A stretch of 64,000 nt of DNA from a virus, in the IMG/VR virus record IMGVR_UViG_3300044675_004257, positions 1 to 64,000 of that record; one strand, written 5' to 3'. The notes under the pieces were generated by a model. That model saw only the letters and a list, made by a program, of their open reading frames with translations. It did not search any database and was not told where the DNA came from. This document shows, one piece after another, positions 1 to 64,000 of the stretch; position 1 is the stretch's first letter, and each line of letters starts with the position of its first letter. Made by a program: the position numbers and the translations under genes.

Positions 1-1
1 C

Positions 2-1753
2 AGTGAATTTCACAATTTAGAAGTTTCAAACAACGATAATTATGATGAAAGATTATTAAAGAAGATATCAAAATCTTTGCCTTACATGACAAAGATTGCA
101 TTGACGGAACCAGGAAAATTCTTAGATGTTAATTCTGAAAATGTAGAAGAGCAAATTGTAACAGAAAATGAAATACCTCTACCCGAGTCTGTAGATGCAT
201 CGTTTATAACCGAATGGGATAAAATTTCTAATGGTTCTAAAAAATTCATACTATCATATTATAAAAAATACAATCATTTTCCTTTGATTGAGTATGATAG
301 TAAACACCACCGAAATCACGCATCATTATCTTTTTATAATAGTGGTTTTGACAAAGCAATTATACTTGTTGCTGATGGTGCTGGTGAGGTAAATTTTGCA
401 ACAGCAGAAGATGGTAAATTTATTAATTATAAAGAGATTGAATCTTTATATGTTGGTGATTATCCCAGTTCAATAGAACCAATTTACAAAAACTTTGGAT
501 CGTATGAGGGACATAATTATACAAAAGAACTTGCAAGGTGGAAGAAAAACTATCCGTATTGTGAAGTTGTTTTTGGTAATTATATGGGTATAGGATTCTT
601 ATATGGCTGCGGTGCGATTCATATTAATGAAACAATGGAAGAAGCCGGCAAAGTGATGGGTTTATCTTCATACGGAAAAGCAACAAATAATAATTATATA
701 AAAAATAATTACTTTGTTAACACCGATTTATTTGATTGTGCAGCACATGATTTTTTACCGATATTTGCACCACCAAATGGATATCCTGAAAATTTCAAAT
801 ATAAACCAGTACACGAAAATACACCAACGCAAATAGGTGGTCCGGAAACAATAATTGCTTTGAAAGGTTTACCTTTACAAAAGATTATCACAAAAACAAA
901 TTATAAACCTTATGCTGATTTTGCAAAAGATATACAGTTACAGACGCAGCAGATTGCTGTGAATTTAATAAAAAAAGCAATAGATAAAACTGGTATAAAA
1001 AAGGTTTGTGTTTCTGGTGGGTATGGAATGAATATACTTTCAAATTCATACTATGTAAAACAATTTCCTGATGTTGAGTTTTATTTTGAACCATTGTCGA
1101 TTGATAGTGGAATTTCAATTGGTTGTGCAATGTATCATTATCACAAAGAAACTGGTGATTGCACTATTAGACCAGTTAAAAGTATTTCATTTCATGGATT
1201 CAAACATGATGTTACCTCATACAAAGGCACCGATGCATCAACAAAAGATATTGCAAAATTACTATATGATAACAAATCTGTTGCAGTATACACTGGTCTG
1301 GCTGAAGCTGGCCAACGTGCATTAGGCAATCGTTCAATTTTGTTTAATGCATTGAATGTGGATGCAAAAGATATTGTTAATAAAATCAAACGCAGAGAAT
1401 GGTATAGGCCATTTGCTGCTGTTGTTTTAGAAGAAGATGCTGAGTTGTATTTTGATATGGGTAGAACGAAGAAGAATTTGTTTATGACACAATCGTTTGA
1501 TGTTAAGACTGATTTGATTCCTGGCGTCACTCATGTGGATAACACATGTAGAGTGCAGACTGTATCTGAAGGATACTTGTATGACCTTTTGGTTGAATTT
1601 AAAAAACTTTCAGGTCACGGCATTCTTTTAAACACCAGTTTCAACCTTGCAGGTAAACCTTTGGTAGAAACACCAAAGCAAGCCATAGAAACTTTAAATA
1701 CTTCAGTATTAGATTATCTTTGGTTTGAGGAAACAGGACAATTAATTACCTAA
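2..1753 (+). CDS. Carbamoyltransferase, NodU/CmcH family (5' end outside window)
   Basis: Family members move a carbamoyl group from carbamoyl phosphate onto sugars or small molecules. Seen: the histidine cluster HHRNHASLSF followed by DGAGE (about nt 300-390), and in the C-terminal half GQRALGNRSILF, YRPFAAVVL and LNTSFNLAGKPLV, all typical blocks of the family. The frame is open to the left edge with no start codon, so the N-terminal part including the first HD motif lies outside. The gene ends 9 bases before the promoter of the tRNA operon. The substrate is not visible; the sugar-transfer genes at 13.8-17.5 kb make glycan decoration a reasonable inference. Confidence 0.9.
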   Translation, partial: SEFHNLEVSNNDNYDERLLKKISKSLPYMTKIALTEPGKFLDVNSENVEEQIVTENEIPLPESVDASFITEWDKISNGSKKFILSYYKKYNHFPLIEYDSKHHRNHASLSFYNSGFDKAIILVADGAGEVNFATAEDGKFINYKEIESLYVGDYPSSIEPIYKNFGSYEGHNYTKELARWKKNYPYCEVVFGNYMGIGFLYGCGAIHINETMEEAGKVMGLSSYGKATNNNYIKNNYFVNTDLFDCAAHDFLPIFAPPNGYPENFKYKPVHENTPTQIGGPETIIALKGLPLQKIITKTNYKPYADFAKDIQLQTQQIAVNLIKKAIDKTGIKKVCVSGGYGMNILSNSYYVKQFPDVEFYFEPLSIDSGISIGCAMYHYHKETGDCTIRPVKSISFHGFKHDVTSYKGTDASTKDIAKLLYDNKSVAVYTGLAEAGQRALGNRSILFNALNVDAKDIVNKIKRREWYRPFAAVVLEEDAELYFDMGRTKKNLFMTQSFDVKTDLIPGVTHVDNTCRVQTVSEGYLYDLLVEFKKLSGHGILLNTSFNLAGKPLVETPKQAIETLNTSVLDYLWFEETGQLIT

Positions 1754-1762
1754 AAAATATGC

Positions 1763-1791
1763 TTGACAAGACAATGTAAAGCCTATATAAT
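1763..1791 (+). promoter_or_regulatory. sigma70-type promoter of tRNA-groES operon
   Basis: Consensus TTGACA (1763-1768), 17-bp spacer, consensus TATAAT (1786-1791). It lies between the carbamoyltransferase stop and the first tRNA, whose 5' end is 12 bases past the -10 box. It should drive both tRNA-Gly genes, groES, the next small gene and the tRNA-Met. Confidence 0.85.
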
Positions 1792-1802
1792 ACACACATG
1801 AT

Positions 1803-1877
1803 GCGGGTATGGTGCTAGTGGTAACACAAGACCTTGCCAAGGTTTAGTTGAGGGTTCGATTCCCTCTACCCGCTCCA
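1803..1877 (+). tRNA. tRNA-Gly (anticodon GCC)
   Basis: Full cloverleaf: acceptor GCGGGTA pairs with TACCCGC, anticodon loop TTGCCAA gives anticodon GCC, T arm GAGGG-TTCGATT-CCCTC, and TCCA is encoded at the 3' end. First gene after the promoter at 1763-1791. Confidence 0.95.
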
Positions 1878-1887
1878 GTATAGAATT

Positions 1888-1961
1888 GCAGGGTTAGTTT
1901 AATGGTAAAACTCCATCCTTCCAAGTTGGTGTCGTGGGTTCGATTCCCACACTCTGCTCCA
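1888..1961 (+). tRNA. tRNA-Gly (anticodon TCC)
   Basis: Acceptor GCAGGGT pairs with ACTCTGC (one G-U), anticodon loop CTTCCAA gives TCC, T arm GTGGG-TTCGATT-CCCAC, encoded TCCA end. The anticodon stem has one T-T mismatch. It lies 10 bases after tRNA-Gly(GCC); together the two read all four glycine codons by wobble. Confidence 0.93.
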
Positions 1962-1967
1962 TTTAAT

Positions 1968-2034
1968 GCGGTTTGTAATAGTACGATATAAGGTACCCCC
2001 TTATGTTAACTGAGCAAAGCAGTAGACCGCTCCA
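1968..2034 (+). other. tRNA-like cloverleaf, possibly a degenerate tRNA
   Basis: Six bases after the second tRNA-Gly. GCGGTTT (1968-1974) pairs over 7 bp (one G-U) with AGACCGC (2024-2030), followed by TCCA, the same 3' end as the two real glycine tRNAs. Between them are a 3-bp D-like arm (GTA/TAC), a 5-6-bp anticodon-like stem (ATAAG/CTTAT) and a 4-bp T-like stem (ACTG/CAGT). The T loop lacks TTCGA and the D loop lacks GG, so it is not a normal functional tRNA. It may be a decayed tRNA or a tRNA-like processing element in the groES leader. Confidence 0.4.
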
Positions 2035-2047
2035 TTTTGAGGACACT

Positions 2048-2293
2048 ATGAATATTAAACCCTTGCATGATAAAGTATTGATTGAACGTATTGAGAATGT
2101 CAAAGAGACCGCTTCAGGCATCATCCTAAAACATTCCGAAGATCCAGATAAAGCAAGAGTACTTGCAGTTGGTCCGGATGTTACAGAAGTCCAGGTCGGT
2201 GATGTGGTTCAACCAGACTGGGGTAAGGCCGCAGCAGTGCAAGATTATTTCGTGGTGAAGATTGAAGACATAGCTTACATCTACGGAGAGTAA
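2048..2293 (+). CDS. groES: GroES-like co-chaperonin (T4 gp31 role)
   Basis: Co-chaperonin that would cap host GroEL, as gp31 does in T4 for folding of the major capsid protein. The N-terminus MNIKPLHDKVLIERI and the mobile-loop end SGIIL match GroES; the following VLAVGPDV and VQVGDVV are family blocks. At 81 residues it is shorter than GroES (about 97), mainly because the roof-loop region is reduced. Start chosen at 2048: GAGG (2039-2042) lies 5 bases upstream, whereas the upstream in-frame ATG at 2003 has no ribosome site and sits inside the tRNA-like element. Cotranscribed with the tRNAs. Confidence 0.9.
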   Translation: MNIKPLHDKVLIERIENVKETASGIILKHSEDPDKARVLAVGPDVTEVQVGDVVQPDWGKAAAVQDYFVVKIEDIAYIYGE

Positions 2294-2295
2294 AC

Positions 2296-2532
2296 ATGTC
2301 TGCTGGTGGTAAAGGTTCTAGTCCAAGGCCGTTTAGTGTTTCACAGGAAACATTTGGTAATAACTACGACAATATTTTTAGAAAAAAATCACTAAAAGAA
2401 TTAGAAGAAGATAAAATCGAACAAGAAGAATTTGATAGAATCTTAGAGGAAAATCTAGAACGTCAAAGACGGGAAAAGTCTTTAGATGCCATGGTGGCAG
2501 AAAATCAAAGATTAGGTTTATACGACAACTAA
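2296..2532 (+). CDS. Small charged phage protein, unknown function
   Basis: 78 residues. The N-terminal third is Gly/Ser/Pro-rich (GGKGSSPRPFSVSQ), followed by a Glu/Lys/Arg-rich stretch with strong helix or coiled-coil character (KELEEDKIEQEEFDRILEE). The start is 3 bases after the groES stop, so translation is probably coupled. It sits between groES and the tRNA-Met in the same transcript. No family with a known role is recognised. Confidence 0.75.
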   Translation: MSAGGKGSSPRPFSVSQETFGNNYDNIFRKKSLKELEEDKIEQEEFDRILEENLERQRREKSLDAMVAENQRLGLYDN

Positions 2533-2535
2533 TAC

Positions 2536-2608
2536 AGCGGGTTGGTGAAATGGTATCACAGTGGGCTCATAATCCTCAGTTCCGGTTCGACTCCGTGACC
2601 CGCAACCA
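2536..2608 (+). tRNA. tRNA-Met (CAT) with initiator (fMet) features
   Basis: Anticodon loop CTCATAA, as in bacterial initiator tRNA. Aligned on the AACCA end, base 1 (A2536) faces A72 (A2604) and is unpaired, while bases 2-7 GCGGGT pair with ACCCGC. An open 1:72 pair is the hallmark of bacterial initiators. The anticodon stem has GGG opposite TCC rather than the full GGG/CCC, and the anticodon and T stems each have one mismatch. If numbering starts at 2537 it could be read as elongator Met or tRNA-Ile2, but the 3' end then does not fit NCCA. The next base starts the stop codon of the convergent gene. Confidence 0.85.
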
Positions 2609-3382
2609 TTAATCCTTATACACTTCATATATAAATTCCGCTTCAGGAATTCTTGTCTTTGTATTCTTACTACCCAATACAACAACCACTCTATCACCTT
2701 CACTTGTGTCTAATAGAATCGTGATACATCCACCAGATTCATTTATAAAACCAGTCTTACTGACTATTATATTTTGATAGTGTCCTATCATTGGGTTTGT
2801 GTTACGAAAAACAAACCATTTCTTCTTTACTTTTATTTTTATTTCTAACTTGCGGCTAGCATAAACTATATTGCTGTATTCTGCCGCAGCTTTTGTCAAC
2901 GTCACCAATTCTCTTGCGGTGCTAACATTTCTTTCGTCTAATCCTGTTGGTTCATAAACAATGGATTTTTCCATTTGTAATTTTTTCAACTTATCATTCA
3001 TAGCCTTGACACAGGCCGGCATACCACCAGGATAATGTTCACATAGTGTATATGCGGCTCTATTACTACTGTGTATCATGGTCATAGAAACCAAATTTGC
3101 TCGACTGACAACTTGGTTTTTTACTGGTAATCTATCTTTTATTTTTGTAGTCATTGTCAACATCTGGCTCATGTTAGGATTCGTATCCATCACAACCATG
3201 ACAGTTAACAATTTTGTTATACTGGCAATAGGCCTAATCTTATCATAATCTTTACCACCTAATATAGTGCCATTTAAATCCGACACAATCCAGGATTTGG
3301 CTGTGAAGAATTCTGCTTTGACTGGTGATTGACCAAGAAGTATGGTGAAAAATAACAGAGTAATAAAAATTCTATATAACAA
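2609..3382 (-). CDS. Secreted D-Ala-D-Ala carboxypeptidase/endopeptidase (peptidase S11)
   Basis: Penicillin-binding-protein fold enzyme that cleaves peptidoglycan peptides in the periplasm. The three active-site motifs are present: SITK (SxxK), SSN (SxN) and SKTG (KTG). The N-terminus (LYRIFITLLFFTILLGQSPVKAEF) is a signal peptide. At 257 residues it is about the size of the core domain of PBP7-type enzymes without the C-terminal beta domain. The start is TTG at 3382, supported by GGAG 7 bases upstream and an in-frame stop just before it. Last gene of a three-gene reverse-strand operon. It may modify the host wall during infection or aid lysis; it differs from the muramidase-type endolysin at 26.3 kb. 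Confidence 0.88.
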   Translation of the reverse strand: MLYRIFITLLFFTILLGQSPVKAEFFTAKSWIVSDLNGTILGGKDYDKIRPIASITKLLTVMVVMDTNPNMSQMLTMTTKIKDRLPVKNQVVSRANLVSMTMIHSSNRAAYTLCEHYPGGMPACVKAMNDKLKKLQMEKSIVYEPTGLDERNVSTARELVTLTKAAAEYSNIVYASRKLEIKIKVKKKWFVFRNTNPMIGHYQNIIVSKTGFINESGGCITILLDTSEGDRVVVVLGSKNTKTRIPEAEFIYEVYKD

Positions 3383-3407
3383 TCGAAGGCTCCATATGGA
3401 TTAAATA

Positions 3408-3689
3408 TCATGGTGCAGGTACTCTAGACTTACAAGCCCTAGCATTGTTTATAGAAGTTGTATGCACAAGTTTACTTCCTCTTTTTTGATTATTACATTT
3501 ATATTCACAAACTTGTATTCCTTTTGGATCCGTAAAACTTCTTTCCAAATTACAATAAGCACCAGTATCTTCTGAAATGCTTTTTGTATATATGACAGCA
3601 TCCGGCATCAAGTTTATATTGATGGTTGGATGTGTAATCATAAGTGTTGCACTAGTGGTTAATAAAGTGAATAAGAGTTTATTTTTCAT
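3408..3689 (-). CDS. Small secreted cysteine-containing protein, unknown
   Basis: 93 residues starting with a signal-peptide-like segment (MKNKLLFTLLTTSATLMI). The exported part has four cysteines (YCNL, VCEYKC, ACKS), which would suit two disulfides in the periplasm. The start overlaps the stop of the upstream reverse-strand gene by 4 bases, so translation is coupled. It lies between a membrane protein and a periplasmic peptidase, suggesting an envelope role. Confidence 0.7.
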   Translation of the reverse strand: MKNKLLFTLLTTSATLMITHPTININLMPDAVIYTKSISEDTGAYCNLERSFTDPKGIQVCEYKCNNQKRGSKLVHTTSINNARACKSRVPAP

Positions 3690-4462
3690 CTTCCTACGTA
3701 TACCTTTGGTAGTTCTTCTAATTTACGTTGATATTCAGATTTGGGAATTAATCCGTCACCATATTGTGGATACTTCTGTTGTCTATCATATGCTACCCAC
3801 ATAAACAAACCAGCCACAACAAAAATTATAATCATAACAGCAACGCCTGTAGCAAATTCATCTCTAATTTTTCTCATTCGTGCGGCACGGCGTTTTTCTA
3901 GTATTGCTTCTTGTTTCATTTGTTTGATGAGAAGAACCTTTTGTTCTTTACCCATCTCTTTCATCATTTCTTCTACTTCGGTATATAAAGCACCGAGCTC
4001 TGGAGGACTTTGATAAATCATCAACTCACGCAAATCAACTGACATTTGTTCTAACTGTTTACGCATAAGCACACGTTGTAAGGCACGTTTACCTAATGAT
4101 GCATCTCCGGTATAAACTTGTGTCTTAGCATTTTTTTCTTCTTCTTCAAAAACAGCCATACACTTATAGAAGTTATCATAGTATGTGCCTAGGTGTTCAC
4201 CAATCTCTTGATAGATATTGGTAGTTTCTCCACCCTTTTTGTTTAGTTCAATTACACGATTTTTTTCCGCAACGTAAGCATTTCTTTGTGATACACTTGC
4301 AGGTTTTTCTGGTGGATGAAGCTTTTTGAACTGGTCGTCAAGATCCTTGAGGACGTCTTTGACTTCCCCAGCTGCACCTTTAATATCTTTGTATAGTTTA
4401 CATCCGGCTTTGACTGCCGAAACCGCACCATTTGCGAGGGCAAAGAGTGTGAATGGATCCAT
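3686..4462 (-). CDS. Membrane-anchored coiled-coil protein, unknown
   Basis: 258 residues. The N-terminal two-thirds is helical and highly charged, consistent with coiled coil. One hydrophobic segment (VAVMIIIFVVAGLFMWVAY, about residues 207-225) is followed by a short polar tail. First gene of the reverse-strand operon ending in the D-Ala-D-Ala peptidase. A reverse TATAAT overlaps the forward promoter at 4486-4514, but no good reverse -35 box is visible. No family with a known role is recognised. Confidence 0.72.
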   Translation of the reverse strand: MDPFTLFALANGAVSAVKAGCKLYKDIKGAAGEVKDVLKDLDDQFKKLHPPEKPASVSQRNAYVAEKNRVIELNKKGGETTNIYQEIGEHLGTYYDNFYKCMAVFEEEEKNAKTQVYTGDASLGKRALQRVLMRKQLEQMSVDLRELMIYQSPPELGALYTEVEEMMKEMGKEQKVLLIKQMKQEAILEKRRAARMRKIRDEFATGVAVMIIIFVVAGLFMWVAYDRQQKYPQYGDGLIPKSEYQRKLEELPKVYVGR

Positions 4463-4485
4463 TTCTTTTTATACCATTTTTTTAC

Positions 4486-4514
4486 TTGACATTATAACAA
4501 AAAAATGATATAAT
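4486..4514 (+). promoter_or_regulatory. sigma70-type promoter of the replication block
   Basis: TTGACA (4486-4491), 17-bp spacer, TATAAT (4509-4514), both at full consensus. Divergent from the reverse-strand operon that starts at 4462. Drives the small gene at 4559 and DNA polymerase, with a leader of about 38 bases. Confidence 0.85.
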
Positions 4515-4558
4515 CTACGTTCAGGTCACACTATATAATTATTTAGGATAGGATTAAC

Positions 4559-4870
4559 ATGAAAATATATGCAATGAAATTAGTAACTGGTGAAGAACTT
4601 ATTGGTGAAGTTGAAACGGAGAATGAAAATGAAATGGTGATTAAGAATCCATTAGGAATTGCCATTGTACGTGGTAAAGATGGTCAACCTAACGTAGGTT
4701 TTGCGCCATTTCCAATCCATGCAGAACAAAAATCAGACTCTACTATTGCCTTAAAGCGTGAACATATTGTATACTACTACGTTCCAGCAGAAGATTTTGT
4801 CAAAAACTATGACCAAATTTTCGGCACAGGCATTATTCTTCCAGGTCAACAACAAATCATTACAGGTTAA
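4559..4870 (+). CDS. Small phage protein, possible Sm-like beta-barrel
   Basis: 103 residues, first gene after the 4486 promoter. The sequence looks mostly beta: a start MKIYAMKLVTGEELIGEV followed by alternating hydrophobic strands (MVIKNPLGIAIV). This resembles the Sm/Hfq-like barrel proteins found beside polymerase genes in several T4-like marine phages, but there is no decisive motif. Its stop overlaps the polymerase start by one base (TAATG). A role in replication or in control of polymerase expression is inferred from position only. Confidence 0.7.
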   Translation: MKIYAMKLVTGEELIGEVETENENEMVIKNPLGIAIVRGKDGQPNVGFAPFPIHAEQKSDSTIALKREHIVYYYVPAEDFVKNYDQIFGTGIILPGQQQIITG

Positions 4871-7425
4871 TGACAACTTTTTATACAAACGTACAGGCAC
4901 TTGGCGGCAAGATTCTTTATCGTGGCGTCAAAGATGGTAAAAGAATCAAACTGAAGATTGATTATGAACCACAATTGTATCTTCCAGCCCGTAACGGTAA
5001 AGGTACCCATAAATCACTTGATGGCCTAGACCTTGTGCCAAAACGATTTGATGGCATTCGTGAAGCCAGAGAATATGTGAAACAATATGATGGTCTTCCA
5101 GGTGCTCCAAAAATCTATGGTAACACAGGATATCAATACGCTTTCATTGCAGAACAACATTCTGAAATGGTTGATTGGGAACAAGATAAAGTAAGTGTTG
5201 CAATTATCGACATTGAGGTCGGTTCGGAAAATGGTTTTCCTGATCCATACCTTGCAAACGAACCTATCACCGCAATTGCAACGACCTTTCTGAATGGTCA
5301 CACTTATGTGTTTGGTTGTGGTGATTTTCGTAATGATGATCCCGACAATATAACCTATCTGAAGTGTAAAGATGAATACACTCTTTGCAGTAAATTCATT
5401 GAGTTTTGGTCCAGAATGTATCCAGATGTTATCACTGGCTGGAACACCAAGTTCTTTGATATACCATATCTTGTCAATCGTTTCCGCAAGATTCTTGGTG
5501 AAGATAAAACCAAGATGTTATCTCCATGGAATTATATCAGCGAACGTAAAACCAATATCAATGGTCGTTTGTTGATTGCATATAGTTTTGTTGGTATCGA
5601 ATCACTTGATTATATTGAGTTATACAAATGGTATGCGCCAGGTGGTAAGTCACAAGAATCCTATCGACTAGATAATATCGCACAAGTGGAACTTGGCGAA
5701 GGCAAGATTTCATATGATGAATATGAGAACTTACACCAACTGTATAGACTGAACTATCAAAAGTTTATCGAATACAACATTAAAGACGTTGCGTTGATTA
5801 TTAAACTAGAAGACAAGTTGAAGTTGATTGAGTTGGCCTTAACTCTTGCGTATGATACCAAGTGTAACTATGAAGATGTATTTGCACAGACACGTATGTG
5901 GGATTCACTGACGTATTCTTATTTGTTAGGCAAAGGCATCATTGTTCCACCAAAAGAAACACAAGAGAAAGATTCTGCGTTTGAAGGTGCATACGTTAAA
6001 GAACCACAAATTGGATTACACAATTGGGTTGCATCGTTTGACTTGAACAGTTTGTATCCACACTTGATGATGCAGTACAACATTTCACCTGAAACGTTAA
6101 TTGAACCAGAAAACTATACTGATGAAATGCGTGGCGTTCTTTCACAAGGTGTTACTGTTGATAAAATGTTAATGAAACAAATCGACACTTCGGAACTGGT
6201 TGATGTTACAATCACACCAAACGGTCAATTCTTCCGTACCGACATTCAAGGTTTCTTACCTAAGATGATGGTCGAAATGTATGATGACCGCAAGAAATTT
6301 AAAAAGATGATGTTGCAAGCGCAACAGGAGTATGAGAATGAAAAAGATGAACGAAAAAAATATGAAATCGACAAACGAGTTGCCAGATACAACAACCTTC
6401 AACTCGCAAAGAAAGTATCCCTTAACTCTGCCTACGGTGCTTTGGGAAGTCAGTATTTTAGGTTTTATGACCTACGCATGGCTTTGGGAGTCACTACGGC
6501 AGGCCAGCTTTCCATCAAATGGATTGAAGCGAAAATAAACCAATACATGAATAAACTTCTTGGTACAGATAACGATTATGTAATCGCTTCTGATACTGAT
6601 TCTATTTACCTGCGCCTCGGTGATTTGGTAAATAAAGTTTATGGTGTTGATGGTGTGGTTAAAATGCCTGCACAAAAGATTATTGAATTTATGGATCGTG
6701 TTTGTGAAGATAAACTACAACCACATATTGATAAGTCTTACCAAGAGTTGGCTGATTATGTTCATGCATATGCACAAAAGATGCAGATGAAGCGTGAGGG
6801 TCTTTCTGACAAAGGTGTATGGACTGCCAAGAAACGTTATATTCTAAATGTATATAACAATGAAGGTGTGCAGTATGCTGAACCACATATGAAAGTGATG
6901 GGCTTGGAAATGATTAAATCATCCACACCATCTGCTATTCGTGAGAAGATGAAAGCTGCCATCAAGTTGATGATGACTGGTACTGAACAACAAGTACAAG
7001 ACTTTATTGCTGAGTTTAAGAAAGAGTTTAAAACATTACCAGCGGAAGAAATATCTTTTCCTCGGGGTTTGAATGGGCTAAATACTTATTCCGATCCAGT
7101 AATGTTGTTCAAAAAAGGCACACCCATTCATGTTCGTGGTGCAATCGTATATAACCACCATCTAAAACAATTGGGATTGACTAAGAAGTACCCACTCATA
7201 CAAGAAGGTGAAAAACTCAAATTTACCTATTTGAGAATGCCAAATCATTTTAAGAATGATGTGATTTCTTTTCCAGGTAGAATACCTAAAGAGTTTGAGC
7301 TTGACAACTACATTGATTATGATGTACAATTCGACAAAGCATTTCTGGAACCAATCAGTGTTATTTTAAGATGCATGAAGTGGTCTGCGGAAAAAAATAA
7401 TTCTTTAGAGGACTTTTTCAGATGA
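4870..7425 (+). CDS. 43: Family B DNA polymerase with 3'-5' exonuclease (T4 gp43)
   Basis: Replicative polymerase, 851 residues (T4 gp43 has about 900), uninterrupted. Exonuclease motifs: Exo I with D114 and E116 in AIIDIEVG, Exo II WNTKFFDIPY, Exo III YNIKDVALI. Polymerase motifs: A as DLNSLYP (about residue 391), B as KVSLNSAYG (about 514), C as SDTDSIY (about 575). All catalytic acidic residues are present. Coupled to the upstream small gene by TAATG and to the downstream membrane protein by ATGA. Works with UvsX, gp41 and the primase encoded in this window. Confidence 0.97.
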   Translation: MTTFYTNVQALGGKILYRGVKDGKRIKLKIDYEPQLYLPARNGKGTHKSLDGLDLVPKRFDGIREAREYVKQYDGLPGAPKIYGNTGYQYAFIAEQHSEMVDWEQDKVSVAIIDIEVGSENGFPDPYLANEPITAIATTFLNGHTYVFGCGDFRNDDPDNITYLKCKDEYTLCSKFIEFWSRMYPDVITGWNTKFFDIPYLVNRFRKILGEDKTKMLSPWNYISERKTNINGRLLIAYSFVGIESLDYIELYKWYAPGGKSQESYRLDNIAQVELGEGKISYDEYENLHQLYRLNYQKFIEYNIKDVALIIKLEDKLKLIELALTLAYDTKCNYEDVFAQTRMWDSLTYSYLLGKGIIVPPKETQEKDSAFEGAYVKEPQIGLHNWVASFDLNSLYPHLMMQYNISPETLIEPENYTDEMRGVLSQGVTVDKMLMKQIDTSELVDVTITPNGQFFRTDIQGFLPKMMVEMYDDRKKFKKMMLQAQQEYENEKDERKKYEIDKRVARYNNLQLAKKVSLNSAYGALGSQYFRFYDLRMALGVTTAGQLSIKWIEAKINQYMNKLLGTDNDYVIASDTDSIYLRLGDLVNKVYGVDGVVKMPAQKIIEFMDRVCEDKLQPHIDKSYQELADYVHAYAQKMQMKREGLSDKGVWTAKKRYILNVYNNEGVQYAEPHMKVMGLEMIKSSTPSAIREKMKAAIKLMMTGTEQQVQDFIAEFKKEFKTLPAEEISFPRGLNGLNTYSDPVMLFKKGTPIHVRGAIVYNHHLKQLGLTKKYPLIQEGEKLKFTYLRMPNHFKNDVISFPGRIPKEFELDNYIDYDVQFDKAFLEPISVILRCMKWSAEKNNSLEDFFR

Positions 7426-8591
7426 TATTCTTAACGTTACTAACAGCAATAGCATTATCTGCCGTTGCTGGTTATTATTCTGTTATTGGTTTAGCGGAAA
7501 TCTTTCCAGGTTCTTTCTGGCCAGTTATCATTATGGGTTCAACACTTGAAGTGGCTAAACTTGTAACTGTATCTTGGTTGTATAGAAACTGGAGAGAATG
7601 TCCTATACTAATTAAATCATATCTGTCAATTGCTGTAACTATTTTAATGTTGATTACATCCATGGGTATCTTTGGTTTCTTATCAAAGGCACACCTAGAA
7701 CATTCAGCAGATAATGCACCACTTGTGGATAAAATTGCATTACTGGATGAAAAGATTAAAACGGAGAAAGAGAATGTCGAGGCAAACCGTAAGATTATTA
7801 AACAGTATGATGAGGTTGTGGACCAGACGATGGGTCGCTCAACAGATGAAAAGGGTGCCGACAAAGCGCAAGCAATACGCCGTTCCCAACAGAAAGATAG
7901 GATTAGAGTACTTCAAGAAATCCAACAGTCGCAAGCCACCATTGCCAAATACTCTGAGGAACGTGCGCCTCTATCTACAGAGCTTAAAAAGATTGAAGCG
8001 GATATCGGGCCAATCAAATACATTGCAGCCTTGGCGTATGATTCAGAGGCTGATGGTGACATTATTGACAAAGCGGTAAGACTTGTCATTCTATTGATTA
8101 TTGTAGTCTTTGATCCTTTGGCAATTCTGTTGTTGATTGCATATAACATGTCTATGAAAGAAAAAGACGATGTTGAAGACTTTTTTAAACGTGTTAAAGA
8201 AACCACAAAAAAATTGGATAAAGATGCCAAACAAGTTGATGATGTAACGCCTGAAGTTGTACACGTTGAAGAACCAGTTGATCCTTATGCATACCTGAAA
8301 CAACCATTCAAACACTTTGAGAATTTGAAACCGATGGTTGCAAAAAGAGAAGATACTGTAGAAGTTAAAAAAGATAATATGATTGTGATTGATGATATAA
8401 CTGGTGAAACCATACCGCCAATTACACATGAAAAGGTAACAATTGAAACTCACAACACACGAAATTCTGTTATGTATGAAGAACATCATGTACCAGTAGA
8501 AGAACCTGTGAAAAAATTGGAACCTAAGTATGATTATGATGAACCGTATTCTTTTAAGGAAAAAGAAGTTCGTGATGCTGGTAAATTTTAA
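7422..8591 (+). CDS. Polytopic membrane protein with coiled coil, unknown
   Basis: 389 residues. Three hydrophobic segments in the first 90 residues, a long charged coiled-coil stretch (about 97-195), a further membrane segment (VRLVILLIIVVFDPLAILLLIAY, about 220-242), then an acidic, Pro/Val/Glu-rich cytoplasmic-type tail. It overlaps the polymerase stop by 4 bases and lies 11 bases before uvsX. Similar membrane proteins occur at this position in T4-like marine phages, but no role is established. Anchoring replication at the membrane is conjecture. Confidence 0.8.
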   Translation: MIFLTLLTAIALSAVAGYYSVIGLAEIFPGSFWPVIIMGSTLEVAKLVTVSWLYRNWRECPILIKSYLSIAVTILMLITSMGIFGFLSKAHLEHSADNAPLVDKIALLDEKIKTEKENVEANRKIIKQYDEVVDQTMGRSTDEKGADKAQAIRRSQQKDRIRVLQEIQQSQATIAKYSEERAPLSTELKKIEADIGPIKYIAALAYDSEADGDIIDKAVRLVILLIIVVFDPLAILLLIAYNMSMKEKDDVEDFFKRVKETTKKLDKDAKQVDDVTPEVVHVEEPVDPYAYLKQPFKHFENLKPMVAKREDTVEVKKDNMIVIDDITGETIPPITHEKVTIETHNTRNSVMYEEHHVPVEEPVKKLEPKYDYDEPYSFKEKEVRDAGKF

Positions 8592-8602
8592 AGGATGAAA
8601 CA

Positions 8603-9670
8603 ATGAGTATATTAGACAAAATTAAAAAAAATAGCAGTATTAAAGATTCTGCTATCTTAGCTAAATCAAAATTCTTTAATGCTAAAGATATGATTCCAAC
8701 AGCAGTGCCAATTATTAACGTGGCACTTTCTGGTAAGTTAGATGGTGGTCTGACACCAGGTCTTACAATGTGGGCGGGTCCATCCAAACACTTTAAGACA
8801 GCGTTCAGTTTGTTGATGGCCAAGTCTTACTTGGACAAATATCCTGATGCAGCGTTACTGTTCTACGATTCAGAGTTTGGTACTCCACAGTCTTATTTTG
8901 ATAGTTTTGGTATTGACACTGAGCGGGTACTTCACACTCCTCTTACAGACATTGAACAACTCAAGTTCGATATAATGGCACAGTTGACACAATTAGAACG
9001 TGGTGATAAATTGATTATCGTCATTGATTCAATTGGTAACTTAGCATCTAAGAAAGAAGTTGAAGATGCTTTGGCGGAGAAATCAGTTGCTGATATGTCC
9101 CGAGCCAAACAAGTCAAGTCTTTGTTCCGTATGGTGACACCTCACCTATCATTGAAAGACATTCCAATGGTTGTTGTAAATCACACCTACATGGAAATTG
9201 GTATGTTCCCTAAAGCTATCGTTGGTGGTGGTACGGGTTCATATTACTCGGCTGACAATATTTTTATTATTGGCCGTCAACAAGAAAAAGATGGTACAGA
9301 AATTACCGGTTACAATTTTATTATTAACGTGGAAAAATCTAGATATGTCAAAGAAAAATCTAAAATACCTGTCAGCGTATCTTTTGACGGTGGCATTAGC
9401 ACTTGGTCTGGTTTACTTGACCTTGCTATTGAGTCCAAACATGTGGTTAAACCAAAGAATGGTTGGTATCAACGTGTTGACTCAGATGGTGTGATTGAAG
9501 AAAAAAATTACCGTGAGAAGGACACCGACTCCAAAGACTTTTGGATGCCTATTCTGAAACAGAAATCTTTTCGTGATTTCATTGAGAACAAGTACCGTGT
9601 GGCATCCGGAGAAATTATGACAAGCAACATTGATGAAACATTTGATGTTGCAACCATGAATGGTGTATAA
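8603..9670 (+). CDS. uvsX: UvsX recombinase (RecA/Rad51 family)
   Basis: Strand-exchange protein for recombination-dependent replication and repair. 355 residues. Walker A GPSKHFKT (59-66) has the UvsX-type variant of the P loop; Walker B is LIIVIDS (136-142). The start is preceded by AAAGGATGAAACA. The order 43, membrane protein, uvsX, small gene, 41 is a T4-like replication block. Confidence 0.95.
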   Translation: MSILDKIKKNSSIKDSAILAKSKFFNAKDMIPTAVPIINVALSGKLDGGLTPGLTMWAGPSKHFKTAFSLLMAKSYLDKYPDAALLFYDSEFGTPQSYFDSFGIDTERVLHTPLTDIEQLKFDIMAQLTQLERGDKLIIVIDSIGNLASKKEVEDALAEKSVADMSRAKQVKSLFRMVTPHLSLKDIPMVVVNHTYMEIGMFPKAIVGGGTGSYYSADNIFIIGRQQEKDGTEITGYNFIINVEKSRYVKEKSKIPVSVSFDGGISTWSGLLDLAIESKHVVKPKNGWYQRVDSDGVIEEKNYREKDTDSKDFWMPILKQKSFRDFIENKYRVASGEIMTSNIDETFDVATMNGV

Positions 9671-9993
9671 TGATTGAGGGAATAGATTACTGCTACATCT
9701 ATCCAAAGGATGACAAAACAGCAGTCAACATTAAATTTTTGGAAGGTCCTTATAAAGATACCATATTTAAATATGGTAAAGTTAAATTTAAGGAAGAAAG
9801 TGAACAGGTCTATTTACTTTTTGCTTACGATGTGTTACAATCACCAGTAAAGACACCAGCCAAGCTGGAAAAAGATGATGACTTTAAAAACTACATTGGT
9901 GACTTATTGGTGGAAATAATGTCATCTAACATGGAACAGGAAGTAATTGATGAAACTGGAACAGACGATTCTAAAGAATCTAATTTACAATGA
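9670..9993 (+). CDS. Small acidic protein between uvsX and helicase, unknown
   Basis: 107 residues with an acidic, Ser/Thr-rich tail. The start overlaps the uvsX stop (TAATG), and the last 44 bases overlap the helicase gene in another frame, so all three are translationally linked. No domain is recognised. Position suggests a replication accessory role. Confidence 0.75.
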   Translation: MIEGIDYCYIYPKDDKTAVNIKFLEGPYKDTIFKYGKVKFKEESEQVYLLFAYDVLQSPVKTPAKLEKDDDFKNYIGDLLVEIMSSNMEQEVIDETGTDDSKESNLQ

Positions 9994-11341
9994 AGAATAT
10001 TTACGCAAGGTTTTACCATTTCTAAAATCAGAATATTTTACAGACAGAAGCGACAAAACATTATACAATGAAATTGCATCATTCACAGAAACTTACAATT
10101 CTACACCAACGGTTGAAGCACTTGTACTGGCCGTCAAAGAAAGGCGAAATCTCTCAGATGAGGAAGTGGAGAAGTGTGAATCTTATTTACAAGAGATTGA
10201 GAAAACTAAAGGTGAAGAATCCAAGGTTCAATGGCTTGTTGACAAGACCGAACAGTTTTGCCAAGAGAAGGCCATTTATAACGCTGTATTGGGGTCTATT
10301 TCAATCCTCGATGGCAAGGACAAAACAAATGACAAAGGTTCGATTCCCAAAATATTATCAGACGCCTTGGCGATAAGTTTTGACAATTCTGTTGGCCACG
10401 ATTATCTTGAAAACTCAGATGAACGATATGATTTCTACCATCGTAAAGAAGAACGAATCCCTTTTGACTTAGAGTTCTTTAACAAAATCACAAAAGGTGG
10501 CTTACCTAATAAGACGCTTAATATTGCTCTTGCCGGAACTGGCGTAGGAAAAAGTTTGTTCATGTGCCATGTGGCTGCAGGCTGCATGGTGCAAGGCAAG
10601 AATGTTCTTTACATCACGATGGAAATGAGTGAAGAAAAGATTGCAGAACGTATTGATGCTAACTTATTGAATGTCACGATTGATGACCTTGTGAGTTTAC
10701 CGAAAGATTTGTATGATAAAAAGATTAATAAACTCCGTGAAAAGACTGTTGGTAAACTTATTATCAAAGAATATCCTACAGCCTCTGCGAGCAGCATACA
10801 TTTTCGCACCTTACTCAATGAGCTCAATCTTAAAAAGTCTTTTGTACCCAATATTATTTTTATTGATTATCTTAATATTTGTTGTTCATCAAGAATCAAG
10901 GCCGGAGCAAACATCAACTCCTATACTTATGTTAAATCCATCGCAGAAGAATTGCGAGGTCTTGCCGTTGAGTTCGGAGTACCTATTGTTTCTGCAACAC
11001 AAACAACAAGAGGTGGCTTTACTTCTTCCGATCCCGGACTCGAAGACACAAGTGAGTCTTTTGGTTTGCCCGCTACAGCAGACTTGATGTTTGCTCTTAT
11101 TTCTTCCGAAGAACTAGAAGAAATGGGACAGATTATGGTAAAACAATTGAAGAATCGTTATAATGATCCAACGCATTTCAAACGATTCACTCTAGGTATT
11201 GATAGGTCGAAAATGAGATTATATGATATTGAACAGTCTAGCCAAGATGGCATCACGGATTCTGGTCAAGATAAACCACTCAACACATTTGGTAACAGAG
11301 AGAAAACACAGAAGAAATCATTCGATGGATTTAAAGTATGA
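9950..11341 (+). CDS. 41: Replicative DNA helicase, DnaB family (T4 gp41)
   Basis: Hexameric 5'-3' helicase that partners the primase. Walker A GTGVGKS lies near residue 200; Walker B is IIFIDYLNI. The downstream block VPIVSATQTTRGG matches the DnaB sensor region. About 463 residues, close to T4 gp41. Start taken at ATG 9950 with AGGA 8 bases upstream; a TTG lies one codon earlier. ATGA overlap with the next gene. Confidence 0.95.
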   Translation: MKLEQTILKNLIYNEEYLRKVLPFLKSEYFTDRSDKTLYNEIASFTETYNSTPTVEALVLAVKERRNLSDEEVEKCESYLQEIEKTKGEESKVQWLVDKTEQFCQEKAIYNAVLGSISILDGKDKTNDKGSIPKILSDALAISFDNSVGHDYLENSDERYDFYHRKEERIPFDLEFFNKITKGGLPNKTLNIALAGTGVGKSLFMCHVAAGCMVQGKNVLYITMEMSEEKIAERIDANLLNVTIDDLVSLPKDLYDKKINKLREKTVGKLIIKEYPTASASSIHFRTLLNELNLKKSFVPNIIFIDYLNICCSSRIKAGANINSYTYVKSIAEELRGLAVEFGVPIVSATQTTRGGFTSSDPGLEDTSESFGLPATADLMFALISSEELEEMGQIMVKQLKNRYNDPTHFKRFTLGIDRSKMRLYDIEQSSQDGITDSGQDKPLNTFGNREKTQKKSFDGFKV

Positions 11342-12444
11342 AATTAGAATTTAATGATGCAGTTCATTGCGCCAAAGTATTTGAAGATTACTTTGGTAGT
11401 TTTGACCGTATTGATGAGTATATGCGTGACCAAAAGTTGAATTCTTTGGCCGAATTGCCATCCAATCCTTTGTTTCCGATTGAAGATGAGTTGTTTCAAG
11501 ACTTCACAATGAATCCAAAAAATATGAATTTTGAGGTTGTCGAGATTGATAATGAAACTTGGACCAATCTATTGAACATCACTTCATCTCATGTAAACAT
11601 TCCGCCAGTTGGCCGCAATGTTAAACTGGCAGTGCGTGAAACCAATACAGGAAAGTACGTAGGATTCATCCGTCTTGGTTCACCTGTAATCAACTGTAAG
11701 CCACGTAATGATATGCTTGGTCAAGTGTTTACACAAAAACCTGAGTGGGGTAAACGATTCAATAATTCTGCAATGATGGGTTTTGTTATTGTACCTGCAC
11801 AACCATTTGGTTATAATTACCTTGGTGGTAAATTGTTGGCTGCAATCTGCACTTCACATGAAGTACGTGAGATTGTAAATGTAAAGTATGGAATGAACCT
11901 GTGTCTCTTTGAAACAACTTCTTTGTATGGTAGTTCAAAGACTGTATCGCAATATGATGGTATGAAACCATATATCAGATATAAAGGTCTGACAGATTCC
12001 GATTTTCTTCCTATGATGCATGGTAAACCTTATTCTGACCTACGTGATTTCGTACAAGATAAAGTCGGACCTTTGGTTGAAGATGTTGCTTCTAGTAAGA
12101 AACTGAAAATCTCTATGAAGATTATTTCTCTCACTAAGGCTGCACTTAAAGGTACACCTGAAGGGGATACATTCATAGCAACGATTGGGAAAGCAAAAGG
12201 GTTGACAGAGCAAAAAAGATATTACACCAGTGACTATGGCTTTAAAAACATGGTTGACTATGTAAACTGTAAGACGGACGTGCTTATTCCTGGTGAAAAC
12301 TATGAAAAACACAATCTGGTAAACTTGATTGAATGGTGGCGAAATAAGGCTTGCAATCGGTATGAAACTCTGTATAATGAGAAACGGTTAAAAACCGAAC
12401 TAGAGATTTGGACTTCCGGAAAGGAGATTCAAATCATAAGATAA
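11338..12444 (+). CDS. Conserved phage protein after the helicase, unknown
   Basis: 368 residues, starting in an ATGA overlap with gp41. The central part (YVGFIRLGSPVIN, GFVIVPAQPFGYNYLGGKLL, FETTSLYG) is rich in Gly and aromatic residues and looks like an enzyme-type alpha/beta core. There is a faint resemblance to DUF4338 (DruA-like) proteins, but I cannot verify it and no catalytic motif is certain. Coexpression with the replication genes suggests a DNA-related role. Confidence 0.75.
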   Translation: MKLEFNDAVHCAKVFEDYFGSFDRIDEYMRDQKLNSLAELPSNPLFPIEDELFQDFTMNPKNMNFEVVEIDNETWTNLLNITSSHVNIPPVGRNVKLAVRETNTGKYVGFIRLGSPVINCKPRNDMLGQVFTQKPEWGKRFNNSAMMGFVIVPAQPFGYNYLGGKLLAAICTSHEVREIVNVKYGMNLCLFETTSLYGSSKTVSQYDGMKPYIRYKGLTDSDFLPMMHGKPYSDLRDFVQDKVGPLVEDVASSKKLKISMKIISLTKAALKGTPEGDTFIATIGKAKGLTEQKRYYTSDYGFKNMVDYVNCKTDVLIPGENYEKHNLVNLIEWWRNKACNRYETLYNEKRLKTELEIWTSGKEIQIIR

Positions 12445-12447
12445 ATA
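12440..12447 (+). promoter_or_regulatory. Candidate T4-type late promoter
   Basis: GATAAATA at the end of the preceding gene, 7 of 8 bases of the T4 late consensus TATAAATA and a full match to the NATAAATA form described for T4-like cyanophages. It lies 19 bases before the ATG at 12467. The same GATAAATA precedes the virion gene at 22680. Confidence 0.5.
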
Positions 12448-12466
12448 CTTTCTTTGAAGGTGTTAA

Positions 12467-13543
12467 ATGGCTTATACTTTTTTCCCAAAGACTGCAACGG
12501 AAATCAAGCAAACTCTAAAGGGTGACAAAGCAAAGATAGAAGATATAATCAATATCTTTGCTTATCTAAAATCAAAATTTCCAAAAGTTGAAACTCCAAT
12601 CAATGTTGATCCTGCATCAATTGCTAAGATTAATGTTACAAGAGATTTACAAACGGATATTGACCTTGCTAAAATAAAAAGAGAAGCAAAGGTAACTAAA
12701 ATTACCATGAAATTTGGTTCTGGATCATCTGGCGGCCGAGGTGTACAGAATAAAGGTAATGCATATGAGGGAGAACTTGCTGATGCATTGAGACAATGGT
12801 GGAAAGGTGAAAAGATAACCGACACAAAATTACTTCAAGCAGTTGATGATATAGTTAAACTTCATAAACTGAATAAATGTAAAAATCTAGAAGTTAAAGA
12901 GGTTGGTGAATTAAACAACAAAAGACCTTTTATATTCTCACCACAAGTTTTAATTTCATCTAAAATTCCTGTACGTGATAACAATCTGGGGCCCGTTGTT
13001 ACCGACATTACATTAATTTGTGATAAGAAAGAAATCTTCCTAAGCTTGAAAACTGGCGGCACTGTTACCTTTTTCAACTCAGGCATCCGTACAGTTCTTT
13101 CACCAGCAGAAATCAAATCTGGTAAAATTACAAATAAAGATGGTTTAAAAATTCTTAATATGTTTAATATCAACGATGCATTGTTTTGTGATATCTACAA
13201 TGGTAAATTAAAAAAAGGTTATGTTGAAGATGTTTGGAAAACAATGTCATCAAAACAGAAGAATGAATTGAAAAACTTTTTGATTTCTGGTGTTGGCCAT
13301 GGTTATACTATCGTACATAAACTGACGGGTAAAACCGAAGTGTATGAAATTGATAAAGATTATATGACTTCGGCAGCAACGCCAAACTCATGTAATGTAT
13401 ACTATGGTGGTAAATCTGGTACAGGTAAGCGTATTGACATGGAAATAGAAACGGGTCATTACATTCTTAAACTAAACATACGTGATACACAAGGTGGTGA
13501 TGGTTATCCTACCCGTATGATGTGTGACTACTCTTACAAATAA
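12467..13543 (+). CDS. Unknown protein, candidate PD-(D/E)XK nuclease fold
   Basis: 358 residues. Spaced acidic and lysine positions fit the restriction-endonuclease-like fold: helix NKGNAYEGELADALRQW (E101, E103), then strand VVTDITLI (D180), then FLSLKTG (S-x-K with K195). The C-terminal LNIRDTQGGDGYPTRMMCDY resembles the closing strand block of such nucleases. No specific family is recognised, so nuclease activity is inference. A late-promoter-like box precedes it, and it overlaps the next gene by one base. Confidence 0.75.
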   Translation: MAYTFFPKTATEIKQTLKGDKAKIEDIINIFAYLKSKFPKVETPINVDPASIAKINVTRDLQTDIDLAKIKREAKVTKITMKFGSGSSGGRGVQNKGNAYEGELADALRQWWKGEKITDTKLLQAVDDIVKLHKLNKCKNLEVKEVGELNNKRPFIFSPQVLISSKIPVRDNNLGPVVTDITLICDKKEIFLSLKTGGTVTFFNSGIRTVLSPAEIKSGKITNKDGLKILNMFNINDALFCDIYNGKLKKGYVEDVWKTMSSKQKNELKNFLISGVGHGYTIVHKLTGKTEVYEIDKDYMTSAATPNSCNVYYGGKSGTGKRIDMEIETGHYILKLNIRDTQGGDGYPTRMMCDYSYK

Positions 13544-13845
13544 TGGCACTAACAGATTTTGATAAAATACTAAAACAGTATGAGGACACCGAAAATGATT
13601 TCGGGTTCTCTGCTATTTCAGAACAGGAATATAATTCCACAATTAAAGAGAGTGTACAGACCGTTGAGAATTACAAAGTTAATTTGACAGAAACGGAAAG
13701 ACGCTTGGCTGAACTTGAGAAGATGATTATCCCTTTCCTAAAGAAACTACATAGTACAGGAGATAAAGAATATATCTACTGGCCTAATCGTAAACCAGCA
13801 ATTGAAAAACAAATTGAGGCAATTTTAAAATTAACTAGAGGATGA
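13543..13845 (+). CDS. Small coiled-coil protein, conserved in T4-like phages
   Basis: 100 residues, largely helical with a heptad-like central part (LTETERRLAELEKMIIPFLKKL) and a C-terminal block EYIYWPNRKPAIEKQIEAIL that I recognise as recurrent in T4-like marine phage genomes. Function is unknown. TAATG coupling to the gene before. Confidence 0.78.
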   Translation: MALTDFDKILKQYEDTENDFGFSAISEQEYNSTIKESVQTVENYKVNLTETERRLAELEKMIIPFLKKLHSTGDKEYIYWPNRKPAIEKQIEAILKLTRG

Positions 13846-13851
13846 TAAATT

Positions 13852-14571
13852 ATGAAACCGTTAGTGACTGTGATTACACCTACAACAGGTGCACCGTATC
13901 TACGACAAGCGATAGAGTCGGTTAAAAATCAAACTTATGATAACATTCAACACTTAGTTGTTGTAGATGGTCAACCAAAAGGTCGTGTTATTGCTAGAGA
14001 ATATCCACATATTGACCTAATAGACCTCCCATACCCAACAGGAACCGACCGGTTCAACGGACACCGAATCTATGGTGCATCAGTCTACCTTGCAAAAGGT
14101 GACCTGGTTTGTTTCTTGGATGAGGATAATTACTATGATTACACACATATTGAATCTCTTGTGGATGTAATCCAAAGAGGTAATGATTGGGCTTATTCTT
14201 TACGTAAGATTGTAGACAAAGATGGTAATCATGTATGTTTGGATGATTGTGAATCATTAGGTAAATGGGAATCTTGCATTGGTGACTACTTTGTTGACGT
14301 TGGTTGTTTCTTTCTACCAAAGATGATTGCAATTCAAACAAGTCCAATCTGGTATCGTAAGGCAAGAGAACCTGGAGTACCAGAAGTTGATAGAATGTTA
14401 ACTCATGTATTGAGAAACAACAACTTGAAATATGACACTAATGCAAATTACAGTTTGAACTATCGTACAGGTAACACACAGTTATCAGTACAATCCGAAT
14501 TCTTCTTACAAGGAAATAAGAAGATGCTTGAAAAATATAATGGAGATTTACCATGGACAAAAAAGACCTGA
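13852..14571 (+). CDS. Family 2 (GT-A) glycosyltransferase
   Basis: 239 residues. N-terminal GT2 signature PLVTVITPTTGAPYLRQAIE followed by NQTYDNIQHLVVVDG, and an acidic DxD-like motif FLDEDN for the nucleotide sugar and metal. First of five sugar-related genes (13.85-17.45 kb). Donor and acceptor cannot be read from sequence; likely targets are phage DNA bases, virion proteins or host surface glycan. Overlaps the next gene by 19 bases. Confidence 0.88.
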   Translation: MKPLVTVITPTTGAPYLRQAIESVKNQTYDNIQHLVVVDGQPKGRVIAREYPHIDLIDLPYPTGTDRFNGHRIYGASVYLAKGDLVCFLDEDNYYDYTHIESLVDVIQRGNDWAYSLRKIVDKDGNHVCLDDCESLGKWESCIGDYFVDVGCFFLPKMIAIQTSPIWYRKAREPGVPEVDRMLTHVLRNNNLKYDTNANYSLNYRTGNTQLSVQSEFFLQGNKKMLEKYNGDLPWTKKT

Positions 14572-15413
14572 TTATAGGTGCATTTAAAAACTATAACTAC
14601 GAACAAGTCAAACCTTGGATCGAATCAATTAACGAATGTGGTTTTACCGGCGACAAAGTTCTAATTGCGATTGATTCATCAGAAGAAACAATCAACAATA
14701 TTAGACAAGCCGGATTCACTGCAATATCCGCACAATCCATGACAGGCGCAATGTTTCACATGGAACGATTTATTCATATCTATGATTATCTGAAAAAACA
14801 TAGTGGTCAATATCGTTATGTTGTAAGTACAGATGTACGTGATGTAATCTTTCAAAACGATCCAATGGAATATTTGTCTCATATACTGACAGCAAATTCT
14901 GGTTATGATTTGATTGGTGTGTCTGAATGTATACTAGTTAAAAATGAACATTGGAATCGTGACAACATTTTAAAATGTTTTGGTACATATTTCTATGAAG
15001 AAGTTAAAGACTATGAGGTTTTAAATGTTGGTACGTTAGCTGGCAAGGCACATGTTATTTCTGATTTGTGTGGTATGTTATACCAACTATCTTTGAATAG
15101 AGCAGATTGGGTTGCCGACCAAGCTGCATATAATGTTTTAATGGGTTGGTATCCATATGTTGATATAACATACATCAGTGGTTTAAATGATGGATTCTGT
15201 TGTAACTTACATGTAACAAATAAACCAATTGAGAAAGACCAATTTGCACCATTCATTACAGAAAAACATCCAATCTTTGAAGATGGTGTAATGAAAACTG
15301 GTGATGGTCAACCATACTACATTGTACACCAATATGACCGAGATCCAGAATTGAAGAAATTTTATCATGATAAGTATAAGGTTGAAGAATTAATTACTTT
15401 TAGGACAACATAA
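14553..15413 (+). CDS. Putative glycosyltransferase-like protein
   Basis: 286 residues. It starts LIIGAFKNYNYEQVKPWIES and has a GT-A-like acidic motif VVSTDVRDVIF (DxxD) at the place where a DxD would bind metal, followed by LNVGTLAG and WVADQAAYN blocks seen in nucleotide-sugar transferases of the GT8/WlaTC type. The family assignment is tentative. It starts inside the end of the GT2 gene and ends in a TAATG junction. Confidence 0.75.
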   Translation: MDKKDLIIGAFKNYNYEQVKPWIESINECGFTGDKVLIAIDSSEETINNIRQAGFTAISAQSMTGAMFHMERFIHIYDYLKKHSGQYRYVVSTDVRDVIFQNDPMEYLSHILTANSGYDLIGVSECILVKNEHWNRDNILKCFGTYFYEEVKDYEVLNVGTLAGKAHVISDLCGMLYQLSLNRADWVADQAAYNVLMGWYPYVDITYISGLNDGFCCNLHVTNKPIEKDQFAPFITEKHPIFEDGVMKTGDGQPYYIVHQYDRDPELKKFYHDKYKVEELITFRTT

Positions 15414-16216
15414 TGATTACTATTGTTACTGCTTTTTATGACATTGGCCGTGGAGAATGGACACCAGACAAAGGCCTACCACATTATCTACAAAGAACTA
15501 CTGATACATACATTGAACGTTTTTCACACATGGCTCAAATGGAAAATGAGATGGTTGTATTCTCTACACCAGACATTATTGAGAAACTGAAACCTTTGCG
15601 TGGCGACAGACCAACAAAATTTGTTTCGTTTGATATTTTTAGTAAGTATGCAGACTTGATTAAAGATGTTAATAACATTCAGAAAACTGATGCATTTCAA
15701 AATTTAATTATTCCAGAACAGCGAGCAAATCCAGAATATTGGAATGCACATTATGTTGTTGTTAACTTTCTCAAGTCGGTGTTTGTCAATCTAGCAATCA
15801 AAAACAATATGGTTAGTAATGAATTAGTTTCTTGGTTGGATTTTGGTTATTGCCGCACGGCAGAGAAAGTTCCTGCAAGCAAGAAATGGTCTTATGATTT
15901 TGATGTTAATAAGATGCATCTATTCAATTATAAAGAATATGATGACAAACCTATACATGAAATCATTGCAACAAACGATGTTTACATTCTTGGTGCAAAG
16001 ATTGTTGGTGGTGTAACAGCATGGCCTAAATTCGAATCTGCGATGAAAGAATGTTTGATTGAATTGGGTACGAATGGTTTGATTGATGATGACCAAACAC
16101 TTATGTTAATGTCATCAATCAAATATCCGGAATTATTTGAACTACATAAGATTCCAGACCACCAACTCGGACTTGATCCGTTTGTTATTTTTAGTGACTT
16201 TAATAAAGAGGTATGA
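15413..16216 (+). CDS. HtrL/YibB-like protein, glycosyltransferase-like
   Basis: 267 residues. The opening ITIVTAFYDIGRGEW, then YIERFSHMAQMENEMVVFS, then the block SWLDFGYCR, match the HtrL/YibB (WlaTC-related) family, found in lipopolysaccharide loci and thought to be sugar transferases. Third gene of the glycan cassette, TAATG-coupled to the gene before. Confidence 0.8.
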   Translation: MITIVTAFYDIGRGEWTPDKGLPHYLQRTTDTYIERFSHMAQMENEMVVFSTPDIIEKLKPLRGDRPTKFVSFDIFSKYADLIKDVNNIQKTDAFQNLIIPEQRANPEYWNAHYVVVNFLKSVFVNLAIKNNMVSNELVSWLDFGYCRTAEKVPASKKWSYDFDVNKMHLFNYKEYDDKPIHEIIATNDVYILGAKIVGGVTAWPKFESAMKECLIELGTNGLIDDDQTLMLMSSIKYPELFELHKIPDHQLGLDPFVIFSDFNKEV

Positions 16217-16217
16217 T

Positions 16218-16781
16218 ATGAGTGATATAATTAAATTTAATACTGCAACACAAGCATTTGGTGTTGAGCGTGGAGTAACCAAGTGTTCGGGTTATGGACT
16301 TGGTGAATTGACCAAAGGCATGAAAAAAGGTTTAGAGATTGGTTGTTCTGAGGCACACACCTCAAAGTTTCTATTGGACACCAATCCAGAATTGACCTTA
16401 TATTCAATTGATCCTTATGTTGCATACACGGACTGGAACGGTAATGTATTGAATGACCGAGAAGAATTCTTTCAACGGGTGACTAAAGAGATGGCGGTAT
16501 ATGGCCAACGATTTGTTTTGTTTAGAGATTTTTCGGACAATGTTGTTGACCGGTTCAACGATGGAGAATTTGATTTCATCTTCATTGATGGATTACACAC
16601 CTACGAACAATTAACAAAAGATTGTCATAACTACTATCCTAAAGTCAAAAAAGGTGGTATATTCTCTGGCCATGACTATCAAACTATTCCTGGTGTCAAT
16701 AAAGCCGTTGGCGAATTTGCACCAACTAAAACCGACAAAGTTCTTACAACTGAATGTGATGTTTGGTACTGGTACAAATGA
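16218..16781 (+). CDS. Class I SAM-dependent methyltransferase
   Basis: 187 residues. Motif I region GLEIGCSEAHTS binds S-adenosylmethionine; the FDFIFIDGLHTYEQ block is the motif found in Methyltransf_24-type O-methyltransferases of sugar loci; the end is GGIFSGHDY. Start taken at ATG 16218, preceded by AAGAGG; longer in-frame readings lack a ribosome site. Likely methylates a sugar made or attached by its neighbours. Confidence 0.88.
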   Translation: MSDIIKFNTATQAFGVERGVTKCSGYGLGELTKGMKKGLEIGCSEAHTSKFLLDTNPELTLYSIDPYVAYTDWNGNVLNDREEFFQRVTKEMAVYGQRFVLFRDFSDNVVDRFNDGEFDFIFIDGLHTYEQLTKDCHNYYPKVKKGGIFSGHDYQTIPGVNKAVGEFAPTKTDKVLTTECDVWYWYK

Positions 16782-17452
16782 AATCAATTTTTATCATAAC
16801 ATCTTGTTTGATACCTGCAATTGGTGTCTTTAGTCCAGAAGAACGTCTGAAACAAACACTAGAGACTGTTGATTCTATTAGAAATAAATCTCCAGATTCA
16901 TTCATCGTACTTTCCGATGTATCAATACAATCATTGACAGACCAGTATTCAGAACTTGTTTCTAAGGTTGACTTGTTCTTAAATTTGAATCAAGTTGATT
17001 TTTTACTACACTTTACCAAAAACGGAATGAAAAGCCAAGGTGAATGTGCGATGATGCATGTTGTATTAGACTATCTAAAACAGAATTCGGAATTATTAGA
17101 AGGTGTTGACCGCATATTTAAAATAACTGGTCGTCTACAACTTGATGATGGTTTTGATATTAATCACTATGATGGATTGAATGGTAAATACGTATTCAAG
17201 GAACGCATACCAACGTGGATGAGTGAACCTATTCACGGAGCAACTCATGTTTTTGATACTCGCCTTTGGTCTATGTGTACGTCTTTGATTGATACTCATA
17301 AACAAGCCTTAGAAAAAGTGTTCCCTCTATTAGGTCCAATAGACTTGGAACACGCATATTTTGCCGTTTTAGATAAAGAAAAAGTAGTAGAATTTGATAG
17401 AGTGTATTGCAGGGGCCAAGTGGCCTCAACGGGTGAGTGGAAATTTGATTGA
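16778..17452 (+). CDS. Putative sugar-transfer protein of the glycan cassette
   Basis: 224 residues from ATG 16778 (ATGA overlap with the methyltransferase). It contains FKITGRLQLDDGFD, which could be an acidic substrate-binding motif, and conserved-looking FKERIPTW and GPIDLEHAYF blocks. I do not recognise a named family with confidence; the role is inferred from the four sugar-related genes before it. The cassette ends here, before a new promoter. Confidence 0.7.
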   Translation: MKSIFIITSCLIPAIGVFSPEERLKQTLETVDSIRNKSPDSFIVLSDVSIQSLTDQYSELVSKVDLFLNLNQVDFLLHFTKNGMKSQGECAMMHVVLDYLKQNSELLEGVDRIFKITGRLQLDDGFDINHYDGLNGKYVFKERIPTWMSEPIHGATHVFDTRLWSMCTSLIDTHKQALEKVFPLLGPIDLEHAYFAVLDKEKVVEFDRVYCRGQVASTGEWKFD

Positions 17453-17481
17453 TATAGAGTACTATATATCTAAGCCAAGAT

Positions 17482-17510
17482 TTGACAGATTTGTGAATCT
17501 GTGGTATAAT
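17482..17510 (+). promoter_or_regulatory. sigma70-type promoter with a palindrome in its spacer
   Basis: TTGACA (17482-17487), 17-bp spacer, TATAAT (17505-17510). A perfect 7-bp inverted repeat ACAGATT-TGTG-AATCTGT (17485-17502) fills the spacer and overlaps the -35 box, so a repressor bound there would block the promoter. An AGTACT box lies at 17458-17463. Upstream of the virion-protein block. Confidence 0.78.
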
Positions 17511-17514
17511 CCAT

Positions 17515-17522
17515 TATAAATA
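17515..17522 (+). promoter_or_regulatory. T4-type late promoter box TATAAATA
   Basis: Exact T4 late consensus TATAAATA, 5 bases after the -10 box of the 17482 promoter and 45 bases before the start at 17567. Head-protein genes of T4-like phages are transcribed from such boxes by sliding-clamp-activated polymerase, so the block may have both an early and a late promoter. Confidence 0.6.
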
Positions 17523-17566
17523 ACCCTACAGACAACCAAAGTGTGTTGTAATTCAATAGGTAGACA

Positions 17567-18769
17567 ATGTTATCATTCAAAACTTTTTTAACAGAGCAAG
17601 AGGATCCTGAAGAAGGCGCCAGCCGTCAGATTAAACATTTGACGCATGTGGAAGACCGTCCTCTACAAAATGGTGAAAAAGGTGCGGCACATGCCATCAA
17701 ATCATTGTCAGCTGCAGCAGAACACATTAAGGCTGGTAATAAATCATCCGAACTAACCACAAAATATGATGGTTCACCAGCACTTGTTTATGGTCATCAT
17801 CCAAAGACTGGTAAATTCTTTGTTGCATCAAAGTCCGCTTTCAATAAGACACCAAAGATTAACTACACACCAAAAGATGTAGATATGAATCATGGCCACG
17901 CACCTGGTCTGGCCGCAAAACTAAAAGATGCACTAACACATTTACCTAAGATTGCACCTAAGAGTGGTGTGTATCAAGGTGATATGATGTTTGGTACAGA
18001 CAAAGAAGATAAGAAAACTGAAAAGGGTGGCGGTACATCATTTCATCCAAATCCTTCTGGTCTAACATATACTGCACACGGAACACACGAAGGTGGAGTT
18101 AAGAAGGCAAAAATTGGTGTTGTAACACACTTATCATATCAAGGTAAAGATGCTGCAAGTCTAAATGCATCACATGAAGTAGACCACGAAAACTTCAATA
18201 AACACTCTGATGTATTCTCTGTTGATCCAAGAATGGACACATCAAAGGTGCATTTCAGTCCAGAAGAACAAAAGAAATTCACTAAACATATTACTGCAGC
18301 TCAAGCAGTACATGATACACATGGCGGTGACATGTATGCTGGTACTAGTGAACACCATGGTGTTGGTGGTTCATTAGAAACTTATATTAATCACACTGTA
18401 CGTACAGGTGAAGAATCTAACCATAAAAACTTTAAGTCTTGGTTGGAAACAAACAAAAATAAAGCAATCGACAAACTTAAAGTCGAAAAGAACAAGAAGG
18501 TCAAACAATCAGCTTTAAAAGATGAATTGGGTAAAGTTGAACGTAATAAAAAACATTACAACAATCTTTTCAAAATGCATGGTGAGTTACAGAAGGCTAA
18601 AGATACACTTATTGGTGTTATGAATCAACACCAAGAATTTCAACACACACACGGCGGAGAATCTGCGAATCCTGAAGGATATGTTTTTCATCACGGTAAA
18701 GAATCTGATAAGTTAGTTAACCGTGCGGAATTCTCTCGTAGAAATTTTGCTGGAATAAGAAACATATGA
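17567..18769 (+). CDS. Ligase/nucleotidyltransferase-like protein with head-targeting N-terminus
   Basis: 400 residues, of a family common in T4-like marine phages. After an N-terminal MLSFKTFLTE, like the T4 capsid-targeting peptide, comes TTKYDGSPALVYG, the KxDG motif I of ATP-dependent ligases and capping enzymes (K66). FFVASKS, GVYQGDM (about 135-140) and EGYVFHHG (370-377) occupy places of motifs III-IV, and LVNR a motif V-like place. Lys/His-rich throughout. Ligase activity is inference; a degenerate or differently used fold is possible. The -35 palindrome and late box upstream suggest regulated late expression. ATGA overlap with the next gene. Confidence 0.82.
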   Translation: MLSFKTFLTEQEDPEEGASRQIKHLTHVEDRPLQNGEKGAAHAIKSLSAAAEHIKAGNKSSELTTKYDGSPALVYGHHPKTGKFFVASKSAFNKTPKINYTPKDVDMNHGHAPGLAAKLKDALTHLPKIAPKSGVYQGDMMFGTDKEDKKTEKGGGTSFHPNPSGLTYTAHGTHEGGVKKAKIGVVTHLSYQGKDAASLNASHEVDHENFNKHSDVFSVDPRMDTSKVHFSPEEQKKFTKHITAAQAVHDTHGGDMYAGTSEHHGVGGSLETYINHTVRTGEESNHKNFKSWLETNKNKAIDKLKVEKNKKVKQSALKDELGKVERNKKHYNNLFKMHGELQKAKDTLIGVMNQHQEFQHTHGGESANPEGYVFHHGKESDKLVNRAEFSRRNFAGIRNI

Positions 18770-20547
18770 AAAAGTTTTTAGAAAAGTTACAAGAAGATGC
18801 ACAGACCCACACACCTGTGGTGATGGCGTTTGGTCGAATGAATCCTCCAACTATTGGCCACGCTAAAGTGGTTGATAGAGTGAAACAACTTGCAAAAGAC
18901 TACAAAGCACCACACCACATTATTGTGTCACATTCTATGGACACAAAGAAGAATCCATTAGACATTGCAAGTAAAATCAAACACGCAAAGAGATTCTTCC
19001 CTGACACAAACATTACCGGTTCAAGTAAAGAGAAACCAACATTTTTACAACATGCAGCTGCACTACATCAAGCAGGCCATGACCACTTGATAATGGTTGC
19101 AGGTTCAGACCGTATTCCAGAATATGAACAAAAGTTAAACCAATACAATGGCGAAGGTCCAGGTAAACTATTCAACTTTAAAAAGATAGAAGTTAAATCT
19201 GCTGGCCAACGTGACCCCGATGCAGAAGGTGCAGAAGGTATGTCTGCTTCCAAGATGCGTGACCATGCAAAGAGTGGTGATTTCAATTCGTTCAGACAAG
19301 GTGTTCCTGCACATGTTCCAGACAATCATGCTAGAGCATTGTTTCGTGATGTTCGTAAAGGTATGGGATTGAATGAAGAATTCAATCGTGGACTATTTAA
19401 AGCAATCTTTGTGACTGGTGGACCAGGTTCAGGTAAAGACATTATTATACGTGAAGCAATTGCTGAAAATAAAGCAGTAGAATTGAATTCAGTGCAAGCA
19501 TTTGACTTATTGATGGACAAACAAAAACTGTCCGAAAAAACAACCGACTATCGTAGAGAAGCTATTCGTAACCGTGGTCCACTAATTATTAATGGACCTG
19601 CTGATGACCACACTAGAATAATTACTATTAGAGAAGAACTAGAAGAATTTGGTTATGAAACTGTTATGGTATTTGTTGATACAACCAATGAAGCCAGTAA
19701 AGAACGTAATGAGAAGTTGACCAAGTCAATTTCAGAATCAATTAGATATGATAAGTGGCAATTAGCACAAACTTCAAAAGAAGCATATCGTCAGAATTTT
19801 TCCAATTTTATAGATTTCAATAATAGTTCAACCTTCGAAGAAATTCAAGAAGACATTACTGACACTTACGGAAAAATAAATAGGTTCATCGAGGACAAAA
19901 ATTACAATGAAATTGCGTTCTCTTGGTTGGAAAGTCGTGGTAAAATTAGTATCACATCATTATTTAAGGAAAATGAAAATGTTAAGAAAAATTCTAGATT
20001 TTTTGAAAGTTACAAAACCAAGCGCACCAGTGGAAGTCCAACTCTCAACACCGGTACCGGTCCAAGAGCCGAAGGTCCAGGAAGTGAACTCCCAGATAAT
20101 CGTGCAGGAGACATTAACGCCGACAACATCAAGTGGGATGGAAACAAAAAGCGAGGAAGTTACACCTTCAAAACCTACAGTGAAGAAGGCCCCAGCCTCA
20201 AAGTCAGTCCAATCCCCAAAGAAGACAACTTCTCCAAGGACAAAGAAAAAGTAAAACGTAATCGTTTCAGAGATTCACCAACTGTTAATCAACGTATGAG
20301 AAACATAACAACAGTTGGTCCAGAATTTGATACACGCCAACAGGGAACAGTATACCCTATGTCTGGTCTAGGCGATGTAACATATAGAGAACATGTAGAT
20401 TTCAAAAACTTTAGAGAGTCGCATAATGATCCTGCCGATTCTGAAATGGGTGTTTACGGTGTATTGGGCGGTGCAACAAATAAAGAACCAATGGAAAATC
20501 CAAGAGATAAATTTGGTTCAAGTTCAATAAAGAAAAAAAAGAAATGA
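18766..20547 (+). CDS. Nucleotidyltransferase-P-loop kinase fusion (NadR-like layout)
   Basis: 593 residues in three parts. Residues 15-190: cytidylyltransferase-fold enzyme with NPPTIGH (HxGH-type, H32) and MSASKMR (ISxSxxR-type, 159-165), as in NMN adenylyltransferases. Residues 210-390: P-loop kinase with GGPGSGKD (218-225). Residues 400-593: low-complexity tail ending in a Lys run. The start MKKFLEKLQED resembles the head-targeting peptides of its neighbours, so it may be packaged and injected. NAD-related chemistry is a family-level inference. A second readable frame overlaps the tail (see findings). Confidence 0.85.
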   Translation: MKKFLEKLQEDAQTHTPVVMAFGRMNPPTIGHAKVVDRVKQLAKDYKAPHHIIVSHSMDTKKNPLDIASKIKHAKRFFPDTNITGSSKEKPTFLQHAAALHQAGHDHLIMVAGSDRIPEYEQKLNQYNGEGPGKLFNFKKIEVKSAGQRDPDAEGAEGMSASKMRDHAKSGDFNSFRQGVPAHVPDNHARALFRDVRKGMGLNEEFNRGLFKAIFVTGGPGSGKDIIIREAIAENKAVELNSVQAFDLLMDKQKLSEKTTDYRREAIRNRGPLIINGPADDHTRIITIREELEEFGYETVMVFVDTTNEASKERNEKLTKSISESIRYDKWQLAQTSKEAYRQNFSNFIDFNNSSTFEEIQEDITDTYGKINRFIEDKNYNEIAFSWLESRGKISITSLFKENENVKKNSRFFESYKTKRTSGSPTLNTGTGPRAEGPGSELPDNRAGDINADNIKWDGNKKRGSYTFKTYSEEGPSLKVSPIPKEDNFSKDKEKVKRNRFRDSPTVNQRMRNITTVGPEFDTRQQGTVYPMSGLGDVTYREHVDFKNFRESHNDPADSEMGVYGVLGGATNKEPMENPRDKFGSSSIKKKKK

Positions 20548-20756
20548 AAAAATTCACAGAGTTTGTAAGAGAGTCCACACCAGAAACATCACATCATGAT
20601 GCTCAAGAAATCAAACGTCAAAAGACACACTTGATGGACAAAGCAAAAGAGTATGGTGACCAAGCACAAAAAGAAAAACAGTTCGGCCACGGCGGAGCAG
20701 CAGAAGCTAAAGGTGAGACTATGGTTGCAGCTGCAAAAAACATTAAAGGAGATTAA
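20544..20756 (+). CDS. Small head-targeted protein, unknown
   Basis: 70 residues. The N-terminus MKKFTEFVRES closely resembles the T4 internal-protein targeting peptide (consensus like MKTYQEFIAE), followed by a charged, Ala/Lys/His-rich helix. It overlaps the previous stop by 4 bases. Probably an internal or injected head protein, by its N-terminus and neighbours. Confidence 0.75.
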   Translation: MKKFTEFVRESTPETSHHDAQEIKRQKTHLMDKAKEYGDQAQKEKQFGHGGAAEAKGETMVAAAKNIKGD

Positions 20757-20757
20757 T

Positions 20758-21228
20758 ATGATAAACTTAAGAAAAAACGATGCACTTGCTGATGCGGTAA
20801 AAGAAATTTTACAACAAGAGGCACTAAAAGGCAATCAACATTTAATTGATAAAAACAAGAACAATAAAGTTGATGCACATGATTTCAAAATTCTTCGTGG
20901 CGAAAAGAAAACCGTCAAAGAAGAAGAAACCGTTGAAGAAGGTCTTAAAGATATTGCCAAGAAAGCTTTCAAAGCTTTGACTGGTGGTTCAGATGAAGAC
21001 CAGTTAAAAGCACTTCAAAAAAGAACGGGTGTACCACAAACTGGTAAAAAACCAGTAAAAGAAGAAGTTCAAGGTAAAACTTTGAAGCAATTCAAAGAAA
21101 ATGCATTTGACTGGAAAAAGAAATCAGAACCACAACCAAACGGCGGTTCAGGTGTCAAACAAGGTTCTCGTTACGGTGGTTCTAAACAAAAAGATAAACC
21201 AGAACAGGAAACAGACGAAAAAAAGTAA
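20758..21228 (+). CDS. Basic internal-type protein with EF-hand-like loop; 0-frame product
   Basis: 156 residues, Lys/Glu-rich. DKNKNNKVDAHD (about residues 30-41) matches an EF-hand or dockerin-type calcium loop: D, N, N at 1, 3, 5, a hydrophobic at 8, D at 9 and 12. GKTLKQFKENA recalls the targeting peptide of the neighbouring genes. Start at 20758, with AAAGGAG shortly upstream. The gene ends in A-AAA-AAG-TAA, a slippery heptamer next to the stop, with an open -1 frame beyond it (separate entry). Confidence 0.8.
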   Translation: MINLRKNDALADAVKEILQQEALKGNQHLIDKNKNNKVDAHDFKILRGEKKTVKEEETVEEGLKDIAKKAFKALTGGSDEDQLKALQKRTGVPQTGKKPVKEEVQGKTLKQFKENAFDWKKKSEPQPNGGSGVKQGSRYGGSKQKDKPEQETDEKK

Positions 21229-21274
21229 ATGAGGCAAAGGGACCAACCAGTCAAGAAGACGGACCTTTTGTCTC
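21219..21274 (+). promoter_or_regulatory. -1 ribosomal frameshift signal
   Basis: Heptamer A-AAA-AAG (21219-21225) in the X-XXY-YYZ phase of the zero frame, immediately followed by the TAA stop. After a 5-base spacer, a stem of 13 pairs (2 G-U, one A-A mismatch) forms between 21231-21244 and 21261-21274 around a 16-base loop. Heptamer, spacer and stem have the layout of known bacterial -1 frameshift sites such as dnaX. Confidence 0.65.
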
Positions 21275-21374
21275 TAGTATTAATGATACACACGATTTAA
21301 AACCACTGAACCATGCAAGGTACTTGGCCAAAAAATCTTTAAATAGAGTTCAAAAAGAAATGATGAACAAATAA
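21225..21374 (+). CDS. -1 frame extension (49 codons) of the preceding protein
   Basis: An open frame with a convincing protein sequence (VNEAKGPTSQEDGPF, then DLKPLNHARYLAKKSLNR) but no ATG, GTG or TTG before its last few codons. Its first usable codon is exactly where a -1 slip on A-AAA-AAG would land. Fusion with the 20758 product would give about 205 residues. The stop is 9 bases before the next start. The alternative is a one-base loss or gain in the A7 run (mutation or sequencing error) that split one gene. Confidence 0.6.
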   Translation, partial: VNEAKGPTSQEDGPFVSSINDTHDLKPLNHARYLAKKSLNRVQKEMMNK

Positions 21375-21383
21375 GGCACAATA

Positions 21384-22643
21384 ATGAGCAAAGCACAAAC
21401 ATTAAAATCTATAGTTAAAAGGGGGGGTGCAGAGAAGCCTTCTTTTGGAACTAATCCTTGGGATCCATGGTCCGCAAAAGCTAATATTGCGGAAGATGCT
21501 GCTTTGGATCAATATTTGACTTCTAGAGGTATCAATCCAAAACATGTTTCTAAAGACCAAAAGGTTGCACATTCCAAGATGGGACAATTCATCAAATGGA
21601 AAAGAGACCACATGTCAGAAGCTGTAGATAGAAAAGATACAATTATCTTTGATATACCTTTGTTGATTCGTGTATTAGAGTTTGCTCGTGAAGAATTAAA
21701 ATCGGATGTACTTCTACATAAAATGGTAGAAAGACTGATTTCAATTCGTGGCAAGGGAACTTTGACCATGAATCAGTATGGTAAAATTATTAAAGAAGAA
21801 GCTGAATCTTTAGGTGAATCTTTTCCTGAATATGGTGAAAGAGCCAATAAACTTTTAAAAAGAAGTCATGAACTGTATGATAAATCTCGTTCAGAACCAG
21901 ACGCTTCAAAGAAAAAAGAAATGGCTTCTAAGTCAACAAGAGCTCATGGTATTTTCATGAAAGCCAAAGAAAAACACTTGAGTCGTCATCCTGAAGATGC
22001 AGAATCTTTACGAAACAAAACAATGTCTGGCGCAAGCAAAGATTATACAAGTGGCAAAAGATGGACTGGTGATTCTGTTGAACACTCAGATGATACGAAT
22101 GTCATTTCTGAAATCAGTTCAGAAACATTGCAAAGTTATAAAGATAAAGCGATGAAGTCTTCTGATGATTTGGCTTCAAAAGGCCAATATAAAAAATCGA
22201 ACGACCGTCTGTTGAATCACATGAAGGCCACAGGCAAACAAATTGACAAGACAACTGCTTCGATTAAAAAATCTTTAAATAAAGAAAATACACAAGACCC
22301 GATGGCCGCATCATCAATGCCTAATGACGGTGCAAATAGTCCCGATGATGTTGAACAACCAAAGAATAAAAAGTTGATTCAAATGTCTAAGTCTGCTCGA
22401 ATCATTAAATCCATCTATAAAAGGAAGGGAATGAAAGAGGAAATTTATGACCATGAAAAGGAAGACAAGTCTGTTGCAACTTATGGTAAAAAACCAAAAA
22501 TGCAAAGTGTAAGTACTGATTTAGAAGAACCACAAGCCGCAGCCGTATTAACAGGCGGCACTACCTTGACTGGTGAAAAAAGAGATACCATCGAAATCGA
22601 CCCTATGTTGAAGATGCGTAAACCAGTTTCTGGAAAAAGATAA
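21384..22643 (+). CDS. Large charged virion/internal protein, T4-like phage type
   Basis: 419 residues, Lys/Ser/Glu-rich with few aromatics after residue 150. It has a more ordered N-terminal part (FGTNPWDPW, KDTIIFDIPLLIRVLEFAREE) and a C-terminal block RDTIEIDPMLKMRKP that recurs in T4-like marine phages. It lies in the head-protein block between the frameshifted gene and a structural protein. Probably packaged or scaffold-associated; the exact role is unknown. Confidence 0.75.
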   Translation: MSKAQTLKSIVKRGGAEKPSFGTNPWDPWSAKANIAEDAALDQYLTSRGINPKHVSKDQKVAHSKMGQFIKWKRDHMSEAVDRKDTIIFDIPLLIRVLEFAREELKSDVLLHKMVERLISIRGKGTLTMNQYGKIIKEEAESLGESFPEYGERANKLLKRSHELYDKSRSEPDASKKKEMASKSTRAHGIFMKAKEKHLSRHPEDAESLRNKTMSGASKDYTSGKRWTGDSVEHSDDTNVISEISSETLQSYKDKAMKSSDDLASKGQYKKSNDRLLNHMKATGKQIDKTTASIKKSLNKENTQDPMAASSMPNDGANSPDDVEQPKNKKLIQMSKSARIIKSIYKRKGMKEEIYDHEKEDKSVATYGKKPKMQSVSTDLEEPQAAAVLTGGTTLTGEKRDTIEIDPMLKMRKPVSGKR

Positions 22644-22646
22644 ATA
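22639..22646 (+). promoter_or_regulatory. Candidate T4-type late promoter
   Basis: GATAAATA overlapping the previous stop, 33 bases before the ATG of the structural gene at 22680. Same 8-mer as at 12440. Confidence 0.5.
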
Positions 22647-22679
22647 GTAAATATAACCCACGGTTAAAAGGAGAATAAC

Positions 22680-23549
22680 ATGTCATCTTGGGGAAATAAC
22701 GATAACGCAGCTAATGCACCATATTGGGCTGTTGAGACAGTACAAACAACAAATGCGCCAGTTGCATCCGCACCAACAGCAGCAAACGTTGCACTGTTGT
22801 ATGGTAATACACAATTCCAGGCATATACACAAGGTATGACTGTTGGATTGTTCATGGTAGATGCTACAGAAACCACTGCTGGTGGTGATAATGTAGTAGA
22901 TATCTCATTGTCAAATCAAGGTTCTGGATATGTCGAAGCACCTGGTGTTTCTATTGTAGCTAGTGCTGGTGCATATAGTGCAAGTGCCACCGCTACTATT
23001 GCTGCTGGCCAAGTGAGTAATATCACAGTCGCAAACACAGGTGTTGGTTACACATCAACTCCAGCAGTTACAATTCAAGTTCCAGTATTAACTGTTCCAA
23101 CAGCTTCAGTAATTGCTGCTAATAACGTAGTAATGTATACTGCTCACGGTCAAGCAAATAGTGCTGCTCTTGTTTTCAACTGGGGTGGTACTGCTAACAT
23201 TGCTGGTTTAACAAATGCAAACACATATTATGTTGTGCCTGTTGATGCAAATAGATTCTCATTAGCAACAACTGCTGCGAATGCTGCAAACAACGTTGTT
23301 ATTGATATCACATCTACCGGTGAAACAGGACAATTCTTTACGATTGTTGATGGTGTACGTGCAACAGCAATTGCAAGTCGTGGTTTAAGTCAAAGTGTTA
23401 GTGGTGCAGAACACGCAACACACATTGGTTGGAACATAAAAACAGTTGGTTCCGGTGGCCGTGCAGGTCGTGTTCAATACGAAACGTTAGTTGCCATTTC
23501 CGAAGTTATAGGTGATGGTTCAGACGATATTTCTTTACCTGACGCTTAA
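22680..23549 (+). CDS. Virion structural protein with beta-repeat domains
   Basis: 289 residues, Ala/Gly/Thr/Val-rich, few charged residues. Repeats of the type GSGYxxxPxVxI...GQVSxITVxNTGxGY (about 80-140) suggest stacked beta repeats as in phage tail and capsid-surface proteins. The C-terminal block HIGWNIKTVGSGGRAGRVQYETLV is a recurrent ending of structural proteins in T4-like marine phages. It has an AAAAGGAG ribosome site and a late-type promoter upstream, and a hairpin follows the stop. Confidence 0.85.
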   Translation: MSSWGNNDNAANAPYWAVETVQTTNAPVASAPTAANVALLYGNTQFQAYTQGMTVGLFMVDATETTAGGDNVVDISLSNQGSGYVEAPGVSIVASAGAYSASATATIAAGQVSNITVANTGVGYTSTPAVTIQVPVLTVPTASVIAANNVVMYTAHGQANSAALVFNWGGTANIAGLTNANTYYVVPVDANRFSLATTAANAANNVVIDITSTGETGQFFTIVDGVRATAIASRGLSQSVSGAEHATHIGWNIKTVGSGGRAGRVQYETLVAISEVIGDGSDDISLPDA

Positions 23550-23553
23550 TAAA

Positions 23554-23569
23554 AGGGGCTTCGGCCCCT
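23554..23569 (+). terminator. AGGGGC-TTCG-GCCCCT hairpin after the structural gene
   Basis: Perfect 6-bp stem with a UUCG tetraloop, 4 bases after the stop at 23549. No T-run follows, so it may act as an mRNA 3'-end stabiliser or weak terminator, as UUCG hairpins do in T4. It ends 7 bases before the next ATG. Confidence 0.7.
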
Positions 23570-23576
23570 CTATAAT

Positions 23577-23963
23577 ATGTTCGATGAATTGAATGAAGAT
23601 AATTTTATGATGTATGCTGCAAAATGCTATACATCACCACATTGCATTATGTCGGAATTTGAGGGAGATATTAAAAGAACAAAATACCTGAAAAGGTTAT
23701 TTCGTAGATATAAGGTCACAAAATCCCTCAAAGAACGATTAATTATAAACCATATCATTTTATTGAATAATGTTTTTGGTCCGGAAGCAACGGCAAGAAT
23801 ATTGTTCTATAAGACTGATGAACGTGATTATGATATTCTAAAGACTTTTTTAGATTATCTAGATATCATGCCTGATTTTGTTTATGGTATTAATGGAAAA
23901 ACTATATCATCATCCGATTTACCACTAGATATGAATGTCGCAGAGATATTAAGAAACATATGA
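23577..23963 (+). CDS. Conserved T4-like phage protein (DUF7207-like)
   Basis: 128 residues, starting MFDELNEDNFMMYAAKCYTSP, with a middle block LIINHIILLNNVFGPEATARILFYK that I recognise from a widespread T4-like marine phage family of unknown function. No Shine-Dalgarno is visible; the UUCG hairpin occupies that place. The stop overlaps the next start by 4 bases. Confidence 0.82.
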   Translation: MFDELNEDNFMMYAAKCYTSPHCIMSEFEGDIKRTKYLKRLFRRYKVTKSLKERLIINHIILLNNVFGPEATARILFYKTDERDYDILKTFLDYLDIMPDFVYGINGKTISSSDLPLDMNVAEILRNI

Positions 23964-24784
23964 AAAAATTCAACGAATACATCAACGAAGTTAAAGAACC
24001 AACTGGTGACCTAAAGAAGGCTTGTTGGACTGGTTATACTGCTGTCGGAACAAAAAAGAAAAATGGTAAAACCGTTCCTAATTGTGTTCCAGAAGAAGTT
24101 GTTAAGGAAGGTCATGGTCCTTGGGGCAAAATGACACAAGATAAATTGGATAAGATTGCAAAAGCCAAAAAACGTGAAGAAAAAGAAAAAGGTGTTCTGA
24201 GAAAACCTGGATCAACGTTACGAAAAGATACAACTAATTATGTTGCTAAAGTAAATAAACTTTCTGAGGAAGAACTAGAAGAAAACCATATTGCTATCGC
24301 CATGGGTAAAGAAATGGATGATGAAGGTAGTATGATTATGAATCAACTGGATCACATGGAACGTTCCATCAACATGATGCGTGGTGTGGTTAAGGATCCA
24401 AATATGCAGATACCTGCTTGGGTTCAATCTAAAGTAACATTAGCTGCAGATTATATTGAAACAGCTGCTGGTTATATGTCCAGTAAAAATGAAGAAGTTG
24501 ACTTAGAAGAAACTGCTGCATGGCAACGCAAAGAAGGCAAAAGAGAATCTGGTGGTTTGAATCAAAAAGGTGTTGATTCTTATCGTAGAGAGAATCCAGG
24601 TTCCAAACTAAAAACAGCTGTGACAACAGAACCATCAAAATTAAAAGCAGGTTCAGCTGCAGCGAATCGCCGCAAATCATTCTGTGCTAGAATGTCTGGT
24701 ATGAAGAAAAGATTAACTTCAGCGGCAACTGCTAAAGATCCAGATTCTCGCATCAACAAATCCTTACGTAAATGGAATTGCTAA
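23960..24784 (+). CDS. Head-targeted protein with DUF6321-like C-terminus
   Basis: 274 residues. The N-terminal MKKFNEYINEV matches the T4-type capsid-targeting peptide, followed by a CWTGYTAVGTKKKNGKTVPNC motif shared with the next gene. The C-terminal half (AAWQRKEGKRESGGLNQKG and RRKSFCARMSGM) matches the DUF6321-type domain of T4-like phages. Likely an internal or injected basic protein. TAATG coupling to the next gene. Confidence 0.82.
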   Translation: MKKFNEYINEVKEPTGDLKKACWTGYTAVGTKKKNGKTVPNCVPEEVVKEGHGPWGKMTQDKLDKIAKAKKREEKEKGVLRKPGSTLRKDTTNYVAKVNKLSEEELEENHIAIAMGKEMDDEGSMIMNQLDHMERSINMMRGVVKDPNMQIPAWVQSKVTLAADYIETAAGYMSSKNEEVDLEETAAWQRKEGKRESGGLNQKGVDSYRRENPGSKLKTAVTTEPSKLKAGSAAANRRKSFCARMSGMKKRLTSAATAKDPDSRINKSLRKWNC

Positions 24785-25029
24785 TGAAAACATTTCAAGA
24801 ATATATTACAGAAAAAGGTAGATGCTGGACTGGTTACAAACCTGTTCGAGGCAAAAAGGCATATTCTGATAACAGTTGTGTGAAAGAAGAAGGTATGGCA
24901 GCTGCACCAACCAATACTGTTGGTGGTGGAAACATTGCTGGGTCGGGTGGCGCAGGTGGAGAACCAGGTGTTTCTAAGAAAAGAAATCCAGTAATGTCAT
25001 TCGTCAAACGCAAACAACCAAATATGTAA
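24784..25029 (+). CDS. Small head-targeted protein, paralogous N-terminus
   Basis: 81 residues. MKTFQEYITEKG is nearly identical to the T4 internal-protein targeting peptide, and GRCWTGYKPVRGKKAYSDNSC mirrors the CWTGY block of the preceding protein. Then comes a Gly-rich linker and a basic end. A predicted gp21-type prohead protease site (I-T-E) would remove the first ten residues. Start at 24784 by TAATG overlap. Confidence 0.8.
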   Translation: MKTFQEYITEKGRCWTGYKPVRGKKAYSDNSCVKEEGMAAAPTNTVGGGNIAGSGGAGGEPGVSKKRNPVMSFVKRKQPNM

Positions 25030-25030
25030 C

Positions 25031-25486
25031 ATGTGGATATTGCAATGGTTACCTAATTGGATATTCTACGCCGTCTTAATAGCCGGCGTTTTTGGTGTGG
25101 CCGCATCATATTTTATTAGATTCTTATCATTCATACCATTCCTTTACGTTTATAAAACACCAATACAATTAGGTTCTATTGCTGCGATTGTGATTGGTAC
25201 ATTCATGGCTGGCGCAATCCACGATAATGAACAGTGGGAAGCAAGAGTGCGAGAGATGGAAGAAAAAGTTGCTGCATCTGAAGCACAATCAAAGGAAGAA
25301 AATATTAAGATTGTTGAGAAAGTGGTAAACAAGGTGCAAATTGTTAAGACCCGTGGTCAAGACATTGTTAAATATGTGGATAGAGAAATTGTAAAGTATG
25401 ACACAAAATTTGCTCCAGGTGGTGTATGTGAGATACCAAAAGAATTCGTAGAAGCTCACAATAGAGCAGCAGAGGCACCAAAATGA
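25031..25486 (+). CDS. Inner-membrane spanin-like protein
   Basis: 151 residues. Up to three hydrophobic segments within the first 65 residues, then a charged coiled coil (EQWEARVREMEEKVAASEAQSKEE) and an end YDTKFAPGGVCEIPKEFVEAHN seen in lysis-region proteins of T4-like phages. A following overlapping lipoprotein gene is the usual layout of an i-spanin/o-spanin pair. Unusual for an i-spanin is the presence of more than one membrane segment. Confidence 0.72.
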   Translation: MWILQWLPNWIFYAVLIAGVFGVAASYFIRFLSFIPFLYVYKTPIQLGSIAAIVIGTFMAGAIHDNEQWEARVREMEEKVAASEAQSKEENIKIVEKVVNKVQIVKTRGQDIVKYVDREIVKYDTKFAPGGVCEIPKEFVEAHNRAAEAPK

Positions 25487-25773
25487 ATGAGAGAACAACA
25501 GAATATTTAATATGGGCTATCTTTATTGTTGTAATCGTGTTTATGATGGGCTGTTCGACAACTGTTCCAGTTACCGCTAAATTTCCAGAGGTACCTGAGA
25601 AATTGAAACAGAAATGTCCTCAATTAGAAAAATTAGTAGATGATCCAAAGTTAACAGACATAAGCAAAACAGTTACAATAAACTATACAACATACTATGA
25701 GTGTGCGGTGAAAAATGATGCATGGATTGAATGGTATGAAATACAGAAACGAATATTTGAAGGTGTGAAATGA
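25483..25773 (+). CDS. Outer-membrane spanin-like lipoprotein
   Basis: 96 residues. A hydrophobic N-terminus ends in the lipobox VFMMGC, so the mature protein would begin CSTTVPVTAKF. The mature part has the Pro/Lys start and a Tyr/Trp-rich end (NYTTYYECAVKNDAWIEWY) found in Rz1-like lipoproteins of T4-like phages. It overlaps the spanin-like gene before it (ATGA). It would join inner and outer membranes at lysis. Confidence 0.78.
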   Translation: MNERTTEYLIWAIFIVVIVFMMGCSTTVPVTAKFPEVPEKLKQKCPQLEKLVDDPKLTDISKTVTINYTTYYECAVKNDAWIEWYEIQKRIFEGVK

Positions 25774-26291
25774 CAGAAGAACAAGAACAAACTAAAGAAC
25801 GCACTGGTTGGATTATTACATTTTTGGCTGCATTTTTGGCTATCACATCATTACTTGATGGTGGCAATTCATCACAGATTTTAGATAACACGATTGAAGC
25901 AAACAATGTTTGGTCTTTCTATCAAGCAAAAAGCATTAAACAGTCATTAGCTGAAATAACATACGATAATGCTGTTCGTAATGGCGACAAAAGAAAAGCC
26001 GAAATTATGAAGGTTAAAATAGAACGTTACGAATCAGAACCTTCATCAGGTGAAGGTAAAAAAGAATTGATGGCCAAGGCTCGTGCAATTGAAGCTGAGA
26101 GAGCAGTAGCGGAACTAAGAAGTCCTTGGTACACATACTCTAATGCTTTCTATCAAATTGCAATTGTTATATTAGCTGCATCTATGTTGACGTTGAATAA
26201 AAAAATGTATTGTATTGGTATCGGTCTTGGTGCTTTTGCAATATTATTAATGTCACAAGGTGCTTTTTTATGGTTACCGATAATATTATAA
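25770..26291 (+). CDS. Membrane protein, DUF4337-like
   Basis: 173 residues. One membrane segment near the N-terminus, a soluble charged part with NNVWSFYQAKSIKQSLAE (characteristic of DUF4337), then two hydrophobic segments at the C-terminus. Function unknown. Placed between spanins and endolysin with ATGA coupling, so a lysis or envelope role is likely. Confidence 0.8.
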   Translation: MTEEQEQTKERTGWIITFLAAFLAITSLLDGGNSSQILDNTIEANNVWSFYQAKSIKQSLAEITYDNAVRNGDKRKAEIMKVKIERYESEPSSGEGKKELMAKARAIEAERAVAELRSPWYTYSNAFYQIAIVILAASMLTLNKKMYCIGIGLGAFAILLMSQGAFLWLPIIL

Positions 26292-26300
26292 GGATTGAAA

Positions 26301-26924
26301 ATGGAATTAACAAAAGAACAATTAAAACAATTACTTCCAAAAAACCCATATATTGATAACTGGCATCACGCCTTATCAATTCTATTACCAGATTATGAAA
26401 TCAATACACCTCAGAGAATGGCTGCTTTCATAGCACAATGCTCACATGAGTCTGGTGGTTTCATGGTTCTTAAAGAAAATCTAAATTATAAAGCAGCATC
26501 ACTACGTAAACTGTTTGGTAAGTATTTTCCAAATGATGAGATTGCACAGCATTATGCTGCCAAGCCAAACAAACAAGAAGCAATCGCAAACAAAATCTAC
26601 GCTAGCCGTATGGGTAACGGAGATGAGGCGTCTGGTGATGGATACAAGTTCTGTGGCCGTGGTTTAATTCAATTGACCGGCCGTGACAACTATACTTTCT
26701 TTGCAGGCAGTCTCGATATCACAGTAGAAGAAGCATCAGAATATCTACAGACATTTGAAGGCGCAGCACAATCTGCTTGCTGGTTCTGGGAAACAAATAA
26801 GTTAAATCAGTGGGCTGACAAAGGTGATATCGTCACATTGACAAAACGTATCAATGGTGGAACGATTGGCCTTGAAGACCGCATCAAACATTATGAACAT
26901 GCACTTCACGTTTTTGGAGTATAG
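26301..26924 (+). CDS. Endolysin, GH19 chitinase-like muramidase fold
   Basis: 207 residues. MAAFIAQCSHESGGF contains the catalytic Glu of GH19-type lysins; GDGYKFCGRGLIQLTGRDNY and AAQSACWFW are family blocks. It cuts the glycan strands of peptidoglycan at lysis. There is no signal peptide, so release depends on a holin. Start at ATG 26301, with AGGA 6 bases upstream. Confidence 0.92.
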   Translation: MELTKEQLKQLLPKNPYIDNWHHALSILLPDYEINTPQRMAAFIAQCSHESGGFMVLKENLNYKAASLRKLFGKYFPNDEIAQHYAAKPNKQEAIANKIYASRMGNGDEASGDGYKFCGRGLIQLTGRDNYTFFAGSLDITVEEASEYLQTFEGAAQSACWFWETNKLNQWADKGDIVTLTKRINGGTIGLEDRIKHYEHALHVFGV

Positions 26925-26925
26925 T

Positions 26926-27360
26926 ATGAAAAAAATATTATTCATACTTGCATTGTTACCTTGTTTGGCATTTGCACAAAAAGCACCACAAGGTGTTACG
27001 TATGACGCACAAATATTAAGAGTAACGGATGGCGATACAGTTGTTATCGCCGCACCCTTTCTGCCTGCACCCCTTAAGCCCGAACTTGCGGTACGAGTCT
27101 ATGGAGTCGATACTCCGGAAAAAGGATTTAGAGGTCAATGCGATAGTGAAAAACAACGTGGTGAAGCCGCTTCCGTTTTCACTAAAGGTCTCATTAACGC
27201 CAGCCAACAACGACAAGTCATTCTTTACAGTTGGGATAAATTCGGTGGTCGTGTATTGGGTGATATCATTCTAAACGGTCAAAGTCTCCGGACGCAATTG
27301 ATTGCCAACGGATTTGCTCGTGAATATTACGGTGAAGCTAAAACTTCTTGGTGTAATTAA
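26926..27360 (+). CDS. Secreted thermonuclease-like (SNase) protein
   Basis: 144 residues with a signal peptide (MKKILFILALLPCLAFAQ). SNase-domain catalytic set present: DGDTVV, RVYGVDTPE (Arg, Asp, Glu) and the later Arg in DKFGGRVLG. It would cut DNA or RNA in the periplasm or outside the cell. Start at ATG 26926, with GGAG 6 bases upstream. It lies directly after the endolysin, so it may clear host DNA at lysis or act on incoming DNA. Confidence 0.88.
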   Translation: MKKILFILALLPCLAFAQKAPQGVTYDAQILRVTDGDTVVIAAPFLPAPLKPELAVRVYGVDTPEKGFRGQCDSEKQRGEAASVFTKGLINASQQRQVILYSWDKFGGRVLGDIILNGQSLRTQLIANGFAREYYGEAKTSWCN

Positions 27361-27369
27361 GGAAAAAAC

Positions 27370-27663
27370 ATGAACGACAAAAAACTATTATATGTAGCAA
27401 TCGCAATGATTATTTTACCTTTATCATTGGCATTTTTTGGCGGTGATAGATTCCGTTATCCATGTCAAGACCCTGATAATTGGGACAAAGAATTTTGTAA
27501 AATGCCAAGATGTGATGTGACAAGAACTTGTCCAGAACATATTTTTAAAGGACAGAGGGATCCAAGATTGGGTCCACCAACAACAAGAGTTGAACCTATG
27601 GGCCAAACTCCTGCACCAGCACAATGTACAACACCAACACAAGGAGCGAATTGTGGAAAATAA
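27370..27663 (+). CDS. Small membrane or exported Cys-containing protein, unknown
   Basis: 97 residues. N-terminal hydrophobic segment (LLYVAIAMIILPLSLAFF), then FRYPCQDPDNWDKEFCKMPRCDVTRTCPEHIF with four cysteines and a Pro-rich end. I recognise the Cys block as recurrent in lysis regions of T4-like phages, without a known function. Confidence 0.75.
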   Translation: MNDKKLLYVAIAMIILPLSLAFFGGDRFRYPCQDPDNWDKEFCKMPRCDVTRTCPEHIFKGQRDPRLGPPTTRVEPMGQTPAPAQCTTPTQGANCGK

Positions 27664-28111
27664 TAATAATTTCATGTATACAGAAGAGCAGTTAATGGCT
27701 CGTCTAAAATTCTTTATCGGTATTTGTTTGGCATTAACATTGACAGGTATTGTATTTGTCGTGTTATACTCCATTATCTTTGTAACTCAACCATTAAATG
27801 CAATTAGTCCTATTGACCAAAAATTCTTTGAGTTGATTATTCCTATTGCAACATTCTTAACTGGTACTCTATCGGGCATTATGTTAGCCGGTAATGATAA
27901 AGACCTTAGAGCAAAGGCACTAGATGCAGCAAATAAACCACCAACCGTTTCAGGACCACCACCAAATGCACCGTCAACTAATGCACCAAGCAACAATGCA
28001 ACATTTGGCACACCAACGCCAAGTGCAGCAACATTTGCACCAGCAGCACAAGTTGTCACAGGATTTGGAGGCAAACCAGCGCCTGCACCAGCCCCACAAC
28101 CAGAAATCTAA
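27653..28111 (+). CDS. Membrane protein with Pro/Ala-rich tail, GTG start
   Basis: 152 residues. Two membrane segments (FFIGICLALTLTGIVFVVLY and ELIIPIATFLTGTLSGIML) followed by a disordered Pro/Ala/Asn tail. The GTG at 27653 is chosen because AAGGAG lies exactly 6 bases upstream; the first ATG (27677) has no site. It overlaps the previous gene by 11 bases. Two-segment topology in the lysis region makes a holin or antiholin role possible. Confidence 0.72.
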   Translation: MENNNNFMYTEEQLMARLKFFIGICLALTLTGIVFVVLYSIIFVTQPLNAISPIDQKFFELIIPIATFLTGTLSGIMLAGNDKDLRAKALDAANKPPTVSGPPPNAPSTNAPSNNATFGTPTPSAATFAPAAQVVTGFGGKPAPAPAPQPEI

Positions 28112-28115
28112 ATAG

Positions 28116-28337
28116 ATGGACTCATTAAAAAGTATGCTATCAGATGGTGTCAATGGCACCATCTCTAGCAAAAGAGTTGTCACACTGTTAGCATTTGTAA
28201 TGTGTGCATCAGGTTTTATTACTATGCTATATGGTCATCCTATAGATTCTAAAATTTACGATTCAATGATGTACATTGTAATTGCAGGTTTAGGTTTCAC
28301 AGCATCAGAAAAGTTTACTAAAAAGGACGAAAAATGA
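28116..28337 (+). CDS. Holin-like small membrane protein
   Basis: 73 residues. Two membrane segments (VVTLLAFVMCASGFITMLY and MMYIVIAGLGFTASEKF) separated by a short charged turn, with a Lys-rich C-terminus, as in class II holins. Similar proteins occur near endolysins in T4-like marine phages. The assignment is by size, topology and position only. Confidence 0.7.
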   Translation: MDSLKSMLSDGVNGTISSKRVVTLLAFVMCASGFITMLYGHPIDSKIYDSMMYIVIAGLGFTASEKFTKKDEK

Positions 28338-28531
28338 AAAATTATATATTTGTAGCAGGATTGTGTTTCGCACTTAGTGTCGGCGCAGCAGAAACAAAAA
28401 AAGTTTGTGTTGATGTAAAAGATAAACAAGGTCAAGTTGTTAAAGACAAAGCTGGCAAACCAAAACAAAATTGTAAAGAAATGAAAGTTCACAAGAAACT
28501 TGAAGGCACAGAAGTTCCTGTGAAAAAATAA
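28334..28531 (+). CDS. Small secreted basic protein, unknown
   Basis: 65 residues. Signal peptide (MKNYIFVAGLCFALSVGAAE) followed by a short Lys-rich mature part with two cysteines (KVCVDV, QNCKEM). ATGA overlap with the gene before and one-base overlap with iscU after. No family recognised. Confidence 0.7.
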   Translation: MKNYIFVAGLCFALSVGAAETKKVCVDVKDKQGQVVKDKAGKPKQNCKEMKVHKKLEGTEVPVKK

Positions 28532-28914
28532 TGGCGTATTCCGATAAGGTAATTGACCATTATGAGAACCCACGAAATGTGGGTAAGTTTGATATAGATG
28601 AAAATGTTGGAACAGGCATGGTCGGTGCGCCTGCGTGTGGTGATGTTATGAAGTTACAGATTAGGGTTGAAGATGATATTATTAGAGATGCTTGTTTCAA
28701 GACATATGGATGCGGTTCAGCAATCGCAAGTTCATCCTTGGTTACAGAGTGGATCAAAGGTAAAACTTTGGATGAAGCTTCTACTATTAAGAATTCTGAT
28801 ATCGCAGAAGAATTAGCATTACCACCTGTTAAAATACATTGTAGCATACTTGCAGAAGATGCTGTGAAAGCGGCCATTAACAATTATAAAGGTAAACATG
28901 TTAACAGTAACTGA
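28531..28914 (+). CDS. iscU: IscU-type iron-sulfur cluster scaffold
   Basis: 127 residues, full length. All cluster ligands are present: C36 and D38 in ACGD, C61 in [12 protein letters not shown]103 and C104 in KIHC, together with the LPPVK motif that binds the HscA chaperone. The protein should work with host IscS, HscA and HscB. The following iscA overlaps by 17 bases. The pair stands just before the primase, nrd and thyX genes, so supply of Fe-S or iron cofactors during replication is a plausible purpose. Confidence 0.93.
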
Positions 28915-29212
28915 AAATGCTATTGAACAAATAAAAGAAATTTTATTGGAAGAAGAAAGTTCGAAATACGTCAGAGCCTTTATCGAAGGCGGTGGATGCT
29001 CTGGTTTTAATTATGGTTTCATGATAGAGGATGCTAAGAATGAGGATGATTTTGAAGTGACTGAAAAATTACTTGTTGATTCTGCCAGTATGCAATATTT
29101 CTCTGGTGCAACAATAGATTATAAAAAAGATAGACTAACAGGATCACAATTTGTGATTACCAACCCAAATGCCAAATCCACATGTGGATGCGGCAGCAGC
29201 TTTAGTGTATAA
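28898..29212 (+). CDS. iscA: A-type Fe-S carrier (IscA/SufA/ErpA family)
   Basis: 104 residues. The three conserved cysteines are present: C34 in [11 protein letters not shown], and C96 and C98 in STCGCG near the C-terminus. It receives clusters from the scaffold and hands them to client enzymes. It overlaps iscU by 17 bases, so the two are made together. IscA, ErpA and SufA cannot be told apart from this alone. Confidence 0.92.
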
Positions 29213-29223
29213 GAAAGAACTAA

Positions 29224-29529
29224 ATGGCCACTACAGTAGAAAGAATAGGCATCGTTGAAACTAAGGTAGAAAACCTTAATGAAAAAATGGATGACCTAAA
29301 AGTTGATGTTAAAGAGATGCATGATTGCCTTGATAAAACACGGGACGCTTTGAGTGAAAAACTGGAAGAAATGTATAATGCATCCTGTACTCAACATACC
29401 GAACTAGCAAGGAAGATTGGTGACCTGGAAAAAGTCAGACAAAAGGTAGTATGGATGGCTGCCGGTGCCGTGGCCTTTGCTGGAATACTTTCCGGCCACT
29501 TAGAAAAAATACTTGCATTTTTACATTAA
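29224..29529 (+). CDS. Coiled-coil protein with C-terminal membrane segment (XhlA-like)
   Basis: 101 residues. A long coiled coil (VETKVENLNEKMDDLKVDVKEM...) ends with KVRQKVVWMAAGAVAFAGILSGHL, a single C-terminal membrane segment. This layout resembles XhlA-type proteins associated with phage lysis, but similarity is architectural. The primase promoter lies inside its 3' end. Confidence 0.7.
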   Translation: MATTVERIGIVETKVENLNEKMDDLKVDVKEMHDCLDKTRDALSEKLEEMYNASCTQHTELARKIGDLEKVRQKVVWMAAGAVAFAGILSGHLEKILAFLH

Positions 29530-29541
29530 TTGGTGTATAAT
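29513..29541 (+). promoter_or_regulatory. sigma70-type promoter of primase operon
   Basis: TTGCAT (29513-29518), 17-bp spacer, TATAAT (29536-29541). Starts within the last codons of the preceding gene. Leader of about 26 bases before the primase ATG, containing GGTGT/ACACC repeats at its ends. Confidence 0.7.
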
Positions 29542-29573
29542 CTAGTTTCTTGTAAACTTCACACCATTTTGTT

Positions 29574-30587
29574 ATGTCCGTTTTTATTGATAGAACCTTT
29601 CTGCTAAGGGTATCCCCGAAGCTTCAAAAATTCACACAGAAAAAGGATAACCTGTATAACTTCAGGTGTCCTCTCTGTGGCGACTCAAGCAAGAACAAAA
29701 CCAAAGCTCGTGGTTATGTTTACGAAAAAAAGAACAATTACTTTTATATGTGCCACAATTGTGGTGCATCTACCTCCTTTTATAATTTCCTGGAGAAGGT
29801 TGATCCAAACCTAGTTAAAGAATATGCACTTGAACGGTACAAGAATGGTGAACAGGGACGTGACAATTACGTTAAACCAACTTTCGATGAATTCAAACCT
29901 GAAACCCCGAAGTTTCGTGTTAAATTCGATATTCCATCGGTCGAATCGTTACCAGAAGAACATTTTGCGAAAGTGTATGTCAAATCCCGCAAAATACCAG
30001 AGTCGTTCCATGCACACCTATATTTTGCACAAGACTTTAAAGGCTTTGTTGAGAGCCTGCAAATAGAGAAAGATGGACTCAAAGAAGATGACCCTAGATT
30101 GGTAATACCATTCTATGATGAAGATAAAAATCTTGTGGCATTTCAGGGTCGTGCATTAGGTGAATCTAAACTAAGATATATCACAGTAAAGACAGACAAA
30201 GATAACCACAAGTTATTCGGGACTGACCGGATCAACACGGAAGACATGATATATGTTGTGGAAGGTCCTATTGACTCTATGTTTCTGGAGAATGCCGTTG
30301 CAACTGCGGATTCAAATCTGATGGCTGCTTCCAAGCACTTCGACAAGTCTAAGATTGTCTTGGTGTATGATAATGAACCAAGAAACAAAGAACTACATAA
30401 TCAGATGGACAAGGCTATCGAGGAACACTACAATGTGGTAATCTGGCCTGAAATGATTGAAGAAAAAGATGTGAATGATATGGTTTTGAATGGCTTCTCA
30501 CCAGACGAAATTCAAGATATCATAAGTAAACATACCTTTGTAAATCTGAGAGCAAAGATGGAATTTATTAATTGGAAAAAGACTTGA
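29574..30587 (+). CDS. 61: DNA primase (T4 gp61 type)
   Basis: 337 residues (T4 gp61: 342). N-terminal zinc-binding domain with C32, C35, C60, C63 (CPLC and CHNC). TOPRIM domain with YVVEGPIDSM (about residue 228) and VLVYDNEPRN. Makes RNA primers at the gp41 helicase. Transcribed from the 29513 promoter. Confidence 0.94.
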   Translation: MSVFIDRTFLLRVSPKLQKFTQKKDNLYNFRCPLCGDSSKNKTKARGYVYEKKNNYFYMCHNCGASTSFYNFLEKVDPNLVKEYALERYKNGEQGRDNYVKPTFDEFKPETPKFRVKFDIPSVESLPEEHFAKVYVKSRKIPESFHAHLYFAQDFKGFVESLQIEKDGLKEDDPRLVIPFYDEDKNLVAFQGRALGESKLRYITVKTDKDNHKLFGTDRINTEDMIYVVEGPIDSMFLENAVATADSNLMAASKHFDKSKIVLVYDNEPRNKELHNQMDKAIEEHYNVVIWPEMIEEKDVNDMVLNGFSPDEIQDIISKHTFVNLRAKMEFINWKKT

Positions 30588-30600
30588 ATGGAGATTTGTT

Positions 30601-31266
30601 ATGAATGTGAAATTGATATCATACACACAGGGTATAGACGGTAAAGATTTGTTAGAACAGGTTGCATTTGCAGCCAGAGTCTCAAATCCTGCCAATCAAA
30701 ATAATACCGAAACATCTGAAAAGTTGGTTCGTTATCTTATCAAAAATCAACATTGGTCACCACTAGAAATGGTGAACGTATGTTTGGAAATAAACACAAC
30801 ACGGGATATAGCAAGACAAATTTTAAGGCATCGTTCCTTTTCCTTTCAGGAATTTAGTCAACGATATGCGGAGGCGACTCAATTAGGTTTTGAACTAAAA
30901 GAAGCAAGGATGCAAGACTTGAAGAATCGTCAAAATTCAGTTGTAGTTGATGCAGCTGATGAAGATGCAAGATTACTTGCTATAGAATGGGAACGTGCTC
31001 AGAAACGTGTACTGTATGCGGTTGAAAAGGAGTATAAGTGGGCTATTGAGAACGGTATTGCAAAGGAACAAGCGAGAGCAGTACTGCCAGAGGGTATGAC
31101 AGGTTCACGTTTGTATATGAATGGAACGCTTCGTTCTTGGGTTCACTATATACAACTCCGAAGCGCAAACGGGACACAGAAAGAACATCAAGATGTTGCA
31201 TTGGCTTGTGCTGATGTTATTGAGCCAATTTTCCCCATGATTAAGGAGTACACCAATGGACAGTAA
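30601..31266 (+). CDS. thyX: FAD-dependent thymidylate synthase ThyX
   Basis: 221 residues. ThyX motif RHRSFSFQEFSQRY (76-89) fits the family pattern RHRxxSxxExSxRY, and RSWVHYIQLR near the C-terminus is the substrate-binding block. Makes dTMP from dUMP with a flavin, for phage DNA synthesis. Overlaps the next gene by 11 bases in the nucleotide-metabolism operon. Confidence 0.95.
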   Translation: MNVKLISYTQGIDGKDLLEQVAFAARVSNPANQNNTETSEKLVRYLIKNQHWSPLEMVNVCLEINTTRDIARQILRHRSFSFQEFSQRYAEATQLGFELKEARMQDLKNRQNSVVVDAADEDARLLAIEWERAQKRVLYAVEKEYKWAIENGIAKEQARAVLPEGMTGSRLYMNGTLRSWVHYIQLRSANGTQKEHQDVALACADVIEPIFPMIKEYTNGQ

Positions 31267-31615
31267 GAATGATGTAAGAGTTTTTATGGATGCATGTGAC
31301 CAAAAGGCAAGAGATTTTGGACCACAATCTGAACTGTATGTAGACCTGATAATGGAAGAATTTAGGGAACTTATTACAGCATATGGCAACAGAGACCCCG
31401 TAGAGATTGCTGATGCTTGTGCTGATTTGAAATGGGTAATTGAGGGTTTAGAACACACACTCAATATACCACAACAAGAAGTTTGGAACGAAGTTGCACG
31501 TAGCAATTTGGCCAAAATTTCTGAAAACGGAAAAGTAATAAAAAGAGAAGATGGCAAGGTATTAAAACCTGAAGGATGGACGCCACCTAACATTCAAGCA
31601 ATTATAAGAAAGTAA
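31256..31615 (+). CDS. MazG-like nucleotide pyrophosphohydrolase
   Basis: 119 residues. The all-alpha NTP-PPase signature is present as EEFRELITAYG followed by EIADACADLKWVIEG (ExxE...ExxD type). Similar to phosphoribosyl-ATP or dCTP/dUTP pyrophosphohydrolases. Between thyX and nrdA, so control of dNTP pools (for example dUTP or dCTP hydrolysis) is likely; substrate unproven. Confidence 0.85.
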   Translation: MDSKNDVRVFMDACDQKARDFGPQSELYVDLIMEEFRELITAYGNRDPVEIADACADLKWVIEGLEHTLNIPQQEVWNEVARSNLAKISENGKVIKREDGKVLKPEGWTPPNIQAIIRK

Positions 31616-31619
31616 AAAT

Positions 31620-33410
31620 ATGGAATATATGGGTATCAAAATAGACTTGGAAAAAGATAAACTATTTGATGAATTAGGAATTAAAAGATTACAAGAGTCT
31701 TACATGCGTGATGATGAAACATCACCACAACAGAGGTTTGCATATGTATCATCGTCATTCGGAAGTAATCCTGAACACGCTCAGCGCCTTTACAATTACT
31801 CCGCTAATCATTGGCTCAGTTATAGTACTCCAATTCTTAGCTATGGGCGTTCTAAGCGTGGTATGCCTATATCGTGCTTTCTTAACTATATTGAAGATAC
31901 TGCGGAGGGTCTAGTTGATAATCTTAGCGAAACTAATTGGCTTTCTATGCTTGGCGGTGGTGTTGGTATTGGCTTCGGTATACGTAGTGCAGACGACAAG
32001 AGTACTGGTGTTATGCCGCACCTCAAAATTTACGATGCTTCATCTCTTGCTTACCGTCAGGGTCGTACTCGCCGTGGAAGTTATGCTGCTTATCTTGATA
32101 TCAGTCATCCCGACATTATATCATTTTTAGAAATGCGTAAACCTACTGGTGATCCTAATGTACGATGCATGAATCTACACCATGGTGTTAACATCACTGA
32201 TGATTTTATGAAACTGATTGAAAACTGTATGTTGGATTCAGAAGCAGATGATTCATGGCCTTTGGTTGATCCAAAATCAGGAATAGTGCGTGAAACAGTT
32301 TCCGCCAAAGCTTTGTGGCAACAAATCTTAGAATTACGTATGCACACCGGTGAACCTTACATTCATTACATTGATACTAGTAATAAAATGTTACCTCAAT
32401 TCCTAAAAGATAGAGGATTAAAAGTACATCAATCAAACCTATGTTCTGAAATTATTTTACCAACAAATGAGGAAAGAACTGCTGTATGTTGTTTATCATC
32501 TTTAAATTTGGAGCACTATGATGATTGGAAGAATGATACCTTGTTCCTTAAGGATGTTGCTGAAATGCTCGATAACGTTCTGGAGTTTTTTATTGTTAAT
32601 GCACCTGATACCATTTCCAGGGCTATACACTCTGCTAGTCGTGAGCGTTCTATTGGCATTGGTGCCTTAGGTTTTCATGCTTACTTGCAGAAGAACAATA
32701 TTGCATTTGAAGGTGTAATGTCAAAAGTTACAAATAATCAAATATTTAAACACATAAGGAGTAAATTAGATGAGGCTAATCAAATTCTTGGAAAAGAACG
32801 AGGGGAAGCTCCTGATGCTGTCGGCACTGGCCAGCGCTTCAGTCACCTTATGGCTATTGCTCCAAATGCTTCTTCGTCTATCATTATGGGAAACACTAGC
32901 CCTAGTGTTGAGCCTTACCGTGCTAATGCTTACCGTCAAGACACTTTATCAGGCGCATTTCTAAACAAGAATAAACATCTAGATAAAATTATCCAAAAAC
33001 ACGCTGAGATTCATCCAAACGGATGGTCAGATGAAGTCTGGAGTAGTATCATGGCGAATGATGGTTCTGTACAACATTTAGAATGGTTGGATGAAAATGA
33101 GAGAGCTGTATTTAAAACATCCATGGAAATTGACCAACGTTGGGTTATCGAATTGGCTGCTGACCGCCAACAATACATTGACCAAGCACAATCATTAAAC
33201 TTGTTCTTCCGTCCAGATGCACATATCAAATACATTCACGCCATACACTTTATGGCATGGAAAAAAGGATTGAAAACGCTTTACTACTGCCGTTCAGAAA
33301 AGATTGGCAAGGCAGATAAGGTATCTAAACGTATTGAACGTCAAGTTATTAAAGAATTGGACATGGTTCAAGTAGCACAAGGAAATGATTGCATTGCTTG
33401 TGAGGGATAA
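31620..33410 (+). CDS. nrdA: Ribonucleotide reductase, class Ia alpha subunit
   Basis: 596 residues, with no N-terminal ATP cone (E. coli NrdA has 761), so no dATP overall-activity site. Catalytic set: SNLCSEI (N272, C274, E276), the redox cysteines in PISCFLNY (about 87) and VCCLSSLN (about 290), the radical-path tyrosines in LYYCRSE, and the C-terminal CIAC pair. Makes dNDPs together with nrdB at 34290. An amidotransferase-like gene and a thioredoxin lie between them. Confidence 0.95.
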   Translation: MEYMGIKIDLEKDKLFDELGIKRLQESYMRDDETSPQQRFAYVSSSFGSNPEHAQRLYNYSANHWLSYSTPILSYGRSKRGMPISCFLNYIEDTAEGLVDNLSETNWLSMLGGGVGIGFGIRSADDKSTGVMPHLKIYDASSLAYRQGRTRRGSYAAYLDISHPDIISFLEMRKPTGDPNVRCMNLHHGVNITDDFMKLIENCMLDSEADDSWPLVDPKSGIVRETVSAKALWQQILELRMHTGEPYIHYIDTSNKMLPQFLKDRGLKVHQSNLCSEIILPTNEERTAVCCLSSLNLEHYDDWKNDTLFLKDVAEMLDNVLEFFIVNAPDTISRAIHSASRERSIGIGALGFHAYLQKNNIAFEGVMSKVTNNQIFKHIRSKLDEANQILGKERGEAPDAVGTGQRFSHLMAIAPNASSSIIMGNTSPSVEPYRANAYRQDTLSGAFLNKNKHLDKIIQKHAEIHPNGWSDEVWSSIMANDGSVQHLEWLDENERAVFKTSMEIDQRWVIELAADRQQYIDQAQSLNLFFRPDAHIKYIHAIHFMAWKKGLKTLYYCRSEKIGKADKVSKRIERQVIKELDMVQVAQGNDCIACEG

Positions 33411-34049
33411 ATGAAACCCACTATCGCTATATTCTTACATCAACCAAAATGTTCGGTACAATCTGGTAATGGAATAATTAAAGCACTAGAGACACATTAC
33501 AACTTTAAAATATTTACAAAGCATGAACTAGAAAGTGATTTCTTTGATAATGTCGATATTGTTGCTTTTCCTGGTGGTTTGGGTGATAGTGATAGTTTTG
33601 ATTTTTTATTTAAAGATAATCGTAGTCGCATTTCTGATTTTATTCATAATGGCGGCCGCTACCTGGGAATTTGCATGGGTGCTTATTGGGCTGGTAATAG
33701 TTATTTCAATTTTCTTGATAATGTAGAAGTTGAACAATATATAACACGACCAAATACCGACACACGTAGGCCTCATGCAAAGAACTTAAAAATTGAATGG
33801 TTGGGTAAACAGGAGAAGATGTTCTTTTATGATGGTTGTGCCTTTGGACCAGGACAGTATGAAATTATTGCAAAGTATATGAATGATGATCCGATGGCCA
33901 TTATTCAGAACAGGATAGGTTTAATTGGTTGTCATCCTGAAAGTCAACCACATTGGTATAAATCATATAGTTGGATGAGAGGCCTCTATCACAATGGAGA
34001 ACATCATAAACTATTATTAGAATTCACAAATAAATTAATGGAGAGATAA
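33411..34049 (+). CDS. Glutamine-amidotransferase-like protein (BPL_N type)
   Basis: 212 residues. FPGGLGDSDSFDFLF, then GGRYLGICMGAYWAG with the nucleophile-type Cys, and GCHPESQPHWY with His and Glu complete a class I amidotransferase-like triad. The layout matches the N-terminal domain of yeast-type biotin-protein ligase (BPL_N family), whose activity is not known. It starts on the base after the nrdA stop, so it is tightly coexpressed with ribonucleotide reductase. Confidence 0.85.
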   Translation: MKPTIAIFLHQPKCSVQSGNGIIKALETHYNFKIFTKHELESDFFDNVDIVAFPGGLGDSDSFDFLFKDNRSRISDFIHNGGRYLGICMGAYWAGNSYFNFLDNVEVEQYITRPNTDTRRPHAKNLKIEWLGKQEKMFFYDGCAFGPGQYEIIAKYMNDDPMAIIQNRIGLIGCHPESQPHWYKSYSWMRGLYHNGEHHKLLLEFTNKLMER

Positions 34050-34050
34050 G

Positions 34051-34293
34051 ATGAAGATATTAAGATTTACAGCATCATGGTGTGGGCCATGCAAATCATT
34101 ATCAATGAATTTAGAACAAGCAAATTTACAAATGCCAATTGAAGTTATTGATATTGATGTTCAGTCCGATGTTGCAGTTGAATATGGAATTCGTGGTGTA
34201 CCGACATTAGTGATGTTGGATGAAAACATTGAGGTTAAACGATTGGTTGGTTCTAAAACCATCACAGAACTAAAAGAGTGGGCTACAGTATGA
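34051..34293 (+). CDS. Thioredoxin
   Basis: 80 residues, short for a thioredoxin (about 105). Active site WCGPC near the N-terminus and the cis-Pro block GVPTLV. Probably the electron donor for the phage ribonucleotide reductase, as T4 thioredoxin (NrdC) is. It ends in an ATGA overlap with nrdB. Confidence 0.92.
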   Translation: MKILRFTASWCGPCKSLSMNLEQANLQMPIEVIDIDVQSDVAVEYGIRGVPTLVMLDENIEVKRLVGSKTITELKEWATV

Positions 34294-35276
34294 TTAAAAA
34301 AGTTGATTCAAGACTTACAGATGAAAGAAACAGTTTTAAACCTTTCAATTATCCATGGGCATATGATGCTTGGTTGAAACATGAACAATCACATTGGCTT
34401 CACACAGAAGTTCCAATGATGGAAGACGTTAAAGATTGGAAAAAGAAACTAAGCAAAGAAGAAAAACAATTTCTTACACATATCTTTAGATTCTTTACAC
34501 AAGGCGACATTGACGTTGCTGGTGGTTATGTAAAGAACTATTTACCATATTTCCCTCAACCAGAAGTTCGCATGATGTTGTTAGGTTTTGCTGCAAGAGA
34601 AGCATTACACGTTGCTGCTTACAGTCATCTAATCGAAACACTTGGTTTACCAGAAGCCACTTATAACCAGTTCTTAGACTATCAAGAAATGAAAGATAAA
34701 CACGATTATGTGTTAGACCTTTCCTCTAAGAATGGTGATGCCGCTTCAACTGCAACCCACATCGCCGTGTTCAGTGCTTTCACTGAAGGGATGCAGTTGT
34801 TCTCCTCTTTCATCATGTTATTGAACTTTCCACGCACAGGTAAGATGAAAGGTATGGGACAGATTGTTACTTGGTCAATTGTTGATGAAACACAACATGC
34901 TGAGTCAATGATTAAATTATTCCGTACCTACATAGAAGAAAACAAAGAGATATGGAATGATGAACTTAAAGGCCGTATTTACAGCATTGCAGAAAAGATG
35001 GTTGAATTGGAAGATAAGTTTATTGACCTCGCCTTTTCTATGGGCGCTATGGACGGTCTATCTAGTGAAGATGTCAAAAAGTACATTCGTTATATTGCTG
35101 ATAGGCGCCTTATATCTCTTGGTCTTAAAGGCATTTTTAAAGTGAAGAAGAATCCATTACCTTGGGTTGAAGAAATGATTAACGCACCAACACACACAAA
35201 CTTCTTTGAGAACCGTGCAACTGATTATGCTAAAGGTGCATTGTCCGGAGATTGGGGCGATGTGTGGGCAAACTAA
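34290..35276 (+). CDS. nrdB: Ribonucleotide reductase, class Ia beta subunit
   Basis: 328 residues. Diiron ligands appear in REALH (Glu, His), FTEGMQ (Glu) and VDETQHAE (Glu, His). A tyrosine in HVAAYSH stands at the place of the radical Tyr122 of E. coli. Start at ATG 34290 in an ATGA overlap with thioredoxin; a GTG four codons earlier is less likely. Partner of nrdA at 31620. Confidence 0.95.
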   Translation: MIKKVDSRLTDERNSFKPFNYPWAYDAWLKHEQSHWLHTEVPMMEDVKDWKKKLSKEEKQFLTHIFRFFTQGDIDVAGGYVKNYLPYFPQPEVRMMLLGFAAREALHVAAYSHLIETLGLPEATYNQFLDYQEMKDKHDYVLDLSSKNGDAASTATHIAVFSAFTEGMQLFSSFIMLLNFPRTGKMKGMGQIVTWSIVDETQHAESMIKLFRTYIEENKEIWNDELKGRIYSIAEKMVELEDKFIDLAFSMGAMDGLSSEDVKKYIRYIADRRLISLGLKGIFKVKKNPLPWVEEMINAPTHTNFFENRATDYAKGALSGDWGDVWAN

Positions 35277-35285
35277 AGGAAACAT

Positions 35286-35474
35286 ATGACAACAAGAACA
35301 ATAACAGCGGAGTGTAGTAACTGCGAATCCAGTTACGATGTAATTTTTATGGAAGAACTAGTATCAGAAGAATTACCTGAGTTTTGCCCGTTTTGTGGCG
35401 AAACGATTGATTCATTATCCGAAGACGAATATATAGAGGATGATGAACTCAATGATAATGAAAAATGGGACTGA
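35286..35474 (+). CDS. Small zinc-ribbon protein
   Basis: 62 residues. Two Cys pairs (CSNC and CPFC) in the first 40 residues form a zinc-ribbon pattern, followed by a strongly acidic tail. AAAGGAAACAT before the start. It overlaps the next gene by 10 bases. Nucleic-acid or protein binding is likely; no known role. Confidence 0.75.
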   Translation: MTTRTITAECSNCESSYDVIFMEELVSEELPEFCPFCGETIDSLSEDEYIEDDELNDNEKWD

Positions 35475-35878
35475 ACTGGACATATAAAGACAAAGAATTT
35501 ATAGAAGAATTGATTGGTGACAATTATGGTTTTGTGTATCTTATAACCAACAATGCAACAAATAAAAAATACATTGGTAAGAAGTTTTTCTATTCCTCAA
35601 AGACTAGGCAAGTGAAAGGTAAGAAGAAACGATTCAAAGTTTCCTCTGACTGGCAAACTTATTACGGTAGTAACGAGGAATTGAAAAAAGATGTTATAAT
35701 ACACGGACTAGATTCGTTTAGCCGAGAAATTATACATCTATGTAAAAGCAAAGGTGAGTGTGGTTATCTTGAAGCAAAAGAACAGTTTGTAAATGGTGCT
35801 CTGGAGACAGATGATTATTACAATTCTTGGATTATGGTAAGAGTAAGAAAATCACACATTAAAGGATTACAATGTTAG
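35465..35878 (+). CDS. SegE-like GIY-YIG endonuclease
   Basis: 137 residues. The GIY-YIG core is present as YGFVYLITN followed by KKYIGKKFF, with an Arg-containing helix (KKKRFKVSSDWQTYYG) and a later Glu (YLEAKEQ) at the places of catalytic residues. The YGSNEELKKDVIIHG block is typical of the SegE-like phage subfamily. It may be a homing or DNA-processing nuclease, like T4 Seg proteins and endonuclease II. Confidence 0.85.
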   Translation: MGLNWTYKDKEFIEELIGDNYGFVYLITNNATNKKYIGKKFFYSSKTRQVKGKKKRFKVSSDWQTYYGSNEELKKDVIIHGLDSFSREIIHLCKSKGECGYLEAKEQFVNGALETDDYYNSWIMVRVRKSHIKGLQC

Positions 35879-36216
35879 ATTATTTGAAGGAGGTTGGTGG
35901 GGAATTTGATGCTTTATTTTTCTTGCCAATGGAAGAAGAAGATAGTATCAACATTATGACTAACAAATATAAAAATCCAGGACAACCAATAAAAGGAAAC
36001 ATAATTGGCGATTGGTGGCACATTTTGTTGTTTAAATGCAACGAAGAAAATGGCCAAGTCGAGGACCTTGATATCTTTGATGCCATATTTGCCGATCCTA
36101 GGGAATACATATCCGGACTGATTCCCCAAGGTTGGTATGGTTTAATTGCAAAGAAAACCACAACCTCCCACAATTTTTTAGATGATGCTATTGACAAATT
36201 CAAGTCAATGATGTAA
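35872..36216 (+). CDS. Unknown phage protein
   Basis: 114 residues, slightly acidic, with an aromatic-rich centre (GDWWHILLFKC) and a helical end. It overlaps the GIY-YIG gene by 7 bases. The promoter for RNase H lies in its last codons. No family recognised. Confidence 0.7.
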   Translation: MLDYLKEVGGEFDALFFLPMEEEDSINIMTNKYKNPGQPIKGNIIGDWWHILLFKCNEENGQVEDLDIFDAIFADPREYISGLIPQGWYGLIAKKTTTSHNFLDDAIDKFKSMM

Positions 36217-36219
36217 AAT
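36191..36219 (+). promoter_or_regulatory. sigma70-type promoter before rnh
   Basis: TTGACA (36191-36196), 17-bp spacer, TAAAAT (36214-36219). The -35 lies in the 3' end of the preceding gene; the ATG of RNase H is 27 bases past the -10. Confidence 0.68.
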
Positions 36220-36245
36220 ATGGATATCTAAACTGAAAGTACATT

Positions 36246-37109
36246 ATGATTCTTGTTGACCTTAACCAGGTATTGTTAGCCGGACTTATGGCACAAATTG
36301 CCAGTCAAAAAGGTGTTAAATTAGAAGAAGGCCTTATCAGACACATGGTCCTGAATATACTCAGGACTCACCTAAAGAACTTCCGAGAAGAATATGGTGA
36401 AGTTGTACTGTGTGCTGACAACCGTAAATACTGGCGCAAGGAATTCTTTCCTTTCTACAAAGCCGGCCGTAAAAAAACCAGAGAGAAGTCTGAACTCGAC
36501 TGGCATTTAATCTTTGATATGCTTTCCAAGTTTAAGCAAGAGCTCAGAGATAATTTCCCTTACAAAGTCATTGATGTTGAGGGTGCAGAGGCTGATGATA
36601 TCATCGGTACACTTGTACCACGACATATCATGCATGAAAACATCCTAATCATTTCAAGTGATGGTGATTTCTTGCAATTACAGATGTATAACGGCCGAAG
36701 TGAGTATACCGTTAAACAATATAATCCTGCACAGAAGAAATTTCTCATTTCTAAGAATCCACTTGATGAATTGAAAGAAAAAATCATTCATGGTGATAAA
36801 GGTGATGGCATTCCAAATATTATTTCACCGAGTGACACATTTGTGCGTGAGATTCGTCAGAAGGTTATGACAGAATCCAAACTTACAAAATTCATGGGTC
36901 AAGACTATAGTGAATATGATGATGAAAATGCACATATCGGTTTTTCACGTAACCAGACGTTGATTGACCTAAGAAATATACCAGGTGATATACAGACTAA
37001 AATTATAAATACTTATGAAGAAACCAAACCAGCACCTAAAGGTAAGATACTGGATTATTTAATTACAAACAAACTGAAAAGTTTAATAGATGTTATTGGG
37101 GAATTTTAA
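36246..37109 (+). CDS. rnh: RNase H, T4 type (FEN-1-like 5' nuclease)
   Basis: 287 residues. Acidic metal-binding clusters of 5'-nucleases are present: ILVDLNQ, VVLCADN, EGAEADDII, ISSDGDFLQL, GDKGDGIPN (helix-hairpin-helix side). Removes RNA primers and 5' flaps on the lagging strand. TAATG overlap with the next gene. Confidence 0.94.
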   Translation: MILVDLNQVLLAGLMAQIASQKGVKLEEGLIRHMVLNILRTHLKNFREEYGEVVLCADNRKYWRKEFFPFYKAGRKKTREKSELDWHLIFDMLSKFKQELRDNFPYKVIDVEGAEADDIIGTLVPRHIMHENILIISSDGDFLQLQMYNGRSEYTVKQYNPAQKKFLISKNPLDELKEKIIHGDKGDGIPNIISPSDTFVREIRQKVMTESKLTKFMGQDYSEYDDENAHIGFSRNQTLIDLRNIPGDIQTKIINTYEETKPAPKGKILDYLITNKLKSLIDVIGEF

Positions 37110-37534
37110 TGAAATCGCTATATGAAGTTTTTGATGAATTTGAACTGGCTAAGAATAAAAAAGAAAGAATGGATGTAATTTCTAAAAATCTTTCACAGTC
37201 ATTGGTTGATGTATTGAAATTGGCTTATCATCCAGACATTCAATGGAAAATTAAAGAACTGCCAGAAAATTATCGTATACCAACAGATATGTTACCTGGT
37301 ATTACACATGATAATATTAATGGACAAATACGTAGAATGTATATGTTCAGAGTTGGTGATCCAACCGCAGAAAAATTAAATGAACACCGTAGAAATGAAT
37401 TACTAATTCAAATGTTAGAATCAATTGAACCACGGGAAGCAGAAGTTATATTGGGTATCTTCCAAAAAGATTTGGGAGTAAAAGGGTTAGACTATAAATT
37501 TGTAAAAGAGGCATTTCCAGACATGTTGCCATGA
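37109..37534 (+). CDS. Conserved T4-like phage protein (DUF6433-like)
   Basis: 141 residues, all-helical type. The C-terminal pattern ELLIQMLESIEPREAEVILGIFQKDL...LDYKFVKEAFPDMLP is one I recognise from a family conserved in T4-like marine phages, always near replication genes. Role unknown. ATGA overlap with the next gene. Confidence 0.82.
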   Translation: MKSLYEVFDEFELAKNKKERMDVISKNLSQSLVDVLKLAYHPDIQWKIKELPENYRIPTDMLPGITHDNINGQIRRMYMFRVGDPTAEKLNEHRRNELLIQMLESIEPREAEVILGIFQKDLGVKGLDYKFVKEAFPDMLP

Positions 37535-37920
37535 CGAAAAAAGAAAACATCATTGTCTTATCAGGTGAATTCGATTACATAACTTATAATGATTTTAAAT
37601 TATTAAAAACATGCAAATCTAAATGTGATTGGCTTGTTGTAGGAGTTCATTCTGACTCCTATATGGAGTTATGTCGAAATAGGACCAAAAGTACATTCGA
37701 ACAAAGAAAAGAATTTGTAGAAAGTATTTCTTATGTTGATGAGGTGTTTGCTTTTAATGATTTTGATGGAACCTGCTGTAATTTACTAAAACTTATAAAA
37801 CTATGTTATCCCGCATCCAATATAATCTATGTTTCAGAAACAAACGTAGAGGATATGCCAGAAGCTCGTATTCGTGGCATCACATTCACAACATTTGAAA
37901 TTATTAATCAAGGAGTTTAA
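37531..37920 (+). CDS. Cytidylyltransferase-fold protein lacking the HxGH motif
   Basis: 129 residues. The Rossmann-like pattern of the glycerol-3-phosphate cytidylyltransferase family is readable: VLSGEFDYITYNDFKLLKTC, WLVVGVHSD, EQRKEFVESISYVDEV. However, the nucleotide-binding HxGH is replaced by YND at the expected place and the ISTTxxR motif is not evident (ARIRGITF). Probably inactive as a transferase and retained for binding. Follows rnh and the DUF6433-like gene. Confidence 0.78.
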   Translation: MTKKENIIVLSGEFDYITYNDFKLLKTCKSKCDWLVVGVHSDSYMELCRNRTKSTFEQRKEFVESISYVDEVFAFNDFDGTCCNLLKLIKLCYPASNIIYVSETNVEDMPEARIRGITFTTFEIINQGV

Positions 37921-37925
37921 TTAAA

Positions 37926-38105
37926 GTGTCTAAATTTTCTGGAAAGTTTCGCAACCAGCGAGACTATGATGATGAGAAGTATTTCCAAGAGGAAAACAGA
38001 AACAAAAAACGTCAGAAGCAACAACGAAAACAAAAGTACTACGATGAGTATGAGTCTTTTGAATCCAATCAAAGATATAACAAATCCCAAAAAATTAATT
38101 ACTGA
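37926..38105 (+). CDS. Small basic Lys/Arg/Gln-rich protein, GTG start
   Basis: 59 residues from GTG 37926, with AGGAG 10 bases upstream. It starts SKFSGKFRNQRDYDDE, then a strongly basic stretch (KKRQKQQRKQK) and aromatic residues. Similar short proteins follow the cytidylyltransferase-like gene in related phages, as far as I recall. Possibly nucleic-acid binding. Confidence 0.65.
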   Translation: MSKFSGKFRNQRDYDDEKYFQEENRNKKRQKQQRKQKYYDEYESFESNQRYNKSQKINY

Positions 38106-38123
38106 TGTTGTAAATTAACAACA
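38106..38123 (+). promoter_or_regulatory. Palindrome TGTTGT-N6-ACAACA upstream of a promoter
   Basis: Perfect 6-bp inverted repeat with spacer AAATTA, ending 6 bp before the -35 box at 38130. The same palindrome with spacer AGGTTA lies at 54547-54564, also exactly 6 bp before a -35 box. Candidate operator; as RNA it could also be a weak hairpin after the upstream gene. Confidence 0.6.
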
Positions 38124-38129
38124 CTACTA

Positions 38130-38158
38130 TTGACACTCTTTGATGGATGGTGTATAAT
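38130..38158 (+). promoter_or_regulatory. sigma70-type promoter of the 38-42 kb gene run
   Basis: TTGACA (38130-38135), 17-bp spacer, TATAAT (38153-38158), both at consensus. AGGAG and the ATG at 38183 follow within 25 bases. Confidence 0.85.
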
Positions 38159-38182
38159 ACAACCATTGTTTAGGAGATTTTT

Positions 38183-38512
38183 ATGATGATATATGTTCGA
38201 ATCGCAAAGTCCAAGAAAAAACTAGGACCAAAAGCTGTGCGTGAACAATACGATGCGTGGTTGAAATCACACCAAACATCGAAACCCATCAAATCCAAAA
38301 GCAATCAACTAACATATAAACTGTCGGCACCTGCCGGTCGTGAAACTGTGCATTATCCGTCATTAAATACAGGTAACGGTGTCGCTACTAAAGCAACACC
38401 GAAGGTTTACACTGGCACAAAAGTGATGGGAATAGCAACAATGCACAAATCAAACGCTGTTCCTGTGTTTAACAGTCAGGAAGCTGTAGAAATTTCAAAA
38501 ATGAGGCGCTAA
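38183..38512 (+). CDS. Conserved small phage protein, unknown
   Basis: 109 residues, basic. The C-terminal half (HYPSLNTGNGVATKATPKVYTGTK, then IATMHKSNAVPVF and EAVEISKMRR) recurs almost unchanged in many T4-like and other phages, with no known role. First gene after the 38130 promoter; AGGAG 6 bases before ATG 38183, and a second ATG follows directly. Confidence 0.82.
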   Translation: MMIYVRIAKSKKKLGPKAVREQYDAWLKSHQTSKPIKSKSNQLTYKLSAPAGRETVHYPSLNTGNGVATKATPKVYTGTKVMGIATMHKSNAVPVFNSQEAVEISKMRR

Positions 38513-38513
38513 A

Positions 38514-38666
38514 ATGAGTAAGAAAATGAGTTTTGTTGTAAAATTACAACGTCCTGTGTGTCGTACACCAATCAAGCCTGTACAAGCACATAAGAATGTC
38601 GTAAAATACAGTCGTAAAGATGAGAAAAAGACAATTTTGTCGCAAATTGCTGTTGTAGGAGACTAA
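38514..38666 (+). CDS. Very small basic protein, unknown
   Basis: 50 residues, Lys/Val-rich (MSKKMSFVVKLQRPVCRTPIK at the N-terminus). It starts one base after the previous stop (TAAAATG spacing) and is followed by a further short gene with the same spacing. Its place in an unbroken run of coupled genes supports that it is real. Confidence 0.6.
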   Translation: MSKKMSFVVKLQRPVCRTPIKPVQAHKNVVKYSRKDEKKTILSQIAVVGD

Positions 38667-38667
38667 A

Positions 38668-38814
38668 ATGTCGCAAAACACTGAGCTAAAACAAGAACCG
38701 CAAGATCCTATTGACTGGAAATTGCTAGATGAAGTTGTCCGTAAGTGGGCAGTACTATCAGGACATGAAGATGACCAAGATTGGTACAGGAAAATGAAGG
38801 AATATTATGAGTAA
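38668..38814 (+). CDS. Very small acidic protein, unknown
   Basis: 48 residues, with DPIDWKLLDEVVRKWA and a Tyr-rich end (WYRKMKEYYE). TAAAATG junction with the gene before, and an 8-base overlap with the AbrB-like gene after. No family recognised. Confidence 0.6.
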   Translation: MSQNTELKQEPQDPIDWKLLDEVVRKWAVLSGHEDDQDWYRKMKEYYE

Positions 38815-38983
38815 GAGATATATTATTGATTTGCAAGAAGCGAATGACGGCACCGGCGATGCAATCTTACAATTTCCTGATGAATTGCTTGCTGAAACAG
38901 GCTGGAAAGAAGGCACTGTGTTAAATATGAGAGTTGAAGAAACTCCAACAGGCAATGTTATTATTATGACTGAGAAAAAATAA
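38807..38983 (+). CDS. AbrB/MazE-like swapped-hairpin protein
   Basis: 58 residues. GDAILQFPDELLAETGWKEGTVLNMRVEE has the pattern of AbrB/SpoVT/MazE-type DNA-binding domains (ilpkeLrellGwkeGdxl). Small phage versions are common. It could be a transcription regulator or an antitoxin-type protein; no toxin gene is visible beside it. TAATG overlap with the peptidase gene. Confidence 0.72.
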   Translation: MSKRYIIDLQEANDGTGDAILQFPDELLAETGWKEGTVLNMRVEETPTGNVIIMTEKK

Positions 38984-41073
38984 TGGAATTACTTGAATCA
39001 AAATCACTTTTAGCCAAATTGATGGCAACCGAGAACCTTGTTGTTGAACAACGTCCGGTACCAACAGCATCTTTTGACGTTAAGAATCGGATTTTGACAC
39101 TTCCGGTACTGGATAAAAATATCTCTAGTGCTCTTTATGACCTTTTTACAGGACATGAAGTTGGCCATGCTCTCTATACGCCTATGGATGGTATGTTGAA
39201 AGCAAGAGATGAAAAGGTTATCAGAGATGTATCTAATGTGGTTGAAGATTCCCGTATTGAACGCAAAATCAAATACAAATATCCAGGCCTTAAAAATTCA
39301 TTCGTCAAAGCTTATGGTGAGCTTATGAGTAGAGATTTCTTTGGTATCAAAGGAACAGATATCAACAAGATGAATTTTCTTGACCGCATTAACCTGCACT
39401 GCAAAGGCGGCGCAGCATTACGTATTGAATTCAATGATGAAGAACGTGGTTTGCTTAATGAAGTTGAAACCACCGAAACCTATGATGATGTTATTGATGT
39501 ATCGAAGAAAATTATCAAATACATGAAACGCAGATTAGAAGAAGAAGAACAAAAGCGTGCTAAAGCTAAAGCTGAAAACAATGATGATGGTGAAGATGAA
39601 GACGAATCAGAATATGAAGAAGTTGATTTTGATGACCAAGGCAATTCAAAAGAACAAACTTTTGAAGATGGTGAAGATGTAGAAGAACAAGAGGTTGAAT
39701 CTAACAAACAATCTGATGGTGATGAATTTGATTCTGTAGAAGAAGATAAGAAAGTAAGTCTAGAAGACCAGATTCGTTCCTTTACTGATGCTGCCTATAA
39801 AGAAAACGAAAAGCAACTTTTTGACAATAGTTTGAGTAATATTATATACGCAAATATTCCATATTTTAATCCAAAAGATGTTGTTGACCACAAATATATT
39901 TGGAAAAGATACAAAGAAGAAAACTTCAGTTCTTCAACAGAAACATTCCTTAAAATTCGAAATGAAAGTAACAAAGTAGTTTCCTACCTTGTCAAAGAAT
40001 TCGAAATGCGTAAGAATGCTGACCAACTGAAACGTACAACAACAGCCAAAACTGGTGAGTTGAATATGAGTAAAATTTACTCTTATGGTTTCAGTGAAGA
40101 TATCTTCAAAAAAATCTCTGTTGTTCCTGGTGGTAAGTCACATGGTCTTGTTATGTTCCTTGATTGGTCTGGTTCAATGGTCGACCACATTGGTAACACA
40201 ATGAAACAATTAATCAATTTGGTATTGTTCTGTAAGAAGATGAACATACCTTATGAGGTATACGCTTTTGTTGAAGATACTGATAGAGAAAAACTAACCA
40301 AACAAACACCAAAAGAAAATGACATATATTTCAAACCTTATGGTTTGATGAACCTATTATCATCTAGGATGTCTAGTTCCGAGTTCACTTATGCAGGTTC
40401 ATCATTAGTTTGTATGGCTGGTCTAGGCAAAGTCCGTGGTTATTTCCCCCATTGGATGCATATGCAAGGCACACCCCTGAACCAAGCAATCGTTCATGCA
40501 ATGACTATCGTTCCTGAATTTCAAAAGAAAAACAAATTACAGATTGTCAATACAATTTTTCTAACAGATGGTGAAAGTAATAATGCTAACCGTTATTTAC
40601 AAAAAGATTCTTATTACGGACTAACAGATGTACACATGAAGTGTGAAAGATTAGTTATTCGTGATCCTGTTACCAAACACGAAGAAAAGATTGATGGTAA
40701 AAATGGTTATGAAGCACAGACAAATGCTTTCATTCGTTTGTTGAAAGCAAGAACTGGTTCGAATGTTATTGGTTTCTATGTTATCAATGGTAGAGATTTT
40801 AACCGTAAAGTGCATCAGTGGTTTCCGAAACAAATGAACCACGAAGAAATGAAGGACAACTTTAGAAAATCTAAGTTTGCCATTCTGGAGAATACTGGAT
40901 ATGATGAGTACTATATCTTGCGGTCAAACGGCCTAGATACCGATGAGGATTCTACTTTCGAAGTTAAAGAAAACTCAACCTTCAGAGGTATTGCCTCTGC
41001 ATTTACGAAGTACAATAATGGCAAACATAACAGTCGTGTTGTACTGAATCGTTTTATTGGACTAATTGCATAA
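38983..41073 (+). CDS. HExGH metallopeptidase-VWA domain protein (CobT-like)
   Basis: 696 residues. N-terminal zinc-protease motif HEVGH (58-62) followed by VVEDSRIERK, which gives a third ligand region. The middle (about 185-250) is a long acidic, Glu/Asp-rich linker. The C-terminal VWA domain has the MIDAS motif DWSGS (about 394) and FLTDGESN (about 526). Such proteins in T4-like marine phages are called peptidase or CobT-like. The CobS-like AAA+ ATPase at 59059 is the natural partner, as in MoxR-VWA systems. Target unknown. Confidence 0.88.
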   Translation: MELLESKSLLAKLMATENLVVEQRPVPTASFDVKNRILTLPVLDKNISSALYDLFTGHEVGHALYTPMDGMLKARDEKVIRDVSNVVEDSRIERKIKYKYPGLKNSFVKAYGELMSRDFFGIKGTDINKMNFLDRINLHCKGGAALRIEFNDEERGLLNEVETTETYDDVIDVSKKIIKYMKRRLEEEEQKRAKAKAENNDDGEDEDESEYEEVDFDDQGNSKEQTFEDGEDVEEQEVESNKQSDGDEFDSVEEDKKVSLEDQIRSFTDAAYKENEKQLFDNSLSNIIYANIPYFNPKDVVDHKYIWKRYKEENFSSSTETFLKIRNESNKVVSYLVKEFEMRKNADQLKRTTTAKTGELNMSKIYSYGFSEDIFKKISVVPGGKSHGLVMFLDWSGSMVDHIGNTMKQLINLVLFCKKMNIPYEVYAFVEDTDREKLTKQTPKENDIYFKPYGLMNLLSSRMSSSEFTYAGSSLVCMAGLGKVRGYFPHWMHMQGTPLNQAIVHAMTIVPEFQKKNKLQIVNTIFLTDGESNNANRYLQKDSYYGLTDVHMKCERLVIRDPVTKHEEKIDGKNGYEAQTNAFIRLLKARTGSNVIGFYVINGRDFNRKVHQWFPKQMNHEEMKDNFRKSKFAILENTGYDEYYILRSNGLDTDEDSTFEVKENSTFRGIASAFTKYNNGKHNSRVVLNRFIGLIA

Positions 41074-41082
41074 GGAGTTATT

Positions 41083-41316
41083 ATGGAGATTTATTCAGAA
41101 TATTATGGCGCAGGTAGAAAGGCTACCGTGACCAGACTAAACCGTGGTGGCCTAGATAGGCAGTTTGATGTTTATGAAGTTGCCTTATATATTGAAAACA
41201 AGGTAATACAAAGAACTACAATCCGCTCAGAAAGTGAAGCGGAAGATATTGCTGAAAATTGGTGTCAAGGTGGTGATGGTAACCAAGTTTTGTTGAATGA
41301 GGTTATTAATGGATAA
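41083..41316 (+). CDS. Small phage protein, unknown
   Basis: 77 residues, probably beta-rich N-terminal half (VYEVALYIENKVIQRTTIRS) with an acidic helix after it. AAGGAG before the start; overlaps the MazG-like gene by 8 bases. No family recognised. Confidence 0.7.
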   Translation: MEIYSEYYGAGRKATVTRLNRGGLDRQFDVYEVALYIENKVIQRTTIRSESEAEDIAENWCQGGDGNQVLLNEVING

Positions 41317-41587
41317 AAAAACCAAAGAGATTTTCTGTATCACACAGGAAGAATGTGCTGAGGTGACGCAGGCAATCTCAAAGATTTTCCGTTTTGGATT
41401 CGACTCTGTACATCCTGTTACAAACAAAAGTAACATGCAGAGTTTGGAAGAAGAAATTGGTGACCTTTTGGCTATGATAGATATTATGGTAGAGAAGTGT
41501 ATTGTTTCTGACAGTAACATTAACGCAGCCAGAATTGCCAAAAAAGAGAAACTGAAAATCTGGTCTAATATTTACAAAGAGGTATAA
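41309..41587 (+). CDS. MazG-like NTP pyrophosphohydrolase
   Basis: 92 residues. ITQEECAEVTQAISKIFRFG followed by LEEEIGDLLAMIDIM gives the ExxE...ExxD pattern of all-alpha NTP pyrophosphohydrolases. Start at 41309, with GAGG 6 bases upstream. Second enzyme of this type in the window (the other is at 31256). May hydrolyse non-canonical or signalling nucleotides. Confidence 0.85.
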   Translation: MDKKTKEIFCITQEECAEVTQAISKIFRFGFDSVHPVTNKSNMQSLEEEIGDLLAMIDIMVEKCIVSDSNINAARIAKKEKLKIWSNIYKEV

Positions 41588-42061
41588 ATGGAATACAATT
41601 ACAATAAATTCGAAGAATATTTAATTAAACTATTAGAAAATAGGACTGAGGTTCTGGAACCAGAAATTGGTGATAACATTTCTCCTATTTCCGAAATCAA
41701 AGTTGCATTTGATGGTTATGGTGATTTAGAAACTGAAGATGCCAATGGTGAGTATGAATATGTTGAACATGGTAACACCAACATGGAATCATATGCAATC
41801 TATATTCATAAAGATTCTGCAAAACGTGGTTTTGTTTTTCCTGAACACGATACACATTCTTTCACATTTGGTAATATGGTGCAACACCGTCCAGATGAAG
41901 AAGTTTGTTTGTTTGCATGGCATGAGTTTGTTGAAGAAGAAGATGCTTGGCGTTGGTATGTCATTCCTTTGGAAGACAGGCTGGCAGAAGACAATTCATT
42001 GACAGCAGAACAAGTTATGGAAATTTTAGAAGTAGTTGTTAATAGATACTTTCCAGAATGA
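41588..42061 (+). CDS. Acidic phage protein, unknown
   Basis: 157 residues, strongly acidic, with aromatic-rich blocks (CLFAWHEFVEEEDAWRWYVIPLEDRL). It begins directly after the MazG-like stop. No family recognised. Confidence 0.72.
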   Translation: MEYNYNKFEEYLIKLLENRTEVLEPEIGDNISPISEIKVAFDGYGDLETEDANGEYEYVEHGNTNMESYAIYIHKDSAKRGFVFPEHDTHSFTFGNMVQHRPDEEVCLFAWHEFVEEEDAWRWYVIPLEDRLAEDNSLTAEQVMEILEVVVNRYFPE

Positions 42062-42207
42062 CCGATGAACAGGCCTTGGCCATTTATGAGAAACTGAAAC
42101 AGAGGCACGGTGATAACTTACCGGATCCTGACCACGAACCTATACAATTTGCCCATTGCATAAAGATGATGAAACATTATGAACCAGAAATATTCAGAAC
42201 AGTATGA
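42058..42207 (+). CDS. Very small phage protein, unknown
   Basis: 49 residues (MTDEQALAIYEKLKQRHGD, ending HYEPEIFRTV). ATGA overlap with the gene before and a 29-base overlap with the next gene. The spacing and natural composition support a real gene. Confidence 0.62.
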   Translation: MTDEQALAIYEKLKQRHGDNLPDPDHEPIQFAHCIKMMKHYEPEIFRTV

Positions 42208-42664
42208 TGCATATTATGACGAACAGACCAACGAATGGTTGGAAGATACCTGTGATGAACCGGATTGTGAACTCTGTATTGGCCGAACACCGACACCTCT
42301 AAGAGAAATCTTTGTCTTTGGTTCGAACCTGGCCGGCCGACACGGTGCTGGTGCCGCAAAGTTTGCTGCTGACAACCACGGTGCCATCTATGGTGTTGGT
42401 GTCGGACTACAAGGCGACTCTTATGGTATTCCAACAAAAGACCAGAATATCGAAACCTTGCCATTAACTTACATTAGAGTATACGTCAATCAATTCATAG
42501 AGTTTGCTAAGTATATGCCTAATCTGGTATTTAATGTTACTGCTATTGGATGTGGCCTTGCTGGTTATACTCCTTCTCAGATAGCACCGATGTTTTCAAG
42601 CGCCTCCGGACTTTCCAACGTCCGCCTTCCGGAAGAATTCCTGAAGGTCCTAGAAAATGACTGA
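42179..42664 (+). CDS. A1S_2505-type phage protein with Cys N-terminus
   Basis: 161 residues. N-terminal YDAYYDEQTNEWLEDTCDEPDCELC has a C-x4-C-x2-C pattern common in small phage and bacterial proteins. The rest (IFVFGSNLAGRHGAGAAKFA, GDSYGIPTKD, FNVTAIGCGLAGY) matches the A1S_2505-like phage family, which looks like a macro-domain-type nucleotide-binding fold. Here both modules are joined in one chain. Activity is not established. Confidence 0.83.
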   Translation: MNQKYSEQYDAYYDEQTNEWLEDTCDEPDCELCIGRTPTPLREIFVFGSNLAGRHGAGAAKFAADNHGAIYGVGVGLQGDSYGIPTKDQNIETLPLTYIRVYVNQFIEFAKYMPNLVFNVTAIGCGLAGYTPSQIAPMFSSASGLSNVRLPEEFLKVLEND

Positions 42665-42788
42665 CTTACTGGTAATTCTGATTTTATTCTTCCTTTTCTG
42701 GGGAGAACCAGACGTATGGGATAAACTTCACGAACGAGCCATGCAACACATAGAGGAACCACAATGCGTAAAACAATCATCACCTTAG
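42657..42788 (+). CDS. Very small membrane protein, unknown
   Basis: 43 residues: one membrane segment (LLVILILFFLFWG) followed by EPDVWDKLHERAMQHIEE. Similar short proteins with this D-W-D-x-L-H tail are frequent in phages. Overlaps genes on both sides (8 and 25 bases). Confidence 0.65.
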   Translation: MTDLLVILILFFLFWGEPDVWDKLHERAMQHIEEPQCVKQSSP

Positions 42789-43057
42789 CACTCCTGTTCA
42801 GCACTACATCATTCGCACAAGAAGTCATTACTCTGTCGAAATCAATAAGATGTTCAAATGCCGAATCCGTAATGCGATACTTTACAGAAGAATACAAAGA
42901 GATGCCAGTTTGGGTCGGCAAAACAACTAATGGTACGCATGTGACACTATTGGTTAACAAAGAGAAACGTAGTTGGACACTCATCGAATACGATAGTAAA
43001 CTGGCTTGCATATTGGGTGCAGGTGATTCTACTAGCAATCCGGAGATATCACTATGA
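42764..43057 (+). CDS. Small secreted protein, unknown
   Basis: 97 residues with a signal peptide (MRKTIITLALLFSTTSFAQE). The mature part has two cysteines (IRCSNAE, ACILGAG) and a beta-rich centre (THVTLLVNKEKRSWTLIEY). Probably periplasmic. ATGA overlap with the next gene. Confidence 0.74.
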   Translation: MRKTIITLALLFSTTSFAQEVITLSKSIRCSNAESVMRYFTEEYKEMPVWVGKTTNGTHVTLLVNKEKRSWTLIEYDSKLACILGAGDSTSNPEISL

Positions 43058-43254
43058 GTAAACTATCATTACACCAAGAAGACCTGATAGCTATCAAAAC
43101 ATTCTGTGACAAGTATCCGGATTCTGACTACGTAACCGTGACCGTTGATTCGTCATCTGGTATCGGTTCAATCGTCAAAGTGTCGTTGCCCACTGTCATC
43201 AACGGCGATATGGTAATAATAGAGAAAACAATCGTAGATGAAAGTAGTTGGTGA
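43054..43254 (+). CDS. Small phage protein, unknown
   Basis: 66 residues: helix (SLHQEDLIAIKTFCDKYPDSD) then beta strands (YVTVTVDSSSGIGSIVKVSL). ATGA overlap with the gene before. No family recognised. Confidence 0.7.
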   Translation: MSKLSLHQEDLIAIKTFCDKYPDSDYVTVTVDSSSGIGSIVKVSLPTVINGDMVIIEKTIVDESSW

Positions 43255-43257
43255 AAA

Positions 43258-43470
43258 ATGAACGAACGAATTAAACAACTAATGATACAAGCAGACTATC
43301 CTGCTCCAGAACTTGCTCTACGTGCTCATAAACTAGCAGAGTTGATTGTGAAAGAATGTATGGCGTGTTCTACTTGGGTTGGTAAGATGAATACCAATAG
43401 TGTTGAACCAATCCACACCGCTCACGCTATCAATCAGCGTATCAAACAACATTTCGGAGTTGAAGAATGA
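43258..43470 (+). CDS. MNERI-family small protein, copy 1
   Basis: 70 residues. Starts MNERIKQLMIQA, has LAELIVKECMACS in the middle and ends QHFGVEE, the three blocks that define a repeated family in this window (also at 43685, 43924, 44202, 53795, 63893). Codons of the FGVEE end contain GGAG, which is the ribosome site of the next gene. Function unknown. Confidence 0.78.
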   Translation: MNERIKQLMIQADYPAPELALRAHKLAELIVKECMACSTWVGKMNTNSVEPIHTAHAINQRIKQHFGVEE

Positions 43471-43688
43471 TACCACAAACAGATTTTATATTGGTCAGAG
43501 GACCAAGAACAGATGACAATGATAATAGTATTCAGATTTCGGTATCTATTCAACGCAATGATGGAAAGTTTGATTTTACCAACTATTCATTGTTGCGTAT
43601 GAGACCAGATACAAAAGGTCCTATGGAAGAATGGGTTCCAACTAAAGAATTGGACTTATACAAAAAAGCATTTGGAGTAGAAGAATGA
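43467..43688 (+). CDS. Small protein sharing only the FGVEE tail
   Basis: 73 residues. The body (FILVRGPRTDDNDNSIQISVSI) is unrelated to the MNERI family, but the end KKAFGVEE and the DNA around the stop (GGAGTAGAAGAATGA) are the family's junction. It lies between family copies 1 and 2 with 4-base overlaps, as if inserted into the array. Confidence 0.74.
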   Translation: MIPQTDFILVRGPRTDDNDNSIQISVSIQRNDGKFDFTNYSLLRMRPDTKGPMEEWVPTKELDLYKKAFGVEE

Positions 43689-43927
43689 ATGAACGAATTC
43701 GAGAACTTTGGTCCAAGGCTGGGGGTCATTATGATACGGGCAATCAGCACACTTGGCCCGAATATACCATTGATGATCCTGCAAAGTTCGCCCTCCTGCT
43801 GATGCGTGAAATTGCGATGGTTCAAATCACACATCAGGCCGGCATGGACCTGGAGAATAAAAAAATGGATGACCCTGCAAAAGAATTGAATTACGCCGTG
43901 ATTGAACATTTTGGAGTTGAAGAATGA
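43685..43927 (+). CDS. MNERI-family small protein, copy 2
   Basis: 80 residues. MNERIRELWSKAGGHYDTGNQ...FALLLMREI...EHFGVEE. Its first half is very similar at DNA level to the copy at 53795, 10 kb away. GGAG in the preceding gene's tail is 7 bases before the ATG. Function unknown. Confidence 0.8.
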   Translation: MNERIRELWSKAGGHYDTGNQHTWPEYTIDDPAKFALLLMREIAMVQITHQAGMDLENKKMDDPAKELNYAVIEHFGVEE

Positions 43928-44205
43928 ACGAACGAATTAAAGAACTTGCTGAACAGGCTGGTTCAACACATAAACAGAATCTTGGTGTATATCAATTCTA
44001 CATAGATGAACTGGAAAAATTCGCCGAGTCAATTGTTCGAGAATATATTGGCATATTGGAAGAAGAAATTAAATTGGTAGAAGGATATAAATCTACCGAG
44101 GTTAAGGTAGATATCATTAAATGTCATCAAAGTAAAATTTATCACTTTAATAAGCTGATTGACAAGAGCAAGAAACATTTCGGAGTAGCGGAGCGTGAAC
44201 AATGA
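43924..44205 (+). CDS. MNERI-family small protein, copy 3
   Basis: 93 residues. MNERIKELAEQAGSTHKQN, then a helical middle (KFAESIVREYIGILEEEIK) and an end KKHFGVAEREQ, slightly longer than FGVEE. ATGA overlaps on both sides. Function unknown. Confidence 0.78.
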   Translation: MNERIKELAEQAGSTHKQNLGVYQFYIDELEKFAESIVREYIGILEEEIKLVEGYKSTEVKVDIIKCHQSKIYHFNKLIDKSKKHFGVAEREQ

Positions 44206-44537
44206 ATGAACGAATTCGAGAAATAGCACTTCAAGCAGGTGGCAGTCATTACCCCGAAGTAAACTCAATGCAGCTACAAAAGTTCGCCGAGTTGATTATA
44301 GCAGAATGTGCTCAAGCCTGTATGAACGAAGGGGCATCATACGAAGAAAAAGCAGCCGGAGCGTATCAAAGCAATTTATATGTCACTGCTATCAAACAAC
44401 ATTTCGGACTTGAAGAACAATCCACAGAGCCTAATGGATTACATACTTGCCCCTATGCAGAAGAAATTCACGGAGACTATGAGACATTGTGTGATTGTGA
44501 TGCGGAGCGGCAATATCAATGTGCAATGGATGTTTAA
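44202..44537 (+). CDS. MNERI-family small protein, copy 4, with C-terminal extension
   Basis: 111 residues. MNERIREIALQAGGSHYPE, KFAELIIAECAQAC and QHFGLEE are the family blocks; a further 35 residues with four cysteines (HTCPYAEEIHGDYETLCDCDA...QCAMD) follow, possibly metal-binding. Last copy of the tandem array. Confidence 0.78.
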   Translation: MNERIREIALQAGGSHYPEVNSMQLQKFAELIIAECAQACMNEGASYEEKAAGAYQSNLYVTAIKQHFGLEEQSTEPNGLHTCPYAEEIHGDYETLCDCDAERQYQCAMDV

Positions 44538-44552
44538 TTAAGGAGTGAAATA

Positions 44553-44774
44553 ATGAGTGAATCGACTGGCATAACTGGCTTTATTGAAATCTTTGAGGGT
44601 CGATTGACTAAGATGAAACTACACCTTAAAGAAGAATTGAACAAAGCTAAACACGAGCGTGACCGTAAAGCCATAAAGCGTATTACTGCCGATGCACGTA
44701 AACTAAACAAGACACTGAAAGAGATGCGTAATGTGTCAACTAAAAATTGTCCTCACTGTGGAGAGAAACTATGA
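44553..44774 (+). CDS. Small basic protein with C-terminal Cys pair
   Basis: 73 residues. Helical, Lys/Arg-rich middle (LTKMKLHLKEELNKAKHERDRKAIKRI) and an end NCPHCGEKL that looks like half of a zinc ribbon. AAGGAG before the start. ATGA overlap with the next gene. Confidence 0.7.
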   Translation: MSESTGITGFIEIFEGRLTKMKLHLKEELNKAKHERDRKAIKRITADARKLNKTLKEMRNVSTKNCPHCGEKL

Positions 44775-44947
44775 AAGCAAGTGGTATTAATGCCGCAATG
44801 GCACACAAAATTGAACTACAGAAACTTGTACACCAAGAAACAATCAAACAACAACAGATTAAAGTAATCAAAGACCGTCAGGAAGAATTGCAGATAATGA
44901 AAACACAGTACTTCAGTAAAGGTAATAACGTTGATGAGATGGTGTAG
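44771..44947 (+). CDS. Very small helical protein, unknown
   Basis: 58 residues from ATG 44771 (ATGA overlap). Gln/Lys-rich helix (KIELQKLVHQETIKQQQIKVI). No family recognised. Confidence 0.62.
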   Translation: MKASGINAAMAHKIELQKLVHQETIKQQQIKVIKDRQEELQIMKTQYFSKGNNVDEMV

Positions 44948-44960
44948 GAGTTAAAGAGTA

Positions 44961-45239
44961 ATGACACAGAGATATTTTGTTGTTGCAGGTAACTATGACC
45001 AATATTGCCAATGGATAAAAGAGAGAGGCCTTTCACGTAAAGAGTGGGTCCATGTATACGATTGCAATACTATCAGAGGTATCAGAAACCCTGCGGGCAG
45101 ACTCGTTGGTACTTGGTATGAAAGAGAGGATGCTATGGATATTCTGGTGGCTCTGAGAGTGGCATCAGATAAGGTCAATGAGAACCTTGAGAATGCCTTA
45201 GTAATGTGGATACAATTGAAAACTGAAAATGAAACATAG
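44961..45239 (+). CDS. Small phage protein, unknown
   Basis: 92 residues: an N-terminal alpha/beta-like part (YFVVAGNYDQYCQWIKERGL) with HVYDCNTIRGIRNPAGRLVG and a helical end containing NENLENAL, a block repeated in the next gene. Overlaps the next gene by 11 bases. Confidence 0.7.
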   Translation: MTQRYFVVAGNYDQYCQWIKERGLSRKEWVHVYDCNTIRGIRNPAGRLVGTWYEREDAMDILVALRVASDKVNENLENALVMWIQLKTENET

Positions 45240-45414
45240 TGACGTACAGAGAATTATAGAGAACCTTGAGAATGCTTTGAGAGTGCATCCAGATAAAGGC
45301 TATGAGATTGGTTCATTAGAAGAAGCACAGAAATTTGCAGAGGAGCGAAAGCTGGACCTGGAAAAATTCCCAGTATCAAGAGGATCCTCCGAGAAAAAAT
45401 TTCGAAACCCTTAA
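45229..45414 (+). CDS. Small protein sharing the ENLENAL block, unknown
   Basis: 61 residues. IIENLENALRVHPDKGYEIGS repeats the ENLENAL segment of the preceding gene; the two share the DNA string GAGAACCTTGAGAATGC, about 78 bp apart, so part of the gene may come from a short duplication. Last + strand gene before the reverse-strand cassette. Confidence 0.62.
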   Translation: MKHSDVQRIIENLENALRVHPDKGYEIGSLEEAQKFAEERKLDLEKFPVSRGSSEKKFRNP

Positions 45415-45540
45415 CGGGAGCCCCAGAAAATAAAAAATGAGAAAAAAGAGTTTGACCAGGTGGCACTTTTTTAGCTAATCACTTACCTACCGCACCCCCA
45501 TCCCTCACCGCTACTGCTCGGACAGCAGCTCCAGCAGAGC

Positions 45541-45576
45541 CAAAAAAAGAGGCAGCACCATTACAGCACTGCCTCT
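45541..45576 (-). terminator. Rho-independent terminator of the Gp88-like gene
   Basis: On the reverse strand, AGAGGCAG and CTGCCTCT form a perfect 8-bp stem around a 13-base loop, followed by seven T. It lies 45 bases past the reverse-strand stop at 45622. The rest of 45415-45621 holds nothing else I can support. Confidence 0.82.
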
Positions 45577-45621
45577 AAACCCCACCATCCAGCCTAGCCT
45601 CAAGTGGGGAGAGCGAAAACC

Positions 45622-46269
45622 TTAAGCAGCCACTGCCAAGCGAATAACCTTTGCCATTTTGCGGCCGTGGGCAATATATGCAACCACTGGGACCTCTTTA
45701 GAATAGCAAGCACGGCAACCAGAGCACTTGCCATTTGTAGTTGGTGCCGTGCAAACCTTAACACCAGCAGGCACTGGCATTCCTTCTGGCAATATAGTGC
45801 TACCATGTACACCAGCAGTATATGTGCCATTTATAGCATCACTGCTAGGGCGCACCATCACATTAGGCAGAGCAGCCATTTTGGTGAGCACCTGCTGATA
45901 CTTAGCGAATTTGTGCATCCGTGTGGGCAACCAGTGCTTCACGTGGGGGGTCTTAACCATCACAGCATACATTTTGAGCGCTAACTGTATGGAGTACATA
46001 TCGCCAGAATCAAACCAGCGGAAGTAGCTTTGCTTTTTGAGAGCAGCAACCATAGTGTCCACCCAAGCGTCATCCTGCCATGCTTGCTTATTATCGAAGC
46101 GCACTTTTTTGGTGCCAGGGAAATTATATGTGCCTTGCGTGGCGTAGCAACCAGCACAAGCGGGAACGAGCTCACCATCGTCACCAATAGAACCTTGGCA
46201 GGTTTCGAGAGCCTGAAGGGACCAGCTGAGGATATTGTCGAGCTTTGAGGTTTTTGAGAGCTTGTTCAT
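45622..46269 (-). CDS. Gp88-family phage protein
   Basis: 215 residues. The pattern NKLSKTSKLDNILSWSLQ, ACAGCYATQGTY, RWFDSGDMYS, KHWLPTRMHKFAKY and a C-terminal Cys cluster (GKCSGCRACYS) matches the Gene-88 family first named in mycobacteriophages. The function is unknown; the two Cys clusters suggest metal or Fe-S binding. Reverse strand, visibly richer in G and C than the surrounding phage genes, with its own promoter (46300-46327) and terminator, so probably acquired as a cassette. Confidence 0.83.
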   Translation of the reverse strand: MNKLSKTSKLDNILSWSLQALETCQGSIGDDGELVPACAGCYATQGTYNFPGTKKVRFDNKQAWQDDAWVDTMVAALKKQSYFRWFDSGDMYSIQLALKMYAVMVKTPHVKHWLPTRMHKFAKYQQVLTKMAALPNVMVRPSSDAINGTYTAGVHGSTILPEGMPVPAGVKVCTAPTTNGKCSGCRACYSKEVPVVAYIAHGRKMAKVIRLAVAA

Positions 46270-46277
46270 TTCGCTTT

Positions 46278-46295
46278 GCTTTCTTGATTTGATGG
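46278..46295 (-). repeat. Leader repeat, copy 1 (with 47326-47343)
   Basis: 18 identical bases, CCATCAAATCAAGAAAGC on the reverse strand, in the leader of the Gp88-like gene and in that of the gene at 47060-47317. The similarity runs on into the -10 boxes. Confidence 0.8.
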
Positions 46296-46299
46296 AAGG

Positions 46300-46327
46300 A
46301 GTATAACACGGCCACCGAAAATGGCAA
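46300..46327 (-). promoter_or_regulatory. TTGCCA-type promoter, reverse, for the Gp88-like gene
   Basis: On the reverse strand, TTGCCA (46327-46322), 16-bp spacer, TATACT (46305-46300), with AGTATT (46336-46331) just upstream. Confidence 0.7.
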
Positions 46328-46402
46328 CCTAATACTTTTTAACTCAAGCCACCAGCTGGAGTATTAACTCGGCACCTCTAGTGCAAGCACCAGCACAAGC
46401 GC

Positions 46403-46432
46403 TTGCCACCGAAAGGACAGCTGTGTTATAAT
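46403..46432 (+). promoter_or_regulatory. TTGCCA-type promoter, forward, before a small-RNA candidate
   Basis: TTGCCA (46403-46408), 18-bp spacer, TATAAT (46427-46432). Divergent from the promoter at 46300-46327. No good gene follows on this strand before a terminator-like hairpin at 46575. Confidence 0.6.
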
Positions 46433-46439
46433 ATGCGCC

Positions 46440-46596
46440 GACCAAAGAACCAGTCAAAAAAATGAATACATTCATACTAACTCCTAAATTGTTAACTTTT
46501 GTTTTCAAATACTGTGCCAGTAATTTTCCAACTGGCGGCCTCTGGGATCCGATCCCTTTGCCTTACACTCGAGCGCCGGTGTTGGCACCGGCTTTT
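46440..46596 (+). ncRNA. Candidate small RNA (about 155 nt)
   Basis: Bounded by the 46403 promoter and by a hairpin GCCGGTG-TTGG-CACCGGC (46575-46592) followed by TTTT. The only start codon inside (46462) has no ribosome site and its frame runs through the hairpin. No known RNA family is recognised. An untranslated leader or short peptide gene remains possible. Confidence 0.4.
46575..46596 (+). terminator. Hairpin with T-run after the small-RNA candidate
   Basis: GCCGGTG (46575-46581), loop TTGG, CACCGGC (46586-46592), then TTTT. A second perfect hairpin TGCTGCG-TTCCT-CGCAGCA follows at 46602-46620, between this and the stop of the reverse gene at 46630, so both strands end near here. Confidence 0.65.
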
Positions 46597-46629
46597 GGTG
46601 TTGCTGCGTTCCTCGCAGCACTCGAATGG

Positions 46630-46965
46630 TTACGCTGTTGCTTTGCGTGCCATGATGGCAGCAGCAATAGCATTGTCCTCAGCACCGAACACCACGCCTT
46701 TGCTTGGGCGCTTGTTGGCTTTCACTGCCTTAGCGCCTACAGCACCAACTTGCTTAGCAAGCAGCTTCTCAAGGCGAGCTTGTGCCTTAGCAATAGCGGC
46801 TTCACGCTTTTCAGCAGCAGCCTTCAGTTTAGCGTCAGCAGCAAGACCACGCAAAGCTTTTTTGGTTTCGACCTCAAGCTTAATTGACGCCTTTAGCGCC
46901 TTCAGGGTCTCACGCTTTTGAGTGAGAGTTAAACCTTCAACCGAACCACATGCGAATGTAAACAT
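46630..46965 (-). CDS. Ala/Lys-rich coiled-coil protein, unknown
   Basis: 111 residues. After a short N-terminal MFTFACGSVEG comes a long Ala/Lys/Glu/Arg helix (LKALKASIKLEVETKKALRGLAADAKLK...), then a Lys/Ala-rich end. Reverse-strand AAGGA precedes the ATG and a TTGCCA promoter lies at 46999-47026. Long forward frames over the same bases are antisense shadows. Confidence 0.75.
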   Translation of the reverse strand: MFTFACGSVEGLTLTQKRETLKALKASIKLEVETKKALRGLAADAKLKAAAEKREAAIAKAQARLEKLLAKQVGAVGAKAVKANKRPSKGVVFGAEDNAIAAAIMARKATA

Positions 46966-46998
46966 TTTTTTCCTTTGTTTGTTTGTTTGTAAGAGTCA

Positions 46999-47026
46999 AT
47001 TATACCAGATTTGGTGAAAATGGCAA
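46999..47026 (-). promoter_or_regulatory. TTGCCA-type promoter, reverse, for 46630-46965
   Basis: Reverse strand: TTGCCA (47026-47021), 16-bp spacer, TATAAT (47004-46999). The -35 box overlaps one arm of the terminator-like inverted repeat of the gene upstream (47022-47052). A GTTT repeat tract lies in the leader. Confidence 0.7.
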
Positions 47027-47052
47027 CTGTAAACTTTTTTCTTCCAGTTGCC
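47022..47052 (-). terminator. Inverted repeat after the 47060-47317 gene
   Basis: GGCAACTG (47022-47029) and CAGTTGCC (47045-47052) form a perfect 8-bp stem; on the reverse strand it is followed by ATTTTC. It starts 8 bases after the stop at 47060 and contains most of the -35 box of the next reverse gene. Confidence 0.55.
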
Positions 47053-47059
47053 TGTAGTG

Positions 47060-47317
47060 TTATTCTGTGGTCAATTCATCCGCCAGCAGTGCAGCAGCTT
47101 GACGCTGGTCCTGTATTTCGCAAAGGATGAATTTAGCACGGTTCATATATTGGCGGGAATCATTGGTTGCACCCATCGCCAGCAATTCCTGAGCGTCCGA
47201 CAATATGCTCATGCACACCATTTCCAGACCAACGTGCTTGGCAGTAAAGCTTTTCATATACTGCTCACGGATCGCTGCTGTTGACATACCGTAGCACTGC
47301 TTTTCGAATTCGGTCAT
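47060..47317 (-). CDS. Small helical protein, unknown
   Basis: 85 residues from ATG 47317 (MTEFEKQCYGMSTAAIREQYM...), all-helical character, with an acidic end. A longer in-frame reading crosses its own promoter and is rejected. It shares its leader repeat and promoter type with the Gp88-like gene. Confidence 0.72.
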   Translation of the reverse strand: MTEFEKQCYGMSTAAIREQYMKSFTAKHVGLEMVCMSILSDAQELLAMGATNDSRQYMNRAKFILCEIQDQRQAAALLADELTTE

Positions 47318-47325
47318 ATTTTCTC

Positions 47326-47343
47326 GCTTTCTTGATTTGATGG
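47326..47343 (-). repeat. Leader repeat, copy 2
   Basis: Identical 18 bases to 46278-46295, placed the same way between -10 box and start codon of a reverse-strand gene. Confidence 0.8.
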
Positions 47344-47347
47344 ACAA

Positions 47348-47376
47348 AGTATAACCGATCCTGCAGGAAATGGCAA
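47348..47376 (-). promoter_or_regulatory. TTGCCA-type promoter, reverse, for 47060-47317
   Basis: Reverse strand: TTGCCA (47376-47371), 17-bp spacer, TATACT (47353-47348). Divergent from the forward promoter at 47426; the 50 bp between hold the 29-base repeat with AATACT and AGTACT. Confidence 0.7.
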
Positions 47377-47386
47377 GCGTTATCTG

Positions 47387-47415
47387 GAATACTTGACCGG
47401 ATTGCTTGAGTACTA
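47387..47415 (+). repeat. 29-bp promoter-upstream repeat, copy 1
   Basis: 28 of 29 bases identical to 52366-52394. Each copy has AATACTTGACC at one end and GAGTACT at the other (an imperfect inverted repeat) and lies 10-11 bp before a TTGCC -35 box. Confidence 0.85.
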
Positions 47416-47425
47416 TTGCGCTATA

Positions 47426-47453
47426 TTGCCAACCTGTCTGGTTCCTGTATAAT
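47426..47453 (+). promoter_or_regulatory. TTGCCA-type promoter before a small-RNA candidate
   Basis: TTGCCA (47426-47431), 16-bp spacer, TATAAT (47448-47453), with AGTACT at 47409-47414, 11 bp upstream of the -35 box. Confidence 0.7.
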
Positions 47454-47459
47454 AGCACC

Positions 47460-47540
47460 TATTCGAAAGCAGACTGGGGTGGACGCTGGGGCTGGGCGTT
47501 GAAAACGGAAGTACTCTAGCTCGGCAATGGAGTACTTTTT
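47460..47540 (+). ncRNA. Candidate small RNA (about 80 nt), G-rich
   Basis: From the expected start of the 47426 promoter to the T-run after the 47509 hairpin. No start codon with a ribosome site. It contains four close G-runs (47476-47479, 47481-47482, 47488-47491, 47494-47496), so a two-layer G-quadruplex is conceivable, and a short stem GACGC/GCGTT. Confidence 0.45.
47509..47540 (+). terminator. Hairpin AAGTACTC/GAGTACTT with T-run
   Basis: Perfect 8-bp inverted repeat (47509-47516 and 47530-47537) around a 13-base loop, followed by TTT (five T in all). It holds two AGTACT boxes and lies 10 bp before the next -35 box, so it may be both terminator and operator. Confidence 0.65.
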
Positions 47541-47547
47541 CAGTATA

Positions 47548-47576
47548 TTGCCAAACTCTCGGTTTTATTGTATAAT
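47548..47576 (+). promoter_or_regulatory. TTGCCA-type promoter for 47604
   Basis: TTGCCA (47548-47553), 17-bp spacer, TATAAT (47571-47576). AGTACT at 47531-47536 is 11 bp upstream. Confidence 0.78.
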
Positions 47577-47603
47577 ACCCACATATTAACACAGGAGCAT
47601 TAC

Positions 47604-47795
47604 ATGGGCAAAATGTCAGAAATTAGTATTCAATTACAAGAGTTGGAAGAAATGCTGTATACTTTTGGTTTAGGCCATGAGCCATTCATACAGGAGTGTA
47701 AACTTTTGTGTGAATTGGGGTTCGCTGATGAAGTACAATGTATTATCTATGATTTTGAAACAAAAGTATTCAATGGCGAACTAGAGCGCTTCTGA
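47604..47795 (+). CDS. Small acidic protein, unknown
   Basis: 63 residues from ATG 47604, with AGGAG 6 bases upstream (MGKMSEISIQLQELEEMLY). An earlier in-frame TTG overlaps the promoter and is rejected. Cys residues in ECKLLCEL and VQCIIYDF. Last gene before the origin-like region. Confidence 0.72.
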   Translation: MGKMSEISIQLQELEEMLYTFGLGHEPFIQECKLLCELGFADEVQCIIYDFETKVFNGELERF

Positions 47796-48044
47796 GAGTA
47801 ACACTTTGGTTTGCGGTAGAAAAACCATTGTAATGCTTTGAGGTGCCATCGCAGACAGAGACTAAGACTTGTTTCTTACAGGTAACTTGCGAAGCCAGGT
47901 GCGCTGGTAACACTAAAGCACTACAAACAACACAAAATTGCACTTTATGACACTTTTGCAGTATATTATGCGGAACATGATAACTTTCTCAGTACACCTG
48001 GATGCAGGTTACAACGGAAGTACTCATTAACTAGTCAGGTAAAG

Positions 48045-48118
48045 TTATCCACAGCATATCCACAACATCTGCGACTGGCGCTAGCGTTATGCACATTTTA
48101 TACACAGACTTATCCACA
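48045..48118 (+). other. Cluster of five DnaA-box-like sites, candidate replication origin
   Basis: The 47796-48176 stretch has no convincing gene. Within it lie TTATCCACA (48045), ATATCCACA (48056), TTATGCACA (48087), TTATACACA (48098) and TTATCCACA (48110). All point the same way, with centre spacings of 11, 31, 11 and 12 bp. Four fit the DnaA box TTATNCACA fully and one differs at the first base. AT-rich stretches flank both sides (for example 47937-47975 and 48119-48138). It could be a DnaA-dependent origin or a site that titrates host DnaA. Confidence 0.6.
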
Positions 48119-48176
48119 GCATATAATATGAATACTATAGTACTCCATGGCCATAATGTAAGACTTTTCTCTTATA

Positions 48177-48204
48177 TTGCCATTTCATAAAAAACCTGTA
48201 TAAT
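48177..48204 (+). promoter_or_regulatory. TTGCCA-type promoter after the origin-like region
   Basis: TTGCCA (48177-48182), 16-bp spacer, TATAAT (48199-48204). AGTACT at 48139-48144, followed by CCATGG. Confidence 0.72.
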
Positions 48205-48241
48205 GTAACACATGACAACAAACAATGATGAAAGAACGAAA

Positions 48242-48607
48242 ATGAATACTATTGACTTAGGTATCTTTGGTGATACAATCTACAATGCAACGGAAAGTAT
48301 TATTGCTGAAACTGAAAATGTAGAAGAAGGTTTTACTGGCGATATGTTAGATGTAATACATTTTTCTGACATACGTGATTCTGCTGAGGAATTACAACTT
48401 TTGATTGAACGTTACGAGTCAATCGAAAGTATTAAGAACGAAAGTATTAATCTGTACCAGAATGTTAAGTATATCTTAGAACATTGTGAAAATGAAATCT
48501 TTAGTACTACTGATACTGAGATAATGAATTCTTTTGATAACATTAGAACTTATGTTGACGTTATACGTGAATCAGTTAATACTTTATTATCAGAGCAGTC
48601 GGCTTGA
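48242..48607 (+). CDS. Acidic helical protein, unknown
   Basis: 121 residues from ATG 48242 (MNTIDLGIFGDTIYN...), Glu/Asp/Ile-rich, with few basic residues. An in-frame ATG at 48212 lies at the expected transcription start, so use of that codon would be leaderless translation. Neither ATG has a strong ribosome site (AAAGAACGAAA before the second). No family recognised. Confidence 0.7.
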   Translation: MNTIDLGIFGDTIYNATESIIAETENVEEGFTGDMLDVIHFSDIRDSAEELQLLIERYESIESIKNESINLYQNVKYILEHCENEIFSTTDTEIMNSFDNIRTYVDVIRESVNTLLSEQSA

Positions 48608-48624
48608 GAACTATAGTACTCAGG

Positions 48625-48653
48625 TTGCCAGTTGTCGGATTCTATGATAGAAT
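48625..48653 (+). promoter_or_regulatory. TTGCCA-type promoter for 48681
   Basis: TTGCCA (48625-48630), 17-bp spacer, TAGAAT (48648-48653). AGTACT at 48615-48620. Confidence 0.7.
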
Positions 48654-48680
48654 GGTATTTTTAAACGGTTGAGAGAGAAA

Positions 48681-48842
48681 ATGACAAAAAACGAAACTTT
48701 AGCACTCATTATTGAGCATATTGTAATGCAAGGGTATTCAGACCCCGATAAATTTGTGACCTATGCTACTACAATTCTGCCAATGATGAGTACGGAAGAG
48801 TTACTAGCCGAGTTGGCGTGTCTTGAAGAAGCAGGAATGTGA
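48681..48842 (+). CDS. Very small acidic protein, unknown
   Basis: 53 residues (MTKNETLALIIEHIVMQGYS..., ending LACLEEAGM). GAGAGAG precedes the ATG and a promoter lies 28 bases upstream, which supports a real gene despite its size. Confidence 0.68.
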   Translation: MTKNETLALIIEHIVMQGYSDPDKFVTYATTILPMMSTEELLAELACLEEAGM

Positions 48843-48851
48843 GTAAAAAGT

Positions 48852-49106
48852 ATGACATTTGAAGATAAAGTTAGAACTTTTCATGTACTGTATGAGTTGT
48901 ATCGCAGTCCAGGTAATACTTCCTTATTCAAAGGCGTGCCTATTGAACAACGGGAACGTGTACTTCAGTATTACAAAGCTGTTGGTCAAAAAGTAAAACT
49001 AAGGTATCGTGGTCCTCGGGCACATAGAACCTTTCGTTCACAAAATACTCGCCAAAGCAGTTGTTTGCAGTCAGATGCTACTACTTTTGCAGTATACCCA
49101 CGATAG
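48852..49106 (+). CDS. Small basic protein, unknown
   Basis: 84 residues. Helical first half (FEDKVRTFHVLYELY) then an Arg/Gln/Ser-rich end (YRGPRAHRTFRSQNTRQ). The GAGTAAAAAGT before it gives a weak ribosome site. No family recognised. Confidence 0.62.
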   Translation: MTFEDKVRTFHVLYELYRSPGNTSLFKGVPIEQRERVLQYYKAVGQKVKLRYRGPRAHRTFRSQNTRQSSCLQSDATTFAVYPR

Positions 49107-49120
49107 TCAGGTAATACTGT

Positions 49121-49147
49121 AGTACTCCAGCAAACAAATGGAGTACT
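49121..49147 (+). promoter_or_regulatory. Inverted repeat AGTACTCCA/TGGAGTACT
   Basis: Perfect 9-bp inverted repeat around a 9-base spacer, ending 11 bp before the -35 box at 49159. Contains two AGTACT boxes of the kind found before most promoters in this region. No T-run follows, so an operator is more likely than a terminator. Confidence 0.6.
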
Positions 49148-49158
49148 ATGGTATTAGG

Positions 49159-49187
49159 TTGCCAAGTCAGGTAAAATCTGGTATAAT
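49159..49187 (+). promoter_or_regulatory. TTGCCA-type promoter for the 49.2-50.5 kb genes
   Basis: TTGCCA (49159-49164), 17-bp spacer, TATAAT (49182-49187). Drives six short genes up to 50504. Confidence 0.78.
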
Positions 49188-49216
49188 TGTGTTTTAAATC
49201 AGTGAGGTAAGAAAAA

Positions 49217-49471
49217 ATGCGAAACGAAGCGATTATCGAAATGATAGATGAAATGTTGGATTGTGAAGGTGACGTTATTATCGGTAACTTGACCTTTTCA
49301 CGTTCCGCTATTGTGCGTAAACTTGATCCTATTGCTTATCGTGAGATTGCATTGGATATCGTTAATTCACAAATTGAAGATTTGCAATATGACCTGGAAC
49401 GCACAGATGATCCAGATGAAATTGAATTCATCAAAGAAAGCATTGCTGAGTTAGAAGATTTTTCGATTTAA
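49217..49471 (+). CDS. Small acidic protein, unknown
   Basis: 84 residues (MRNEAIIEMIDEMLDCEGDVIIGNLTF...). Mostly helical; the DPDEIEFIKESIAELEDF end is strongly acidic. GAGGTAAGAAAAA before the start is the AGGTAA-type ribosome site used by several genes here. Confidence 0.72.
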   Translation: MRNEAIIEMIDEMLDCEGDVIIGNLTFSRSAIVRKLDPIAYREIALDIVNSQIEDLQYDLERTDDPDEIEFIKESIAELEDFSI

Positions 49472-49495
49472 TCAGGTAACATTGAGGTAAAAATT

Positions 49496-49705
49496 ATGGA
49501 TAATTTGATTAATTTGGTTTTGAAACAAATTCAGGATGATGTTGATTCTGGTGATTTGACAGCTCTTGAAGAATTGCTGAAGCGTGTGCCTGCTAAGGTA
49601 CTAGAATCCTATCTGCCTGAAGTAGATATGGATGAAGTAGAAACGGAATATGATGGCCAGCCTGATGAAGCACAGGAATGGCATGATTTTGATCCAGATT
49701 GTTGA
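49496..49705 (+). CDS. Small acidic protein, unknown
   Basis: 69 residues, very acidic (IQDDVDSGDLTALEELLKRVP... and VDMDEVETEYDG). GAGGTAAAAATT before the ATG. May be a nucleic-acid mimic or adaptor; no family recognised. Confidence 0.7.
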   Translation: MDNLINLVLKQIQDDVDSGDLTALEELLKRVPAKVLESYLPEVDMDEVETEYDGQPDEAQEWHDFDPDC

Positions 49706-49713
49706 GGTAAATT

Positions 49714-49911
49714 GTGCGAAAGCGAAAAGTATATTTCACGCCTGATGAAATTGAAGGTGAAATCCTGCATTTTGTCAAGGTAACAAAGTCCTCGGATGAT
49801 GCAGGTGAATATCTACTATCGCAATTGGTATATGTGGTGAGTGAATTGCCTAAAGCCAAGCAGGTAGATTTTTTTAATGGTTTGACTAATGCAAAGCAGG
49901 AGTTGGTATGA
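49714..49911 (+). CDS. Small protein with GTG start, unknown
   Basis: 65 residues. GTG 49714 follows GAGG by 6 bases, which supports the non-ATG start. N-terminal RKRKVYFTPDEIEGEILHFV. ATGA overlap with the next gene. Confidence 0.7.
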   Translation: MRKRKVYFTPDEIEGEILHFVKVTKSSDDAGEYLLSQLVYVVSELPKAKQVDFFNGLTNAKQELV

Positions 49912-50132
49912 GTAAGTTAAAATTGCCGTTTGATTGTATGGTGCTCGATAAGGAATCTGTCGAGGTAAAGAATCCGTTTTCTGGTGAAGGTGTAATGTTG
50001 ACGCCTGAAGCAGTTGCAGTATATGACACCATAATGGGTTGTGAGATGACAGGCGACTACAAAATGGTTCGCAAAGGACTGGATTGGTTTCGCAAACATT
50101 ATCCAGCAGAATATATGGTTCTTTTAGATTAA
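49908..50132 (+). CDS. Conserved small phage protein, unknown
   Basis: 74 residues. FSGEGVMLTPEAVAVYDTIMGCEM followed by MVRKGLDWFRKHYPAEYMVLLD is a pattern I recognise from many T4-like phages, without a known role. ATGA overlap with the gene before. Confidence 0.78.
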   Translation: MSKLKLPFDCMVLDKESVEVKNPFSGEGVMLTPEAVAVYDTIMGCEMTGDYKMVRKGLDWFRKHYPAEYMVLLD

Positions 50133-50142
50133 GGTAAAAGTA

Positions 50143-50328
50143 ATGACTAACTTGGAATTACGTACAAAACTGGAAGCAGCACAGTTGTTGCTTTCGGACG
50201 TGTATCATTGGGCATCCCAAAAGGAGACAATTTTACAGAGAACCGTAAACCCTGAAATTGAACGGCTAATGAGTGTAGCCGATTCATGTATTATTGACGC
50301 TTTGGATGAATTAGAGGATATGGAATGA
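50143..50328 (+). CDS. Small helical protein, unknown
   Basis: 61 residues (LRTKLEAAQLLLSDVYHWASQ... DALDELEDME). AAGGTAAAAGTA before the start. ATGA overlap with the following short gene. Confidence 0.68.
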   Translation: MTNLELRTKLEAAQLLLSDVYHWASQKETILQRTVNPEIERLMSVADSCIIDALDELEDME

Positions 50329-50504
50329 AAGATTTACATTGGATTTATATGTTGGATGTGTTGTCAGGCGCTAAATTCTCCAATCACGGGTTACAGTGTT
50401 TGGCAGAATTGAATATTGGCAAAGTGAAAGAACGGAAAGAATATCCATTATTGACCAATCGGTTGTATACACCAACTGTAATGGAAAAGTTTGCAATGAA
50501 ATAA
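50325..50504 (+). CDS. Small protein, unknown
   Basis: 59 residues (MKDLHWIYMLDVLSGAKFSN..., ending TPTVMEKFAMK). Starts in an ATGA overlap. Its stop overlaps an AATACTTGACC element upstream of the next promoter. Confidence 0.65.
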   Translation: MKDLHWIYMLDVLSGAKFSNHGLQCLAELNIGKVKERKEYPLLTNRLYTPTVMEKFAMK

Positions 50505-50541
50505 TACTTGACCTAGGTGATGGAGTACTTTAGTATTAAGG

Positions 50542-50569
50542 TTGCCATTTCCTAGGATTCATGTATAAT
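50542..50569 (+). promoter_or_regulatory. TTGCCA-type promoter for 50599
   Basis: TTGCCA (50542-50547), 16-bp spacer, TATAAT (50564-50569). AGTACT at 50524-50529 (12 bp upstream) and AGTATT at 50532-50537; TACTTGACC at 50505-50513 completes the same element set as at 47387 and 52366. Confidence 0.78.
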
Positions 50570-50598
50570 GGTCATTGTTAAATTGAAAAGGATATATT

Positions 50599-51126
50599 AT
50601 GGAATTTCAAACTGGTAAACCCCCACAAACTGCCATGTATTTGGTCGACCGTGGGATGCAAGGCAAGTATTATCGCTGGTATGATGCAGAAACCGATTCT
50701 TGGTCAATGTGTGGGTCTGATATGACTGAAGCATTGTCATTTGTTGGTCGTCCATCGCCTGTTGGTTTCTTCCCATGGGTAGGTCCTATGACCGGCCCAC
50801 GATTCAACCCTAGTACAGGTGTTGCTGATCCTGAAGTTAAGACACCAAAAGTCGCCAAAGCAAAACCTGCATCACGTAAGATGGCACGCCAACGTACAGT
50901 GACACCAACCAAACTGGTTATTTCAAAAGTTGGCAATACCACTGTTGGTTCTATTGTAAAAGGCACTAAAACAACGCATCCTGATGGTACTGTATTCTTC
51001 CGTGCGGATCGTCAAAAATGGGTTGCTATGATGAATGGCAAACAAGAAGCAGCACGACCAACACCTGAAGCGTGTTTGTCATTCTTAAAGAAGAAATACA
51101 ACGTTGACGGCATTGTGTTAAAATGA
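50599..51126 (+). CDS. Basic protein with Trp/aromatic N-terminus, unknown
   Basis: 175 residues. N-terminal half aromatic and Gly/Pro-rich (YRWYDAETDSWSMCG, GFFPWVGPMTGPRF), a Lys/Thr-rich linker, and a C-terminal block HPDGTVFFRADRQKWVAMMNGK that looks like a small beta-sheet domain of the type seen in AP2/integrase-arm DNA-binding modules (weak). ATGA overlap with the next gene. Confidence 0.72.
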   Translation: MEFQTGKPPQTAMYLVDRGMQGKYYRWYDAETDSWSMCGSDMTEALSFVGRPSPVGFFPWVGPMTGPRFNPSTGVADPEVKTPKVAKAKPASRKMARQRTVTPTKLVISKVGNTTVGSIVKGTKTTHPDGTVFFRADRQKWVAMMNGKQEAARPTPEACLSFLKKKYNVDGIVLK

Positions 51127-51311
51127 TTAAGACTGTTGGATTGTGTGATAATGATGCTGATGGTGTTATCAGTTTTGCATGGAGTACTAAAAAAACAGGC
51201 ATTGCAGTGCAATTAGAAGATATATTTGGTAATGTGGTAGATGCTCATTTCTATAAAAAGGATTTGGCTAAGACATTAAAAAAACTTTTAAAGAAATTGG
51301 AACAGGAGTAA
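51123..51311 (+). CDS. Small protein, unknown
   Basis: 62 residues: an N-terminal alpha/beta-like part (TVGLCDNDADGVISFAWST) and a Lys-rich helical end (LAKTLKKLLKKLEQE). Coupled by ATGA to the gene before. No family recognised. Confidence 0.68.
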   Translation: MIKTVGLCDNDADGVISFAWSTKKTGIAVQLEDIFGNVVDAHFYKKDLAKTLKKLLKKLEQE

Positions 51312-51314
51312 ATG

Positions 51315-51707
51315 ATGGGTTTAGATATGTACGCATTCCGTGTAAAAGCGGAAGATGTGATTGATGATTTTAATGTGCGTGGTCAGGACGCTGGTCGTGA
51401 AGATGATTTAGAAGAATTGGCATATTGGCGTAAGCACCACGACCTCCATGGTTGGATGGAACGCCTGTATCGTTCAAAAGGCGGCGATAAAGAATCGTTT
51501 AATTGTGTGCCTGTACGATTGACAATGGAAGACCTGCAATCATTGGCAATGGATGTGACAAAAGGCCGATTGCCTGAAACAGTTGGTTTCTTCTTTGGTA
51601 ATAATCCACCTGATCCTGATTCTGTTGCACAGGATATGGAATTCATTGGCAAGGCAATGGCAGCTATTGCTGTAGGCGATGCCGTTTACTATGATTCATG
51701 GTGGTAA
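51315..51707 (+). CDS. Conserved phage protein (often labelled phosphoglycerate-kinase-like)
   Basis: 130 residues. GLDMYAFRV, ELAYWRKHHDLHGWMERLYR, VPVRLTMEDLQSLAMDV, LPETVGFFFGNNP and VYYDSWW are the blocks of a family widespread in phages and their hosts, of unknown activity. ATG 51315 has AGGAG at 6 bases and ATG 51312 at 3 bases, so 51315 is preferred. Confidence 0.85.
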   Translation: MGLDMYAFRVKAEDVIDDFNVRGQDAGREDDLEELAYWRKHHDLHGWMERLYRSKGGDKESFNCVPVRLTMEDLQSLAMDVTKGRLPETVGFFFGNNPPDPDSVAQDMEFIGKAMAAIAVGDAVYYDSWW

Positions 51708-51719
51708 TGTGAAAAAGAC

Positions 51720-51748
51720 TTGCCAAGAAATCAACGTTGTTATATAAT
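51720..51748 (+). promoter_or_regulatory. TTGCCA-type promoter for 51783
   Basis: TTGCCA (51720-51725), 17-bp spacer, TATAAT (51743-51748). No AGTACT box upstream, where the preceding gene ends. Confidence 0.7.
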
Positions 51749-51782
51749 TGCGGTGCCCCCCAGTAAGGATTAAGGATTAATT

Positions 51783-52004
51783 ATGAAAAAAGTAACTGTT
51801 GAATTGGATTGGGATACCGTTGATGGTATCATACAAACGGAATTGCAAAGTACATATGAATCACTAAAACAGGATTTGGTGAATCGTGCTGAAGGTCGTG
51901 GTTTTGCAATATTTGATATTGATGAAGCCAAGGACATTGGTGAAATCACAGACCATTTATATTGTTTGGAACGTGTTATGAAATATTGGGGTGTGACAGT
52001 ATGA
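51783..52004 (+). CDS. Conserved small phage protein, unknown
   Basis: 73 residues. VELDWDTVDGIIQTELQSTYESLKQDL and ITDHLYCLERVMKYWGV recur in T4-like phages; all-helical, function unknown. ATGA overlap with the next gene. Confidence 0.76.
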   Translation: MKKVTVELDWDTVDGIIQTELQSTYESLKQDLVNRAEGRGFAIFDIDEAKDIGEITDHLYCLERVMKYWGVTV

Positions 52005-52207
52005 ATTATGAATTAGAAATTTCATATGCACAAGATTTTGCATTAGATTCAGCTCTCCGTTTTCTTGACCGCCGTCCATGGGTCATGACCAAGACTATAG
52101 AACGCCTTGCAAGTAATGACAAACTGGATCCAGACCTCTTGGAATTGGCGGTGGCAGTCTTATTCCCAGCTGCCGTAGTACACTTAGCGACAGGAAAGTC
52201 CGTATAA
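52001..52207 (+). CDS. Small protein, unknown
   Basis: 68 residues from ATG 52001 (MNYELEISYAQDFALDSALRF...). Helical, with a hydrophobic stretch LLELAVAVLFPAAVVHLA near the end that could be a buried or membrane-associated helix. Confidence 0.7.
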   Translation: MNYELEISYAQDFALDSALRFLDRRPWVMTKTIERLASNDKLDPDLLELAVAVLFPAAVVHLATGKSV

Positions 52208-52210
52208 TAT

Positions 52211-52375
52211 ATGGATCCAGAAACGTTTACCTATCGTTGGAATGATGCCGTTGTCACATATGATGAGTACAAAAAACTGGTTGCAGCGCACCAGGAGTGG
52301 GTGGACGCAACGGAAAAGCGGGCAGCAATGGTTGCTGAAGCAGAGAAACCGAAGCGTTCCAAGAAGAATACTTGA
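52211..52375 (+). CDS. Very small protein, unknown
   Basis: 54 residues (MDPETFTYRWNDAVVTYDEY...), Ala/Lys/Glu-rich helix at the end. The final codons and stop (AATACTTGA) are part of the 29-bp repeat upstream of the next promoter. Confidence 0.62.
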   Translation: MDPETFTYRWNDAVVTYDEYKKLVAAHQEWVDATEKRAAMVAEAEKPKRSKKNT

Positions 52376-52394
52376 CCGGACTGCTTGAGTACTA
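52366..52394 (+). repeat. 29-bp promoter-upstream repeat, copy 2
   Basis: One mismatch to 47387-47415. Here its left end doubles as the stop region of the preceding gene; its right end AGTACT is 12 bp before the -35 box at 52406. Confidence 0.85.
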
Positions 52395-52405
52395 AAGTAT
52401 TAGGC

Positions 52406-52433
52406 TTGCCTTTTCTACCAGAACCTGTAGAAT
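52406..52433 (+). promoter_or_regulatory. TTGCCT-type promoter for the AAA+ gene
   Basis: TTGCCT (52406-52411), 16-bp spacer, TAGAAT (52428-52433), with AGTACT (52388-52393) and AGTATT (52396-52401) upstream. Confidence 0.68.
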
Positions 52434-52461
52434 ACGTAGTATTGATTGATTAGGAGTAACG

Positions 52462-53340
52462 ATGATTGATGTGAAATTTGTTGGTGGTAAGTATGTTGCT
52501 GTTATCAACGGCAAGACTGTAAAGCGTTCAAACAAGGCGCATATGGATTATGTCATCCGTAAGGCACAATCAGAATCCAATTCTGTTGCACCTGTGCTTG
52601 AGTCCCGTTTTAGTATTAACCAACGCTTCGGTTTTGTGTCTGATATGGTTACTATGCTTGCTAACGGCGCACAAGCATCCGTTGTTGTGACTGGTCCTGG
52701 TGGTCTTGGTAAGTCTTTTACCGTGTCACAAACGTTGACAGCACTTGGTTTCAAAGATGTATCCGTGCTTGATGATATCGCTGTTGGTACCGTCCTTAAG
52801 ACTGCCAAGACATTCCGTGTCATCAAAGGTTATTCAACACCTAAAGGCCTGTACCGCACACTTTATGAAAATAAAGATGGCGTTATTGTGTTTGATGATT
52901 GTGATTCCGTACTCAAGGATCCTACATCATTGAACCTGCTCAAAGGTGCGCTTGATTCATATTCACGCCGTATCATTTCATGGAGAGCGGATATCAAAGA
53001 TGAAGATTTGCCTACATCCTTCGAATTCAAAGGTCGTGTTGTGTTTATCTCCAACTTGTCCGCATCCAATATTGACCAGGCTATCCTGACCCGTTCATTG
53101 GCTGTTGACTTGTCAATGACCACAAAGCAAAAGGTCGAACGTATGCGCCACCTGTTGTCTACAGGTGAGTTTATGCCTGAGTTTGACAAAGTTGTTAAGA
53201 CTGATGCTATGAATTTGATTGAGAAGCACCAAGATTCAGTTAAAGAGTTATCGCTCCGCACACTGATTCAGGTAACAAAGATTCGCCAAGGCGCAGGTAA
53301 AAACTGGTCTGATTTGGCTGAGTATGCAATTTGTGGTTAA
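52462..53340 (+). CDS. AAA+ ATPase, unknown target
   Basis: 292 residues. Short beta-rich N-terminus (MIDVKFVGGKYVAVINGKTV), Walker A GPGGLGKS (78-85), Walker B GVIVFDDCDS (about 134-143), then a sensor-1-like FISNLS and an Arg-rich helix. Single AAA+ module with no other domain. One of three such ATPases among the early-type genes (others at 57596 and 59059). Confidence 0.86.
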   Translation: MIDVKFVGGKYVAVINGKTVKRSNKAHMDYVIRKAQSESNSVAPVLESRFSINQRFGFVSDMVTMLANGAQASVVVTGPGGLGKSFTVSQTLTALGFKDVSVLDDIAVGTVLKTAKTFRVIKGYSTPKGLYRTLYENKDGVIVFDDCDSVLKDPTSLNLLKGALDSYSRRIISWRADIKDEDLPTSFEFKGRVVFISNLSASNIDQAILTRSLAVDLSMTTKQKVERMRHLLSTGEFMPEFDKVVKTDAMNLIEKHQDSVKELSLRTLIQVTKIRQGAGKNWSDLAEYAICG

Positions 53341-53352
53341 TCAGGTAAAATT

Positions 53353-53793
53353 ATGACAATCAAACAACGTCACGATTTTGGTAAACGTCCGAAATGTATT
53401 CAATGTCACAATGACCGCCAATTTATGGGTACATATACTAAAGATGGTTATCCACAATATCGAAAGTATTGTCAAAAGTGCCATCATAAACGCCAAGGTG
53501 CTAAAAAGGGGTTGACAGCAAATGAATGGGTCAATTCTTTCCATGATTATAAAAAATATCGCAAAGTATACTGTGAAAACGGAAAAGGTGAGTTGGCTGG
53601 TTGGTTAGGTTTTACTTGTACTATGAAAATTGTAGCACCACATTTGCAATTGGACATAGACCATTTGGATGGAAATTCAGACAATAATGAAGAAGTTAAT
53701 TTGATGACTTTATGTAAGTGTTGCCATTCCATTAAAACAAATATGTTTATGGATTATGCAACACCTGGTCGCAAGGCACGAAAGCAAAAATAA
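53353..53793 (+). CDS. HNH endonuclease, probably homing-type
   Basis: 146 residues. Zinc-finger-like CIQC and CQKC pairs in the N-terminal part, and an HNH core LDIDHLDGNSDNNEEVNLMTLCKCCHSIKT with the catalytic His. TCAGGTAAAATT precedes the ATG. It stands just before a stray MNERI-family copy whose nearest relative is 10 kb away, which suits a mobile gene. Confidence 0.86.
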   Translation: MTIKQRHDFGKRPKCIQCHNDRQFMGTYTKDGYPQYRKYCQKCHHKRQGAKKGLTANEWVNSFHDYKKYRKVYCENGKGELAGWLGFTCTMKIVAPHLQLDIDHLDGNSDNNEEVNLMTLCKCCHSIKTNMFMDYATPGRKARKQK

Positions 53794-53794
53794 G

Positions 53795-54007
53795 ATGAAC
53801 GAACGAATTCGACAACTTTGGTCACAGGCTGGTGGTCATTATGATAGTGGCAATCAGCACACTTGGCCACAATATACGATTGACGATCCTAAAAAGTTCG
53901 CCGAGTTGATTGTTATGGAATGCCTAACCATATGTGAGGAACTAGGTGACAAAGGAATGGATGGCCATTATTGTGCGGATAAGATTAATAAAACATTTCG
54001 GAGTTGA
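53795..54007 (+). CDS. MNERI-family protein, dispersed copy with frameshifted tail
   Basis: 70 residues. MNERIRQLWSQAGGHYDSGNQHTWPQY is very close to the copy at 43685, also in DNA. The family tail HFGVEE is present but out of frame: an AAAA run at 53990-53993 has one A too many, giving an end KTFRS. The GGAG inside that tail DNA is intact and serves as ribosome site for 54011. Confidence 0.75.
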   Translation: MNERIRQLWSQAGGHYDSGNQHTWPQYTIDDPKKFAELIVMECLTICEELGDKGMDGHYCADKINKTFRS

Positions 54008-54010
54008 AGA

Positions 54011-54292
54011 ATGAAAGTTGTTATAAATGCGTGTCATGGTGGTTTTGGTTTATCTGAGGCTGCATTAGATGAATATAAAAACCGTGCTGGTATTACTGAT
54101 GAAAGATTTTGGTATTATGATATTCCCCGTGATTGTCCAGACCTTGTGGCAATGATTGAAGAATATGGTACCGATGCTGGTGGTGATTTCTCAGATTTAA
54201 AAATCGTAGAAGTTCCTGATGATGTAGACTGGTACATTGAGGAATATGATGGTAGAGAATGGGTGGCTGAACGTCACAGGACTTGGAGTTAA
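54011..54292 (+). CDS. Conserved phage protein (MKVVINxCHGGFGLS family)
   Basis: 93 residues. KVVINACHGGFGLSEAALDEY, IPRDCPDLVAMIEEYG, LKIVEVPDDVDWYIEEYDG and WVAERHRTW are blocks of a very widespread small phage and bacterial family with no known role. GGAG 10 bases upstream lies in the tail DNA of the preceding gene. Confidence 0.85.
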   Translation: MKVVINACHGGFGLSEAALDEYKNRAGITDERFWYYDIPRDCPDLVAMIEEYGTDAGGDFSDLKIVEVPDDVDWYIEEYDGREWVAERHRTWS

Positions 54293-54294
54293 TT

Positions 54295-54528
54295 ATGTGG
54301 CGCAAAAGAGAAGTTCAAAATAAAATACAACACGCTTTGCAAAAGGCTGATTGTGATAATATGCTGATGGCATTGCTTGGTCGCCAAGAATTGGTAGATA
54401 GATGGTGGGATAGTCCAAATATGCATTTTAATTTTAAACATCCAATTGATGTATTCAATTTGAATGATGATGGTCGCCAAGCAGTTGTCAGTTATGTTAC
54501 GGAACATTGTTATGGTGGATATCATTGA
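54295..54528 (+). CDS. Small protein with ParS/MbcA-type antitoxin-like end
   Basis: 77 residues. MALLGRQELVDRWWDSPNMHFNFKHPIDVFNLND has the pattern of the MbcA/ParS/Xre toxin-binding C-terminal domain (W...sPn..f...P.dvf...G...V). ATG 54295 follows GGAG by 6 bases. No RES-type toxin is seen next to it. Tentative. Confidence 0.7.
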   Translation: MWRKREVQNKIQHALQKADCDNMLMALLGRQELVDRWWDSPNMHFNFKHPIDVFNLNDDGRQAVVSYVTEHCYGGYH

Positions 54529-54546
54529 TTAGTACTAAAGTACTAC

Positions 54547-54564
54547 TGTTGTAGGTTAACAACA
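54547..54564 (+). promoter_or_regulatory. Palindrome TGTTGT-N6-ACAACA before rIIA promoter
   Basis: Same palindrome as 38106-38123 (spacer AGGTTA instead of AAATTA), again exactly 6 bp before the -35 box. Two AGTACT boxes lie just upstream (54531-54536, 54539-54544). Confidence 0.62.
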
Positions 54565-54570
54565 ACATGG

Positions 54571-54599
54571 TTGCCAGTTGGTATTATTTCTGATATAAT
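54571..54599 (+). promoter_or_regulatory. TTGCCA-type promoter of rIIA-rIIB
   Basis: TTGCCA (54571-54576), 17-bp spacer, TATAAT (54594-54599). Confidence 0.8.
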
Positions 54600-54631
54600 A
54601 CTTGTATTGATTGATTGAAAAAGGTTTTGTA

Positions 54632-56794
54632 ATGATTCTCAATAGCGCACCTCAAGCAGAGGCCATTCTTTCCAATGTTGGTGAAATCGGTGAGTTCCGT
54701 ATCCGTAATTCAGCAAAAGCATTTAACATTCTTTCCAGCGGTTTGTACGCCAATAAGATTAAGGCGATAATTCGTGAGTTGTCATGTAATGCCATTGATA
54801 GTCACACCGCAGCAGGCACCACACAACCTTTCGAGGTGCACCTGCCAACCACACTAGAACCGTGGTTTTCTATTCGTGATTTTGGCACTGGTTTGTCACA
54901 TGACCAAGTAACCAAAATTTACACCACATATTTTGAATCAACCAAAACCGAATCTAATGAGTTTATCGGTGCTCTTGGTCTTGGTTCAAAATCTCCGTTC
55001 TCTTATACTGATAACTTCACTGTCACTGCCATTCAAAATGGCCGCAAAGGCATTTACTCTGCCTTTATCAATGACGTTGGTGTGCCATCTATTGCTCTGA
55101 TGGGTGAAGAAGCGGTATCAGAATCTAATGGTGTTGAGGTAAAATTCTCCGTCAATGACAGGTATGACTTTAGTAAATTTACTGATGAAGCAGTAAAAGT
55201 ATATCGTTGGTTCCCTGTATTGCCTACAATCACAGGTAACACAATCAATATTGAACGTGTTGAATATGAAACACAGAATATTATTCCCGGTGTTCATTCA
55301 GTTAAATCTGATAGGTACAATCGTACCTCATCCATTGCTGTGATGGGTAACATTGCATATCCTATTGAAGTACCACAAGCCGAACAATCACTTGAAGGTG
55401 TACACCAATTGTTGAAATGTGGCCTTGTGCTTGAATTTGGCATTGGTGAGTTGGACTTTCAAGCATCACGTGAAGGTTTGTCCTACATTCCATTGACCAT
55501 TGATTCTATTCGTAAAAAATTGGTTGCAGTTAATGCTGCATTGACCAAGGTTCTTACTGCTGAAGCTGATGTGATTGAAGGTGAATGGGAACGTTCCAAG
55601 TTTTTGTATAACAAGAAACACCAAGAATTATGGCAAGGTGCAGTGCTTGAATATGTGACCAACACTGGTTTTGCTTTGTTTGATGTACGTGGTGCTGGGT
55701 ATCATTCGTTTGATATCAAGGCAGATTTGCTTGATTTGAAGGCTATGAACATTCATATCAAACAATTTGAGTCTGAACGTGGTAATAACCGTTGCAAGAA
55801 TCGTAGTCATTCTGTATCTTATGATAAAGACCAAAAGCGTATTGAGTATTTCAATATCGAGGTTGACAACATCTCAATGTTTGTTGAGAATGATTGTAAG
55901 ACCGGTTCATTTGAACGTGCTAAACACCATTTCCGCAATAAAGAGAAAAACACTTATCGTGAAAATGTGTTTGTGTTGGACAAACTGGATAAAACCAAAC
56001 CAATGAATTTGGTTGCTTTCTATACAATGTTGCACAATCCACCTGCTGCACAGCGTATGGCTGCATCAACGTTGAATGAAAAACCACGTAAGAATGGTGC
56101 TGGTAATGGTTTTGGTAAGAACGTAACTATTCTCCAACTTGACCGCCGTGGTGGACATTCAAATCGTTCAGCATCACAAGATTTTGTTTGGCGTGCCGCT
56201 GATACATTGGATAAGTTTGATAAGACTGAAAAGTTTTATTATGTTCCATTGCTAGGCTTTGTTCCTCAATTTACCAAATTGCGTCACAATGTTGACCAGT
56301 TGAAACAGTTGTTGAATAGAACCGAGATTGATGAGTTGAAAGTTAATGTGTATGGTGTCCGTAAAGGTGATATTGAAACCATCAAAAAGATGCCAAACTG
56401 GATTAACCTTGAAGAACACATTTCTACCACTGTTAATAACTTAAATACCAAAATTGGTATGGCTACCGTGATGGAACGGCTTGACAAGCACGACATTTTC
56501 AACTATAATTACCAGACGGTGATTGATGGTGTTGATGTAAAGAGTCCTGCAAAAGCATTCTTAGATGGTTTTGTTGGTCTACCAAAGTTGAAAGGCATCC
56601 ATTGGTTACAACAATTGATGCGAGCAATGCAAGTTGAGAACAACGTAGATGTTGAAGATTTGCTTGTACAATACAAACAAAAATTGGCTGATTTTTCTAA
56701 GCGATACCCTCTGCTTGATAAATTGAGTTCGTATGCAAATGAGGGTGATGTGTGTGAGTATATTAATTTGGTTGACACAGTGAAAGGTGTTTAA
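54632..56794 (+). CDS. rIIA: rIIA-like GHKL ATPase-fold protein
   Basis: 720 residues (T4 rIIA: 725). GHKL ATP-binding motifs: RELSCNAIDSH (N box), FSIRDFGTGLS (G1, DxGxG) and GALGLGSKSPFSY (G2). In T4, rIIA and rIIB act at the membrane in rapid-lysis control and in defence against prophage exclusion systems. Start at ATG 54632 with AAGG upstream; a TTG seven codons earlier lies near the transcription start and is less likely. Confidence 0.92.
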   Translation: MILNSAPQAEAILSNVGEIGEFRIRNSAKAFNILSSGLYANKIKAIIRELSCNAIDSHTAAGTTQPFEVHLPTTLEPWFSIRDFGTGLSHDQVTKIYTTYFESTKTESNEFIGALGLGSKSPFSYTDNFTVTAIQNGRKGIYSAFINDVGVPSIALMGEEAVSESNGVEVKFSVNDRYDFSKFTDEAVKVYRWFPVLPTITGNTINIERVEYETQNIIPGVHSVKSDRYNRTSSIAVMGNIAYPIEVPQAEQSLEGVHQLLKCGLVLEFGIGELDFQASREGLSYIPLTIDSIRKKLVAVNAALTKVLTAEADVIEGEWERSKFLYNKKHQELWQGAVLEYVTNTGFALFDVRGAGYHSFDIKADLLDLKAMNIHIKQFESERGNNRCKNRSHSVSYDKDQKRIEYFNIEVDNISMFVENDCKTGSFERAKHHFRNKEKNTYRENVFVLDKLDKTKPMNLVAFYTMLHNPPAAQRMAASTLNEKPRKNGAGNGFGKNVTILQLDRRGGHSNRSASQDFVWRAADTLDKFDKTEKFYYVPLLGFVPQFTKLRHNVDQLKQLLNRTEIDELKVNVYGVRKGDIETIKKMPNWINLEEHISTTVNNLNTKIGMATVMERLDKHDIFNYNYQTVIDGVDVKSPAKAFLDGFVGLPKLKGIHWLQQLMRAMQVENNVDVEDLLVQYKQKLADFSKRYPLLDKLSSYANEGDVCEYINLVDTVKGV

Positions 56795-56795
56795 G

Positions 56796-57554
56796 ATGTT
56801 TCCGTATTTGATTCAAGGTTCTAATGTTGTGGTTGTTATTGATAATACACCACACACAATTTCTAAAACCCATATCACCTATCAAAAGGTAGTTGATGCC
56901 ATCAAGGCAAGTGATTGGGAAACTGTACGTGATACAATCAATCCTAAAAAGGTTGTGTTGAATTATGGTGCAGGTAATATTGAAGTACAAGGCGAGAAAT
57001 TGTTTTGGAAAGGCACAGAGATGCATGGTGCCATTGTTAACCGCATGGTTGAGATGTTGCAATCAGGTTTTCCAATTGAACCATTGGCCAACTTCATGCA
57101 GAACATGATGGAAAACCCTTCGTTCCGTGCTGTGAATGAGTTGTATGGTTTCTTGGAAAAGAATCGTTTGCCAATTACAGGTGATGGTCATTTCTTGGCA
57201 TACAAAAAAGTCCGTGACGATTACAAAGATTGTCATACAGGCACAATGGATAATTCTGTTGGTAAGTTTGTTGAGATGGAACGCAACCAAGTTAATGATG
57301 ACAAGAACCAAACCTGCTCTGCTGGTTTGCATTTCTGCTCTGAGTCCTATTTGGCTCACTTTGGTGGCGAACGCACCGTGATTGTTAAAATCAATCCACG
57401 TGATGTTGTATCCATTCCAACAGATTACGACAATGCGAAAGGCCGTGCCTGCCGTTATGAGGTGATTGGTGAAGTTGGTGTGATGCCAGATGATGAAGAA
57501 GAATTCACTGCACCTGTGCAAGAAAACGCAAATAGCTGGCCCGCAAGGTGGTAA
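56796..57554 (+). CDS. rIIB: rIIB-like protein, C-terminus altered by tandem duplication
   Basis: 252 residues (T4 rIIB: 312). FLEKNRLPITGDGHFLAYKKV, TGTMDNSVGKFVEMERN and CSAGLHFCSESYL are rIIB-type blocks. Start at ATG 56796, 1 base after the rIIA stop. It ends VQENANSWPARW. A 45-bp tandem duplication places a second, in-frame VQENANNWIEP plus stop directly after, so the older C-terminus lies downstream of the new stop. Confidence 0.9.
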   Translation: MFPYLIQGSNVVVVIDNTPHTISKTHITYQKVVDAIKASDWETVRDTINPKKVVLNYGAGNIEVQGEKLFWKGTEMHGAIVNRMVEMLQSGFPIEPLANFMQNMMENPSFRAVNELYGFLEKNRLPITGDGHFLAYKKVRDDYKDCHTGTMDNSVGKFVEMERNQVNDDKNQTCSAGLHFCSESYLAHFGGERTVIVKINPRDVVSIPTDYDNAKGRACRYEVIGEVGVMPDDEEEFTAPVQENANSWPARW

Positions 57555-57584
57555 CCACCTGTGCAAGAAAACGCAAATAACTGG
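57511..57584 (+). repeat. Tandem repeat at the rIIB 3' end
   Basis: Bases 57511-57539 and 57556-57584 agree at 28 of 29 positions, offset by 45 bp. The first copy is coding and ends in the rIIB stop at 57552-57554. The second continues in the same frame to a stop at 57594-57596 that overlaps the next ATG. Confidence 0.9.
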
Positions 57585-57595
57585 ATTGAACCTTA

Positions 57596-58717
57596 ATGAG
57601 TTACTACATGAAGTCAGGCAATACATTTCGTATTGCCACTAGAGAATCAATGGACCTGCATGAGGTATTGCCTGCTGGCAACTATGTTGTCAAGCAGGAT
57701 CCATTCGAAAATTTCTATATCGAACAGATTGAGAATTTCGATGTGCCTACAAAATTGTATGGTGATACGATTCGCAACACTGAACGTATCATCAACAGTT
57801 TTTGGAATCGTGAGAAATCCACAGGTGTAATGCTTGTGGGTGAAAAAGGTTCAGGTAAAACCTTGCTGAGTAAAAACATTTGTATTGAAATGTCCAAACA
57901 AAATGTGCCAACTATTGTTATCAATGCTTCATGGCACGGTGATAAATTCAATACACTGATTCAATCTATTCAGCAACCATGTATTGTAATGTTTGATGAG
58001 TTTGAGAAGGTGTATAACAGTGAAGAACAAGAAGCATTGCTGACATTATTGGATGGAATTTATTCAACCAAGAAATTGTTTATGTTGACCAGTAATGATA
58101 AATGGCGTGTTGATTCGCATATGCGTAACCGACCAGGTCGTATCTTCTATATGGTTAACTTCAAAGGTTTGGATGAGGCATTCATTCGTGAGTACTGTGC
58201 TGATAACTTGAATGATAAATCACACACAGAACGAATTGTAAACATTGCTTCTGTATTCTCAGCATTTAACTTTGATATGTTGAAGGCAATGATTGAAGAA
58301 ATGAATCGTTACAATGAATCGCCACAAGATGCAATGCGTATTCTTAACGTGAAGGCCGAGTTTGATTCTGGTGCTACATATACTATTGAAGTCTATCGTG
58401 GTGACCGTAAGGCTGACCGTGTGAGTCCAACACAATGGACAGGTACACCATTGTCATCAAAAGATATCAGTGTCAGTTATTGGTTCAAATCTTTAAAGAA
58501 GGTGGAACCACAACTAAAAAAAGGTTCGCAACTCTTGTCCCCAGTGGTCGATGATGATGAACACGGTGAAGATTCGGGTTGGAACGAAAGAGATTTCGGT
58601 AACGATGACTTGGTGAAATTCAACAACAAGACTGGCCAGTTTATCTTTGAGAAAAATGGCACTACCATTATTTTAATGAAAGAATCACCTAAGTATTTCA
58701 ACTTCGATGCATTTTAA
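57596..58717 (+). CDS. AAA+ ATPase downstream of rIIB
   Basis: 373 residues. Walker A GEKGSGKT (82-89), Walker B CIVMFDEFEKVY, sensor-1-like FMLTSNDKW, and an Arg-containing block MRNRPGRIFY typical of AAA+ arginine fingers. The C-terminal 120 residues are acidic and unlike known domains. The start overlaps the stop of the second rIIB repeat copy (TAATG), so it was probably coupled to rIIB before the duplication. Confidence 0.86.
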   Translation: MSYYMKSGNTFRIATRESMDLHEVLPAGNYVVKQDPFENFYIEQIENFDVPTKLYGDTIRNTERIINSFWNREKSTGVMLVGEKGSGKTLLSKNICIEMSKQNVPTIVINASWHGDKFNTLIQSIQQPCIVMFDEFEKVYNSEEQEALLTLLDGIYSTKKLFMLTSNDKWRVDSHMRNRPGRIFYMVNFKGLDEAFIREYCADNLNDKSHTERIVNIASVFSAFNFDMLKAMIEEMNRYNESPQDAMRILNVKAEFDSGATYTIEVYRGDRKADRVSPTQWTGTPLSSKDISVSYWFKSLKKVEPQLKKGSQLLSPVVDDDEHGEDSGWNERDFGNDDLVKFNNKTGQFIFEKNGTTIILMKESPKYFNFDAF

Positions 58718-58726
58718 GGATTAAAT

Positions 58727-58981
58727 ATGAGTACAGAAGAAGATAAAATCAAACACTCAAAACGTTTGCAGAATGATGAGATTGCCATCAAAAAACAAAT
58801 GAAAATTGCCAAACGCCACGGCATAGATGTTAAAGAACCTCACAAGTTTGCCAAACATCATGCCATGGATTGTGGAAACCCTGAATGTGGATTGTGTGGT
58901 AATCCTAGGCATATATCTAAAGATAGCCTCACAATCCAAGAGAAATCCTTTAAACAAACCGAAAAGTGGGAGACGGAATGA
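58727..58981 (+). CDS. Small Cys-containing phage protein (CGNPxCxLCxNPR)
   Basis: 84 residues. Lys-rich helix, then CGNPECGLCGNPR (three Cys and a His nearby, zinc-type), then SLTIQEKSFKQTEKW. I recognise this block as common in T4-like phages; function unknown. AAGGATTAAAT before the ATG. Confidence 0.8.
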   Translation: MSTEEDKIKHSKRLQNDEIAIKKQMKIAKRHGIDVKEPHKFAKHHAMDCGNPECGLCGNPRHISKDSLTIQEKSFKQTEKWETE

Positions 58982-58996
58982 TTGTTTTAGTAGTAC

Positions 58997-59025
58997 TTGC
59001 CATTGAGTTGATTTTCATGTATAAT
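58997..59025 (+). promoter_or_regulatory. TTGCCA-type promoter for cobS-like gene
   Basis: TTGCCA (58997-59002), 17-bp spacer, TATAAT (59020-59025). An AGTACT box (58992-58997) abuts the -35 box. Confidence 0.76.
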
Positions 59026-59058
59026 ACCAATATGTGGATGTCATAACTGGAGAAAAAT

Positions 59059-60201
59059 ATGAGTTTAAACCGCAATCAAACCGCTTTTGTTAAAGCAGCC
59101 GAAGAATTGTATGGCACAGGTTCTATTTTGACCCGTGACGGCATTCAACAAGTTATTGAAGAAAATGACCTTTCTTTTCCACACTGGTTTGTAACCAAGT
59201 CTGATTATAGAGTTGGTCGAGGAGAATATAAATTGCCTAACATCGGCACCAAGAAAACAATTGTTAAAGAACCTGAACTTGAAATTGCATTGGCTGCACA
59301 AGTTTTAGAATTCAAACAACCTAAACTAGTTGATGACTCTGACGTATCAATTCCTACAAAGTATAAAGATTATGTGCCATTTGGATTTTTTAAAGATTTG
59401 CGTAATATCATTAAGTCTGATTTGTTTTATCCTGTGTTCATTACAGGCCTTTCAGGTAATGGTAAAACCCTCATGGTGGAACAATCTTGCTCGGAGCTCG
59501 GGCGGGAGTGCATTAGAGTTAACATTAGTATTGAAACTGATGAATCGGATTTGCTCGGTGGTCCTACTCTTGTTAATGGGAACGTTGTTAATCGTGACGG
59601 TCCTGTTATTACAGCAATGAAGCGTGGCGCCATTCTGTTGATTGATGAAGTTGACCGTGGTTCTAATAAGTTGATGTGTTTGCAAGGTATCTTAGAAGGC
59701 AAACCATACTACAACAAGAAAAACGGTGAGATGGTATATCCAAAAGATGGGTTCAACGTCATTGCTACTGCAAACACTAAAGGTCGTGGTAGTGAAGAAG
59801 GTCGTTACCTTTCACAGATTCTAGATGATGCATTCCTAGAACGTTTCCCTATTACAGTTGAACAGGAATATCCTGATGTTAAGACTGAAAAGAAAATACT
59901 TTCACCATTGATTGCTGACCAGGATTTTGTTGAGAAGTTGACACAATGGGCTGATATTGTTCGACAATCATTTGACCAAGGTGCTGTTGATGAAGTTATC
60001 TCCACACGCCGTTTGGTCCACATTGCTAAAGCATTTAAAATCTTTGGTGACCGAATGAAAGCTATTGAACTATGCGTGGCACGGTTCGACACAGACACCA
60101 AAATGGCGTTCCTCGACTTGTATTCCAAGGTTGATGCGAAAGTTGATGCTCCCGTAGGAAAAGCCCCTACGGTGGTAAATACGGATGAAATTCCATTCTG
60201 A
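59059..60201 (+). CDS. cobS: CobS-like AAA+ ATPase (MoxR type)
   Basis: 380 residues. N-terminal helical domain, Walker A GLSGNGKT (about 132-139), Walker B AILLIDEVDRG, sensor block NVIATANTKGRG and Arg-finger region DDAFLERF. Closest in style to CobS/MoxR ATPases, which occur in many T4-like cyanophages. The VWA-metallopeptidase at 38983 is the likely CobT-like partner; a true cobalt chelatase function would need a CobN subunit, not seen here. Confidence 0.88.
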   Translation: MSLNRNQTAFVKAAEELYGTGSILTRDGIQQVIEENDLSFPHWFVTKSDYRVGRGEYKLPNIGTKKTIVKEPELEIALAAQVLEFKQPKLVDDSDVSIPTKYKDYVPFGFFKDLRNIIKSDLFYPVFITGLSGNGKTLMVEQSCSELGRECIRVNISIETDESDLLGGPTLVNGNVVNRDGPVITAMKRGAILLIDEVDRGSNKLMCLQGILEGKPYYNKKNGEMVYPKDGFNVIATANTKGRGSEEGRYLSQILDDAFLERFPITVEQEYPDVKTEKKILSPLIADQDFVEKLTQWADIVRQSFDQGAVDEVISTRRLVHIAKAFKIFGDRMKAIELCVARFDTDTKMAFLDLYSKVDAKVDAPVGKAPTVVNTDEIPF

Positions 60202-60224
60202 TGTAAAAAAACAACACTGGATGG

Positions 60225-60253
60225 TTGCCAACATGCCATCTTTGTGTTATAAT
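60225..60253 (+). promoter_or_regulatory. TTGCCA-type promoter for 60298
   Basis: TTGCCA (60225-60230), 17-bp spacer, TATAAT (60248-60253). No AGTACT upstream. Confidence 0.74.
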
Positions 60254-60297
60254 TCATATGTTGGTACTCTTATCATGTAATTTTGAAAGGACTTAAA

Positions 60298-60621
60298 ATG
60301 TCAAACACCGTTCGCTCAGGCAAACAAAATCGCCACGAAAAAATCACCGTAACCCTTTTGTCAGGTAAACCTGTATCTCCCGATGAGATTAAGTCCTGTT
60401 TCAAAGGCACGGATCAAGAAGCGGTTCTCTATCGCTTATCCACAAACATCTATAACATCCGCAAAGATGGCGGTATCATCAAGGTGCATAAAACCGGCCG
60501 TGCTGTAACAGCATATCAGTTGGTTAATTATACCGAGTTTGATAAGAATGGTCGTTATGTTGGCGCACCTAAAACAACACCTGTTGCACAACCAACAACT
60601 ACTGAAACTGCTGAAGCCTAA
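60298..60621 (+). CDS. Small basic protein, possible winged-helix type
   Basis: 107 residues from ATG 60298 with AAAGG 7 bases upstream. The middle (VSPDEIKSCFKGTDQEAVLYRLSTNIYNIRKDGGIIKV) reads like a helix-turn-helix with a wing, as in small phage DNA-binding proteins, followed by a Thr/Pro-rich tail. Tentative. Confidence 0.72.
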   Translation: MSNTVRSGKQNRHEKITVTLLSGKPVSPDEIKSCFKGTDQEAVLYRLSTNIYNIRKDGGIIKVHKTGRAVTAYQLVNYTEFDKNGRYVGAPKTTPVAQPTTTETAEA

Positions 60622-60650
60622 TGCTTCGTCCCACTATAAACGGAGAAGTT

Positions 60651-60860
60651 ATGAACTGGTCTAAATTTTTGATGCGAGCAGCAATAGTTGCATTCCTACT
60701 TTCTTTGAATTCATTATTTGTTATGTTGCTTTGGAATATGTTTCTTATTCCCGCAATTAATGGTGTGAATGAAATAGGTTTTATCACAGCAATGGGTTTA
60801 ACTGCTCTTTTTGGCATTCTATTTAAAGACAATGGCATCAAGGCGAACTTCAATGAATAA
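60651..60860 (+). CDS. Small membrane protein, unknown
   Basis: 69 residues. Two membrane segments (FLMRAAIVAFLLSLNSLFVMLLW and EIGFITAMGLTALFGILF). Start at ATG 60651 with GGAG upstream; an ATG at 60621 overlaps the previous stop but has no such site. Overlaps the next gene by 8 bases. Confidence 0.74.
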   Translation: MNWSKFLMRAAIVAFLLSLNSLFVMLLWNMFLIPAINGVNEIGFITAMGLTALFGILFKDNGIKANFNE

Positions 60861-61074
60861 GTGGGACCGAGATAACCTGGATTTTATTATGAATACGACC
60901 AATGAAGGTTTTGATGAATGGCTGGATCAAGCCGATAACGATGATGTTGCCTATGCATTAGAATTAATTCGTATGGCAAAAGCTGAATTGATGATTCAGG
61001 AAATGGAATTCACTGATGATGTGTCTAATTTTACTGAAGCATCACAGTTAATTGAAAGGATTAAAAATGTTTAA
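60853..61074 (+). CDS. Small acidic helical protein, unknown
   Basis: 73 residues from ATG 60853 (MNKWDRDNLDFIMNTTNEGFDEWLDQ...DDVAYALELIRMAKAEL). This helical pattern is frequent in small T4-like phage proteins. It overlaps both neighbours by 8 bases. Confidence 0.74.
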   Translation: MNKWDRDNLDFIMNTTNEGFDEWLDQADNDDVAYALELIRMAKAELMIQEMEFTDDVSNFTEASQLIERIKNV

Positions 61075-61315
61075 CAAAACTTTGAGATATGGTATGTTTA
61101 CTATTCTTTTTTTAGTGATAGCTGCGTGTTCAACTCCCAAATTGGATGGTTTCGAAAAAGCAAAGGTCATTGAACGTGCTGAAGTAATTCGGTCGTCTAA
61201 AGATTGTATAGACGCAAAAATGCGTCCAGTGATTCAAACACTGCCGCAGAAAACGGATCATGGCACAATCATGTATCCAGTTTCTGTTCAATGTGAAGTG
61301 GCTTATCGTCAATAA
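61067..61315 (+). CDS. Small lipoprotein, unknown
   Basis: 82 residues from ATG 61067 (AAAGGA 6 bases upstream). Hydrophobic N-terminus with lipobox VIAAC, mature part starting CSTPKLDGF with two further cysteines (KDCIDA, VQCEVA). Would sit in the host envelope. Made with the membrane proteins on either side. Confidence 0.78.
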   Translation: MFNKTLRYGMFTILFLVIAACSTPKLDGFEKAKVIERAEVIRSSKDCIDAKMRPVIQTLPQKTDHGTIMYPVSVQCEVAYRQ

Positions 61316-61325
61316 GGTGATTTAA

Positions 61326-61853
61326 ATGTATTCCGAAATCGTCAATGATTCTGGTATTTCCCAACACACAATGGAAATCATTGTATTTGGTGCTATTGGT
61401 GTATTTGTTCTTGGTCTTGTTTTCTTTCTTTGGTGGAAACAAATCATCATTGGTGTTATGGCTTTAGCTGCGGTTGTTGTCTTGGCCAATCACAGACCAA
61501 AAACACCAGTGGTGCCTAAAGTTGAGCAAGAGCAAATCATCATTGAAAAGGTAATTATTCCTGAAAATCCTGTCCATATTGAATTAGATGAAAAGAAGAT
61601 TCAAGAAGGTGTGGATCCACAACCGACCAACAAAGAAGAATTGATGACAAAACCAGAAGATGATAGAAAATATTTCATCGAGGATTGCCTACAATTTACA
61701 GACTATAATAAATCTCAGTGTGAGGCAATTTGGGATAAGAAAGACACCTCTGAAACCAAGTTGTTAGATGTTGAGAATGTAAAATATAAACAACGGCGTG
61801 CTGAAGCATTAAAGAAACCTAATGCTGTTGTTGCACACTACACATTAAGATAA
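61326..61853 (+). CDS. Membrane protein with soluble tail, unknown
   Basis: 175 residues. Two adjacent membrane segments (IIVFGAIGVFVLGLVFFLWW and IIIGVMALAAVVVLA), then a Pro/Val/Glu-rich stretch and a charged domain with two Cys (IEDCLQF, SQCEAIW). AAGGTGATTTA before the ATG. Envelope role inferred from topology. Confidence 0.74.
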   Translation: MYSEIVNDSGISQHTMEIIVFGAIGVFVLGLVFFLWWKQIIIGVMALAAVVVLANHRPKTPVVPKVEQEQIIIEKVIIPENPVHIELDEKKIQEGVDPQPTNKEELMTKPEDDRKYFIEDCLQFTDYNKSQCEAIWDKKDTSETKLLDVENVKYKQRRAEALKKPNAVVAHYTLR

Positions 61854-61862
61854 GGAGTTAGT

Positions 61863-62210
61863 ATGATGATTAGTTTGTACCGTGGTATTGTTGATATTCT
61901 TACCAATCAAACAGAAATTTTGAATAAACAGTTTATCAAACACATTCGCACCTTTAATGATGGTGACCCTACAGAAAACTTTGGCACAGCAGGATTCTGG
62001 AATCTGATGCTTGAAGTGACCTATATTTTTTATGTAAAATGTTTTGTTGCAGTTGGCATTGGCATTACACTTGCATTGGCTGTTGTTTTCTTTCCATTGT
62101 ATGCTTTACGTAAAGCAACCAGTGGTGCATTTATGGGTGCTATGCCAAGATATGAACAACCAATGACATACGAAGAACCAAAGATTGAACCTATTCAGGA
62201 GAAAAAATAA
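61863..62210 (+). CDS. Membrane protein, unknown
   Basis: 115 residues. Amphipathic N-terminus, one or two membrane segments (YIFYVKCFVAVGIGITLALAVVFFPLYAL), Pro/Glu-rich tail. AGGAG 5 bases before the ATG. One-base TAATG coupling to the next gene. Confidence 0.74.
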   Translation: MMISLYRGIVDILTNQTEILNKQFIKHIRTFNDGDPTENFGTAGFWNLMLEVTYIFYVKCFVAVGIGITLALAVVFFPLYALRKATSGAFMGAMPRYEQPMTYEEPKIEPIQEKK

Positions 62211-62599
62211 TGGCTACATGGAGTATTAAACCGGAATGGAAAAAATCCATTATTGAACGTAATCATCTATCATTAGGTGATAATAAAATTGTGATTGAAA
62301 CTGGTTGGCGATGGGGTGAATTTCACATTCAAACGCCGCCGTCTGATGGTGATACACCGCCAGTATTGGAAGAAGGTGTAGATTTATATAGTTGTGGTTA
62401 TGATTGTGAGATGATTGAATTGGATGATGGTTGTTGGGAAGAACACGATTTCGATGACTGTGATGATGAAACCCGTGAATGGTTAGAAAACTTCTTTGAA
62501 GAAGGTAATTCATGGTTAGACCTTGAAGATAATGGTTGGTCTAATGATGATTGTGAGATGATTATCAACTGTGAAATGGCCATTGAAAGAGTGGACTAA
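62210..62599 (+). CDS. Very acidic protein, conserved in phages, unknown
   Basis: 129 residues. Beta-type N-terminus (IVIETGWRWGEFHIQTPPS), then a highly acidic stretch (ELDDGCWEEHDFDDCDDETREWLENFFEEG) with regularly placed Cys and Trp. Such proteins occur in several T4-like phages; DNA mimicry is possible but unproven. TAATG coupling on both sides. Confidence 0.76.
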   Translation: MATWSIKPEWKKSIIERNHLSLGDNKIVIETGWRWGEFHIQTPPSDGDTPPVLEEGVDLYSCGYDCEMIELDDGCWEEHDFDDCDDETREWLENFFEEGNSWLDLEDNGWSNDDCEMIINCEMAIERVD

Positions 62600-62919
62600 T
62601 GGCTATTATTGATCCATGGAATTTGCCTATTGATATTAAAGAAATGGAATATGCCATCAAAGGCAATATGATTAAAGCGCAACTTATTGTTAGTGACTTG
62701 GAACAGTTGCGGATGAATGTTGCAACATTTCAGGATGATATCAAACAAAGGTTGTTAATAGTCCTGCTGGATGAATTGATGAAAACTAAAAGTGTTGAAT
62801 TTACAAAGATGCCTCACCACAGCCATGGCCTTACATATTTCCGAGCAAGGATGTTTGCCGTGCCTGATGACCAGGTAAGGATCCTACGTGTGTCGCAATT
62901 AAACAACAGTGTGGCTTGA
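62599..62919 (+). CDS. Small protein, unknown
   Basis: 106 residues, mostly helical (IKEMEYAIKGNMIKAQLIVSDLEQLRMNV...), with an HHSHGLTYFRARMF segment near the end. TAATG overlap with the gene before. The next promoter starts at its stop. Confidence 0.72.
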   Translation: MAIIDPWNLPIDIKEMEYAIKGNMIKAQLIVSDLEQLRMNVATFQDDIKQRLLIVLLDELMKTKSVEFTKMPHHSHGLTYFRARMFAVPDDQVRILRVSQLNNSVA

Positions 62920-62944
62920 CATATATAACTACCCATGTTATAAT
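62916..62944 (+). promoter_or_regulatory. sigma70-type promoter of phosphoesterase gene
   Basis: TTGACA (62916-62921), 17-bp spacer, TATAAT (62939-62944), both at consensus; the left-arm type of promoter returns here after the TTGCCA block. Confidence 0.85.
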
Positions 62945-62966
62945 ATCACCATAAGGAAATAATACT

Positions 62967-63893
62967 ATGAAGATTGCAGTTTGTTCAGATATTCACCTAG
63001 AATTTGGTACTATCAGCCTCGACAATACCGAAGGTGCTGATGTACTCATTCTTGGCGGTGATATTTGTGTTGCTAAAGATTTAAATACAAGGGACGAATA
63101 TGCGCTTGCTGACCGCTTTGGCCGCTCTGAGGCGTGGCATACATTCTTTCAAGAATGCTCTGCTAGATTCCCTCATGTTATCTACATCGCTGGAAATCAC
63201 GAACATTATCACGGTGATTTTAGGGATACTATTACAAGGCTTCGTGATAAGCTTGGTTATCTACGCAATTTACATATCTTAGATAAACAAATTCTAACTG
63301 TTGATGATGTAACATTCATTGGCGGTACTTTGTGGACTGATATGAACAAGGAAGATCCAATTACATTGTTGCACATGAAAGGCATGATGAATGACTTCCG
63401 TTGTGTAGATAATAGTGACCGTGTGGTCAACTACAAAGCACCAATCTACAAAAAAGATGGGAATGGTGAATACATCACACAAAAAATTGGTGAAGTAAAT
63501 TCATTGATTGAAGATGGTTTTGAATTCAAGCAACGTGTTTCTCGGTTCTCACCAGAAGATTCGGTTGAAGACCATCGTAAAATGTTGGGTTACATTCAGT
63601 CTGTGATTGAAGGTAAGTTTGATGAAAAGTTTGTTGTTGTGGGTCACCATGCACCAAGCAAATCATCAACCCATCCTCGTTATGCTGATGAACAGATTAT
63701 GAATGGTGGTTATAGTAGCGCATTGGACGAATACATCATGGATCATCCACAAATCAAATTGTGGACTCATGGTCATACACATGAAGATTTCGACTATATG
63801 GTTGGTTCTACTCGTATTGTTTGTAACCCCCGTGGTTATGATGCATATGAAGACCGTGCTGATAGATTTCAATTGAAATTTGTGGAGGTTTGA
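62967..63893 (+). CDS. Calcineurin-like metallophosphoesterase
   Basis: 308 residues. Two-metal motifs in order: CSDIHLE (DxH), ILGGDI (GD), IAGNHEHYH (GNHE), VVGHHAP (H) and WTHGHTHED (GHxH). May hydrolyse a phosphoester on nucleotides, nucleic acid or protein; the substrate cannot be told. AAGGAAATAATACT before the ATG. TGATG overlap with the next gene. Confidence 0.92.
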   Translation: MKIAVCSDIHLEFGTISLDNTEGADVLILGGDICVAKDLNTRDEYALADRFGRSEAWHTFFQECSARFPHVIYIAGNHEHYHGDFRDTITRLRDKLGYLRNLHILDKQILTVDDVTFIGGTLWTDMNKEDPITLLHMKGMMNDFRCVDNSDRVVNYKAPIYKKDGNGEYITQKIGEVNSLIEDGFEFKQRVSRFSPEDSVEDHRKMLGYIQSVIEGKFDEKFVVVGHHAPSKSSTHPRYADEQIMNGGYSSALDEYIMDHPQIKLWTHGHTHEDFDYMVGSTRIVCNPRGYDAYEDRADRFQLKFVEV

Positions 63894-64000
63894 TGAACGA
63901 ACAACTTAGAGAACTTGTCCGAGAATCTTACCTAGATGTATATGGTCTAGGCAAAGAACGGTATAAGTGGGAATATACAATTGAGAAATTCACCGAGATG
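63893..64000 (+). CDS. MNERI-family small protein, 3' end outside window
   Basis: The first 36 codons are present: MNEQLRELVRESYLDVYG... EYTIEKFTEM. The start MNEQLREL and the KFTE position match the family at 43258-44537. GGAGG precedes the ATG, which overlaps the phosphoesterase stop. Confidence 0.72.
   Translation, partial: MNEQLRELVRESYLDVYGLGKERYKWEYTIEKFTEM

What the first reader, a model, noticed from the sequence alone, without database searches (positions are those of the whole stretch)
2536..2608. Phage-encoded tRNA that looks like an initiator (fMet)
Seen: the CTCATAA loop, AACCA end and an unpaired 1:72 position (A against A) when aligned from the CCA end. Known: a broken 1:72 pair and GC pairs next to the anticodon mark bacterial initiator tRNAs; phage tRNA sets usually carry elongators. 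The GGG/CCC rule is only partly met (GGG opposite TCC). Inference: the phage may bolster initiation when host tRNAs are degraded or limiting.
Basis: partly seen in the sequence, partly recalled or inferred. Interest (0 to 1): 0.58.

Follow-up and report, generated by a model that had tools for sequence, protein, structure and literature searches.

The report
Phage-encoded variant initiator tRNA
This virus of bacteria carries its own copy of the special transfer RNA that starts proteins, in a form that keeps the features needed to be a starter but changes the spot where some bacterial toxins are known to cut the host's version.

Summary
The window is a fragment of a T4-like phage, and 2536-2608 is a CAU tRNA with an A.A mismatch at 1:72. 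It is most likely a working but non-canonical initiator tRNA.

Evidence for: covariance models from bacterial tRNAs score it 51.6 bits (fMet), 41.2 (elongator Met) and 36.9 (Ile2). Relatives carry separate elongator-Met and Ile2 CAU tRNAs. Over 36 related phages, 1:72 changes eight times but pairs in only one of 33 framed cases. G2:C71, C3:G70 and G30:C40 never change.

The pair next to the loop, 31:39, is what is lost: G:C in 5 of 36 phage initiators (not in the window), against 2 of 299 Pseudomonadota genomes showing a non-G31 initiator. All 36 lack the A38|C39 step at which enteric VapC toxins cut host tRNA-fMet.

The nearest long relative has tRNAs for all 20 amino acids plus this initiator. 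So the best reading is a replacement initiator within a phage-owned tRNA pool; resistance to cleavage is possible but untested.

Against: T11:A24 and G31.U39 fail canonical features, and a body-wide position score favoured elongator Met. Phage initiator tRNAs are already on record, so this is a new variant of a known kind.

The parts
2536..2608 (+). initiator-type tRNA gene (CAU) with encoded CCA
   Evidence: ARAGORN; RF00005 39.3 bits; bacterial fMet covariance model 51.6 bits against 41.2 (elongator Met) and 36.9 (Ile2)
2536..2536 (+). position 1 (A), facing A2604 (position 72): the unpaired 1:72 that marks bacterial initiators
   Evidence: non-pairing in 32 of 33 framed phage initiators
2563..2575 (+). 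anticodon stem 29-31 (GGG 2563-2565), loop CTCATAA (2566-2572), stem 39-41 (TCC 2573-2575); 29:41 and 30:40 are G:C, 31:39 is G.U
1763..1791 (+). perfect sigma-70 promoter (TTGACA, 17, TATAAT) 11 bases upstream of the first tRNA-Gly; could transcribe tRNA-Gly, tRNA-Gly, groES, ORF and initiator tRNA as one unit (inferred)
   Evidence: 12 of 12 consensus bases
1803..1877 (+). tRNA-Gly (GCC)
1888..1961 (+). tRNA-Gly (TCC)
2048..2293 (+). GroES-like co-chaperonin gene; a GroES-like gene lies near the initiator tRNA in many relatives
   Evidence: phrog_3188, E 1.2e-15; tblastn linkage
2296..2532 (+). 78-aa ORF of unknown function; its stop ends 3 bases before the tRNA
   Evidence: no family match

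Best explanation
The gene encodes a non-canonical initiator tRNA. After charging with Met by host MetRS (CAU, A73) it would be formylated by the host formyltransferase, through the unpaired 1:72 and G2:C71, C3:G70, G4:C69, and would enter the 30S P site, where 16S rRNA inspects pairs 29:41 and 30:40. Those elements are kept; the uninspected pair 31:39 and the usual A11:U24 are not. It serves as the initiator member of a phage-owned, near-complete tRNA set that keeps phage translation going when the host pool is degraded or cut. Shown here: the sequence features, the presence of separate elongator-Met and Ile2 genes in relatives, and the selective conservation. Inferred: transcription from the upstream sigma-70 promoter, charging, formylation, use in initiation, and the circumstance of use.
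For: Covariance models from 26 fMet, 26 elongator-Met and 25 Ile2 bacterial tRNAs give the window tRNA 51.6, 41.2 and 36.9 bits; of 11 phage initiator-like tRNAs scored, 9 score best with fMet. Over 36 related phages the fewest changes per pair are 1:72 8, 2:71 0, 3:70 0, 30:40 0, against 10 for 31:39, 14 for 27:43 and 16 for 50:64. 1:72 is A.A 20, C.A 9, T.T 3, T:A 1 of 33 framed cases. In the same loci, 244 of 249 non-CAU tRNAs pair at 1:72. 11 of 36 loci carry another CAU tRNA of paired (elongator or Ile2) type as well. The nearest long relative (G001, behind L003) has elongator Met, Ile2, the initiator, and tRNAs for all 20 amino acids. Peptide deformylase is present in 9 of 13 records searched. 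Formylation determinants: passage in PMC9976931. 16S contacts to 29:41 and 30:40: passage in PMC11497404.
Against: R11:Y24, named as a formyltransferase element in PMC9976931, is T11:A24 here. G31:C39 is G.U. A position-by-position body score (leave-one-out 110 of 111 on bacterial tRNAs) put the window tRNA with elongator Met, 19.9 against 15.7; only its acceptor-only version favoured fMet (15.1 against 13.0). Two of 11 relatives scored (L045, L056) score higher with the elongator-Met model. An AU/GC/GU stem, related to this one, impairs growth when put in E. coli (passage in PMC10568206). No phage formyltransferase was found in 13 records, and the window record itself has no deformylase. The stem mismatches could mean decay, though six close relatives share nearly all of them.
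Confidence: 0.75

Rival explanations
1. It is a diverged elongator tRNA-Met whose 1:72 pair decayed by drift.
For: Body-wide position score favours elongator Met by about 4 bits; T11:A24 is elongator-like; several stem mismatches.
Against: The pair fails in only 5 of 249 other phage tRNAs. The mismatch is kept through eight changes, including T.T in L008, L069 and L078; shuffling base 72 over 25 distinct tRNAs gives 3.9 paired on average against 1 seen, P 0.009, not corrected for kinship. Relatives have a separate elongator Met with loop TTCATAC and a paired 1:72. The fMet covariance model wins by 10.4 bits.
Confidence: 0.1
2. It is an Ile2 tRNA (CAU modified to lysidine-AU) that reads AUA.
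For: Same anticodon and loop as Ile2; the anticodon-stem-plus-D-arm score alone favoured Ile2 by 4.5 bits over elongator Met.
Against: Lowest of the three covariance scores, 36.9 bits; acceptor has G4:C69, G5:C68; relatives carry a separate Ile2-type tRNA beginning GGGCC.
Confidence: 0.04
3. It is an initiator-derived tRNA that is no longer functional, carried along with the array.
For: Three mismatched pairs and a short variable loop; the lowest Rfam score of the three tRNAs in the window, 39.3 bits.
Against: The window, L001, L002, L003, L006, L008 and L049 share almost the same tRNA while the polymerase of L049 is about 80 percent identical; functional pairs show no change in 36 phages while other pairs do.
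Confidence: 0.08
4. On the side question of 31:39: the change is simply relaxed constraint; phages do not need this pair, and no nuclease is involved. (This is compatible with the best explanation.)
For: 16S rRNA contacts 29:41 and 30:40 only (passage in PMC11497404). Other non-contacted pairs (6:67, 7:66, 27:43, 50:64) change as much as 31:39.
Against: Bacteria keep G31:C39 almost without exception, so losing it carries some cost in cells; and the five phage initiators that keep G31:C39 have C instead of A at 38. These five are few and related.
Confidence: 0.5

Closest known systems
Bacterial initiator tRNA-fMet (E. coli metZWV; L323)
   Same: CAU anticodon, unpaired 1:72, G2:C71, C3:G70, G4:C69, A73, G29:C41, G30:C40, encoded CCA.
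   Different: A1.A72 instead of C1.A72; T11:A24 instead of A11:U24; G31.U39 instead of G31:C39; 3-base variable loop; 73 instead of 77 bases.
Other phage CAU tRNAs of initiator type, e.g. Caulobacter phage CcrPW (annotated tRNA-fMet), Streptomyces phage Coruscant, mycobacteriophage Phox
   Same: Phage-encoded; G2:C71 and a weak or absent 1:72 pair in most of the 21 examined.
   Different: Most are annotated only as tRNA-Met; 10 of 21 keep G31:C39. Coruscant shares the short variable loop and a very similar D arm, but its 1:72 is A.C.
Unconventional initiator tRNA of Mycoplasma pneumoniae (AU/GC/GU stem)
   Same: Middle G30:C40 kept, third pair a G.U (passage in PMC10568206).
   Different: Cellular, with compensating changes in IF3, rRNA and ribosomal proteins described there; in the window 29:41 is G:C.
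Phage tRNAs with anticodon-loop changes proposed to evade tRNA nucleases (van den Berg et al. 2023, PMC10264068)
   Same: Same idea: phage tRNAs altered next to the nuclease cut site.
   Different: The passages read say phages generally avoided encoding tRNA-fMet where VapC-LT2 is the nuclease; here a phage clade encodes it with 38 or 39 altered.

Membership tests
canonical bacterial initiator tRNA-fMet | no Watson-Crick pair at 1:72 | tested here: met
   A.A in the window; non-pairing in 32 of 33 framed phage initiators
canonical bacterial initiator tRNA-fMet | G2:C71, C3:G70, G4:C69 and A73 (formyltransferase minor determinants, PMC9976931 passage) | tested here: met
   all four in the window; 2:71 and 3:70 unchanged over the tree, 4:69 changes 5 times in relatives
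canonical bacterial initiator tRNA-fMet | R11:Y24 | tested here: not met
   T11:A24; 62 of 62 bacterial initiators have A11:T24
canonical bacterial initiator tRNA-fMet | three G:C pairs 29:41, 30:40, 31:39 | tested here: not met
   first two met, third is G.U; the two contacted by 16S rRNA are the ones kept
canonical bacterial initiator tRNA-fMet | best score with an fMet model | tested here: inconclusive
   covariance models say fMet by 10.4 bits; body-wide position score says elongator Met by 4.2 bits
canonical bacterial initiator tRNA-fMet | formylated, IF2-bound, used in the P site | not testable with these tools
   needs biochemistry
elongator tRNA-Met | paired 1:72 | tested here: not met
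   A.A
tRNA-Ile2 (lysidine) | paired 1:72 and C4:G69, C5:G68 in the acceptor (recalled as lysidine-synthetase determinants) | tested here: not met
   A.A, G4:C69, G5:C68
VapC-resistant phage tRNA | altered bases at the 38|39 cut site | tested here: met
   A|T in the window; A|C in 0 of 36 phage initiators; cut site from PMC4105405 passage
VapC-resistant phage tRNA | actually resists cleavage | not testable with these tools
   needs an in vitro cleavage assay

The most novel reading that the evidence does not exclude
Phages of this clade, and many tRNA-rich phages, encode a cleavage-proof initiator. They keep the elements read by formyltransferase in the acceptor stem and by the 16S A-minor contacts, but change the bases on either side of the 38|39 bond that VapC-type toxins cut, so that phage initiation continues after the host destroys its own tRNA-fMet. 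The weakened stem works because host initiator is then scarce.
Probability: 0.3. Interest if true: 0.75.

Novelty: new variant of a known kind. Interest (0 to 1): 0.5.

Why it matters
If right, phages do not only supplement elongation: they carry a replacement for the single tRNA on which all bacterial initiation depends, in a form that separates which initiator features matter for formylation and P-site entry (kept) from one that cells conserve for other reasons (31:39, lost). That gives natural variants for testing what the third G:C pair is for, and makes the idea of phage tRNAs as counter-defence testable on initiation.

Tried and rejected
Elongator Met, Ile2 and decayed gene were considered and are ranked as rivals. 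Prophage or host origin of the window gene was rejected: the record is a T4-like fragment (DNA polymerase, UvsX, RIIA, ribonucleotide reductase) with phage kin throughout. A phage formyltransferase was sought and found in 0 of 13 records. Host identity was not worked out. The body-wide position score disagrees with the covariance models; my reading is that the bacterial fMet class is so uniform that any diverged initiator falls into the broader elongator class, but that is an interpretation. Its labels used 1:72, 11:24 and 4:69, so its leave-one-out figure is partly circular, and the covariance models were trained on the same labels. The bacterial set is biased, because its pattern fixes A38, C40 and a pyrimidine at 39; the less biased control leaves 27-31 and 39-43 free but fixes A38 and a bacterial-type D arm, so genomes with diverged initiators are missed (236 of 299, 89 of 198 and 169 of 198 genomes matched). 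Rows dropped: L068, L071 and L073 from acceptor counts (acceptor frame shifted by an extra base), L311 and five archaeal loci from the bacterial set, one tRNA each in L163 and L171 that my parser could not read (such rows were skipped unlisted). L003 was not in the 36 because ARAGORN missed its tRNA. Paper searches for phage-encoded initiator tRNAs; for complete phage tRNA sets. That bacteriophage T5 encodes a tRNA-fMet is recalled, not looked up; at the T5-like record fetched a tRNA-Met is annotated but ARAGORN reported none.

Full report
What is there. The window is the first 64,000 bases of an IMG/VR virus record of 77,659 bases. Its genes are those of a T4-like myovirus: DNA polymerase about 50 percent identical to Synechococcus myoviruses, DnaB-like helicase, ribonucleotide reductase, RIIA, UvsX, T4 RNase H. 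It holds three tRNA genes, Gly(GCC), Gly(TCC) and the CAU tRNA at 2536-2608; the remaining 13.7 kb of the record has none.

The tRNA. From the CCA end, A1 faces A72, the acceptor continues G2:C71, C3:G70, G4:C69, G5:C68, G6:C67, T7:A66, and A73 precedes CCA. The D stem has T11:A24. The anticodon stem has G29:C41, G30:C40 and G31.T39, with T.T at 28:42. The variable loop is three bases, and 50:64 is C.T. RF00005 gives 39.3 bits.

Which CAU tRNA. I built covariance models from 26 bacterial fMet, 26 elongator-Met and 25 Ile2 tRNAs, labelled by 1:72, 11:24 and 4:69. The window tRNA scores 51.6, 41.2 and 36.9 bits. In the 11 sources searched, 9 of 11 initiator-like tRNAs score best with fMet; those of L045 and L056 score best with elongator Met. 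The Ile2-type tRNAs of L017, L020, L034, L054 and L056 score best with Ile2, so the models do separate types. Against this, a position-by-position score over the whole body put the window tRNA with elongator Met (19.9 against 15.7), and only the acceptor-only version put it with fMet.

Relatives. A DNA polymerase scan gave 80 loci, chosen without regard to tRNAs. With the window, 36 of the 81 hold a CAU tRNA that is unpaired at 1:72, or in one case T:A; these are 27 distinct sequences. Many of the other loci are short contigs that do not reach the site. L003, one of the nearest relatives, has it too but ARAGORN missed it. In 11 of the 36 loci a further CAU tRNA of paired type is present. The nearest long relative, the record behind L003, has an elongator Met with loop TTCATAC, an Ile2-type tRNA beginning GGGCC, the initiator, and by ARAGORN tRNAs for all 20 amino acids. 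Peptide deformylase is found in 9 of 13 records searched, not in the window's fragment; formyltransferase in 0 of 13.

What evolution keeps. On a tree of the 36 DNA polymerases (quick method), fewest changes per pair are: 1:72 8, 2:71 0, 3:70 0, 10:25 0, 30:40 0, 53:61 0; against 4:69 5, 29:41 5, 31:39 10, 11:24 10, 6:67 11, 28:42 12, 7:66 13, 27:43 14, 50:64 16. At 1:72 the states are A.A 20, C.A 9, T.T 3 and T:A 1 of 33 framed tRNAs. Pairing at 1:72 is normal for other tRNAs of the same phages: 244 of 249. A shuffle of base 72 over 25 distinct tRNAs gives 3.9 pairs on average against 1 observed (P 0.009), without correction for kinship. The unchanging pairs include two named for formylation (passage in PMC9976931) and one of the two that 16S rRNA contacts in the P site (passage in PMC11497404); the other, 29:41, is G:C in 27 and A:T in 9 of 36. 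10:25 and 53:61 also never change and are, from general knowledge, common to most tRNAs.

What evolution does not keep. 31:39 is A:T 17, G.T 7, G:C 5, C:G 4, T.G 3 of 36. In bacteria it is nearly fixed. With a pattern that leaves 27-31 and 39-43 free, 236 of 299 Pseudomonadota genomes match, and 2 of 299 hold a version without G31, both C31:G39. In Bacteroidota 89 of 198 match, and every listed row is G31:C39; in Actinomycetota 169 of 198 match, and every row shown is G31:C39, the list being cut. Enteric VapC cuts tRNA-fMet between A38 and C39 (passage in PMC4105405). In the 36 phage initiators 38|39 is A|T 24, A|G 6, C|C 5, C|G 1, never A|C; the five that keep C39 have C38. These are related phages, so this is few independent events. 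In a wider scan of viral contigs, with G30, C40 and A72 fixed by the pattern, A|C occurs in 30 of 96 distinct initiator-like tRNAs, and in 8 of 39 where the locus holds at least four anticodons; some of the rest are probably host tRNAs at prophage ends. Of 22 named phage loci that I picked from BLAST lists, 21 gave a readable CAU tRNA; 10 of 21 keep G31:C39, and by my reading, 6 of 21 keep A38|C39.

Setting and expression. A perfect sigma-70 promoter lies at 1763-1791, 11 bases before the first tRNA-Gly. The tRNA begins 3 bases after the stop of a 78-aa ORF that follows groES. Transcription as one unit is inferred. In relatives a GroES-like gene often lies close by, on either side.

How it most likely works. 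A host-charged, host-formylated phage initiator that replaces or supplements host tRNA-fMet within a near-complete phage tRNA set. The features needed for that are the ones that stay. Whether the altered 38|39 step protects it from VapC-type cutting, or is merely tolerated because the ribosome does not inspect 31:39, is open; I favour tolerance (0.5) over protection (0.3).

What is known. Phage initiator-type tRNAs exist in public records, mostly labelled tRNA-Met; CcrPW's is labelled tRNA-fMet. Van den Berg et al. (PMC10264068; passages) propose that phage tRNAs evade tRNA nucleases and state that phages generally avoid encoding tRNA-fMet in the VapC-LT2 case; Sf14 lacks one (PMC12482277; passages). 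Mycoplasma pneumoniae has an AU/GC/GU initiator stem (PMC10568206; passages). I found no paper describing the loss of 31:39 in phage initiators with searches in the held library, which lacks most subscription journals.

Noticed in passing
window 1763-1791: A sigma-70 promoter with 12 of 12 consensus bases directly upstream of the tRNA-Gly genes.
   Followed up: partly
window 11338-12441: Protein matching PF14236 (Druantia protein DruA), 37 bits over a cut-off of 27, inside a phage replication region.
   Followed up: no
L068, L071, L073 (acceptor 3' strand): Initiator-like tRNAs with an extra base in the 3' acceptor strand, seen in neighbouring phages of the tree.
   Followed up: partly
L379 (record behind L003): A phage with tRNAs for all 20 amino acids plus separate elongator-Met, Ile2 and initiator CAU tRNAs.
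   Followed up: partly
L348 (Streptomyces phage Coruscant, 151-222): A CAU tRNA with the same short variable loop and a nearly identical D arm as the window's, in an unrelated phage.
   Followed up: no
   Followed up: no
window 77-1753 and 13852-16216: Carbamoyltransferase, glycosyltransferase and HtrL_YibB-like genes that suggest sugar or cap modification by the phage.
   Followed up: no
window 2609-3382, minus strand: A D-alanyl-D-alanine carboxypeptidase-like gene (PF00768) that ends against the tRNA's CCA, convergent with it.
   Followed up: no

What the first reader, a model, noticed from the sequence alone, without database searches (positions are those of the whole stretch)
49121..49147. 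AGTACT inverted-repeat boxes upstream of most TTGCCA promoters
Seen: AGTACT palindromes lie before the -35 box at 47409, 47531, 48139, 48615, 49142, 50524, 52388, 54539 and 58992; the gap is 11-12 bp in five of them. Often two boxes form a longer inverted repeat: AGTACTCCA/TGGAGTACT at 49121-49147 (9 bp perfect) and AAGTACTC/GAGTACTT at 47509-47537 (8 bp perfect). One more AGTACT lies at 17458, before the 17482 promoter. Inference: operator of a phage regulator that switches this gene block, in some places doubling as a terminator.
Basis: seen in the sequence. Interest (0 to 1): 0.7.

Follow-up and report, generated by a model that had tools for sequence, protein, structure and literature searches.

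The report
Paired operator upstream of phage promoters
In a family of uncultured T4-like phages, the promoters of a block of small unknown genes carry a repeated two-fold-symmetric DNA motif at fixed distances from the promoter, almost certainly the docking site of an unidentified protein that controls when these genes are switched on.

Summary
All coordinates, the 11-12 bp gaps and the two inverted repeats check out. AGTACT occurs 27 times against about 11-13 expected; 15 of the 27 are in the 8% of non-coding DNA, and 14 lie in 47.3-54.7 kb. In relatives, AGTACT turns out to be only the commonest half-site of a 14-bp dyad, ARWACT-N2-AGTWYT (AGAACT, AGTACT, AATACT). One or two dyads, or single half-sites of them, sit at two fixed places before a sigma70 promoter: half-sites start 46/38 and 17-18/9-10 bp before TTGCCA. 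In the 180-kb relative, 6 of 10 dyads stand at these offsets (chance 0.01). Relatives with 57% identical rIIA keep the dyad with almost no AGTACT. Boxed promoters have weaker cores (TTGCCA, 16-bp spacer), which points to activation. 'Operator' is well supported. 'Phage regulator' is not shown: no MotA C-domain, ribbon-helix-helix, HTH_3, LexA or GerE domain was found. 'Terminator' is not supported. The boxes at 17458 and 58992 are outside the architecture. In passing: a second operator (GTTGT-N6-ACAAC, 7 bp before -35) and a conserved DnaA-box cluster at 48045-48118.

The parts
46331..46365 (-). half-sites (AGTATT at 46336-46331, AATACT at 46365-46360, read on the minus strand) upstream of minus-strand promoter TTGCCA 46327-46322 / TATACT 46305-46300
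   Evidence: same arrangement in G002, and with AGTACT in G003 (167878-)
47388..47414 (.). AATACT (47388-47393) and AGTACT (47409-47414), 21 bp apart, shared by two divergent promoters
   Evidence: 11 bp from TTGCCA on both strands: + 47426 and - 47376
47426..47453 (+). promoter TTGCCA-N16-TATAAT
47348..47376 (-). divergent promoter TTGCCA-N17-TATACT
47510..47536 (+). two AGTACT boxes 21 bp apart (47510-47515, 47531-47536) upstream of promoter 47548-47576
48131..48144 (+). distal dyad AATACTatAGTACT, 32 bp before TTGCCA 48177 (promoter 48177-48204); degenerate proximal half-site AGACTT at 48160-48165
   Evidence: L052 has AGAACTttAGTACT...AGAACT at the same places
48607..48620 (+). proximal dyad AGAACTatAGTACT, 4 bp before TTGCCA 48625 (promoter 48625-48653)
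49113..49155 (+). complete operator: distal dyad AATACTgtAGTACT (49113-49126), CCA-N9-TGG, proximal dyad AGTACTatGGTATT (49142-49155), before TTGCCA 49159 (promoter 49159-49187)
   Evidence: in G003 the 9-bp loop differs while the arms are intact
50503..50537 (+). AATACT (50503-50508) plus proximal dyad AGTACTttAGTATT (50524-50537), promoter 50542-50569
52367..52401 (+). AATACT (52367-52372) plus proximal dyad AGTACTaaAGTATT (52388-52401), promoter 52406-52433
54531..54544 (+). dyad AGTACTaaAGTACT upstream of the rIIA promoter (54571-54599), displaced upstream by a second palindrome GTTGT-N6-ACAAC at 54548-54563
17458..17463 (.). single AGTACT 18 bp before TTGACA 17482; judged NOT part of the system
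   Evidence: off the common offsets; no second half-site
58992..58997 (.). AGTACT overlapping the -35 hexamer at 58997; judged NOT part of the system
   Evidence: off the common offsets; not AGTACT in G006

Best explanation
The boxes are the binding sites (operator) of one dimeric sequence-specific DNA-binding protein. The unit is a 14-bp dyad, ARWACT-N2-AGTWYT, present as one or two copies or as single half-sites at two fixed places upstream of host-sigma70-type promoters (dyad centres about -45 and -75 from the start site, 29 bp apart, inner half-sites 21 bp or two helical turns apart on the same face). Most likely the protein activates these promoters, by touching sigma region 4 or the alpha C-terminal domain from the -45 site and aided by the -75 site, so that a block of about 15-20 small genes on both strands is switched on together early in infection. 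Shown: position, symmetry, spacing, conservation, divergent use. Inferred: protein binding, activation, timing. Unknown: the identity of the protein; I lean slightly to phage-encoded (about 55:45 against a host regulator).
For: Dyad counts peak at exactly 2-bp spacing: 66, against 10-37 at other spacings. Dyads stand at exact promoter offsets: 5/9 in G000, 6/10 in G003, 4/7 in G010, 3/5 in G012, 2/8 in G011, against 0.006-0.013 by random shift. AGTACT positions across 128 distinct promoters pile up at -38 (13), -17 (11), -10 and -18 (5 each). Relatives with 57-66% rIIA identity keep the dyad with other half-sites (AGAACT, AGTTCT), so the symmetry, not the 6-mer, is conserved. One box pair serves two divergent promoters at the same 11-bp distance. 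Boxed promoters have weaker cores: TTGCC -35 in 40/43 against 54/118 unboxed; 16-bp spacer in 27/43 against 28/118, as expected if they need help.
Against: No binding or expression data exist. No regulator identified. The promoters still look usable by sigma70 alone (mostly 10-11 of 12 consensus bases), which also fits a repressor. Promoter cassettes may have multiplied by duplication within the block, so they are not fully independent; the tests do not correct for common descent.
Confidence: 0.6

Rival explanations
1. The same operator is bound by a repressor (phage-encoded, acting as early shut-off, or a host repressor that the phage exploits or suffers), working from upstream by blocking alpha-CTD contacts or by bridging the two arms.
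For: Palindromic dyads of this size are typical of repressors; the core promoters are near consensus and could be on by default; two arms two turns apart suit cooperative binding.
Against: No dyad overlaps the -35, the spacer or the start site; all lie upstream, the usual place of activators. Boxed cores are weaker than unboxed ones.
Confidence: 0.25
2. The boxes are an UP-like element: part of the promoter read directly by RNA polymerase (alpha-CTD), with no separate regulator, as proposed for the A-rich -40 to -44 stretch of T4-type early promoters.
For: The proximal boxes cover about -39 to -52, where alpha-CTD binds; T4-like early promoters have conserved upstream stretches (PMC1524935).
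Against: UP elements are A+T tracts, not G/C-containing palindromes with exact 2-bp symmetry; the distal arm near -75 lies outside the usual alpha-CTD reach; unboxed promoters of the same genome lack it.
Confidence: 0.08
3. Repeated promoter cassettes: the boxes recur only because promoter segments were duplicated within the block and carry no function of their own.
For: Some promoters share more than the boxes, e.g. AATACTTGACCGGA...TGCTTGAGTACT at 47388 and 52367.
Against: Conservation in phages with 57% rIIA identity, symmetric changes of half-sites, divergent use, and arms conserved over variable spacers.
Confidence: 0.04
4. The inverted repeats act in RNA, as terminators or processing hairpins of the upstream gene.
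For: 49112-49156 folds into an 18-bp RNA stem (-24.1 kcal/mol, z -6.7); 47500-47550 and 48600-48630 also fold better than shuffles (z about -2.7).
Against: Five of eight folded boxed regions fold about as well as shuffles; no boxed site in the terminator scan; the distance to the promoter is conserved even with one arm only.
Confidence: 0.03

Closest known systems
T4 middle promoters (MotA box) and T4-type early promoters
   Same: Phage of the T4 superfamily; host sigma70-type -10; a short conserved element at a fixed distance upstream marks a temporal class of promoters.
   Different: MotA box (TGCTTtA) lies 12 bp from the -10 and replaces the -35 contact, and MotA binds as a monomer (PMC2988021); here a -35 hexamer is kept, the element is a dyad at about -45/-75, and no MotA C-terminal domain is found. 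T4-like early promoters have an A-rich -40 to -44 stretch (PMC1524935), not a palindrome.
Phage activators with fixed upstream dyads (P2 Ogr/P4 delta, phi29 p4; from memory)
   Same: One activator, one dyad at a fixed distance upstream of a set of promoters, contact with RNA polymerase alpha.
   Different: Other consensus and spacing; those are late-gene switches in unrelated phages; no homologue of the protein was searched for here.
Gram-positive/cyanobacterial LexA boxes (GAAC-N4-GTTC, RGTAC-N4-GTWC; from memory)
   Same: Same geometry; AGTACTatAGTTCT (reverse complement of 48607-48620) fits RGTACNNNDGTWCB.
   Different: AATACT half-sites do not fit; no LexA DNA-binding domain in the phages; a LexA site would be expected to overlap the promoter core.
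NarL/FixJ-type regulators such as VraR (ACT-N3-AGT)
   Same: ACT...AGT core.
   Different: VraR spacing is N3 (PMC5062060); here it is N2. No GerE domain in the phages.

Membership tests
T4 middle (MotA-dependent) promoters | MotA DNA-binding (MotCF) domain encoded | tested here: not met
   no match at E<=1 in G000, G003 (179.8 kb), G008, G004
T4 middle (MotA-dependent) promoters | MotA box in place of a -35 hexamer | tested here: not met
   all boxed promoters have a TTGCCA/TTGCCT/TTGACA -35 hexamer 16-17 bp from the -10; promoters were selected for having one, so MotA-box-only promoters elsewhere were not sought
T4-type early promoters | sigma70 -35/-10 in front of small early genes | tested here: met
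   TTGCCA-N16/17-TATAAT before small ORFs, most without family matches; early timing itself not tested
T4-type early promoters | A-rich UP-like stretch at -40 to -44 | tested here: not met
   at promoters with a proximal dyad this stretch is the half-site AGTATT/AGTACT
MetJ/Arc-type (ribbon-helix-helix) operators | palindromic boxes in tandem with 8-bp period | tested here: met
   AATACTgtAGTACT, AGTACTttAGTATT: half-site starts 8 bp apart
MetJ/Arc-type (ribbon-helix-helix) operators | RHH protein encoded by the phage | tested here: not met
   no RHH_1 (PF01402) match in G000, G003, G008, G004; a host protein is not excluded
LexA boxes | GAAC/GTAC-N4-GTTC/GTAC dyad | tested here: inconclusive
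   geometry fits; AATACT/AGTATT half-sites do not
LexA boxes | LexA DNA-binding protein | tested here: not met
   no PF01726 match in five phage records; host unknown
VraR-type sites | ACT-N3-AGT | tested here: not met
   N2 = 66 dyads, N3 = 21
Intrinsic terminators | GC-rich stem followed by a T run | tested here: not met
   no boxed site in the terminator scan of 46-56 kb

The most novel reading that the evidence does not exclude
A lineage of T4-superfamily phages without a detectable MotA has evolved its own early-gene control layer, in which promoters of a variable host-takeover block carry one of two interchangeable operators (ARWACT-N2-AGTWYT or GTTGT-N6-ACAAC) read by two so far unknown, probably phage-encoded regulators, giving two early temporal classes.
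Probability: 0.3. Interest if true: 0.65.

Novelty: new variant of a known kind. Interest (0 to 1): 0.5.

Why it matters
Middle control is reported to be less conserved than early and late control among T4-like phages (PMC1524935), and these phages lack a detectable MotA C-domain. A genome-wide operator gives a direct handle to find the missing regulator by pull-down. It also gives a sequence tag for early host-takeover genes: in archaeal viruses a shared early-promoter motif has been used to find anti-defence genes (PMC11065993), and most genes behind the boxes here have no Pfam or PHROG match of known function.

Tried and rejected
Chance or coding background: rejected. Terminator or RNA hairpin: rejected for the set, possible at 49112-49156 only. 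MotA, ribbon-helix-helix, GerE, HTH_3 and LexA domains in the phage genomes: none found. The very basic 111-aa protein at 46630-46965(-) as regulator: no family above cut-off, looks coiled-coil, not pursued. Host regulon: a scan of 84,980 genomes for AGTACTCCA-N9-TGGAGTACT gave 14 scattered hits (several inside tandem repeats of Nostoc), no consistent taxon, so the host and a host regulator were not identified. Literature: no paper in the held library has AGTACT with phage, promoter and operator. The G008 row of the alignment is a different promoter (wrong coordinates) and is not used.

Full report
What the window is. The window is bases 1-64000 of a 77,659-bp virus record. It is a T4-superfamily phage fragment: family-B DNA polymerase and DnaB-like helicase, and in the 179,754-bp relative G003 gp45, gp44, gp59, UvsY, RegA and prohead protease. 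G003's terminase is 54-56% identical to cyanomyoviruses, and the window's rIIA is related to that of many T4-like phages. Nine close relatives were found by rIIA; G003 appears to cover a whole genome.

The observation. AGTACT is enriched (27 against 11-13 expected) and concentrated at 47.4-54.5 kb; in G003 likewise at 167.9-174.4 kb, with background density elsewhere. With my own gene calls, 15 of 27 lie in the 8% of non-coding DNA (p = 1.7e-10), and 10 stand at fixed distances from the promoters where 0.06 are expected by random shift.

The real unit. Lining up all promoters of the relatives at the -35 shows that AGTACT is one form of a half-site. Half-sites start at -46, -38 or -39, -17 or -18, and -9 or -10 from the first base of the -35. 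Two neighbouring half-sites form a 14-bp dyad: AATACTgtAGTACT, AGTACTttAGTATT, AGAACTatAGTACT. Counting all spacings between the half-sites in the pooled genomes gives 66 dyads at 2 bp and 10-37 at any other spacing from 0 to 12. The fullest case is 49113-49155: distal dyad, CCA, nine variable bases, TGG, proximal dyad, then TTGCCA at 49159. Other promoters keep the distal arm only (48177), the proximal arm only (48625), or two single half-sites 21 bp apart (47548). In a genome-wide list the dyads of G003 lie either at promoter gaps of 4-5 or 33-34 (six of ten) or nowhere near a promoter. The same pair at 47388-47414 stands 11 bp from TTGCCA on both strands and so serves the divergent promoters 47376(-) and 47426(+).

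Wider relatives. A profile search brought 80 rIIA loci. Those with 57-66% identity have the same TTGCCA promoters. L052 has AGAACTttAGTACT...AGAACT at the same positions with 12 AGTACT against 1.8 expected; L053 and L055 have almost no AGTACT yet carry AGAACTaaAGTATTagg-TTGCCA, and L053 also AATACTttAGTTCT. The symmetric dyad is conserved and the particular 6-mer is not, which is what a protein-binding site does and a repeated word does not. More distant lineages (L058-L060) lack it.

How it works. Every dyad at the common offsets lies upstream of the -35 at about -45 or -75, the region used by activators that touch sigma region 4 or the alpha subunit. Boxed promoters have weaker cores than unboxed ones in the same phages: TTGCC instead of TTGACA in 40/43 against 54/118, and 16-bp spacers in 27/43 against 28/118 (near-identical promoters were thinned but descent was not corrected for). 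Both facts favour activation; neither proves it. The terminator idea fails: no boxed site is terminator-like, and five of eight folded regions fold about as well as shuffles.

Who reads it. No MotA C-domain, ribbon-helix-helix, GerE, HTH_3 or LexA domain was found in the phage records tested. An HTH_39 winged-helix protein is encoded in all four large dyad-bearing records and not in seven others, several of which are fragments. It is also present in many phages whose available sequence has no boxed promoters, one of which (G022) has the second operator, so it is at best a weak candidate. A scan of bacterial and archaeal genomes for the 27-bp operator gave no consistent host. The host of these phages is unknown, so a host regulator remains open.

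A second operator. Some promoters of the same phages carry GTTGT-N6-ACAAC ending 6-8 bp before the -35: 2 of 3 copies in G000, 3 of 5 in G003, 4 of 6 in G011, 3 of 4 in G022, against 0.001-0.005 expected. The rIIA promoter of the window has both elements. This suggests two regulons among these promoters.

Verdict. A real, conserved operator system. Its existence I hold at about 0.9, activation at 0.6, repression at 0.25. It is a new variant of a known kind: fixed-distance phage operators are known, and this motif with its two-arm layout was not found in the literature held here.

Noticed in passing
window 38107-38122 and 54548-54563: Second palindrome GTTGT-N6-ACAAC ending 7 bp before the -35 hexamer; the same position is used in the other seven related phage contigs tested. 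Probably the operator of another regulator.
   Followed up: partly
window 48045-48118: Four DnaA-box-like TTATNCACA sequences (of ten in 77.6 kb) in the non-coding stretch 47796-48211, beside the point where transcription diverges; clusters are conserved in G003 (169516-169578), G004, G006, G010, G011 and G012. Candidate replication origin or DnaA-controlled promoter, unusual for a T4-like phage.
   Followed up: partly
window 46630-46965, minus strand: Very basic, Ala/Lys-rich coiled-coil-like protein of 111 aa, conserved in relatives and preceded by its own TTGCCA promoter at 47026(-); no Pfam or PHROG match above cut-off.
   Followed up: no
L024:12079-12375 (G003 112079-112375): HTH_39 winged-helix protein, highly conserved in hundreds of related viral contigs, with its own strong TTGACA promoter; possible reader of the GTTGT palindrome.
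   Followed up: partly
window 49478-53355: Several genes are preceded by AGGTAA(A) rather than AGGAGG-type ribosome-binding sites (for example before 49714, 50143 and 53353), often within TCAGGTAA.
   Followed up: no
window 77-1750: Nol-like carbamoyltransferase gene (phrog_1601), a possible DNA- or surface-modification gene next to tRNA genes.
   Followed up: no
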